Source of the DNA: a virus
Strand: one strand, 5' to 3'
IMG/VR virus record: IMGVR_UViG_3300029624_000070
Coordinates: 1 to 28,265 of that record
DNA: 28,265 nucleotides
This document shows positions 1 through 28,265 of this stretch, in pieces. The notes beneath the pieces are model-generated. The model was not told the DNA's origin. It did no database searches and worked only from the letters and a program-made list of their open reading frames with translations. Made by a program: the position numbers and the translations under genes. The first letter of the stretch is position 1. Each line of letters opens with the position of its first letter.

Positions 1-161
1 ACGCGGAATGGTGGTGGCGCGGCTCCGTACCCAATGGGGTCGAGATCGATCCCTTCTATCTATCCAGCCACCCCACATAAATGTACCAGGGCGCTCCACT
101 TGACGCCCAGGTACGTTTTTTTGTGTCACCAGCGCCCTGAAGACAAAGGACAATCCAAATA
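1..161. other. Left flank, no recognisable gene
   Basis: I see no convincing gene here. The open frames crossing it on both strands are short, have no ribosome binding site and continue through the tRNA fragment. The stretch does hold inverted repeats: CAGGGCGCT at 88-96 pairs with AGCGCCCTG at 131-139, and GTACC at 83-87 pairs with GGTAC at 110-114. Such repeats beside an integration core fit integrase or excisionase arm sites. The sequence next to the tRNA 3' half is not a tRNA 5' half, so this flank is probably the far end of a phage or of a neighbouring element, not the chromosomal side of an intact tRNA gene. Confidence 0.5.
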
Positions 162-183
162 TTCAAAATCCCCCGCTGGTGAC
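125..183. repeat. 10-bp inverted repeat spanning the attachment core edge
   Basis: GTCACCAGCG at 125-134 is the exact reverse complement of CGCTGGTGAC at 174-183. The right copy is the variable-arm stem of the tRNA-Leu fragment and the left copy lies outside the tRNA sequence. A copy of a tRNA segment in inverted orientation about 40 bp away suggests an integrase recognition site built on the tRNA sequence. The pairing is seen directly; the binding role is inference. Confidence 0.55.
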
Positions 184-216
184 AGCGTGCCGGTTCGAGT
201 CCGGCCTTGGGTACCA
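162..216 (+). other. Attachment core: 3' half of tRNA-Leu(CAA)
   Basis: The fragment starts at an anticodon loop reading TTCAAAA (anticodon CAA at 164-166). It continues through a long variable arm (CGCTG 174-178 pairing with CAGCG 183-187), a perfect T arm (GCCGG 189-193, loop TTCGAGT, CCGGC 201-205), the 3' acceptor strand CTTGGGT (206-212), discriminator A and encoded CCA (214-216). The long variable arm plus CAA means leucine. The D arm and the 5' acceptor strand ACCCAAG are absent upstream, so this is not a functional tRNA. It is the 3' segment that phages integrating in tRNA genes carry as their core. The adjacent integrase supports this. Confidence 0.8.
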
Positions 217-242
217 TCGCAAAGCCTTGTTTTTGCACGAGA

Positions 243-270
243 AAACCGCCGATCGAAAGATTGGCGGTTT
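243..270. terminator. Bidirectional intrinsic terminator after tRNA-Leu core and integrase
   Basis: A 12-bp stem (243-254 with 259-270, one G-T pair) closes a GAAA tetraloop. T residues follow on the + strand (268-272) and a T tract also follows on the - strand. It can end transcription from the tRNA on the + strand and from the integrase operon on the - strand. In a host tRNA-Leu locus this would be the natural tRNA terminator, so it may be part of the exchanged core. Confidence 0.85.
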
Positions 271-319
271 TTCCTTTCAGCCTGTGATGGTGGGTGATAC
301 CCACACCTGGTACCCACAG

Positions 320-1381
320 TCATGTTCTGTTCCCGTTCTGGTCTCGTCGCTTCTGAGCTGCACGACTTAGATTCTTTCGGCTTGCTTTCTTCCTGTAGTA
401 GGCGACCATTTCAGCACTCTGGCCGGTGACAGCCTGGATTTCCGCGTCTGTCGCACCAGCCTCTGCAAGTTCGATAATTGCCAGTTTCCGCAGGCCGTGT
501 AGGGTGAATGACTTGGCCTCAGATCCAAGGCTTTTGCGCCAGGCTGAGAACTGCTTTTGTACAGCGTCGTAGCCGAGGGGTTGTGTCAGGTTGCGCGCCA
601 TCAGATATGCACCCTCTTTCGACAACGCATCGATATAGTTGCGTAGGAAATCCGGGCAGTAGATCTCAAATGATTGGTCACCCTTTTCGTCGGTGACCGT
701 CATATAGTGGCCTGAAAACTGATCATATCGCATCGCGACCGCAGCGCCCGGGCGCTGACCGGTGCCGCGCATAACATAAACAGCAGTACGAACGGCGGGT
801 GGCGCCGTCTCAGCTGCCTTGACCATCCATTCAGGCCAAGGCTCAAATGGTCTGCTCACCCCGTACAGATCGAAACCGGCAGCCGGGTTCTCGCCAAGGG
901 GCCAATCTTGTTTGTTCTTCGCATAGTTCCAAAGCAGGGAAACGACCTGAATCCGCCAGTCGGCCTTTCGAGGCGTGTCGGTCATCTTGCCGTGAACGGA
1001 CCTAAGCCCCTTGCGCGTCGTGTTGCGCATTGCCTTGTTTGCGTTTTTTTCTAGGAGGCTGTCAAATTCACGGCGATAGCTGCGCTTCGTTCCATCGGCC
1101 AGTTTCTTCTGGACCTTGGGGTCAGACCGCCACAGCTTTACGATCTCTGCCCAGGTGTATTTTGCAGGCTTCTCTTGCGCTGCATGCCTGCCGCTTGCGC
1201 ATTTCCAATACAGATCATCCAAGCGTTGGGGGTCGCCTTGCCAATCAAGCGTGATCGTCTTCTCTTTGCGCTTCCCTGCCTCTGTCCAGGTCACCCGATA
1301 TAGCGCCATCCAAGCTGTACCCTGCCGGTTCAGCTTCCATTTCAGTTTTGGCTTGGTTATGCGCGGCTTGGGCGGTTTCAT
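320..1381 (-). CDS. int: Phage integrase, tyrosine recombinase
   Basis: Site-specific recombinase that would integrate and excise the phage at the tRNA-Leu core about 100 bp downstream of its stop. The 353-residue protein has an N-terminal arm-binding/core-binding part (about 1-180) and a C-terminal catalytic domain. Visible catalytic residues are Arg210 in GTGQRPGAA, His295 and Arg298 in LHGLRK, and the nucleophile in MVAYYRKKA (Tyr328 or Tyr329, more likely 329). The second box-II histidine is replaced by Gln321, a known variation. The gene ends the leftward operon and its start overlaps the excisionase stop by 4 nt. Position beside the core and full family length make this call secure. Confidence 0.95.
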   Translation of the reverse strand: MKPPKPRITKPKLKWKLNRQGTAWMALYRVTWTEAGKRKEKTITLDWQGDPQRLDDLYWKCASGRHAAQEKPAKYTWAEIVKLWRSDPKVQKKLADGTKRSYRREFDSLLEKNANKAMRNTTRKGLRSVHGKMTDTPRKADWRIQVVSLLWNYAKNKQDWPLGENPAAGFDLYGVSRPFEPWPEWMVKAAETAPPAVRTAVYVMRGTGQRPGAAVAMRYDQFSGHYMTVTDEKGDQSFEIYCPDFLRNYIDALSKEGAYLMARNLTQPLGYDAVQKQFSAWRKSLGSEAKSFTLHGLRKLAIIELAEAGATDAEIQAVTGQSAEMVAYYRKKASRKNLSRAAQKRRDQNGNRT

Positions 1382-1587
1382 TCCATGTCTTCATTTCTGG
1401 GTTGGTCGGCCTTCCCGTCGAGGATCGCAAGAAGGTCGTTGGATCTCCACCGCTCAACACCGTCGGCCAATCGTACGGGCTTTGGCAGCGCACCTTGGTT
1501 GACAAGGTTGCGAAATTTCGAGACCGAAAGGTCTAGATATGCAGCGGCATTGGCCTCGCGCAGGGCGGCAGGTGCAAAGCTTACCAT
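1378..1587 (-). CDS. AlpA/MerR-like DNA-binding protein, probable excisionase
   Basis: A 69-residue protein with a winged helix-turn-helix of the AlpA/HTH_17 type: 'AAAYLDLSVSKFRNLVNQG' followed by a strand with 'RLADGVERWRSNDL'. Such proteins bind attachment sites as recombination directionality factors or act as activators of integrase genes. It sits directly upstream of int and overlaps it by 4 nt (ATGA), which favours excisionase. I chose the ATG at 1587 because AGGAG lies 8 nt upstream; an in-frame TTG two codons earlier is too close to that site. The alternative is a small transcription regulator of the int operon. Confidence 0.75.
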   Translation of the reverse strand: MVSFAPAALREANAAAYLDLSVSKFRNLVNQGALPKPVRLADGVERWRSNDLLAILDGKADQPRNEDME

Positions 1588-1608
1588 ATGCAAATCTCCT
1601 TAGGCGTT

Positions 1609-1914
1609 TCAGTTGACGCGGATCGCATAGACTTCGACCGGATCGGGGCCGAAATGCGGGTGCATGATGGTGGTCTTGCGGTAGCCTCGCCATGGTCGTA
1701 TCAAGCGGCGGCTGGTGTCGCTCTTCGGTGGGTATCCTTTAGCCAGTTCGATCTGGTCATACTCGCGCCCCTCGATCCGCTTAGCCCAGAAGGGCGTGAC
1801 CTGCCGGTATTCTTCAACCTTTTCTCCGCTCTTAATCAGGTCGAAATAGATGCCTTTCAGCGGCAGGTGCAGCGTTGGCACAATTCCTGCGACTTGTACT
1901 TGCGAGGCGGTCAT
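1609..1914 (-). CDS. ASCH/PUA-like small phage protein
   Basis: A 101-residue protein with the pattern 'LKGIYFDLIKSGEKVEEYR' near the start and 'HPHFGPDPVEVYAI' near the end, with 'RPWRGYRKTTI' between. This resembles the ASCH (PUA-like beta-barrel) proteins common in phage methyltransferase/early operons, which are thought to bind RNA or modified nucleotides. The exact role is unknown. The start at 1914 overlaps the stop of the upstream methyltransferase by 4 nt, which argues for translational coupling and for this start over upstream in-frame ones. A gap of about 20 nt separates it from the excisionase. Confidence 0.7.
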   Translation of the reverse strand: MTASQVQVAGIVPTLHLPLKGIYFDLIKSGEKVEEYRQVTPFWAKRIEGREYDQIELAKGYPPKSDTSRRLIRPWRGYRKTTIMHPHFGPDPVEVYAIRVN

Positions 1915-2405
1915 GCTTTTTCTCCCTTCATGAAAACGATCCAGTGAGATTTCGCGGTCTTGCCGCAGCGATTGCCAAAAAGTGGCTCTGCATCGGTAAG
2001 CTTTAGGATTTCGGCAACGCGGATCTCGTGTTCGTTCCATTTGAAGATCAGCGTGCCGAACGGTTTCAAAACGCGAAAGCACTCTGCAAAGCCCGCGCGA
2101 ATGTCCTCGCGCCAATGGTCACCAAGCTTCCCGTATTTCTTGGCAAGCCATCCAGACCGGCCGTTGTTGACCAGGTGGGGTGGGTCGAAAACAACCAAGT
2201 GGAATGTCTCGTCCGAAAATGGCAACGCGCGAAAATCCATCAGCTGGTCGGGGGCGATAATTAGCTGGCGCGACCCGCCCTTGCTTGATCTGTCTTTCAG
2301 CTGGTGGCTTTCCTCTCGTACGTCACCGAAGACAGCGCGGTCATCGGTTCGGTTGAACCAGAACATGCGGCTACCACAGCAAGGGTCGAGGATTGGTTTG
2401 TTCAT
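1911..2405 (-). CDS. Small SAM-dependent DNA methyltransferase-like protein
   Basis: A 164-residue class I methyltransferase fold. Motif I, the SAM-binding loop, is 'ILDPCCGSRMFWF' at residues 5-17 and the catalytic motif IV is 'FDPPHL' (D74-P-P-H77). The D/N-P-P-aromatic motif is typical of amino-methyltransferases (N6-adenine or N4-cytosine); His in place of Tyr/Phe/Trp occurs in a phage subgroup. There is no separate target-recognition domain, so substrate and site cannot be predicted. It is coupled to the cytosine methyltransferase upstream (4-nt overlap) and to the ASCH-like gene downstream. A non-DNA substrate is possible. Confidence 0.75.
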   Translation of the reverse strand: MNKPILDPCCGSRMFWFNRTDDRAVFGDVREESHQLKDRSSKGGSRQLIIAPDQLMDFRALPFSDETFHLVVFDPPHLVNNGRSGWLAKKYGKLGDHWREDIRAGFAECFRVLKPFGTLIFKWNEHEIRVAEILKLTDAEPLFGNRCGKTAKSHWIVFMKGEKA

Positions 2406-4579
2406 GTTGCGGCCTCCACTTCGACCAGGTGCGCGCAGTTGGCACGGGCCAGCGCCTCGGCCACCGGCGGGCAGACGCTATTGCCGACGCAACGCACTTG
2501 GGTGGTCTTGGGGAACTCGGTGAAGGTCCAGTCGTCGCCGTCCTGTCGCCAGACACCCTCGATCAAGTAGTCAGGCGGGAACCCCTGCGCATTGAACAGC
2601 TCGCGCGGCGTGAGCATCCGCATTCCCACGTCGACCACGACGAATGTCTGCCCGTCGATCTCGACCGTGACGAACTCGCGATCATCCCAAAGGTCGAACT
2701 GACGCAGCAGATCCGCCACCTGGCGGGCGCGTGCGGCATGGGCATCGGTGAACGGCGGGCAAGAGATCTGCGCCTCGCAATGTGCAAAGCGATCTTTGGT
2801 GGTGACCGTGTGGGCCGGTTCATCCTGCCGGGCGCCGTCGCCGGTCCCGTAGTATTTGGCAAAGAATGCCGAGACCGGATATTGCTTCACGCCACCTGCA
2901 ACCACCGTGTTTAGCGGCTTGGAAATATCGAGCGCGCGCGGTGACTGGCCGTCGCGCTCGCCATTGCCAACATGCACCATGGTCGCAGCGATCAGGCTGT
3001 TCTGATCCTTCTTGCTGGCACAGATGGTGTGGTGCGGATCTTCAATCGAGCGGTTGGCCCCGCCTTGCTGTGCATAGGTCAGCACCGGCGCGACAATGGC
3101 GGAGTGACCACCGCCGGCGAGAACGGTTGGGTGTGGCGCGGTGGCGGCGCTGTCGCGGCGTGCAGTGCCTTTCAGGCTCATCAGGTTAGGGGCGCACAGG
3201 GTCAGCCCTGCGCCGCCCGCTGTGACCGTGTGTGCGGGCTTGTCCGCGTCCTGCCAAGGCTTCTGGCTGTTGCGCATGGTGGCGAGGTGTGGGGCGATCA
3301 GCCCGGTTTTGCCACCGCCCCCCGCGACAACAGTTGGCACCGGTGCGGTTACTGACTGGCCAACGGACTGACCAAAGTGGCGTATCAGGGTTGGTGCGAT
3401 GACCGCGTGCGACACACCGCCGGCCGTGACAACGCCAAACGGATCTGTGAGCGGGTATTCCCGGCGTCCACCACTGTCACCGTGCGCCACGCTAACGAGC
3501 GACGGCGTTATCAAGCAAGCGTCTGCTTTGGCTGTCACCGTCGCGAATGGCTCGTTGCCGCCACGGGGCCGACTTTGAGCGGCACGCCCGCCACAGCCGA
3601 CGATTGTTGGAACCACCACTGCCTTTTCGCCGCGATTGGCCCCGGTGATCGTCTTGAACGGCTCTGCAACGTCCTCGACCCGTCCGCCGTGGGTCAGGTT
3701 GACAAAAAAGGGGCGTTCAGCTTGCAGCACATAGCGGTGCAGGCCGCGCGCCACGCGAGCGAGCGTGTTTTCAGCGAAAGGGCGCTTGGCGCGTAGGCCG
3801 TGCTTTTCCTTGATCGCGTCCTTGCTGTCGAAGATTGAGGGGCAGGGTATCGACCAGTCGATGCATTCAGCCGCGGTGCGCCAAGGTTTCAGCTTGCCAG
3901 ACTTCACGGCCTCGGATGCAGGGTCGCCGTGTGTCGGCTCCGGCCATGCAATCGGCTGACCGTCAAAGCGGATGATCACGAACAATCGGCGGCGGATCGT
4001 CGGGGCGCCATAGTCGCAAGCCCGCAATTCACGACGCTCGATCTTGCCGCCGAGCTGGCGGATCTTCTTGCACCAGGCGTTGAAGGTGTCGCCCTTGCGA
4101 TCTGGGCAGGGCATCAGGCCCTTGTCAGTCTCGATCAGCGGCCCCCAGCCCGCGAATTCCTCGACGTTCTCCATCATCACCACGTCGACCTTGCCGCCGC
4201 TCTTCTGGATGCGCTCGATCCAGCCCGGAATGATCCATGCGAGATCGCGGATATTTCGCTCGACGGGCTTGCCTCCCTTGGCCTTGGAGAAATGCTTGCA
4301 GTCCGGGCTGAACCACATCAGCCCGATGTGCTTGCCGTTCAGGTGGTCGAGCGGATCGATCCGATAGACGTTTTCGGACAGATGCAGCGTGTCGGGGTGA
4401 TTGGCCTCATGCAGGGCAAGCGCCGCCGGATCGTGGTTGATCGCAATGTCGGGGCCGCGACCAAGCGCTTGCTCGATGCCGGTGCTGGCCCCGCCACCGC
4501 CGGCGAAACTGTCCACGATCAAAGGGCGGTCATATACGCGCGCGGCGTTCAAGAAATTCATGGGGAGCTGAGCATTCAT
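2402..4579 (-). CDS. DNA cytosine-5 methyltransferase with repeat-rich recognition region
   Basis: The 725-residue protein has ordered C5-methyltransferase motifs: motif I 'DSFAGGGGASTG' (23-34), catalytic loop 'FSPDCKHFS' with Cys94, motif VI 'MENVEEF' (136-142), motif VIII 'RRRLFVI' (196-202), motif IX 'MLTPRELFNAQGFPPDY' (655-671), and motif X 'CVGNSVCPPVAEAL' (697-710). The catalytic loop has PDC where PCQ-type enzymes have PCQ. Between motifs VIII and IX, residues about 303-600 hold roughly nine copies of a P-x-x-T-[VI]-x-A-G-G unit ending in an AP or TP segment. Bacterial C5 enzymes are usually 350-450 residues, so this repeat block accounts for the extra length. No partner endonuclease is adjacent, so self-protection against host restriction is likely (inference). 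Confidence 0.92.
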   Translation of the reverse strand: MNAQLPMNFLNAARVYDRPLIVDSFAGGGGASTGIEQALGRGPDIAINHDPAALALHEANHPDTLHLSENVYRIDPLDHLNGKHIGLMWFSPDCKHFSKAKGGKPVERNIRDLAWIIPGWIERIQKSGGKVDVVMMENVEEFAGWGPLIETDKGLMPCPDRKGDTFNAWCKKIRQLGGKIERRELRACDYGAPTIRRRLFVIIRFDGQPIAWPEPTHGDPASEAVKSGKLKPWRTAAECIDWSIPCPSIFDSKDAIKEKHGLRAKRPFAENTLARVARGLHRYVLQAERPFFVNLTHGGRVEDVAEPFKTITGANRGEKAVVVPTIVGCGGRAAQSRPRGGNEPFATVTAKADACLITPSLVSVAHGDSGGRREYPLTDPFGVVTAGGVSHAVIAPTLIRHFGQSVGQSVTAPVPTVVAGGGGKTGLIAPHLATMRNSQKPWQDADKPAHTVTAGGAGLTLCAPNLMSLKGTARRDSAATAPHPTVLAGGGHSAIVAPVLTYAQQGGANRSIEDPHHTICASKKDQNSLIAATMVHVGNGERDGQSPRALDISKPLNTVVAGGVKQYPVSAFFAKYYGTGDGARQDEPAHTVTTKDRFAHCEAQISCPPFTDAHAARARQVADLLRQFDLWDDREFVTVEIDGQTFVVVDVGMRMLTPRELFNAQGFPPDYLIEGVWRQDGDDWTFTEFPKTTQVRCVGNSVCPPVAEALARANCAHLVEVEAAT

Positions 4580-4671
4580 GCGATTGTCTTCTCTGGTCTG
4601 TGCCCATGCGCTGGGCGGCTGGTTTCCGTCGATGCCCCCTCAGTGAGAGGGGGCAGAAAGAGAAGCCAGTT

Positions 4672-5490
4672 TCAGCGGCGCCCAAAGAAAACTGGCAGGC
4701 CGGTTTCGTCAGCGGCCAAAACCGCCATTTCCTGAAATTTGGCTTGGCGCATGTACTCGACGCGGTGCCAGCGGAAGCCGAGCAACAGACCGTTTGCAGT
4801 TGGGCGGAATCGGAATTTCGCGCGGATCTGGGCGGGCTCTTCTCCGAAATAAAGCGGGATCTGCAGAGTGATTTCCGTCGGAACAGTCATGTCGTTCTTG
4901 ACGTGGGTTTCGTCCTCGTAGGTGAAACTGCGGTCGCCGTTATCCAAGCGCACGCCACTGCGGAACTTGACGCCTTGCGTCGCTTCGAGATCACGGCAAA
5001 TTTCGAGCAGTACCGAATGATCCGGATCGAGCACGTCGGCGACGTTTTCCTCGATGAACAGCGCGAAATCCGCTTGGCTGTGCATTTCGCCTTCCATCTG
5101 ATTCCAGCGGGCGTATTCCTCACTGTCACGTAGTTTCAGAGTGGCGGTGTGTTTCGTGTGTTCGCGTCCCGGTTCGTCGTCGTTGTTGCTGCGGTGCCAA
5201 TCGAGCTGGCTTGCGATGGTGCCCGCGTCATAGTCCGCGATCAAGATCGACCGGGTGTCGCTGAACCGGTTTGTGTAAGACACAAGGGATGCGCGATCAT
5301 CCAGGCAAACAGCTTGGTCGATGTGACCAGGCAAGCGGTGCGGGTCCGTCGTTTCTCTCAGTTGGTAAGACTCAGGCATAAAAGCGAAAGTGCGCCCATC
5401 TCCCATTTCAAGAGTGGGTTCAGCCAGCCTGGCAGCGTTGATCGCAGCATTCAGCGCTTGGCCGGGAAATCCTGATTCTTCATCGTACAT
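4672..5490 (-). CDS. DUF2303 (YfdQ-like) phage protein
   Basis: A 272-residue protein with the DUF2303/YfdQ pattern: an N-terminal 'RTFAFMPESYQLRE' segment, a middle 'ILIADYDAG' followed by a DWHR motif, 'FALFIEENVADVLDP', and a C-terminal part rich in beta strands. The family is found in lambdoid and alphaproteobacterial prophage early regions; its biochemical role is not established. The start at 5490 has GAGGA just upstream. It precedes the cytosine methyltransferase in the leftward operon, with about 90 nt between them, and follows the 111-residue unknown. Family recognition is fairly sure; function is unknown. Confidence 0.8.
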   Translation of the reverse strand: MYDEESGFPGQALNAAINAARLAEPTLEMGDGRTFAFMPESYQLRETTDPHRLPGHIDQAVCLDDRASLVSYTNRFSDTRSILIADYDAGTIASQLDWHRSNNDDEPGREHTKHTATLKLRDSEEYARWNQMEGEMHSQADFALFIEENVADVLDPDHSVLLEICRDLEATQGVKFRSGVRLDNGDRSFTYEDETHVKNDMTVPTEITLQIPLYFGEEPAQIRAKFRFRPTANGLLLGFRWHRVEYMRQAKFQEMAVLAADETGLPVFFGRR

Positions 5491-5519
5491 AGTCTGTCCT
5501 CTTCGATTTTCGGGTGGGA

Positions 5520-5855
5520 TTAGTCTGCCGCCGTGAAGCGGCGACGCTCGATTTCATCTTCGATATCGAGCTGGTTCGGATCGCGACGGCTCAAACGGCC
5601 TTCGTCGTCAGAGAAGTAAATCCCGGTGCCCATGGGCTTTTGCGGGATCTTCGCGGAAACCTTTGGCGTGCATTCGATCTGCCCGGCCTTGTTCCGCTTG
5701 AACGGCAATTCGATAGTGATTTTGCCGTCGCCGCCGGTTTCGGTCATCGCCTCGATGACCTCGGCAAGTTTCCGGTCGCCTTCGCGCAGGAGATCGCCGC
5801 GGCGAAAACTCTGCAGAAACTCCAAGAAATTGATCGAGTGATTTGGCAGGCTCAT
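5520..5855 (-). CDS. Conserved phage protein of unknown function (next to DUF2303)
   Basis: A 111-residue protein, charged and without membrane segments or signal peptide. The N-terminal half looks helical ('INFLEFLQSFRRGDLLREG'), the middle looks like a beta hairpin ('GKITIELPFKRNKAGQIE'), and the tail 'GIYFSDDEGRLSRRDPNQL' is the most distinctive part. I know no function for it. AGAGG lies just before the ATG. It lies 29 nt upstream of the DUF2303 gene in the same operon; the pair may act together in early phage DNA metabolism, but only the proximity suggests this. Confidence 0.7.
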   Translation of the reverse strand: MSLPNHSINFLEFLQSFRRGDLLREGDRKLAEVIEAMTETGGDGKITIELPFKRNKAGQIECTPKVSAKIPQKPMGTGIYFSDDEGRLSRRDPNQLDIEDEIERRRFTAAD

Positions 5856-5886
5856 GTTTCTACCTCTGTGCAGGTGTGAAAAGGGT

Positions 5887-5932
5887 GCCCGGGGCTCGTT
5901 GTTTTGTGTGAGTGGTGGAGACCGCCCCGGGC
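5887..5932. repeat. 9-bp GC-rich inverted repeat in the leftward operon
   Basis: GCCCGGGGC at 5887-5895 is exactly complementary to GCCCCGGGC at 5924-5932 with a 28-nt loop. It lies in the roughly 100-nt gap between two leftward genes. There is no T tract, so it is not a standard terminator. It could modulate read-through or protect the transcript. Confidence 0.5.
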
Positions 5933-5956
5933 GCTGCGGTCAATTCCGCAGGTGGA

Positions 5957-6271
5957 TCAAGCGCAGGAACGCGCCTTGACTGGGTTCGGATCACTCGCGG
6001 GCGCCTGTCCATTGAACGGGCAATCAGGGCGTCCGTCAGAGGCGCGCAGCGGGGTTTGGTTCAGGGCTTGCGTGATCCACTTGGAAAGTGCCTCTGTCGG
6101 CGTGCCTGCGGTGGCGGTGATGCCCAGCAGATCGACAAGCCAGAGCATTTCCTCATAGACCCAAGGGTCATGATCGGGGCGCCAGATATTGCCGCCGAGG
6201 TCACGAAAGAGACGGGCCCGGTCGAGTAGGGGCGTCGTTTTGAGCGTCTGAGCTGCGGAGTAAGGTGTCAT
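5957..6271 (-). CDS. Hypothetical small phage protein
   Basis: A 104-residue protein with no domain I recognise. The first 60 residues are probably helical and Trp/Leu rich ('LFRDLGGNIWRPDHDP', 'EEMLWLVDLLGI'), and the tail is Pro/Ala/Asp rich and likely disordered. It is soluble, with no signal peptide. Its ATG overlaps the TGA of the upstream gene (ATGA), which supports the start and indicates coupling. It is the second gene of the leftward operon. Confidence 0.6.
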   Translation of the reverse strand: MTPYSAAQTLKTTPLLDRARLFRDLGGNIWRPDHDPWVYEEMLWLVDLLGITATAGTPTEALSKWITQALNQTPLRASDGRPDCPFNGQAPASDPNPVKARSCA

Positions 6272-6489
6272 GCCGCAACCAGATGGTTTTGGAGTGAACG
6301 CAAAGCAATCAGCTCGCCGCAGATTTCGGGAAGGTAAGTCGCCAGAATTACCTGATGCTCCACTGATATCTCGCCCACAGCGCGAAGAGGGTCATCTTTT
6401 GCAAGGTCGCGCAGAACGGTTTCCGGAACGACCTCATGCTGTGCAAGTTCTTGCTGAACGAAATCGTGGTGCAACGCCCTATTAGACAT
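6268..6489 (-). CDS. Hypothetical protein, first gene of the leftward operon
   Basis: A 73-residue, acidic, helical protein ('HHDFVQQELAQHEVVPETVL ...'). I recognise no family. The ATG at 6489 is preceded by GGGAGGA at 7-nt spacing, better than the in-frame TTG further up. As the first reading frame after the palindrome-rich intergenic region, it marks where the leftward transcript starts. Position suggests an early regulatory or host-takeover protein, but nothing in the sequence proves it. Confidence 0.6.
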   Translation of the reverse strand: MSNRALHHDFVQQELAQHEVVPETVLRDLAKDDPLRAVGEISVEHQVILATYLPEICGELIALRSLQNHLVAA

Positions 6490-6542
6490 TTTCAATCCTC
6501 CCAAACTAGGTTTATCGAGACCACTCTTGGCTGGTTGCGTGG

Positions 6543-6599
6543 TAGCTTATTAGCTATGGCTAACGTGCCTATAAGCTACATGCAATAGCTAAAAGGCTA
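6543..6599. promoter_or_regulatory. Palindrome array in divergent promoter region (leftward operon / accessory gene)
   Basis: Several short palindromes built on TTAGC/GCTAA half-sites lie between divergent genes. They are TAGCTTATTAGCTA (6543-6556), TTAGCTATGGCTAA (6550-6563, halves TTAGC and GCTAA exact) and TAGCTAAAAGGCTA (6586-6599), with another half-site AAGCTA at 6573-6578. The same half-sites and spacings recur at 8761-8847 beside an HTH repressor gene. This is what a shared phage operator looks like. I could not place -35/-10 boxes with confidence. Confidence 0.7.
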
Positions 6600-6644
6600 C
6601 GCGGTGCATTTTATTTTATTCTAAGGGGGCAGGGTTTGGCTAAA

Positions 6645-7388
6645 ATGCGCGCCATGACAGGTGAATTTTTGCGATATTGGGCGGCACATTTGGCAGCCGC
6701 AGAATGCCAGACAGCGCTGGCGAAACAAGGGCTCAAGGTTGCGGTTACTGTCGACCCCGGGAAGATCAGGGATTCAGTTGACAAGGTGGGAAAGCCTTAT
6801 CTGACTCCCATCCTCGACCCGGCGCAGAACGACTTTTCAGAAAGCAACTATTTTTGGATGATCGCCAGCCGCGAAGGGGAGCCGGTAATCGTTGGCGGCG
6901 GCCGGTTGGATCACATGGCCCAGGGCGCGAGCGCTCACATCGCTAGGGGGTTGAACCGAGCCTATGGGGCCGGAACAATCATTGATGTATCGAGCGATGT
7001 GTCCAAGCATCTACAGGGACGGGTCTGCTACCTGGGCGATTTGTATTCTAAATCGGTGAAAGGTTTGTCTCGAAATAATGTGAGGCACTTTCTCGGTGTG
7101 GCCAATTTCATCGCCGCAACACAGTTCCAAGCGGATTATACATATAGCTTCATGCGCCGTGCCGATGTGATGAGAGGCAGCGCGGATGTTAATGGTTTCG
7201 ACCGGCGAATTTACAAGCCTGTACAATGGGGAAGTGTCCCTACCGCCCGTTGTGATTCGGAAATAATCGCTTATCGAAGTGCGACAAGCGACGAGCAGTA
7301 TTTCGATGGAATCATGCAGGAATTGGCGCCGCGTGCAACAATATCGACTGCTGACCTCGGTGATCAGAAACAAGTAGACCCAGCCTGA
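6645..7388 (+). CDS. Uncharacterised accessory protein, possibly GNAT-like
   Basis: A 247-residue soluble protein. Its centre reads like a degenerate GNAT acyltransferase fold: a strand 'FWMIASREGEPVIVGGGRLD', a strand 'VCYLGDLYSKSVKG' where motif A would be, then a helix. The later segment 'YTYSFMRRADVMRGSADV' carries many conserved-looking Arg, Asp and aromatic residues. The R/Q-x-x-G-x-G acetyl-CoA loop is not clear, so the fold is a guess. The ATG at 6645 follows AAGGGGGCAGGG. It is the only rightward gene between the leftward operon and the repressors, and its last 77 nt overlap the convergent repressor gene. This lysogeny-side position suits a moron such as a defence or exclusion gene (inference). 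Confidence 0.6.
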   Translation: MRAMTGEFLRYWAAHLAAAECQTALAKQGLKVAVTVDPGKIRDSVDKVGKPYLTPILDPAQNDFSESNYFWMIASREGEPVIVGGGRLDHMAQGASAHIARGLNRAYGAGTIIDVSSDVSKHLQGRVCYLGDLYSKSVKGLSRNNVRHFLGVANFIAATQFQADYTYSFMRRADVMRGSADVNGFDRRIYKPVQWGSVPTARCDSEIIAYRSATSDEQYFDGIMQELAPRATISTADLGDQKQVDPA

Positions 7389-8010
7389 TATTGCTTGCGC
7401 TCACACGCGCTGGGCGGGTGCGCAGGTTGTGATCCAGGAACGAATTTCCGATAGCTGTACCGTCTTTCGCTACGCGCAAATGAAAACTGGTGACGTCCTC
7501 TTTTTTCTCTTTTGAGAACGCATCTAGTTCGGATTGCGCATCGACAAGAAAGGGACCGCCTAGCCGCCTTGCGAAGAGTGTCCGCATTCCTACTCGGAGA
7601 ATGCGGGGGGTGTCGGAAGGATCGTTCGGGATTGCATAGACGTCGCAATCCTCGATGTGCTGGTCGAATGCCTCCATGCGCCCGGCACCGCGCCAGTGCG
7701 TTTCCATTAAGCGTTCAATCATCCCCTTTTGCCGCCCAGCTCCACTAAAGAAGGCTTGGCTCTGCTCATCTGTGTGCAAATCCTCGCTCATCAGAAAAGC
7801 GACCGTCGTACCCATGGCGTCGGCAAGTTTCTTTGTCGAAAAAACGCCGGGTCCGTTGCTGCTGTGATTGAACTGTCCGGATATGATTTTTTGCGTAACT
7901 GGCCGCGACAAGCCTGCGTCGAGCGAAAGAGCGCTATAGCTGGTATAACCGCTTTTCTCAAATGCTTGGCGGAAACGGTTGGTAAACTTCTCGGCTGTCG
8001 AATCTTTCAT
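7312..8010 (-). CDS. HTH (XRE-type) phage repressor with non-LexA C-terminal domain
   Basis: A 232-residue protein. Residues about 8-75 form an XRE-like helix-turn-helix ('YSALSLDAGLSRPVTQKIIS', then 'TKKLADAMGTTVAFLM'). The C-terminal part (about 115-225) looks like a mixed alpha/beta sensor domain. I see no Ala-Gly cleavage site or Ser/Lys pair of the S24/LexA class, so RecA-driven self-cleavage is not supported. GAGGTG stands 9 nt before the ATG. Upstream lies a region with direct and inverted repeats (8070-8112). It may act with, or oppose, the second repressor at 8445-8750. Calling it the prophage CI-type repressor is likely but not proven. Confidence 0.75.
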   Translation of the reverse strand: MKDSTAEKFTNRFRQAFEKSGYTSYSALSLDAGLSRPVTQKIISGQFNHSSNGPGVFSTKKLADAMGTTVAFLMSEDLHTDEQSQAFFSGAGRQKGMIERLMETHWRGAGRMEAFDQHIEDCDVYAIPNDPSDTPRILRVGMRTLFARRLGGPFLVDAQSELDAFSKEKKEDVTSFHLRVAKDGTAIGNSFLDHNLRTRPARVSASNIRLGLLVSDHRGQQSILLHAAPIPA

Positions 8011-8069
8011 TGAAAAACACCTCTAAAAATCCGTCGTGAAAATTAAAATTTCCACCTACGCGCGTCAAG

Positions 8070-8112
8070 TAGCTAAAAAACTTCACCACGTAGTTTTTTA
8101 GCACCACGTAAG
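8070..8112. promoter_or_regulatory. Repeat cluster upstream of the HTH repressor, candidate operator
   Basis: GCTAAAAAACT at 8072-8082 is exactly inverted as AGTTTTTTAGC at 8092-8102. In addition CACCACGTA occurs at 8084-8092 and 8102-8110, an 18-bp period. The cluster lies about 60 bp upstream of the leftward repressor start, where an autoregulatory operator is expected. These motifs differ from the TTAGC-N4-GCTAA palindromes of the other two regions, which suggests a different DNA-binding protein. Confidence 0.5.
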
Positions 8113-8194
8113 AGCCTGTTTCACTGTCTGGAAGTTACCCGTAAAAATTGCATGATTTGAATTGCTTACCTGTCAAATCACCTATGGGTTGTAT

Positions 8195-8230
8195 CGACGC
8201 TATGCAACGACCTGTCGCTCTTTAGCGTCG
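8195..8230. repeat. 8-bp inverted repeat in the gap between repressor and small ORF
   Basis: CGACGCTA (8195-8202) pairs with TAGCGTCG (8223-8230) around a 20-nt loop. It sits in the roughly 325-nt gene-free gap at 8011-8335. Apart from this hairpin and the operator-like repeats nearer the repressor, I find no gene or clear promoter in the gap. Confidence 0.4.
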
Positions 8231-8335
8231 GAAACTGGTTTACAGAAGGATTTGAGTGCGCAAAGGTGCAGCGACGCAGAGAAAGTTATGCTTTAACGTG
8301 TTGCTAAATATGAACAATTCGCAAAGGGTGCATTC

Positions 8336-8545
8336 GTGAGTGCTGGCAATGGAAAAAAATTCGACAAAAAACGGCGCCCGGTATCAGTTGATCGCTTTGC
8401 TGCTTTGGTCGAGTCTGGACTAATGAACCAGTTGGACCTGCCTATCAGTCAAGAAGCGCAAGAAGCGCATGAAAGCGTTTCGGGTCACGGTTCATCAGAT
8501 CGAGCACCCGGTCGAAATCAGGCGGCACCTCAACTCCGTACATAA
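8336..8545 (+). CDS. Doubtful small basic protein
   Basis: A 69-residue frame starting at GTG with AAGGGTG about 6 nt upstream. The first 40 residues ('GKKFDKKRRPVSVDRFAALV ...') look like a real small basic protein. The last 30 are antisense to the convergent repressor gene and look like non-coding translation. It could be a genuine short gene whose end overlaps its neighbour by about 100 nt, or chance. No family is recognised. Confidence 0.3.
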   Translation: MSAGNGKKFDKKRRPVSVDRFAALVESGLMNQLDLPISQEAQEAHESVSGHGSSDRAPGRNQAAPQLRT

Positions 8546-8750
8546 TCCAAGCCACGGACACTCCAAGTTCGTCGCAGAGAGCGTGTAGCTTGTCGACGGA
8601 TGGCATCTGCCCGCGCTTTAGGATGTTGGTTAGATATCCGTGACCCAACTTCGCCTTGTCGACAACGTCCGCTTGGGAGCGGCGTTGCTTTTGGAGTTCG
8701 TCGAGGATGCGTTGGCGCATCGCCTCTGGGTCGAATTGAAGCTGTTTCAT
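8445..8750 (-). CDS. XRE-family repressor
   Basis: A 101-residue protein with a helix-turn-helix at about residues 20-70 ('RSQADVVDKAKLGHGYLTNI ... PSVDKLHALCDELGVSVAWI'), the classic XRE layout. It ends in a short acidic/aromatic tail without a protease domain. The ATG at 8750 has AAGGTG 6 nt upstream, inside or next to palindrome TTAGCAGTAGCTAA (8761-8774), so binding there would block its own translation start region. It is divergent from the rightward early genes. The same palindromes precede the leftward operon, so it is the best candidate for the regulator of both arms (inference). Confidence 0.8.
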   Translation of the reverse strand: MKQLQFDPEAMRQRILDELQKQRRSQADVVDKAKLGHGYLTNILKRGQMPSVDKLHALCDELGVSVAWIMYGVEVPPDFDRVLDLMNRDPKRFHALLALLD

Positions 8751-8760
8751 GTCGTACACC

Positions 8761-8847
8761 TTAGCAGTAGCTAATAGGCAGCGCACGTAAAGAAAAATTG
8801 CCGTTGCTCGATTAGTGAAAAAGCTATAAGCCGTAGCTTATCAGCTA
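8761..8847. promoter_or_regulatory. Palindrome array between XRE repressor and early genes, candidate operator/promoter
   Basis: The palindromes are TTAGCAGTAGCTAA (8761-8774), ATAAGCCGTAGCTTAT (8826-8841) and TAGCTTATCAGCTA (8834-8847), the last two overlapping. They share half-sites with the array at 6543-6599. A possible rightward promoter is TTGCTC (8805-8810) with TATAAG (8825-8830), spacer 15, partly covered by the palindromes. Operators over a promoter and over the repressor's own leader are the expected plan of a phage switch. Confidence 0.7.
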
Positions 8848-8899
8848 TGATGATATCCGAAAAAACCTTGAAGAACGGTCAAGCAACTTTGCGGACGAT

Positions 8900-9091
8900 G
8901 TGTTCGCATATCTGGAAAAGACCGGTCGGTCAGATCGTGGCCGATCTTATTTCGGGGTTGTGGCCTGCAATAATCCGAACCTGGTGGAGCGCCTTGAGGC
9001 GGGCAAGCTGCCTGGTCTTGAGGTCATGCTTCGGGTCTGGACTTACATGGAAAATCACCCTCCCGAAACCGACGCCGAGGCGGCGCAATGA
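8900..9091 (+). CDS. Small HTH-like regulator, Cro-position early protein
   Basis: At least 63 residues, with 'YFGVVACNNPNLVERLEAGK' followed by 'LEVMLRVWTYM', the pattern of small alphaproteobacterial DNA-binding proteins with a short helix-turn-helix. It lies first on the rightward transcript, opposite the repressor, where Cro would be. GTG at 8900 is the only standard start but has a weak ribosome site. The same frame stays open and protein-like upstream to about 8837 ('DDIRKNLEERSSNFADDV'), without ATG, GTG or TTG, so the true start may be non-canonical (for example ATC at 8840). Confidence 0.6.
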   Translation: MFAYLEKTGRSDRGRSYFGVVACNNPNLVERLEAGKLPGLEVMLRVWTYMENHPPETDAEAAQ

Positions 9092-9379
9092 CCGCGTTAG
9101 GGAGGCAAAGCCATTTCAGATTTCACCACGCCCTATTCTCCTCCCTGGGGTTGGTGAATGCGCGCGGTGGGGTTGCCGCCCCGCCGCGCAATGAACACGC
9201 GCCGGGATACTTTCACGCTGAACATCACGGGACAGCGGAACACCAAGAACGTGCTGCTATCAGGGCCCGGCGCGGCCTGACGGCAGAGAGTTGCCTGAGA
9301 AGCACGATCACCGGGGCGCGGACGGGCGCCAGAGGCGGGTTCTCCCGTCACCGTCAGCCATTTTCAGGAGGTGCGGCCC
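9092..9379 (+). other. Stretch of very small candidate frames before the methyltransferase
   Basis: There is no clear gene. GGGAGG at 9100-9105 is a strong ribosome binding site, but the codon at proper distance is ATT, giving 'ISDFTTPYSPPWGW' and a stop. An ATG directly adjacent (9158) opens a 40-codon frame to 9280 containing 'TFTLNITGQRNTKNVLLSG'. Another frame starting in the stop of the previous gene (9088) spans the stretch, but its composition is unlike a protein. Short leader peptides are possible. Confidence 0.3.
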
Positions 9380-9916
9380 ATGGGTAAGCGCAGCTCCTTC
9401 AAGCGCCGTAAAAACGATCTGTACCGCACGCCCTGGGCTCCAGTTGCCGAGATTGCGCCGTATCTGCCCGCCCGGTTTCGGTTCGCGGAGCCCTGCGCGG
9501 GCAACGGCAGTCTGATCGACCATCTACACCGGATCGGCGGTACATGTGCCGAGGCGGTCGATATCAATCCGGGGCGCGGCGACGTGATGCAAGGCAACGC
9601 GCTTCACTGGACGCCACAATCGCGCGCTTTGCGACCGCTGGATTTCATCATCACCAACCCGCCGTGGTCGCGCGAGATCCTGCATCCGCTGATTATTTAC
9701 CTCACCCAGATCTGCCCGACGTGGCTGCTGTTCGATGCGGATTGGTCCCACACCCTGCAGGCGCGCCCGTACCTGCGCCACTGCCGCAAGATCGTCTCGG
9801 TCGGGCGGGTCAAGTGGATCGAGGGCAGCAAGCACACCGGAAAAGATAACTGTGCCTGGCATCTGTTCACAGCAGAGAACCACGGGCGCACAGAATTCAT
9901 AGGGAGGGCAGCATGA
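9380..9916 (+). CDS. Adenine-type DNA methyltransferase (NPPW)
   Basis: A 178-residue protein with SAM-binding motif I 'AEPCAGNG' (36-43), an acidic ribose-binding strand 'EAVDINPG', and catalytic motif IV 'ITNPPW' (91-96). The NPPW tetrapeptide is characteristic of N6-adenine (or N4-cytosine) amino-methyltransferases. The protein is only a catalytic core without a visible target-recognition domain, like other small phage enzymes. The ATG at 9380 has a perfect AGGAGG 8 nt upstream; a GTG three codons earlier overlaps that site and is unlikely. It overlaps the replication gene by 4 nt. It is the third methyltransferase of this phage. Confidence 0.85.
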   Translation: MGKRSSFKRRKNDLYRTPWAPVAEIAPYLPARFRFAEPCAGNGSLIDHLHRIGGTCAEAVDINPGRGDVMQGNALHWTPQSRALRPLDFIITNPPWSREILHPLIIYLTQICPTWLLFDADWSHTLQARPYLRHCRKIVSVGRVKWIEGSKHTGKDNCAWHLFTAENHGRTEFIGRAA

Positions 9917-10887
9917 GCCATAAGGCGACAAACTGGCTGGCAGATATTCCACCCAAGGCGCTCACGAACGCGGAGTTCCGGATCCTGTTCGTGCTGTGCG
10001 ATTGTCACAACCCGTCTGCGGGCTGTTTCCCGAAGCAAAGTTACATCATGGCGAAGACCGGACGCGGCAACAGTTCAGTGAACGACGCGCTGGCAGGCCT
10101 CGAGGCAAAAGACTTCATTCGACGCGAACAGCGGACCAATCCGAAGACCGGCAAGCGCGAGGCGACCCACTACATTTTGGGTTTTGAAATGGATGGCCCG
10201 CTAAATCCAACTCCAAATAGTGGAGACGGTAGCGATGGACCAAAGCCGGAACAAAACGGCGCGCCAACTCCAAATAGTGGAGATGGGTCCATCTCCGGTT
10301 TTTCGCCTGATCCATCTCCGGTTTTTGGGCCAAACCATCTCCGGAAAACCGGAGATGTATATAAGGAAGAACCTGTAAAGGAACCTGTAAAGGAACCTTG
10401 CGCGGCTGAACCCGCGCCCACGCTGGATGATTGTTCTGAGGATTTGTTGAGGGAGTTCGAGCACGTGTTTCCCAAGCTGGGGGCCGCGCAGGCAACTCGC
10501 AAGGCGATCAGCAAGGCTTTAGCCGCCGGTGCCACATCCGATCAGATCCTCGACGCTGCGCGCACCTATGCCGCCGAGCAGCGGGGCAATGATCCCAAAT
10601 ACATCCGGCGCAGCGAGCGGTTCTTCGCAGATGAATTCTGGCGGGCTTACATCCCGGCCCAGAAATCCACGCCCAGCGCCGAGGCGGCAGTATTCGCCGA
10701 GCAGTGGGGCAAGACGATCCGTGAGGTTGGTAAGGCCGGTTCCGGTCACTTCATGTTCGGTAAGATCAGCCGCGACACGGTCACCAAGTGCCTCGCGGCC
10801 CGCACTGTGACCGCCGGAGACTGCCGCCGCGCTGGGCTTGGGATTTCCGATGCGGACGCACGGGCCATGCTCGAGGTGGCGCAATGA
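9913..10887 (+). CDS. Replication initiation protein, winged-helix (gpO-like)
   Basis: A 324-residue protein. Residues about 16-92 form a helix-turn-helix/winged-helix domain ('LTNAEFRILFVLCD ... GCFPKQSYIMAKTGRG ... REATHYILGF') as in phage O-type and RepA_N-like initiators. A low-complexity linker (about 95-170) follows, rich in Pro, Asn, Gly, Ser and Glu, and then a helical C-terminal domain. The linker DNA carries tandem and inverted repeats (10207-10392), which in lambda-type O genes mark the origin. It overlaps the genes on both sides by 4 nt. The initiator role is inferred from domain, location and repeats; no helicase gene is seen nearby. Confidence 0.75.
   Translation: MSHKATNWLADIPPKALTNAEFRILFVLCDCHNPSAGCFPKQSYIMAKTGRGNSSVNDALAGLEAKDFIRREQRTNPKTGKREATHYILGFEMDGPLNPTPNSGDGSDGPKPEQNGAPTPNSGDGSISGFSPDPSPVFGPNHLRKTGDVYKEEPVKEPVKEPCAAEPAPTLDDCSEDLLREFEHVFPKLGAAQATRKAISKALAAGATSDQILDAARTYAAEQRGNDPKYIRRSERFFADEFWRAYIPAQKSTPSAEAAVFAEQWGKTIREVGKAGSGHFMFGKISRDTVTKCLAARTVTAGDCRRAGLGISDADARAMLEVAQ
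10207..10392. repeat. Iteron-like repeats inside the replication gene, probable phage origin
   Basis: There are two near-identical 23-bp units at 10207-10229 and 10264-10286, each with an internal CTCCA/TGGAG palindrome. TCCATCTCCGGTTTTT is repeated exactly at 10288-10303 and 10311-10326. A perfect 9-bp stem CATCTCCGG/CCGGAGATG with an AAAA loop lies at 10336-10357, and tandem 12-bp GAACCTGTAAAG copies at 10369-10380 and 10381-10392. All share a TCTCC/GGAGA core. This mirrors origins nested in lambda-type O genes. Confidence 0.7.
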
Positions 10888-11183
10888 GCGTCCACGCTGA
10901 TCCTGCCACACACGGGCACCGTTTCGGCGCTGTGGTGGTCACGGTCGACATGCAGGCCGGTGATTGCGTGATCCGCGCCCCGCAGCCCTGCAAAGGCCCG
11001 GTGTCAGTCGTTGAGCGTAAGGCGCGGTTCAACACCCTCGACGAGATCCGCGAAGCCTACCGAACGCAGAACTGGTTGAGCCGGAAGCCGCAGCAACACC
11101 CACATGCCGGAGACATGGCAAGCGCGCTCAAATTCGCGGGCCAACGCCTGAAAGCCGAACAGGAAAGGAAAAGCCGTGGTTGA
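10884..11183 (+). CDS. Hypothetical early protein
   Basis: A 99-residue protein coupled to the replication gene by an ATGA overlap. The first half is beta-rich ('RFGAVVVTVDMQAGDCVIRA') and the second half is helical and basic. I recognise no family. It is soluble, with no signal sequence. The start is fixed by the overlap. It lies between the initiator and a GcrA-like DNA-binding gene, so an accessory replication or regulatory role is plausible but unproven. Confidence 0.6.
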   Translation: MSVHADPATHGHRFGAVVVTVDMQAGDCVIRAPQPCKGPVSVVERKARFNTLDEIREAYRTQNWLSRKPQQHPHAGDMASALKFAGQRLKAEQERKSRG

Positions 11184-11673
11184 TCAAGCTCCCGGTCTGG
11201 ATCTCTGGAAAGCAGAGGAAGGCAATGGGGCCTCTGCAAGAGCCATTGCCGCGCAGCCCCTCAAGAACATCACCCGTGAAACGCTCGCACCGCTATGGGA
11301 CCGCGAGGATATCCCAACAGAACGCATTGCCCAGGCGCTGGGCGTGACTCGGCAGGCGGTCAGCTCCAAGGCGCGGACCCTTGGTCTGCCCAGCCGCGCG
11401 AAAGTGCGCAAACAGCTCTGTAACAACGAGACGTTTCGGCGGATGTGGCTGGCCGGGGTCAACTCGACAGAAATGGCGCGGCATTTCGGATATTCGCACC
11501 GCTCCGCGATTGGCTCACGCGCTGGCGCTATGGGCTTGCCGCGCCGGTCGCGCAGTACCGACACAGGAAAAACCGGCGGGTGGGTCCAGACGATCTCGCT
11601 CGCACAGTTCTTCGAGCAGGACCTCCGCAATCGAATGGAGGCGGAAGCCAAAAAGAGAGAGGCATCGCTATGA
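11176..11673 (+). CDS. GcrA-like helix-turn-helix protein
   Basis: A 165-residue protein with two helix-turn-helix segments: 'IPTERIAQALGVTRQAVSSK' (about 46-66) and 'VNSTEMARHFGYSHRSAIGS' (about 95-114). Each is followed by a basic 'R[AT]LGLPSR' or 'GAMGLPRRSR' stretch. The 'A[LM]GLP.R' ending after a helix-turn-helix is the hallmark of GcrA, the alphaproteobacterial cell-cycle regulator that binds methylated GANTC sites. Two tandem units in one small protein are unlike cellular GcrA. It starts at GTG and overlaps its upstream neighbour by 8 nt. It probably regulates phage or host transcription. Confidence 0.65.
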   Translation: MVDQAPGLDLWKAEEGNGASARAIAAQPLKNITRETLAPLWDREDIPTERIAQALGVTRQAVSSKARTLGLPSRAKVRKQLCNNETFRRMWLAGVNSTEMARHFGYSHRSAIGSRAGAMGLPRRSRSTDTGKTGGWVQTISLAQFFEQDLRNRMEAEAKKREASL

Positions 11674-12083
11674 CGGAACGCATGACAGCAGGGGAATACC
11701 GGGACGGACACTTACCCTCCATAGGGGAAGATAAACGCCGCGTGCACGGTACAAAGCGCACCACCACCGCAGATGGGATTACCCACGACAGCAAAACAGA
11801 GGCCTGTCGCTGGGACGAGTTGAAGCTGCTGCAAGAGGCAGGCGAGATCTGCGGTTTGCGGCGCCAGGTAGATATCGGCCTGATCGGACGGGATGGCCCG
11901 ATCATGACCGACAGCGGGAAACAGGAGCGCGTCTATCGCGCTGATTTCGTCTATGTCGACAACCGTCTCGGCGTGACCGTGATCGAGGATCGCAAGGGCC
12001 ACGAAACAGACGTGTTCAAACTCAAGAAAGCGATCTTGGCAGCGCAGGGCATGGAGATCCACGTCACGCGGGCCAAGGGCTGA
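11670..12083 (+). CDS. DUF1064 PD-(D/E)XK nuclease, possible Holliday-junction resolvase
   Basis: A 137-residue protein of the DUF1064 type. The catalytic PD-(D/E)XK signature is visible as Glu in 'DSKTEACRWDEL', Asp in 'VYRADFVYV' and E-x-K in 'VIEDRKGHETDVFKLKK'. Members occur in phage replication regions in the place where lambda NinG or RusA resolvases are found, so processing of branched DNA is likely. The start overlaps the preceding stop (ATGA). It shares its operon with an initiator and a methyltransferase. A simple DNA endonuclease role remains possible. Confidence 0.8.
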   Translation: MTERMTAGEYRDGHLPSIGEDKRRVHGTKRTTTADGITHDSKTEACRWDELKLLQEAGEICGLRRQVDIGLIGRDGPIMTDSGKQERVYRADFVYVDNRLGVTVIEDRKGHETDVFKLKKAILAAQGMEIHVTRAKG

Positions 12084-12085
12084 CC

Positions 12086-12646
12086 ATGGGTGTTGTCGAG
12101 GATCTGAAACAAGAAGTGGCGAACCTGCGTAAACTTCTCGACCAAGCGCAACGCGCTGGGCAGAAGAAGCCCACCTTTTCGGTGCCCGCAGTGTATCAGC
12201 CCGACTTGCCTGCCGTGGTCCGGTATCCTCTGGCTGAGTTTGCCGCGGGCCGGGGCCAGAGCGTGCCGCTGCCTGAGAGTGTGCAGGAGATCGCCGAGGT
12301 GATCGGGCGGCGCAATGCGGTGCGCTTGGTGGAGGGCACGCGGTCGACCGGCGTGCGGAAATGGCGGCGCCAGCTCTATGTTCCCGGCAGTATCCCAGAG
12401 GGCCACCGGATCGCGACCATGATCGGCACCGAGGCGGCGCAAAAGCTGAGCCACAGCCACGCAAACTGCATCCTCGAGCTGCCGAGCTGCCACGGGCTGC
12501 GCAAGGCGTACATGGCCGATCATGCGTTGCGCCAGTGGGATGCCGGCGCATCCGTCGCGGAGATCGGCCGAGAAATGGGAATCGAGATCAAAACCGCGCA
12601 GGGCCTGTTGGATCAGGCCGACTACTGGCGCGATAGGCTTGGGTAA
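12086..12646 (+). CDS. Mor-like transcription activator
   Basis: A 186-residue protein. An N-terminal coiled-coil (1-25) leads to a middle part with 'RKWRRQLYVPGSIPEGHRIA' and a C-terminal helix-turn-helix ('GASVAEIGREMGIEIKTAQG'). The order 'lyvP ... helical core ... HTH' matches Mor/C proteins of Mu, which activate middle or late phage promoters. Its position after early genes and before lysis and head genes is where such an activator belongs. The similarity is by pattern, so a general HTH regulator is the alternative. It starts 2 nt after the nuclease stop. Confidence 0.6.
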   Translation: MGVVEDLKQEVANLRKLLDQAQRAGQKKPTFSVPAVYQPDLPAVVRYPLAEFAAGRGQSVPLPESVQEIAEVIGRRNAVRLVEGTRSTGVRKWRRQLYVPGSIPEGHRIATMIGTEAAQKLSHSHANCILELPSCHGLRKAYMADHALRQWDAGASVAEIGREMGIEIKTAQGLLDQADYWRDRLG

Positions 12647-12659
12647 GGAGATCAATCAC

Positions 12660-12875
12660 ATGTGGCTATTGTTGGGAGTTTGGGTGTTCTGCGCCCTTGT
12701 CACCACTGCGTTAATGGCGGTCGACGATGAAAGGGATGGGGCCAAGGCCAGTCGCGATGGAACTATGAGGCTGATCCTTATCTTACTAGGGCCGCCTACT
12801 TGGATTCTTGTTGCCTTGATCTCGCTGATAAAACGCATTTTGGCGGCAGGGGCATCGAACGGCGATCAGCTATGA
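12660..12875 (+). CDS. Small membrane protein 1 of the accessory cluster
   Basis: A 71-residue protein with two membrane segments (about 2-20, 'LLLGVWVFCALVTTALMA', and about 37-58) joined by a charged loop ('DDERDGAKASRDG'). AAGGAG lies 8 nt before the ATG. The function is unknown. It opens a run of eleven very small genes that separates the Mor-like activator from the lysis genes. It overlaps the next gene by 4 nt. Confidence 0.65.
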   Translation: MWLLLGVWVFCALVTTALMAVDDERDGAKASRDGTMRLILILLGPPTWILVALISLIKRILAAGASNGDQL

Positions 12876-13159
12876 AGTCGGTCTGTATCATCTGCGCGAT
12901 GATCGAGACCATTGCGTTTATCGCCGGTGGCGCGTGGCTCACACATAGCAGTGGCCAAATCGGCTGGCTCATCGGCGGCATTGTCTTGGCATTCGCGGTC
13001 GGTGAAAATGTAGAAAGGCGGCTTGAAACATGGGCAGGTTTCGAGGGCCTTGGCGTAGCAAAGCCCCGAACACGCCCATCCTTCATACGTTCTAGGTATA
13101 TGGGCGGCACGATGCCTGCATCGAAGTCGACTCGCGGCACTGTGCCGCCTAAAAAATAG
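12872..13159 (+). CDS. Small membrane protein 2 of the accessory cluster
   Basis: A 95-residue protein with two predicted membrane segments in the first 50 residues ('IICAMIETIAFIAGGAWL' and 'IGWLIGGIVLAFAVG'), then a basic soluble tail rich in Arg, Thr, Lys and Ser. The start is fixed by an ATGA overlap. No family is recognised. The basic tail would face the cytoplasm by the positive-inside rule. Confidence 0.6.
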   Translation: MKSVCIICAMIETIAFIAGGAWLTHSSGQIGWLIGGIVLAFAVGENVERRLETWAGFEGLGVAKPRTRPSFIRSRYMGGTMPASKSTRGTVPPKK

Positions 13160-13169
13160 GAGGCTGCAA

Positions 13170-13394
13170 ATGCTGTACTATGCGAGCCTATTTGTCCTCT
13201 GGGTCATTGGTGCTTTTTTCACTGGAAGTGCCTTTGCCATCCATGGGGAAATAAACCCGCACACCTTCGACGATAGTTGCTCAGGAGACAGCACTCTCGA
13301 CTTCTGGATTTGCCTTCTCTGGCCCTTGTCTTGGCTGGCCTTTGCAGGGATGTACAGCGCCCGCGTTGTTTTCGAACACTTTGACAATGACTAA
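13170..13394 (+). CDS. Small membrane protein 3 of the accessory cluster
   Basis: A 74-residue protein with an N-terminal membrane segment or signal-anchor ('YYASLFVLWVIGAFFTGSAF') and a second one ('FWICLLWPLSWLAFAGMY'). Between them lies an acidic loop with one Cys ('TFDDSCSGDSTLD'). AGGAGG precedes the ATG at good spacing. No family is recognised. Confidence 0.65.
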   Translation: MLYYASLFVLWVIGAFFTGSAFAIHGEINPHTFDDSCSGDSTLDFWICLLWPLSWLAFAGMYSARVVFEHFDND

Positions 13395-13404
13395 GGGGAC
13401 GATC

Positions 13405-13512
13405 ATGTTGCGGAAAGAAATTCAGCCAACTTTGTACGATCCTGTTCAGTTGGTAAAGACGACGGAGGAGGGGAGGGCAAGATGTGCATCGGCTCGATCT
13501 CGGGGCCAGTGA
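13405..13512 (+). CDS. Very small ORF, 35 residues
   Basis: The frame from ATG encodes 35 residues ('MLRKEIQPTLYDPVQLVKTT ...') and has AAGGGGA just upstream. It begins 11 nt after the previous stop and overlaps the next small frame. The composition is protein-like in the first 25 residues. No function is known and it could be spurious. Confidence 0.4.
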   Translation: MLRKEIQPTLYDPVQLVKTTEEGRARCASARSRGQ

Positions 13513-13577
13513 AATGTCAGTCGCGCGGAGCGGCAGGTTCAACTGAGGAGCAATTTATTGAACGCGATCGCGAGTGA
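13482..13577 (+). CDS. Very small ORF, 31 residues, strong ribosome site
   Basis: The frame from ATG encodes 31 residues with two cysteines ('MCIGSISGPVKCQSRGAAG'), preceded by an unusually purine-rich GGAGGAGGGGAGGG stretch. It overlaps the small frame before it and the next gene by about 20 nt. It may serve to couple translation in the cluster or be a real micropeptide. Confidence 0.4.
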   Translation: MCIGSISGPVKCQSRGAAGSTEEQFIERDRE

Positions 13578-13833
13578 CATCCTAACCCTCGTCGGGCTTG
13601 CCATTACGCTAACCGGGGCAGGGATCACAGCACGAGCTGTCATCTTGCGAGAAGATGATGCAATCAGGATTGGTCTTGCCCGCTTTGCTTCAGACAATCG
13701 GGAAGAGAACCTTAAACTTCCATTTGTTAGGAGTTTGCTTTGGTCTTCCACAGCCGCAAAGTGGGGGCTAATTTTGGTTTGCGTCGGTACGGGCTTTCAA
13801 GGGCTGCCCATCGCCCTGCGGTTAATACAGTAA
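13558..13833 (+). CDS. Small membrane protein 4 of the accessory cluster (TTG start)
   Basis: A 91-residue protein with an N-terminal membrane segment ('DILTLVGLAITLTGAGITA') and a C-terminal one ('AAKWGLILVCVGTGFQGLPI') around a charged cytoplasmic-type loop ('FASDNREENLKL'). The start is TTG with GAGGAG 8 nt upstream, so it is well supported despite the rare codon. The function is unknown. Confidence 0.6.
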   Translation: MNAIASDILTLVGLAITLTGAGITARAVILREDDAIRIGLARFASDNREENLKLPFVRSLLWSSTAAKWGLILVCVGTGFQGLPIALRLIQ

Positions 13834-13845
13834 AGGATATTTTAA

Positions 13846-14046
13846 GTGTCGGAGTTAATGTGTGAATGCGGGGCGGTTTTCAAAGAGACAAGGCACAAGC
13901 TGACGACGCGAGACAAGGACAGCAAACGGTGCCAGTTCTTCGGCTCAACTCTTACATCGTGGAATGAATCGGCAATGTACACGTATGAAGTGGTATCGGC
14001 GCCCCCAAGTTCTGAATCCAGCTGGGTGGAAGTAATGAATGGGTGA
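13846..14046 (+). CDS. Small CxC protein, possible zinc ribbon
   Basis: A 66-residue soluble protein starting at GTG, with 'MCECGAVF' near the N-terminus and one later Cys ('SKRCQFFGSTLTSW'). Cys-x-Cys-Gly plus a distant Cys resembles a degenerate one-sided zinc knuckle, but a fourth ligand is not evident. It overlaps the next membrane-protein gene by 8 nt, suggesting coupled expression. It is the only clearly cysteine-patterned soluble protein in the cluster. Confidence 0.55.
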   Translation: MSELMCECGAVFKETRHKLTTRDKDSKRCQFFGSTLTSWNESAMYTYEVVSAPPSSESSWVEVMNG

Positions 14047-14449
14047 GCCACAACGATCCGATGAGTGGGACTATCTGCAAGACTGGACGGCGGCGCTGGA
14101 TGGTGTCTTGCGTGGTGGTGCATCTCTAGCATTGACCTCGGCAATAATGGGCATCGCATGGAAGGTGATGTGGCACGAAAATCCCATTGATTTTGCCAAA
14201 TTTATCTTCGGCTTATTCGCAATTCTCGGCGCATTTGTTTTGTCGTTATTGATTTATAATTATCTTTTCCATGTAGCTCTTCGCTTTTTTAATCAAGAGG
14301 CGCAGCGTGTCGCGCGACCTATTTTCTTGGTGGTTCTGATAGTTGTTTTTGCTTTCTCGTTTATATCACTGCAGGTCGTTTTGATTAATTACGTCATTGA
14401 TCTTGATTTGACTGGTGAAGGTGGTGTCAAGCAATTGAGGATAGGGTGA
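14039..14449 (+). CDS. Membrane protein 5 of the accessory cluster (three segments)
   Basis: A 136-residue protein with three membrane segments (about residues 27-45, 55-79, 93-118), the strongest being 'FIFGLFAILGAFVLSLLIY' and 'PIFLVVLIVVFAFSFI'. An acidic Trp-rich N-terminus ('DEWDYLQDWTAALD') precedes them. The base composition is more AT-rich than the structural genes, which suggests separate acquisition. It overlaps the next gene by one base (TGATG), so the two are probably a functional pair. Confidence 0.65.
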   Translation: MGEPQRSDEWDYLQDWTAALDGVLRGGASLALTSAIMGIAWKVMWHENPIDFAKFIFGLFAILGAFVLSLLIYNYLFHVALRFFNQEAQRVARPIFLVVLIVVFAFSFISLQVVLINYVIDLDLTGEGGVKQLRIG

Positions 14450-14880
14450 TGAGTCAGAAGAGAGCAGCACTTCACCGGCATATTATCGATGCGATAATTA
14501 GGAGTTCGGCCTTGCTGGGAATCTCCGCATTCATGTTTGGCGCGTCATTTACCGTGATGGCCAATGATGCTCCGGGGTGGCTGGTGGTGGCGGGTTTGCC
14601 GTGCGTTCTATTGGCAGTTGCGATGGCTTTATATGCATTTCGGTACCTGGGGATTGAGATCGACGCTTTTGCACCCGACTATGAAACGACGGGGCGACTC
14701 AAGGGGTGGCGACTCCGGGTTCTGCACTGGGTTCTGCAAGGGGTCGGTCTCGTGATTTTTTCTTCTCTAGTTCATGTGCTGACCGGGTTTGTGTTTGATG
14801 CGCAACTCGCCTCCTTGACGAGTATGATTGAGGCGGACATTGGGGCTGCGCCGGATCATGGCAGTGACAATGCCAACTAA
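14449..14880 (+). CDS. Membrane protein 6 of the accessory cluster (three segments)
   Basis: A 143-residue protein with three membrane segments: 'SALLGISAFMFGASFTVMA', 'WLVVAGLPCVLLAVAMALYA' and 'VLQGVGLVIFSSLVHVLTG'. A soluble loop follows the second ('EIDAFAPDYETTGRLKG'). I chose the ATG that overlaps the previous stop as TGATG; an in-frame GTG lies one codon earlier. Same topology and size as the preceding protein, so the two may form a complex, but I see no clear sequence repeat between them. Confidence 0.65.
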   Translation: MSQKRAALHRHIIDAIIRSSALLGISAFMFGASFTVMANDAPGWLVVAGLPCVLLAVAMALYAFRYLGIEIDAFAPDYETTGRLKGWRLRVLHWVLQGVGLVIFSSLVHVLTGFVFDAQLASLTSMIEADIGAAPDHGSDNAN

Positions 14881-14892
14881 GGAGGGGAACTA

Positions 14893-15072
14893 ATGCCAGG
14901 TGAACAGAGAGTACTTGCCTTGATCTTTGCAGGCGTCTCGCTTGGGCTCTACTTTGACTTTGGCGTGTTGCTTAACGGGGGACCATTAGAGAACGACCCT
15001 TCTACGCGAGTTGAGGCGGCCGTTTTCTTGGTCGGTGCCTCGGTTCTATGGTTCCTGCCTGACCGAAAGTGA
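14893..15072 (+). CDS. Small membrane protein 7 of the accessory cluster (59 residues)
   Basis: The frame encodes 59 residues with two membrane segments ('RVLALIFAGVSLGLYFDFGV' and 'AAVFLVGASVLWFLP') and a short acidic loop. AAGGAGGGG lies 8-9 nt before the ATG, an excellent ribosome site. The stop falls shortly before the next gene. Easily missed because of its length; the membrane pattern and ribosome site make it credible. Confidence 0.65.
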   Translation: MPGEQRVLALIFAGVSLGLYFDFGVLLNGGPLENDPSTRVEAAVFLVGASVLWFLPDRK

Positions 15073-15096
15073 ATCCGAAAAAGGAACGAATGCAAG

Positions 15097-15312
15097 GTGG
15101 GTAAAATACATGTGGAGCACAGACTTGTCCTCAGAAACGCCGACGGCAAGATCGTGTCAGACAAACACTACGAGAGTTTTGCTGTCGCATCGCCCATCTT
15201 CGACTTTGAATCGAGACAAGTTCCTTTGGGCTTTGAACTGTCATTGCAGCATGGTGCACGCATCATAAAACGGTCAACGCATAACGCGACGCATCCTGAC
15301 GGTTCGACGTAA
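15097..15312 (+). CDS. Small soluble protein ending the accessory cluster
   Basis: A 71-residue basic, probably beta-rich protein ('KIHVEHRLVLRNADGKIVSD ... FELSLQHGARIIKRST') with no membrane segment. The GTG start is weakly supported, AAGGA being about 13 nt away; a GTG five codons later is an alternative. No family is recognised. It closes the run of small genes; 65 nt later the lysis cassette starts. Confidence 0.5.
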   Translation: MGKIHVEHRLVLRNADGKIVSDKHYESFAVASPIFDFESRQVPLGFELSLQHGARIIKRSTHNATHPDGST

Positions 15313-15377
15313 AACCGCCAGAGGAATTCACAACCTAAACGCGCGATCCTGCCGAAAACGGGCAAAGGGTCGCGCGC

Positions 15378-15605
15378 ATGTTTTCTATGGAACGCATTGA
15401 ACAGGCATCAACGGCACTGGTGGTCACAGCGATCACCGGCGCGGCGTCGGGCGCTGTGTGGCTAGTGCGTCGCATCTTCACCAATCAGACGCAGATCGAA
15501 ATGCTGCAGAAGTCGCTGGAAGATCGAGATCGGCAGCGTGCCGAAGATTTAGCGCTTGTCAGGACAGACGTGCGCGAGATCCGAGACATCCTTCACCGCA
15601 GATAA
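15378..15605 (+). CDS. Holin-like small membrane protein
   Basis: A 75-residue protein with one N-terminal membrane segment ('ALVVTAITGAASGAVWLV'), a dibasic stop-transfer ('RRIF') and a C-terminal coiled-coil of charged heptads ('MLQKSLEDRDRQRAEDLAL'). This layout is common for small lysis-cassette proteins next to endolysins (holin or antiholin accessory). AAAGGG precedes the ATG. It stands directly upstream of the membrane-lysozyme fusion. The role is inferred from neighbours and topology. Confidence 0.6.
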   Translation: MFSMERIEQASTALVVTAITGAASGAVWLVRRIFTNQTQIEMLQKSLEDRDRQRAEDLALVRTDVREIRDILHRR

Positions 15606-15623
15606 CCCGGGCAACGCCCCGGG
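15606..15623. repeat. GC-rich hairpin before the endolysin gene
   Basis: CCCGGG at 15606-15611 and 15618-15623 can pair around a 6-nt loop, directly after the holin-like stop and 24 nt before the endolysin ATG. No T tract follows, so it would more likely affect translation or processing of the lysis transcript than end it. Confidence 0.4.
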
Positions 15624-15646
15624 ATGGGGTGAAAGGAGCTTTTGCC

Positions 15647-16375
15647 ATGCAACTCATTCAAAACTGGAAACAGACCGCTAAGGGCGCTTGGTCGATCAGG
15701 CTGATTGTTCTGGCCTGCCTGCTGTCGGCTGTGCCTGTGTTCCTGTCGTTGGTTTCGCCGGGCATGCTGGGCATCGATCCGCTGCTCTTTGCGGCGGCAT
15801 CGCTGGTGGTCAACGCGCTTGCCATTCCGGCGCGCCTTATCGCCCAGACGGGGCTATCTGACATGTTGGCCGAGTTCCGGCGCGACACATCGGGCGCGGT
15901 TCGGAATGGCTTTGTGAAGACGGTCGGCGTCGGTGCGCTGGTAGCTGCGCTGGCAACACCATTCATTGCCAAATGGGAGGGCGTGAGGCTCGAGGCCTAC
16001 CGCGATATTGTAGGTGTGCCGACAATCTGCTTTGGCGATACGCATGGCGTTCAGATGGGCGACGTCGCCAGCATGTCGGACTGTGTCGACCGGCTCGAAC
16101 GTGACGTTCGCGCCTTCTATGGCGAGATCCGGCCTTGCATGACGAACCCGAACATACCGCTAGGCGTTCAAGCCTCCATGCTGGAATTGGCCTACAACGT
16201 TGGTGCACCGTCGGTTTGTCGCTCCACCATGATGCGGCTTGCCAATGCAGGTGAGTATCGCGCCGCGTGTGATGAGCTGCGCCGCTGGGTGATCGCAGGC
16301 GGGCAGCGCGTGCCCGGGCTCGCCAATCGCCGAGCCGATAGCAAACACGTTCTGTGCCTCAAGGGGCTGACCTGA
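15647..16375 (+). CDS. Fusion of holin-like membrane domain with GH24 signal-anchor endolysin
   Basis: A 242-residue protein. Residues 1-85 hold two membrane segments (about 17-37 and 46-66) and a basic stretch, like stand-alone small holins. Residues 89-108 ('VKTVGVGALVAALATPFIA') are a weakly hydrophobic Ala/Gly-rich signal-anchor as in SAR endolysins, followed directly by a T4/P22-type lysozyme domain. The catalytic triad Glu111 ('KWEGVRLEAYRD'), Asp120 and Thr126 has the T4 spacing E-8-D-5-T. A usual SAR endolysin would be about 150 residues, so the N-terminal 85 are extra. An in-frame GTG at 15914 could also start the SAR endolysin alone. AAAGGAG precedes the first ATG. Confidence 0.85.
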   Translation: MQLIQNWKQTAKGAWSIRLIVLACLLSAVPVFLSLVSPGMLGIDPLLFAAASLVVNALAIPARLIAQTGLSDMLAEFRRDTSGAVRNGFVKTVGVGALVAALATPFIAKWEGVRLEAYRDIVGVPTICFGDTHGVQMGDVASMSDCVDRLERDVRAFYGEIRPCMTNPNIPLGVQASMLELAYNVGAPSVCRSTMMRLANAGEYRAACDELRRWVIAGGQRVPGLANRRADSKHVLCLKGLT

Positions 16376-16758
16376 TGCGCTGGCTGTCCCTTCTGCTGAT
16401 CTGCGCTGCTCTGGGCTCTTGCTCCAAGGTCGCGGGGATCGTGGGCGGGGCAATCGGCAGCGGGCCCAGCATCGCCGCGAACGTCCAAGCTGGGCGCACG
16501 AATGCCCAGACTGTCGGACGGACGAGCGTCACGGATCAACGGGTCGAAGGCACCAAAGCACGCACAATCGAGCAGAGTGCAGGTGACACCCGCGTCAGAA
16601 CCGAGAGCGTGCAGACTGTCGTTGTCCGCGAAGATCCTCCGGCTTGGCTCTTGCTGGTGGCGTTGCTGGGCTGGCTGCTGCCGACACCGCAACAGATGGG
16701 CGCCGGGCTGTTCGCTCTGGTCGCCAGACCCTTTCGCGGGTCCCTCCCTGGGGGGTGA
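16375..16758 (+). CDS. Lipoprotein with C-terminal membrane segment, possible unimolecular spanin
   Basis: A 127-residue protein. The N-terminus is a lipoprotein signal with a lipobox LGSC, cysteine 16 ('LLLICAALGSCSK'). A hydrophilic, Gln/Thr/Arg-rich middle follows (about 35-85), then a hydrophobic segment 'WLLLVALLGWLLP' (91-103) and a second weaker one. An outer-membrane lipid anchor plus an inner-membrane segment is the topology of u-spanins such as T1 gp11, which fuse inner and outer membranes in the last step of lysis. Its position after the endolysin, one-base overlap, fits. No second Rz/Rz1 pair is seen. Confidence 0.65.
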   Translation: MRWLSLLLICAALGSCSKVAGIVGGAIGSGPSIAANVQAGRTNAQTVGRTSVTDQRVEGTKARTIEQSAGDTRVRTESVQTVVVREDPPAWLLLVALLGWLLPTPQQMGAGLFALVARPFRGSLPGG

Positions 16759-16930
16759 CGTCTGTGGGTATGCAGATGCGCCGAAATTTATGTGTGCGTG
16801 CCGCTGGGCAAGGGGGTTGTTGTTTATATATATCGCGCACGCATTTGAAATATAATGCGAAATTCTGTTTTGAATGTAAAATCGTCGCCTCTTTCGGGCA
16901 GGAACGGATTTGTATTCGTCAGGGGGGCAA
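16759..16930 (+). promoter_or_regulatory. AT-rich gap ahead of terminase, possible late promoter
   Basis: The only sizeable gap between lysis and packaging genes. It is markedly AT-rich in the middle, with TATAAT at 16851-16856, TTGAAA at 16845-16850 and TAAAAT at 16877-16882. No -35/-10 pair has normal spacing, which would fit an activator-dependent promoter (for example the Mor-like protein). No gene is apparent within it. Confidence 0.3.
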
Positions 16931-17491
16931 GTGGCTGTAAAGAAAACGAAAAACAGAGGCCGAGAAGTAAACCGGACAGAACTGGCCGAAATCAACGGCG
17001 TATCTCTGCCAACCGTTGAAAGCTGGGTGCGGCGTGGTTGCCCTGTCGTGCAGCGTGGCGGGCGCGGCAGGGCTTGGCAATTCAACACTGCTGACGTCCG
17101 CAATTGGCGTGAGGACGATATCAGAGCCGAGGCCAGCAATGCCACACACGCCAACAAAGACGAATTGATCCTGCGCAAGCTGAGAGCCGAGACCGAACAG
17201 GCCGAACTTGATCTATCTAAGGCGCGAAACGAGCTGGTGCCGATCGATCAATTCGACCGGGCCATGACAAAAGCGTTTGGTGAGGTGCGGGCGGGGTTTC
17301 GCAATGTGTTGCCCAGCCGGGCCGCGCGGCGCCTGATCGGCGAGAGCGACGAGACCAAGATGAAAGAGGTGCTGATCGACGAAGTTGATCAGATCCTCCT
17401 GGTTCTGTCGGATTCCGACCTGATCCACGAAACCGATCTTGAGGTCGAAGACGACGAGGAAGATGGCGACGAGGGGGCGGACAGTGAGTGA
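16931..17491 (+). CDS. Terminase small subunit (Nu1-like)
   Basis: A 186-residue DNA-packaging protein. The N-terminal winged helix-turn-helix is 'NRTELAEINGVSLPTVESWV' with the wing 'GRAWQFNTADVRNW', as in lambda Nu1, which binds cos/pac. A helical coiled region ('LRKLRAETEQAELDLSKARN') mediates assembly, and a very acidic tail ('VEDDEEDGDEGADSE') follows. GTG at 16931 is chosen because AGGGGGG lies 2-8 nt upstream; an in-frame TTG lies seven codons earlier. It overlaps the large subunit by 4 nt. Confidence 0.85.
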   Translation: MAVKKTKNRGREVNRTELAEINGVSLPTVESWVRRGCPVVQRGGRGRAWQFNTADVRNWREDDIRAEASNATHANKDELILRKLRAETEQAELDLSKARNELVPIDQFDRAMTKAFGEVRAGFRNVLPSRAARRLIGESDETKMKEVLIDEVDQILLVLSDSDLIHETDLEVEDDEEDGDEGADSE

Positions 17492-19449
17492 ACGCCCGGG
17501 CTGATTTCTCCAATGCGCGGGCGCTTGTCCGCAGCACCCGGCGCGCCCGGGCGTTTCTGCGCCCGCCACCTGATCTAAAGCCGTCGGAGTGGGCCGAACA
17601 GAATATCAAAATTCCCATCGGCAATGCGGTGCCGGGGCCGATGCGGTTCGACAACGCGCCATATCAGCGCGAAGTCATCGACATGACGGCAGATCCGCGC
17701 TGCAACCGGATCTCGCTCATGTGGGGCGCGCAGGTTGGCAAAACGCAGACCGCGCTTGCCGCGCAGGCGTTTCGGATCGGGTTCAATCCTGTCTCTCAAA
17801 TGATGATGCAGCCCAGCCAGGGCGATTTGACGACGTGGCTCGAGACGAAATTTAATCCGCTGGTTGAGGAAAACGAAGGCTTGGCCGAGGTGCTTGCCAA
17901 GCCACGGGCGCGGCATGGCGTCAACAATCAGCGGATGAAGAGCTACCCCGGCGGGTTTCTCATGTTCAGCTGGTCAGGTTCGCCCAAGACCATGCGGGGC
18001 CGGTCGGCGCCGTTTATCGTCTGTGATGAGACAGACGGCTATGACCGAACCAATGAGGGCCACCCGGTCGGCCTGTTGTGGCAGCGGGCGGCGACCTTTG
18101 GCGATCAGCGGCTCTTGCTTGAAATCAGCACGCCGACGATCAAGGGCGGCAGCTGGATCGAAAAGGCCTTCGATCAAGGCGATCAGCGCTATTTCTATGT
18201 GCGTTGCCCGCATTGCGGCCACCTGCAAAAGCTAGACTGGTCGCAGGTGACCTGGTCCAAAGACGCCGACGGTCTGCACCTAGCAGAAACAGCCGGCTAT
18301 CTGTGCGCCGGTGACGGCTGCGGCACGGTTTGGAGCGACGGCGAGCGCTGCGCGGCGATCCGGAACGCCGAACGCGAGGGCGGTGGGTGGATCGCAACCA
18401 AGAAGTTTCGCGGCCATGCATCCTATCACCTGTCTGAGCTGTATTCCTGCTTTCGGCGGCTCGAGGATATCGTGCAATCCTTCCTCGACAAGAAGGCCGC
18501 CGGGGATCTGCAGACCTTTGTAAACGTCTCTCTGGCCGAGACTTGGGAAGAAGAAGGCGACAAACTCGAGGCATCGGTTTTGATGGCGCGTGCCACGAAA
18601 TTCGCAGCACCGGTGCCGATGGGGGCAGGCGTATTGACCGCCGGTATCGACATGCAGAACGACCGGCTCGAGGTTGAAATCGTCGCCTGGGGGCTGGGCG
18701 AAGAATCGTGGTCTGTGGATTATCGTACGCTGTGGGGCGATCCGCTGCAGCAAGACGTTTGGGACGAGCTGGACGCGCTGCTGTCGGAGAGCTGGCAACA
18801 TGAAAGCGGCGCCGAACTGCGGATCTCAGCCGCGTGCCTCGACACGGGCGGCGAGGGAGGGCGCACACAAGCGGCCTATGACTACGCCCGCAAACGGCTG
18901 GGGCGTAAGGTCTGGGCGATCAAGGGGGTTGGCGGCTGGGGCCGACCGATTGTCACGCAACCATCGAAGATCAAACAGCGCGGTATGCGCCCGGTTTATC
19001 TGCACGCTATCGGCGTCGACGAGGCAAAAGCCGTGGTCGCCCAGCGGGCGCGGATCAAAGATCCGGGGCCGGGTCATTGCCATTTTCCAGAACATCGCGA
19101 CCCGGCATGGTTCGACATGTTTACTGCCGAGGCCCTGCGCACCCGCTATGTGAAGGGGTTTGCGGTGCGGGAATGGCACAATGTGCGCCCGCGCAACGAG
19201 GCCTTTGACTGTCGGGTCTATGCCTATGCCGCGCTGCGGATCTTGCGCCCAAACGTGAAACGTCTGGTCGAGGCCATGCAGCCGCAAGACCAGGAGATCG
19301 AAGCGGAGATCGAAGACACCGCCGCCGATCCGGTCGCGCCGCCAGAAAGCCTGGCCGAAGGAAATCCGCCAGAGGAACCAGAACCGGAAACCCGGCAACC
19401 TGTCAAAAAGCGCGGCTGGGCAGCAAAGAAGCGCCGCCGCAGGCACTAG
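17488..19449 (+). CDS. Terminase large subunit (GpA family)
   Basis: A 653-residue ATPase-nuclease motor that cuts and packages phage DNA. Walker A is 'WGAQVGKT' (79-86) and Walker B is 'FIVCDE' (176-181). A Cys pair 'CPHCG' with later cysteines ('CAGDGCG') forms a probable zinc ribbon. The C-terminal nuclease starts at 'AGIDMQNDRLEVEIVAW', and 'FDCRVYAYAALRIL' near the end is typical of GpA proteins. The length and motif order match the lambda GpA family. The extreme C-terminus is basic ('KKRGWAAKKRRRRH'), as expected for contact with the portal or DNA. The start at GTG overlaps the small subunit. Confidence 0.95.
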   Translation: MNARADFSNARALVRSTRRARAFLRPPPDLKPSEWAEQNIKIPIGNAVPGPMRFDNAPYQREVIDMTADPRCNRISLMWGAQVGKTQTALAAQAFRIGFNPVSQMMMQPSQGDLTTWLETKFNPLVEENEGLAEVLAKPRARHGVNNQRMKSYPGGFLMFSWSGSPKTMRGRSAPFIVCDETDGYDRTNEGHPVGLLWQRAATFGDQRLLLEISTPTIKGGSWIEKAFDQGDQRYFYVRCPHCGHLQKLDWSQVTWSKDADGLHLAETAGYLCAGDGCGTVWSDGERCAAIRNAEREGGGWIATKKFRGHASYHLSELYSCFRRLEDIVQSFLDKKAAGDLQTFVNVSLAETWEEEGDKLEASVLMARATKFAAPVPMGAGVLTAGIDMQNDRLEVEIVAWGLGEESWSVDYRTLWGDPLQQDVWDELDALLSESWQHESGAELRISAACLDTGGEGGRTQAAYDYARKRLGRKVWAIKGVGGWGRPIVTQPSKIKQRGMRPVYLHAIGVDEAKAVVAQRARIKDPGPGHCHFPEHRDPAWFDMFTAEALRTRYVKGFAVREWHNVRPRNEAFDCRVYAYAALRILRPNVKRLVEAMQPQDQEIEAEIEDTAADPVAPPESLAEGNPPEEPEPETRQPVKKRGWAAKKRRRRH

Positions 19450-19461
19450 GCGGGGCGAAGC

Positions 19462-19989
19462 GTGGGCGACATTCCAAACGAAATCGGGGCCGGGCTGACA
19501 TTCCGGGCCGTCATCGAACAGCCGCAGTTTCCGGCGCCGGAATGGGGCCTGTCCCTGTTCCTGCGCGGGCCGGGGGCAATTGACCTGGTCAGCACCGCGA
19601 GTGGGTCGGATCATGTGTTCGAGGCAGCGGCAACGGAGACAAAGGATTGGGCACCGGGGCGCTATACTTATGTGATCCGCGCGACCGACGGCAGCGATGT
19701 GCAGCAGGTCGCGCAGGGCGACGTTCTGATCGGTCAGGATATCGCCGCGCAGGCGCAGGGTTTCGACGGACGCGACCATGTGCGCAAGGTGCTGGATGCT
19801 ATCGAGGCGGTGATCGAAAACCGTGCGACCATCGACCAGCAGAGCTACACCATCAATAACCGATCCCTGCAGCGCACGCCGTTGTCGGAGCTGATGAAGC
19901 TGCGCCACCACTATCGCGCCGAGCTGGCAGCCAAGAAGACGCGGCGACGTGGTGGTTTCGGACGCACGATCAAGGTGCGTTTGAAATGA
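19462..19989 (+). CDS. Head completion protein with gpW-like C-terminus
   Basis: A 175-residue protein between terminase and portal, where the lambda gpW (head-tail joining) gene lies. Residues about 100-160 ('VRKVLDAIEAVIENRATIDQ ... LSELMKLRHHYRAELA') match the gpW pattern of helix, short hairpin, helix. The first 95 residues form an extra beta-rich domain ('LSLFLRGPGAIDLVS ... GRYTYVIRATDG') that looks Ig-like. gpW alone is about 68 residues, so this is a fused version. Start is GTG. It overlaps the portal gene by 4 nt. Confidence 0.65.
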   Translation: MGDIPNEIGAGLTFRAVIEQPQFPAPEWGLSLFLRGPGAIDLVSTASGSDHVFEAAATETKDWAPGRYTYVIRATDGSDVQQVAQGDVLIGQDIAAQAQGFDGRDHVRKVLDAIEAVIENRATIDQQSYTINNRSLQRTPLSELMKLRHHYRAELAAKKTRRRGGFGRTIKVRLK

Positions 19990-21596
19990 TCCGGCGGCTG
20001 TTCAGACGCGAAGATCCTGTTGCGCCGGAGCCGGAGCGCAAGCCGCCTCCGATGCTGACGGTGCCGCGGCGACGTGGGCAGCGCATGTTCGCCGCGGCAG
20101 AGACCGACCGCATGACAAGTGGTTGGACCAATACACCGATGCCGGCGGATCAAATCATTCGCCGTAACTGGCGCGTGCTGGTGGCGAGGTCGCGAGAGCA
20201 ATCGGCGAACAACGATTATGCAAAGGCGTTCAAGGCCAGCGCCCGGCGCAACCTGATCGGGCAAAAGGGCCTTGTGCTACAGGCGCAGGCTTCGGATTTG
20301 GGCGGTGCTCTGGATGCCGGAGCAAACAAGGCAATCGAAACCGCCTGGCGCACCTGGTGCCAAGCCATGAACTGCGATGTGAAGGGGCGCCGCACGTTCC
20401 GCCAGATCCAGAAAACAATCGTCAACGGGCTTTGCACCGACGGCGAGTTCATGGTGCGCATGGTCTACGGGGCTGATGCAGGCCCGTGGGGCTTTGCGTT
20501 GCAAGTCCTCGACCCGGTTCTGTGTCCGGTGGATTTCGACGAGGACCGGCGCCCGGGGGGCGGGTTTATCCGGGCGGGCATCGAATATACCAAAATGGGC
20601 CGACCGGTGGCCTATTACTTCACGACGTTGGATCAGGCGCAGGCCGACTATCACTATTCCGGTCGGGCGTTTCTGCGCGTGCCCGCCGATGAAATCATTC
20701 ACTGGTTTGAAGAGGATTTCGTCGGCCAAAAACGCGGTTTGCCCTGGATGGCAACGGCGTTGCTCCGGATGCGACAGTTGGGCGAGTTTGAGAAAAGCGC
20801 TCTGAACAATGCGCGAGAAGGCGCGAACAAGGTTGGCGTGATCGAATGGGACGAGGGCATGGGCCCGGACGTCGACGACGAAGAAGTTCAAGACGAAGAC
20901 GGCAACCTAATCGATATCGAATTGGACAGCGAAAGCGGCGTCTACCACCAGTTGCCAGCAGGCGCCCGCCTGAAACGGGTGGAAACCGGCTATCCGAATG
21001 GCGAAATGCAAGTGTTCTCGAAGCACATGCTGCGCGGTGTCGCGACCGGTCTGGGCGTTGCCTACAACGATCTTGCCAATGACCTCGAGGGGGTGAACCT
21101 GTCGAGCATCCGGCATGGCGTTCTGAGTGAGCGCGATCAATGGATGGAGCTGCAGGAAAGCCTGATCGAGGCCTTTGCCCTACCGATTTATGAGCGCTGG
21201 CTCGCCCATGCGTTGCTGCAACAGAAAATCACACTGCAAAATGGCTCACCGCTTCCGGCGGGCAAGCGGTCGAAATTCCTCGCGGTGACGTTCCAGGCGC
21301 GCCGCTGGCAGTGGATCGATCCTGCAAAGGACGTGAAGGCCGACACCGATGCCGTCGACAACCTGTTCAAGTCGCGCGGCCAGGTGATCCGCGAGCGTGG
21401 GCGCGACCCGCGCGAAGTCTATGCCGAGATTGCCGCCGATATCGCGGCGATGCGTGAGGCGAAGATCCCCGAAAACGTGATTGAGGCCTTGATCACAGCA
21501 AAATCAAAAGGAGGGCAGGGCAGTGGACAGCCAGCCAAAACCGGCACCGGAGAAACCGATCCAGACGCCGACCCAGACCCCGACAAAGGCGAGTGA
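19986..21596 (+). CDS. Portal protein, lambda family
   Basis: A 536-residue protein forming the dodecameric DNA gate of the head. Family features include the start 'TDRMTSGWTNTPMPADQIIR', the segment 'IHWFEEDFVGQKRGLPWMAT' (portal wing/stem), and 'YNDLANDLEGVNLSSIRHGV' followed by a helical C-terminus ending in a Gly/Asp/Pro-rich acidic tail. The length is normal for the family (about 500-550). Its 3' end overlaps the protease-capsid gene by 74 nt, an uncommonly long overlap, but both frames are well supported. Confidence 0.92.
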   Translation: MIRRLFRREDPVAPEPERKPPPMLTVPRRRGQRMFAAAETDRMTSGWTNTPMPADQIIRRNWRVLVARSREQSANNDYAKAFKASARRNLIGQKGLVLQAQASDLGGALDAGANKAIETAWRTWCQAMNCDVKGRRTFRQIQKTIVNGLCTDGEFMVRMVYGADAGPWGFALQVLDPVLCPVDFDEDRRPGGGFIRAGIEYTKMGRPVAYYFTTLDQAQADYHYSGRAFLRVPADEIIHWFEEDFVGQKRGLPWMATALLRMRQLGEFEKSALNNAREGANKVGVIEWDEGMGPDVDDEEVQDEDGNLIDIELDSESGVYHQLPAGARLKRVETGYPNGEMQVFSKHMLRGVATGLGVAYNDLANDLEGVNLSSIRHGVLSERDQWMELQESLIEAFALPIYERWLAHALLQQKITLQNGSPLPAGKRSKFLAVTFQARRWQWIDPAKDVKADTDAVDNLFKSRGQVIRERGRDPREVYAEIAADIAAMREAKIPENVIEALITAKSKGGQGSGQPAKTGTGETDPDADPDPDKGE

Positions 21597-23604
21597 CGTT
21601 ATAGGGCGGTCACTGACCCGGGAAGTCACTGCCGAGCAAATCAACGCGCGCGGCGAAGGCGGTGCCATGCGCCGCATGGGTGAGGTGCGCGAAATCAACG
21701 TCGAGGCGCGCACGGTCGAACTTGCGTTCTCGAGTACGACGCCGGTGCGCCGCTGGTTCGGCGATGAGGTGCTTTCCCACGACGGCGATGCGGTGGTTCT
21801 CGACCGGTTGCTTGATGGCGGCGCGGTTCTGGTTGGGCACAATTGGGACGATCAGGTCGGCGTTGTGCAAAGCGCGCGCGTCGATTCCGATGGCGTCGGG
21901 CGCGCTGTCGTGCGGTTCGGCAAGAGCGCCCGCGCCGACGAGATCTTTCAAGACATTGTCGACGGCATTCGGCAGCACGTCTCCGTTGGCTATCGGGTGA
22001 TCACGATCAGCGAGGAAATTCGGGAAGGTCAGCCGAACCTTGTCACGGTCACGCGCTGGGAGCCGTTCGAGGTTTCGGTTGTGCCGGTGCCGGCTGATCC
22101 GAATGTCGGCATCGGTCGGGCGATGGGAAATCCGCCAGAGGCAGGCGGTGAAGAAGCCCGGCAAACTGGCGGAGAGAATGCGGGCGCGGTGGCCGAGCCC
22201 AACGATACAGGACAAAGGGAAACACAGATGAAAACCATCATCACCCGCGACGCCGAGGGCAATCTTGTCCGGGCAAGGGTCGACGAAAACGACCAGATTA
22301 TCGAAGTGATCGAGGTGCTTGAACGCGCGGGCGCGGCGGAAACTGCCATGCTGTCGCGTGTGCAGGAACAGGAAGCGACCCGCGTGCGCGAATTGACCGA
22401 TCTGGGCCGCGAGTACGGCGCGGCGGATCTTGCAACCGAAATGATCGCCGGGCGCCATGGCGTGTCCGATATGCGCGAACGGTTGCTGGACCACCTGCAC
22501 CAGCGCAGCACACAGGACCGCCAGCTTTCCGAGCGCTCTGGCATCGGCCTGACCGATAGCGAGACAGAGCAATTCTCATTCCTGCGTGCGATCCGGGCCC
22601 TTGCAAACCCGGCGGACCGCAGCGCGCAGGAAGCCGCCGCCTTTGAATTCGAGGTGTCCGACGCAGCTGCGGATGCGCAGGGCCGTGATGCACAAGGTGT
22701 CATGGTGCCGATGGATGTGTTGATGCGCGCACCTCTCAACACCGGCAGCGGCGGTGCCACGGCGGCGGACACCGGCGGCAACACGATTGCCAATCCGCTG
22801 CTGACGCAGAGCTTTATCCAGATGCTGCGCGCCCGGGCGATCCTGCTGCAGCTTGCAACGCCGTTGATGGGGTTGGTGGGCAATCCTGACATTCCGACGC
22901 AAGAGGGCGGGGCCGCCGGCTACTGGATCGGAGAGGATGACGAGGCGGCAGAAGACCTGTTGAGCCTCGGACAGCGCCAATTTTCGCCGAAAACCGTCGC
23001 GGCCTACTCTGAGATCACCCGCCGCACGCTGAAACAGTCGAGCATGGATATCGAGGCGCTTGTGCGCAGTGACCTTGCGCTTGCCTTGGCGGCGACACTG
23101 GATCTGGCTGGTTTCTATGGCACCGGCACCGATGATCAGCCACTTGGGATTGCCAATGCAAATGGCGTGAACGTGGTGGATTTCGCGGGCGCCGGATCTG
23201 GGGGTGGCGTCGCAATGCCGACCTGGGACGAAGTGATCCAGATGGAAAGCGATATCGCTGCCGCCAATGCTGACGTGAACCGCATGGCCTATGTACAAAA
23301 CGCAAAGATGCGCGGCCATTTCAAGAGCACTCAGAAGTTCACAGGCACCAATGGCGCACCGATCTGGGAAAGCGACAACACCGTCAACGGCTATCGCGGC
23401 GAGGTCACCAACCAAATTGCAAACGGCGACGTGTTCCACGGCGATTTTTCCAATGTGCTTGTGGGTATGTGGGGCGGCCTCGATATCACTGCCGACCCCT
23501 TCACGCACAGCCGTCGCGGTCGCTTGCGTGTTGTGACCATGCAGGATGCAGACTTTGTTCTGCGCCACCCGGCGGGTCTCTGCTACGGCACCGACGCCAG
23601 CTAA
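21523..23604 (+). CDS. Prohead protease-major capsid fusion protein (HK97-like)
   Basis: A 693-residue protein. Residues about 50-200 are a U35/HK97-type prohead protease with His106 in 'VLVGHNWDDQVGVV' and Ser154 in 'IRQHVSVGYRVI', followed by 'EPFEVSVVPVPADP'. Residues about 200-235 are a linker. Residues 236-693 are the capsid protein, with a scaffold-like delta helix region and the HK97 fold ('YSEITRRTLKQSSMDIEALV', a G-loop-like region and 'MAYVQNAKMRG'). An ATG at 22228, with AAGGGA 8 nt upstream, could initiate the capsid part alone (458 residues). The GTG start at 21523 has a perfect AAGGAGGG. Confidence 0.92.
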   Translation: MDSQPKPAPEKPIQTPTQTPTKASDVIGRSLTREVTAEQINARGEGGAMRRMGEVREINVEARTVELAFSSTTPVRRWFGDEVLSHDGDAVVLDRLLDGGAVLVGHNWDDQVGVVQSARVDSDGVGRAVVRFGKSARADEIFQDIVDGIRQHVSVGYRVITISEEIREGQPNLVTVTRWEPFEVSVVPVPADPNVGIGRAMGNPPEAGGEEARQTGGENAGAVAEPNDTGQRETQMKTIITRDAEGNLVRARVDENDQIIEVIEVLERAGAAETAMLSRVQEQEATRVRELTDLGREYGAADLATEMIAGRHGVSDMRERLLDHLHQRSTQDRQLSERSGIGLTDSETEQFSFLRAIRALANPADRSAQEAAAFEFEVSDAAADAQGRDAQGVMVPMDVLMRAPLNTGSGGATAADTGGNTIANPLLTQSFIQMLRARAILLQLATPLMGLVGNPDIPTQEGGAAGYWIGEDDEAAEDLLSLGQRQFSPKTVAAYSEITRRTLKQSSMDIEALVRSDLALALAATLDLAGFYGTGTDDQPLGIANANGVNVVDFAGAGSGGGVAMPTWDEVIQMESDIAAANADVNRMAYVQNAKMRGHFKSTQKFTGTNGAPIWESDNTVNGYRGEVTNQIANGDVFHGDFSNVLVGMWGGLDITADPFTHSRRGRLRVVTMQDADFVLRHPAGLCYGTDAS

Positions 23605-23626
23605 TCAGCCCATAATTTAGACCTCT

Positions 23627-23654
23627 GGCCTGATCGGGCCGGGGGCATTCCCCC
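23627..23654. repeat. Tandem GC-rich hairpins after the capsid gene
   Basis: GGCC-TGATCG-GGCC (23627-23640) is followed directly by GGGGG-CATT-CCCCC (23641-23654). They sit in the 68-nt gap between the capsid gene and the next gene. No T tract follows. Such hairpins may partly stop transcription or stabilise the abundant capsid mRNA. Confidence 0.5.
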
Positions 23655-23672
23655 TGAACAAGGATCGAAATC

Positions 23673-23906
23673 GTGTCTGATACCAAGAAACCGCAGAAAA
23701 AGACCTTCGCCGTCACCAGTGCCTTTGTCTGGGACAAGGTGATCAAGAAGCCGGGCGACAAGGTCGATCTGACCGCAGCCGAAGCCCACGGGCTGAAAGC
23801 ACGCGGCAAGATCGAAGAGCCAACGGCGAAACCAGCCAGCAAGAAGGCCGCAGCGACCGACGCAGCCAATGCCGGCACGGCAGCAGCGGCCAAAGCGCCC
23901 TCCTAA
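23673..23906 (+). CDS. Small Lys/Ala-rich head protein, unknown
   Basis: A 77-residue basic protein. The first 45 residues are structured-looking ('FAVTSAFVWDKVIKKPGDKV DL') and the tail is a low-complexity Ala/Lys/Thr/Pro stretch. It lies between capsid and head-tail connector genes, where head decoration or connector accessory proteins are typical. The GTG start has AAGGA upstream. The stop overlaps the next start by one base. I do not know its family. Confidence 0.6.
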   Translation: MSDTKKPQKKTFAVTSAFVWDKVIKKPGDKVDLTAAEAHGLKARGKIEEPTAKPASKKAAATDAANAGTAAAAKAPS

Positions 23907-24217
23907 TGCCCACGCCGAACTGGGATAATCCCGACGCCTTCCTGTCAGTTGATGATTTTGCCCTTGAGGCGAGTGTCTTGCCACAGGGGGGCGTTTCGCG
24001 TCTGGTGCGAGGCATCTTCGACGAGCCTTATTTCAATGCTCAATTGGGTGAATATGAGGCTGACAGTTCCGAGCCGCGCCTGACGTGCAACGAGTTGGAC
24101 GTCACGGATTTAGCCCCGCATGACGCCGTCGAGGTGGCTGGCCGTGCCTACTACCTTGCGACCTATCCGCAACCCGACGGCACCGGTTTGGCGGTGCTGC
24201 GCCTAGTGCCGGAATAG
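23906..24217 (+). CDS. Head-tail connector protein (gpFII-like)
   Basis: A 103-residue small beta-rich protein, with 'FDEPYFNAQLGEYEADSSEP' and 'DAVEVAGRAYYLATYPQPDG' followed by 'AVLRLVPE'. This matches the phage head-tail attachment protein family (lambda FII type), whose members form a ring at the bottom of the head. The order capsid, small protein, FII-like, Z-like is the lambda head-tail order, which supports the call. Confidence 0.7.
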   Translation: MPTPNWDNPDAFLSVDDFALEASVLPQGGVSRLVRGIFDEPYFNAQLGEYEADSSEPRLTCNELDVTDLAPHDAVEVAGRAYYLATYPQPDGTGLAVLRLVPE

Positions 24218-24221
24218 CGCG

Positions 24222-24770
24222 ATGCTTGCCTTTGACTTTGACCAAAGCGAGTTGCATCGGATCGCGGACGAGTTCGACGCCAGCGAAAAGGATTTGCGCG
24301 CAGCTTATTCCCGCGCATTGCGGCGCACATCGCAGAGCATGAAAACCCGCGCCCGCAAGGGGTTGCGCACCAAACTGCACCTGCGCACCGCTGCAGAACT
24401 GCGACGTCGTTTGCAGGGATTTCGATTTAAGCGCACCGCAGACATGGGCACCGTTCGCATGTGGTTCGGCCTGAACGATCTGCGCGTTTCGGCTTTCAAG
24501 GGTCGGGCTGTAAAGACTGCGACCGGCGCAAGCTTCGCAGGTCATGCTTTTGAGGGCGGTTTCATTGGCAGGAACGCCAAGGGCCGGCCAACGGTCAAGC
24601 ATCGGGCCGGATCGCGCGCCTATCCGATCAAAGAGGCCAGAATGCCAATCGACGACGAAGCCGAGACCTATATCGAGGACGAGGTTTTCGGCGATATCGA
24701 AGATGTGTTTTTTCACTATTTCCGGGCCGAGGTGCGCGCCCGCACGATTTATGGAGTGGGCAAGGCATGA
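24222..24770 (+). CDS. Minor tail protein Z-like (tail completion)
   Basis: A 182-residue protein. Its N-terminal half is basic and helical ('AYSRALRRTSQSMKTRARKG'), with a central 'WFGLNDLRVSAFKG' and C-terminal 'KEARMPIDDEAETYIEDEVF', a pattern shared by lambda gpZ and HK97 gp10-like tail completion proteins. It directly follows the FII-like gene and overlaps the next gene by 4 nt. In lambda, Z is needed to make tails that join heads. Confidence 0.7.
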   Translation: MLAFDFDQSELHRIADEFDASEKDLRAAYSRALRRTSQSMKTRARKGLRTKLHLRTAAELRRRLQGFRFKRTADMGTVRMWFGLNDLRVSAFKGRAVKTATGASFAGHAFEGGFIGRNAKGRPTVKHRAGSRAYPIKEARMPIDDEAETYIEDEVFGDIEDVFFHYFRAEVRARTIYGVGKA

Positions 24771-25303
24771 CCCGAACTGTTGACTTGGACGTGATGCACG
24801 ACGCGATGATCGCGCAGATTGCCGACTGGTTTCCGACGCTCGAGACGGTCGGTGACTATCAGGAAGATCGCAGAACATTGCCTGTTCCGGCGGTTCTGAT
24901 CGAATTGATCGACATGGAAGGCGACCCGGATGCAGACCCCGGCACCGGTCAAGCGCCTTTCGTTTCCAAATGGGTCGCGCGGGTAATCCTTGGCTCCAAA
25001 GCGGAAACCGTGAAACGAGAGGTGCGCAAACTTGCCGCGGCGTTGGGAGCGAAAGTGCATCAGCAGCGGTGGGGCCAGGCTGTGAGCCCCGCGCAGGTGA
25101 CCTACATCGGCCCGGACGCCTTCGACCCTGATTTTGACAAATTCGAGGTTTGGGCGGTTGAGTGGGATCAACAGATCGACCTGGGGGAAAGCGTCTGGAC
25201 GGGCGAGGGCGTTGTTCCGCAGGTGGTCAAGGTAGGGTGGTCGCCGGATATCGGCCCGGGCAATGAAGCCGACTATTCCGACAGCGTCGAGGCTGCGCCA
25301 TGA
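24767..25303 (+). CDS. Phage tail protein, possible tail terminator
   Basis: A 178-residue protein, alpha/beta: a helical start ('MHDAMIAQIADWFPTLETVG'), then 'PAVLIELIDMEG', 'ARVILGSKAETVKREVRKLA', and a long acidic end. The position after gpZ-like and before the spike gene, and the mixed fold, fit proteins capping the tail tube (tail terminator, gpU-like). I do not recognise a specific family. Both ends overlap neighbours by 4 nt, so it is coupled in the structural operon. Confidence 0.5.
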   Translation: MTRTVDLDVMHDAMIAQIADWFPTLETVGDYQEDRRTLPVPAVLIELIDMEGDPDADPGTGQAPFVSKWVARVILGSKAETVKREVRKLAAALGAKVHQQRWGQAVSPAQVTYIGPDAFDPDFDKFEVWAVEWDQQIDLGESVWTGEGVVPQVVKVGWSPDIGPGNEADYSDSVEAAP

Positions 25304-25677
25304 GTTACGGAGCCGCTAGGAGCGAACAGGCGCGCGAGGGTATTGTGCGTTTCGGTGTCGTGACCGCATTGGACCCGGGCGCGGCGCGAGCGAAGGTCAG
25401 TTTCGGGGGCGAGAATGAAAGCGGTTGGTTGCCCTGGCTTGCTCCCCGGGCGGCTGCGATCAGCGTCTGGGCGCCCCCCAGCGAGGGGGAGCAGGTGATC
25501 GTTCTGTCGGAGTCTGGCGATACCGCGCAGGGCGTTATAATTGGATCTGCGTTCAGCAATGGCAATGCGAGCCCAGCCGCAAGCGCCGGCCTGTTCAAGA
25601 TCCAGGTCGGCCCGTCCTCGATTGAAATCGACGCGAGCGGAATCCGCATCAAAGCCCCCAAGATTGATTTGAACTGA
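25300..25677 (+). CDS. Baseplate assembly protein V (spike)
   Basis: A 125-residue protein. An OB-fold N-terminal half ('GIVRFGVVTALDPGAARAKV', 'ENESGWLPWLAPRA', 'PPSEGEQVIVLSESGD') leads to a short beta-helical end ('SIEIDASGIRIKAPKIDLN') made of alternating residues. This is the P2 gpV/Mu gp45 family, the membrane-piercing spike of contractile tails. It is shorter than P2 gpV (211 aa), with a compressed beta-helix. Its stop overlaps the PAAR gene as TGATG. Confidence 0.85.
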   Translation: MSYGAARSEQAREGIVRFGVVTALDPGAARAKVSFGGENESGWLPWLAPRAAAISVWAPPSEGEQVIVLSESGDTAQGVIIGSAFSNGNASPAASAGLFKIQVGPSSIEIDASGIRIKAPKIDLN

Positions 25678-25967
25678 TGCCAGCGGTGACCCGAAAAGGA
25701 GATAGCTGCACTGGACACGGGGATTTTCCACCTCGACCCAGCACCGGCGGCAGCGGCACAGTGTTTGTCAACGGAAAGCCTGTTCACCGCCAAGGCGATG
25801 CTTGGGCGGTGCATTGCAACCCGCTGAATGTCTGTCATGGCGGCAGTCTATCAGCCGGGTCGGGAACGGTGTTCGTCGAGGGCAAGGAAATCGGCCGGAT
25901 CGGTGATCCAGTCGGCTGCGGCTCGTCCGTGGCAAGCGGTTCGGACGACGTGTTTGCGGGCGGTTGA
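25677..25967 (+). CDS. PAAR-domain spike tip protein
   Basis: A 96-residue protein with repeated glycine/histidine motifs: 'KGDSCTGHGDFPPRPS', 'FVNGKPVHRQGDAWAVH', 'CHGGSLSAGSGTVFVEGKEI' and 'RIGDPVGCGSSVASGS'. PAAR proteins form a metal-bound cone that sharpens the gpV spike. Visible His and Cys residues could hold the metal. It has the TGATG coupling typical of this operon at its start. Its own stop is also part of a TGATG, but the ATG there now leads to an immediate stop; see the insertion entry. Confidence 0.85.
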   Translation: MPAVTRKGDSCTGHGDFPPRPSTGGSGTVFVNGKPVHRQGDAWAVHCNPLNVCHGGSLSAGSGTVFVEGKEIGRIGDPVGCGSSVASGSDDVFAGG

Positions 25968-26007
25968 TGTGTTGAATTGCCACTGAATTGATAGCTTGCT
26001 TCCAAGA

Positions 26008-26142
26008 GCGGCCTTTCGAGTGCCGCGCGGAAGGCGAACCACAGGCATGCGCAGGAGAGCAACCTTTGCAAGGTCAGGGGGACGGGTACAATTCCTGTAC
26101 TGACCGGCCTTAAGCGGCCGTTCGCTACGGGGCATAGGGCCC
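26008..26142 (+). ncRNA. Strongly foldable non-coding leader, possible structured RNA
   Basis: A series of hairpins: GCGGC/GCCGC (26008-26012 with 26022-26026), ACCTT/AAGGT (26062-26066 with 26070-26074), GGTCA/TGACC (26072-26076 with 26101-26105) enclosing GTACA/TGTAC (26086-26090 with 26096-26100), GGCC/GGCC (26106-26109 with 26116-26119), and GGGC/GCCC (26130-26133 with 26139-26142). The second and third share bases, so they are alternative states. The 26072-26105 part resembles a tRNA acceptor/T-arm minihelix. It matches no RNA family I know. Orientation follows the downstream gene. Confidence 0.35.
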
Positions 26143-26419
26143 AGACCAGCGTGGACGTTGGGCTATTAGGTCCGGATGATCGCAGTGTGGACAAAAAGAA
26201 CTTTTTCGTAGCGACTGCGCCAATGTCGGTTTCCGGGCGACAACGTACAAAAAACGCGATTACTCAAAATCATGCAGACCGACGAAGGAATAAATTCTTC
26301 AGGTCGTTAAGTGTCACTGGTTCATCGCCGTCGAAATGATTTGCCTTACGCAAGTTCTGGGATACGCATTACTAGAGCAAAATGCGATAAACAGCCCGAA
26401 ATTTGGATCGGAATGAACT

Positions 26420-27547
26420 ATGACACTGGGTGCTCTGATTGAGATGCCTGCGCATCTGATCATCGTGAGTGACTTGCTTGCGACAGGCGGCGGGACGTGC
26501 ATCACTCCGTCGAACATCACGATAGACGATATCCAGCTCGTGAACAGAGCGGACAGCAATTCCAGTTTGGTTCGTAAGTTCCTCACCCTAAGTGAAAGTC
26601 GGATGGTGACATTTGCAGGTCGGGCGTGCCAAATTGTTGAACTTTCAAAGTCATTTCACCCTGTCCTTAGCGATGGCACGGATTCCCGTTTGATGGTGCA
26701 GGAGGCAATGGAGGTTTATTGGGAATTTCTTGAGAAATACACGCCACTCGGATCTTCGGCGCTGCAAGGCCCCCAATTTTTGGGCACCGTCGACGGAGCG
26801 CTATTCGGTAGCGCTAAACGCGATGGCGGTTGCTATCCAGATGGAGACCGGTATTCGTCAAATCTATTAGGCGAGTTCCATGCTATCGGGACCGGAGCCA
26901 AGGATTTCATTGCTTTGGTCAAGGGATTTGAGGGCACCTTAAAAACCAAACCAGAAACCTCGGACCAAATGCTAGAGCAGAACTGTCGCCTATTAAAAGT
27001 GGTTACGGCTTCTAAGCTATTCATAGATGAGGGTGACCCAAAAAGCCGAGATACCTGGGGCGGTATGCTGGACTTCCGAATTCTCGACTTTGTCAATCGC
27101 CGAACACTCAGAGATCCAAGTCAAATGTACCTGTCTGTGACTGTAAACTGGGATCGAAACCCCACCATGTTCGAAATCGGTCACAAAGTCGTCTGGATCG
27201 ATCCGCACAGCGCTGACCGATCATTGTCGATCTTCTTGCGCGGCGAGAGAGAGGCAACATATCAAAGGCTAGACTGGAAGATCTGCGATTTGATTAAACC
27301 GGATCATACGCCGCCACCGCAGCTAGGTTCATCGAAGTGTCCAAACGAAGTTCACATAATCTTCCATCATTGCAAGAGAGATCAGATCTTTGAATCCCAC
27401 TACGACTTGAGTGGAAGCGACTTGGATTGCTTTCGCTATGATTTCCAGTCAAGGCCACCAGATTTCACACGCTTTCCAAGCCTACACAATCTTATTACTC
27501 GTGAGGTCCGAGACGGCTACCTTCGCGCACTACTCGGACCTCGTTGA
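26420..27547 (+). CDS. Proteasome-like Ntn-hydrolase with novel C-terminal extension
   Basis: A 375-residue protein. The N-terminal about 235 residues follow the proteasome beta/HslV/Anbu pattern: Thr2 right after Met (the nucleophile once Met is removed, no propeptide), 'LIIVSDLLATGG' with Asp18 (Asp17 in proteasome numbering), Lys53 in 'VRKFLTLSES' before 'TFAGRACQIVEL' (Lys33, after a longer loop), 'HAIGTGAKDFIALV' (the Gly-Ser-Gly helix-dipole loop) and 'SRDTWGGMLDFRI' (the Asp166/Gly170 loop). Residues about 235-375 are an extra domain I do not recognise. HslV is about 175 and Anbu about 240 residues. It stands alone in the inserted segment, without an ATPase partner. A defence or moron role is inference. 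Confidence 0.65.
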   Translation: MTLGALIEMPAHLIIVSDLLATGGGTCITPSNITIDDIQLVNRADSNSSLVRKFLTLSESRMVTFAGRACQIVELSKSFHPVLSDGTDSRLMVQEAMEVYWEFLEKYTPLGSSALQGPQFLGTVDGALFGSAKRDGGCYPDGDRYSSNLLGEFHAIGTGAKDFIALVKGFEGTLKTKPETSDQMLEQNCRLLKVVTASKLFIDEGDPKSRDTWGGMLDFRILDFVNRRTLRDPSQMYLSVTVNWDRNPTMFEIGHKVVWIDPHSADRSLSIFLRGEREATYQRLDWKICDLIKPDHTPPPQLGSSKCPNEVHIIFHHCKRDQIFESHYDLSGSDLDCFRYDFQSRPPDFTRFPSLHNLITREVRDGYLRALLGPR

Positions 27548-27957
27548 GAGTTGGTTTTGTCCAAGGCAAAGAGAGGATGTCTCATTTCGTCAATAGCAAT
27601 GCCTTTGGACGCTCGCTTGTGTTACGGCATGGCCGCAACGTTGGTCCAAACGGATGTCCGGTTTTCCCCGTTCTTTGTGCAGTGTAGTACGCGCGTCTGT
27701 GGCAGGCGGGCCTGCTTTGGGCTGGCTACGTTCTCAGCCTTGAGGCGGTTGAGCTGCGGAACTTTCCCGTTTGGACGACTTCCGACTTACCCAAACCAAA
27801 GGCCCGCTATCAGCACGACGGGTGTCTACTGAACATGCTGATATTGCCTACCTAACTGTGATGTTGCTCGATGCCAACAGGTATCAGTTTATCTCATCGG
27901 CAGCAGAAGGGAAAACCGCCAGAGGCGCGCGGGGCGGATCTCAGCAAAGATCGCCTC
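27548..27957. other. Gap between accessory gene and gpW
   Basis: There is no convincing gene. A frame from ATG 27577 is open for 36 codons, meets TAG at 27685, and continues open to TAA at 27853-27855; it could be a decayed gene. A frame from ATG 27871 joins gpW in phase but lacks a ribosome site. A hairpin with stems GGCG/CGCC and ATCT/AGAT lies within 27934-27955, immediately before the gpW ATG. AAAACCGCCAGAGG (27912-27925) also occurs at 15311-15324. Confidence 0.4.
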
Positions 27958-28265
27958 ATGATCGGCATCGACGCAACCACGGGTAAGCACATTTCGGGAC
28001 TGGCGCATTTGCGCCAGTCTGTGCGCGATATCCTTACCACCCCCATCGGGACGCGGGTTATGCGGCGCGACTATGGTAGCCGTCTCTATCGTCTTGTTGA
28101 TGCGCCGATGAATGCCGCCACGCGCCTCGATATGGTGGCAGCGACCTACGAGGCCTTGGAAACTTGGGAGCCACGCCTCGATCTTGAAAGCGTCAGCGTC
28201 GGGGTTTCGGAGCCCGGCAACGTGGTCATTGATTTGGTTGGGCGGTATTTGCCAACCGGCGAGAC
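27958..28265 (+). CDS. Baseplate assembly protein W (gp25-like), partial
   Basis: 102 residues are seen before the window ends. The pattern 'HISGLAHLRQSVRDILTTPI' followed by 'GTRVMRRDYGSRLYRLVDAP' is characteristic of the GPW/gp25 family: P2 gpW, T4 gp25, TssE. It is a wedge protein of contractile baseplates, which settles the tail type as myovirus-like. The ATG at 27958 matches the usual N-terminus of the family ('MIGIDATTGKHISGLAHLRQ'). The gene has lost the short spacing to PAAR seen among its upstream neighbours. Truncated by the window edge. Confidence 0.9.
   Translation, partial: MIGIDATTGKHISGLAHLRQSVRDILTTPIGTRVMRRDYGSRLYRLVDAPMNAATRLDMVAATYEALETWEPRLDLESVSVGVSEPGNVVIDLVGRYLPTGE

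Follow-up and report, generated by a model that had tools for sequence, protein, structure and literature searches.

A predicted proteasome-superfamily Ntn-hydrolase of a rare family is carried as exchangeable cargo in the baseplate region of a temperate phage of Roseobacter-group bacteria

INTRODUCTION

Fuchs, Alva and Lupas (2021) described the proteasome homologues PPH and AAH in phages, and marked phages also for CPH, PMI-4 and DAH (PMC8665760). Their study catalogued solitary proteasome homologues, phage-borne ones included, and contained no contexts hinting at function. Connectase has its active site covered by an insertion that lies between strands S3 and S4 (PMC8665760). Because phage-borne solitary proteasome homologues (PPH, AAH and others) were described in that work, the kind of gene considered here is already known, and a first-pass annotation, which knew of no comparable gene in phage tail modules, has to be corrected on this point.

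In the present study, we analysed a virus record of 28,265 bases, hereafter the window, that holds a gene for a putative proteasome-like protein between two baseplate genes. The gene adds a very divergent branch to the proteasome superfamily, one missed by the models of Pfam, NCBIfam and PADLOC. Furthermore, it places an orphan proteasome homologue in an exchangeable prophage slot that in other phages of the group holds, among others, a defence-like gene and a toxin-antitoxin pair, which leads to a testable idea of phage defence.

RESULTS

The phage and its cargo slot

The window carries tyrosine integrase, terminase, portal, capsid, neck and baseplate genes (Table 1), and the tyrosine integrase gene indicates a temperate life style. 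The nearest terminase, at 97%, is in Tritonibacter mobilis, and the phage belongs to a temperate group of Roseobacter-type (marine Roseobacter-group) bacteria. On the minus strand, positions 2402-4579 encode a protein of 725 aa in which a C-5 cytosine methylase domain (PF00145) was recognised, the best stretch giving a match in the N-terminal part only.

Aligned with the related loci L023/L198 and L199/L278, the window loses homology at 26026-26030 and regains it at 27768-27776, which delimits a cassette of about 1.74 kb. The G+C content of the cassette is 0.51 compared to 0.61 in the phage structural region, and the third-position G+C content of the window gene is 0.54 compared to about 0.72 in large phage genes. 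The slot between the PAAR and gp25 genes was empty, that is, shorter than 300 bases, in 41 of the 52 non-identical related slots, and the remaining, filled slots contained differing cargo on either strand, examples of which are listed in Table 1. No homologue of the window gene was detectable in the other PAAR-gp25 slots. The comparison shows that the window gene is an accessory single-gene cargo in an exchangeable PAAR-gp25 slot. A promoter and terminator scan of the slot gave results no better than chance, and the direct repeats flanking the cassette (78% over 18 nt) are too weak for any claim on the mechanism of exchange.

Among the cargoes of related slots, the DUF4145 protein of L002/L200, whose terminase is 97% identical to that of the window phage, matched the PADLOC model PD-T7-4 at E 1.5e-8. 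DUF4145 is a HEPN-type domain (PMC3710099), and PD-T7-4 is a system recovered in a functional selection (PMC9519451). This was the sole convincing match of a slot cargo to a defence model, most cargoes being of no known function. For the 318-aa cargo of L199, the matches with defence models (ZorG, DruC and SMC-like; best E 7.7e-5) were all weak and may represent coiled-coil similarity only.

Table 1. Positions of the features of the window and of cargo in related PAAR-gp25 slots
Feature	Position	Strand	Basis or remark
Tyrosine integrase	320-1381	-	PF00589, 9.5e-12
Baseplate spike (gpV-type OB domain), upstream of PAAR	25300-25677	+	PF04717, 1e-13
PAAR-motif spike-tip gene, left border of slot	25677-25967	+	PF05488, 1.4e-18
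Exchangeable cargo cassette	26031-27767		Alignment to L023/L198 and L199/L278; composition
Predicted divergent proteasome-like (Ntn-hydrolase) cargo gene, 375 aa	26420-27547	+	ORF, homologues, alignment, profile-profile support
Thr2 codon, predicted nucleophile (Thr1 once Met is removed)	26423-26425	+	Invariant in 4/4 homologues, always right after the likely start
Asp18 codon (proteasome Asp17)	26471-26473	+	Invariant; in register with superfamily S-D motif
Asp-to-Lys stretch, insertion at S3/S4 site near predicted active site	26474-26575	+	Spacing table; PMC8665760
Lys53 codon (proteasome Lys33)	26576-26578	+	Invariant
Phe-Ala-Gly 65-67, predicted oxyanion-hole strand (Gly47 equivalent)	26612-26620	+	F65 and A66 invariant
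Gly-Thr-Gly 157-159 (proteasome G-S-G loop)	26888-26896	+	G157 and G159 invariant; middle residue Ser/Thr
Thr-Trp-Gly-Gly 212-215 (S/T-G-G loop, Trp inserted)	27053-27064	+	W-G-G invariant; Ser/Thr before it in 4/4
C-terminal part after GG loop, 149-162 residues in family	27065-27544	+	W286, I288 and D295 invariant
gpW/gp25 baseplate wedge gene, right border of slot	27871-28263	+	PF04965, 2.5e-17; extends past window end
Slot cargo: DUF4145 protein	L002 18597-19292		Same prophage as L200 5398-6093
Slot cargo: 303-aa probable membrane protein	L004/L010/L011	-
Slot cargo: 227-aa protein	L042
Slot cargo: HTH_73 protein and 148-aa protein	L023
Slot cargo: 318-aa protein	L199 5542-6498	-
Slot cargo: PrlF-YhaV toxin-antitoxin pair	L355 4158-4987		Farther relative

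The gene and its homologues

The open reading frame is intact and begins with ATG followed by ACA (Thr); its 375 codons compare with a longest open run of 283 codons in 2,000 shuffles of the cassette. The deduced protein had no meaningful match in Pfam, NCBIfam, PHROGs, PADLOC or PDB sequences; PF00227 (Pfam Proteasome) and the other HMMER family libraries gave none, nor did the PADLOC defence models even at E 10. No homologue was found by tblastn of the protein and its relatives against phages and plasmids or when contigs of viruses and genomes were scanned for degenerate peptides and DNA patterns, two pattern matches being due to chance.

Some 1,200 bacterial genomes were searched and yielded three full-length relatives with 23-27% identity, all from Rhodobacterales. 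L106 was found by a translated search of 397 Tritonibacter-family genomes (E 5.7e-13, 28% over residues 1-295), and L130 (E 2.6e-17) and L131 (E 3.4e-10) by scanning 395 genomes of the order with a profile built from two sequences, while 385 genomes of the class contained no relative at E 0.01. The protein family is thus real but rare. The threonine codon is preceded by ATG in L106 and L131 and by TTG, a usable start, in L130, so all four proteins start with Met-Thr. Thr2 and Lys53, whose loss in homologues the first-pass annotation had named as a sign against its reading, are kept in all three relatives.

L106 and L131 are lone genes beside dusA and uvrB, outside recognised defence islands, and L130 adjoins an integrase gene with an AIPR/AbiU gene about 9 kb off. 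Congeneric genomes of two homologue-bearing species contained no homologue, and the synteny of L106 and L131 ends after dusA and uvrB. No AAA+ gene adjoins the window gene or is common to the homologues, in agreement with the earlier remark that an unfoldase partner is lacking. Antitoxin-like small genes were absent next to the homologues and inside the cassette, which, apart from the window gene, contained only short, unsupported open reading frames. Just upstream of L131 (L133, about 10715-10915) lies a dispersed repeat of ~170 nt, present in roughly 40 copies in genome G997; it is strongly folded as RNA (z -2.4) and had no Rfam match.

Conserved positions

The alignment of the window protein with L106, L130 and L131 (alignment A2) contained 23 invariant columns, including M1, T2, S17, D18, T22, K53, F65, A66, G157, G159, W213, G214 and G215. 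Most of the catalytic marks first read from the window protein alone, namely Thr after Met, Asp at +16, Lys before an Ala-Gly strand and a G-T-G loop, were recovered at T2, D18, K53, F-A-G65-67 and G157-T158-G159. The distance from Thr to Asp is one residue shorter in L131, so that Asp follows at 16-17 residues across the family. The Asp-to-Lys stretch is 35-40 residues long compared to 16 in the archaeal beta subunit, and the spacing from Lys to Ala-Gly is 14 residues in all four proteins, as in the beta subunit of Thermoplasma. G67 is kept in three of the four proteins and replaced by Ala in L130, and 86-90 residues separate the Ala-Gly strand from the G-x-G loop. A hydroxyl residue, Ser or Thr, is kept at the positions of proteasome Ser129 and Ser169 (T158 and T212 in the window protein).

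Asp211 of the D-x-x-GG loop, which had also been counted as a catalytic mark, does not qualify as one: the four proteins have D, N, D and A there, and the position is not that of proteasome Asp166, for which the alignment contains no conserved equivalent. The roughly 140 extra residues noticed at the outset are partly conserved in the family (K256, R267, W286, I288 and D295). Within this part, residues 272-307 gave weak recurrent matches to amidinotransferase-like proteins, and residues 275-307, which read Q-R-x-D-W-x-I-x-D...P-x-H-x-x-P-P, are alike at ~40% identity to a stretch of such proteins (L108 and L120). As L106 aligns across the region without that motif, this likeness was judged probably due to chance.

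Profile comparison with the proteasome superfamily

Reference sets of HslV, Anbu, BPH-like, archaeal beta subunit and PMI-like proteins were assembled from genomes and plasmids, the family names being assigned in this analysis. The Thermoplasma beta-subunit sequence of the spacing comparison was matched over its full length by PDB 1pma and 3c91. The A2 profile aligned with the combined set at hhalign P 1.9e-5 and with the BPH, beta and PMI-like set at P 2.7e-6 over residues 1-226, where the T, D, K, AG, GxG and GG positions were all in register. The real score of 50.5 compares with maxima of 26.3 in 500 column shuffles and 38.5 in 500 block shuffles. With 14 unrelated profiles, P was no better than 0.16; one further control (p324) gave an absurd score and was discarded as an artefact because shuffled queries gave the same score. 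Between accepted relatives, P was 0.19 for HslV and Anbu, 0.001 for BPH/beta and Anbu, and 5e-6 for PMI-like proteins and HslV.

The profile support depends on the reference set, as P was 0.003-0.26 with single-family or very small references, 0.018 with Anbu and PMI-like proteins, 0.012 with HslV, BPH and beta, and 1.5e-4 to 4e-4 with an enlarged PMI-like set. A single-sequence AlphaFold2 model had a pLDDT of 29 and gave no usable structure. The invariant catalytic positions and the profile match together make it very probable that the window protein has a proteasome-like (Ntn-hydrolase) fold. It is, as judged from its sequence, a very divergent member of a new, rare branch of the superfamily, marked by an insertion close to the predicted active site and by some 150 additional residues at the C terminus. 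The original proposal, a solitary Ntn-hydrolase of the proteasome superfamily that a phage carries among its tail genes as accessory cargo, is thus supported by the profile match and the slot comparison.

DISCUSSION

A possible role in the prophage

The closest siblings among the phages compared fill the same slot with other genes, one of them anti-phage-like, so a host-protecting gene appears most likely. Among more distant relatives, solitary PMI-like homologues lie next to a GajA-like ATPase and a helicase on plasmid pLN1 of A. tumefaciens, and next to LeoA and LeoBC dynamin-like GTPases on a plasmid in K. pneumoniae (STIN_94). Both the slot-mates and the neighbours of relatives suggest, but do not prove, a defence function. 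As these contexts are few and come without an enrichment test, defence counts as the leading role but an unproven one.

Considering these results, we tentatively propose the following scenario, in which the window gene encodes a self-contained proteasome-superfamily Ntn-hydrolase from a family both new and rare, sits by itself in an accessory cassette in the baseplate region and most likely protects the lysogen from phages. As the comparison of slots shows, the cassette enters and leaves the position between PAAR and gp25. The protein would be made from its own start, and methionine aminopeptidase of the host would strip the Met and free Thr1, as suggested by the Met-Thr start of all homologues. 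The active site would then consist of Thr1 and the equivalents of Asp17 and Lys33, and the insertion and the C-terminal part probably select the substrate in place of an AAA+ unfoldase. In the lysogen, a specific protein would most likely be cleaved or trans-acylated, which, judging from the slot-mates and the neighbours of relatives, may protect from other phages. This protection could be by direct attack or by abortive infection. A bolder form of the scenario, conceivable but on the doubtful side, is that the gene represents a new class among the anti-phage effectors encoded by one gene, namely a threonine peptidase of proteasome fold that works without an unfoldase, sits in a prophage slot and cleaves a specific protein when infection occurs. 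The peptidase would be kept off or aimed by the insertion at its active site and by its C-terminal part. Among described defence systems, none with a proteasome-like effector is known to us.

The same enzyme could have a main role other than defence, in lysogenic conversion, such as processing a single host protein or controlling its quality; roles of this sort have been imagined for BPH, Anbu and other orphan homologues without known function. We consider this somewhat unlikely. It would suit such a role that L106 and L131 stand alone in the chromosome next to dusA and uvrB, that the majority of slot cargoes did not match a defence model, and that the contexts seen by Fuchs et al. gave no hint of what such homologues do (PMC8665760); the patchy occurrence (three in about 1,200 genomes) and the exchangeable cassettes, however, fit a role in conflict better than housekeeping, and the slot-mates include one defence-like gene and one toxin-antitoxin pair. 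Counter-defence, in which the hydrolase would cut a host immune protein at infection or induction, agrees with a phage-encoded gene downstream of the spike genes and on the same strand as the late tail genes. But the orientation of the cargo varies between relatives and many slots are empty, so the cargo is not tied to late expression, and homologues occur also in chromosomes without phage genes; this reading is therefore unlikely.

A toxin, solitary or of the toxin-antitoxin type, acting against the host's own proteins upon prophage loss or stress, is very unlikely. The single-gene cassette would suit it, as would the presence of PrlF-YhaV in the slot of a more remote relative, but the cassette and the neighbourhoods of the homologues lack an antitoxin-like small gene. 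Still a little less likely is a Connectase-like protein ligase, whose active-site insertion would serve peptide transfer between two specific proteins: the insertion at the S3/S4 site of connectase and the additional C-terminal part speak for it (PMC8665760), but connectase is without helices H1 and H2, both of which could be accommodated here in the 86-90 residues that separate the Ala-Gly strand from the G-x-G loop. That the protein is no Ntn-hydrolase and the agreement of motifs coincidental is extremely improbable; although there is no library match and the profile support is moderate and dependent on the reference set, canonical positions are invariant and their spacing is conserved in four divergent proteins, and the scores exceed those of every shuffle.

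Comparison with known systems

The window family shares with the proteasome superfamily (20S beta, HslV, BPH and Anbu) the order Thr1, Asp17, Lys33, Ala-Gly47, G-S/T-G and S/T-(W)-G-G. It differs in an Asp-to-Lys distance of 35-40 instead of 16, a Trp in the SGG loop, about 150 residues past the GG loop, and the lack of an Asp166 equivalent and of a nearby unfoldase gene. HslV is a subunit of about 175 residues encoded with HslU, whereas the window protein has 375 aa and no HslU, and the genome of the Tritonibacter relative has a separate hslV of its own. Anbu, of about 240 aa, has a T-Y-C start and a match to Pfam Proteasome, a match that the window protein lacks, and is carried separately in genomes G306 and G997.

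Like the window protein, PPH, RPC and AAH are solitary, occur in phages or prophages and are without unfoldase, and RPC has a C-terminal extension without match (PMC8665760). PPH has only about 140 residues, and PPH and RPC are without helix H2 (PMC8665760). The window protein is thus set apart from PPH by its length, the 22 clusters of Fuchs et al., RPC, DAH, PMI-1 to PMI-6 and GPH included, being compared by description only. PMI-like plasmid proteins (L191-L197 and L358-L361, a label of our own reading) have an M-T start, the Asp, Lys, A-G and G-G loop, and an extra C-terminal part with a W/D-P-D-like end, and are solitary on mobile elements; they differ in the lack of a G-S-G loop and in other insertions, and as a set on their own they gave no significant profile match with the window family (P 0.15-0.16). 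PMI-like homologues on conjugative plasmids were observed close to defence genes (L191 485-4834; L193 1-4834). Connectase is similar in layout, with an S3-S4 insertion and an additional C-terminal domain, but is archaeal and without H1/H2. The slot itself resembles the defence hotspots of P2-type prophages (Vassallo et al., 2022; PMC9519451). The phage and the position of the slot, here between PAAR and gp25, are different, but in both cases conserved phage genes flank a slot whose cargo varies among close relatives and includes defence genes or, here, a defence-like gene.
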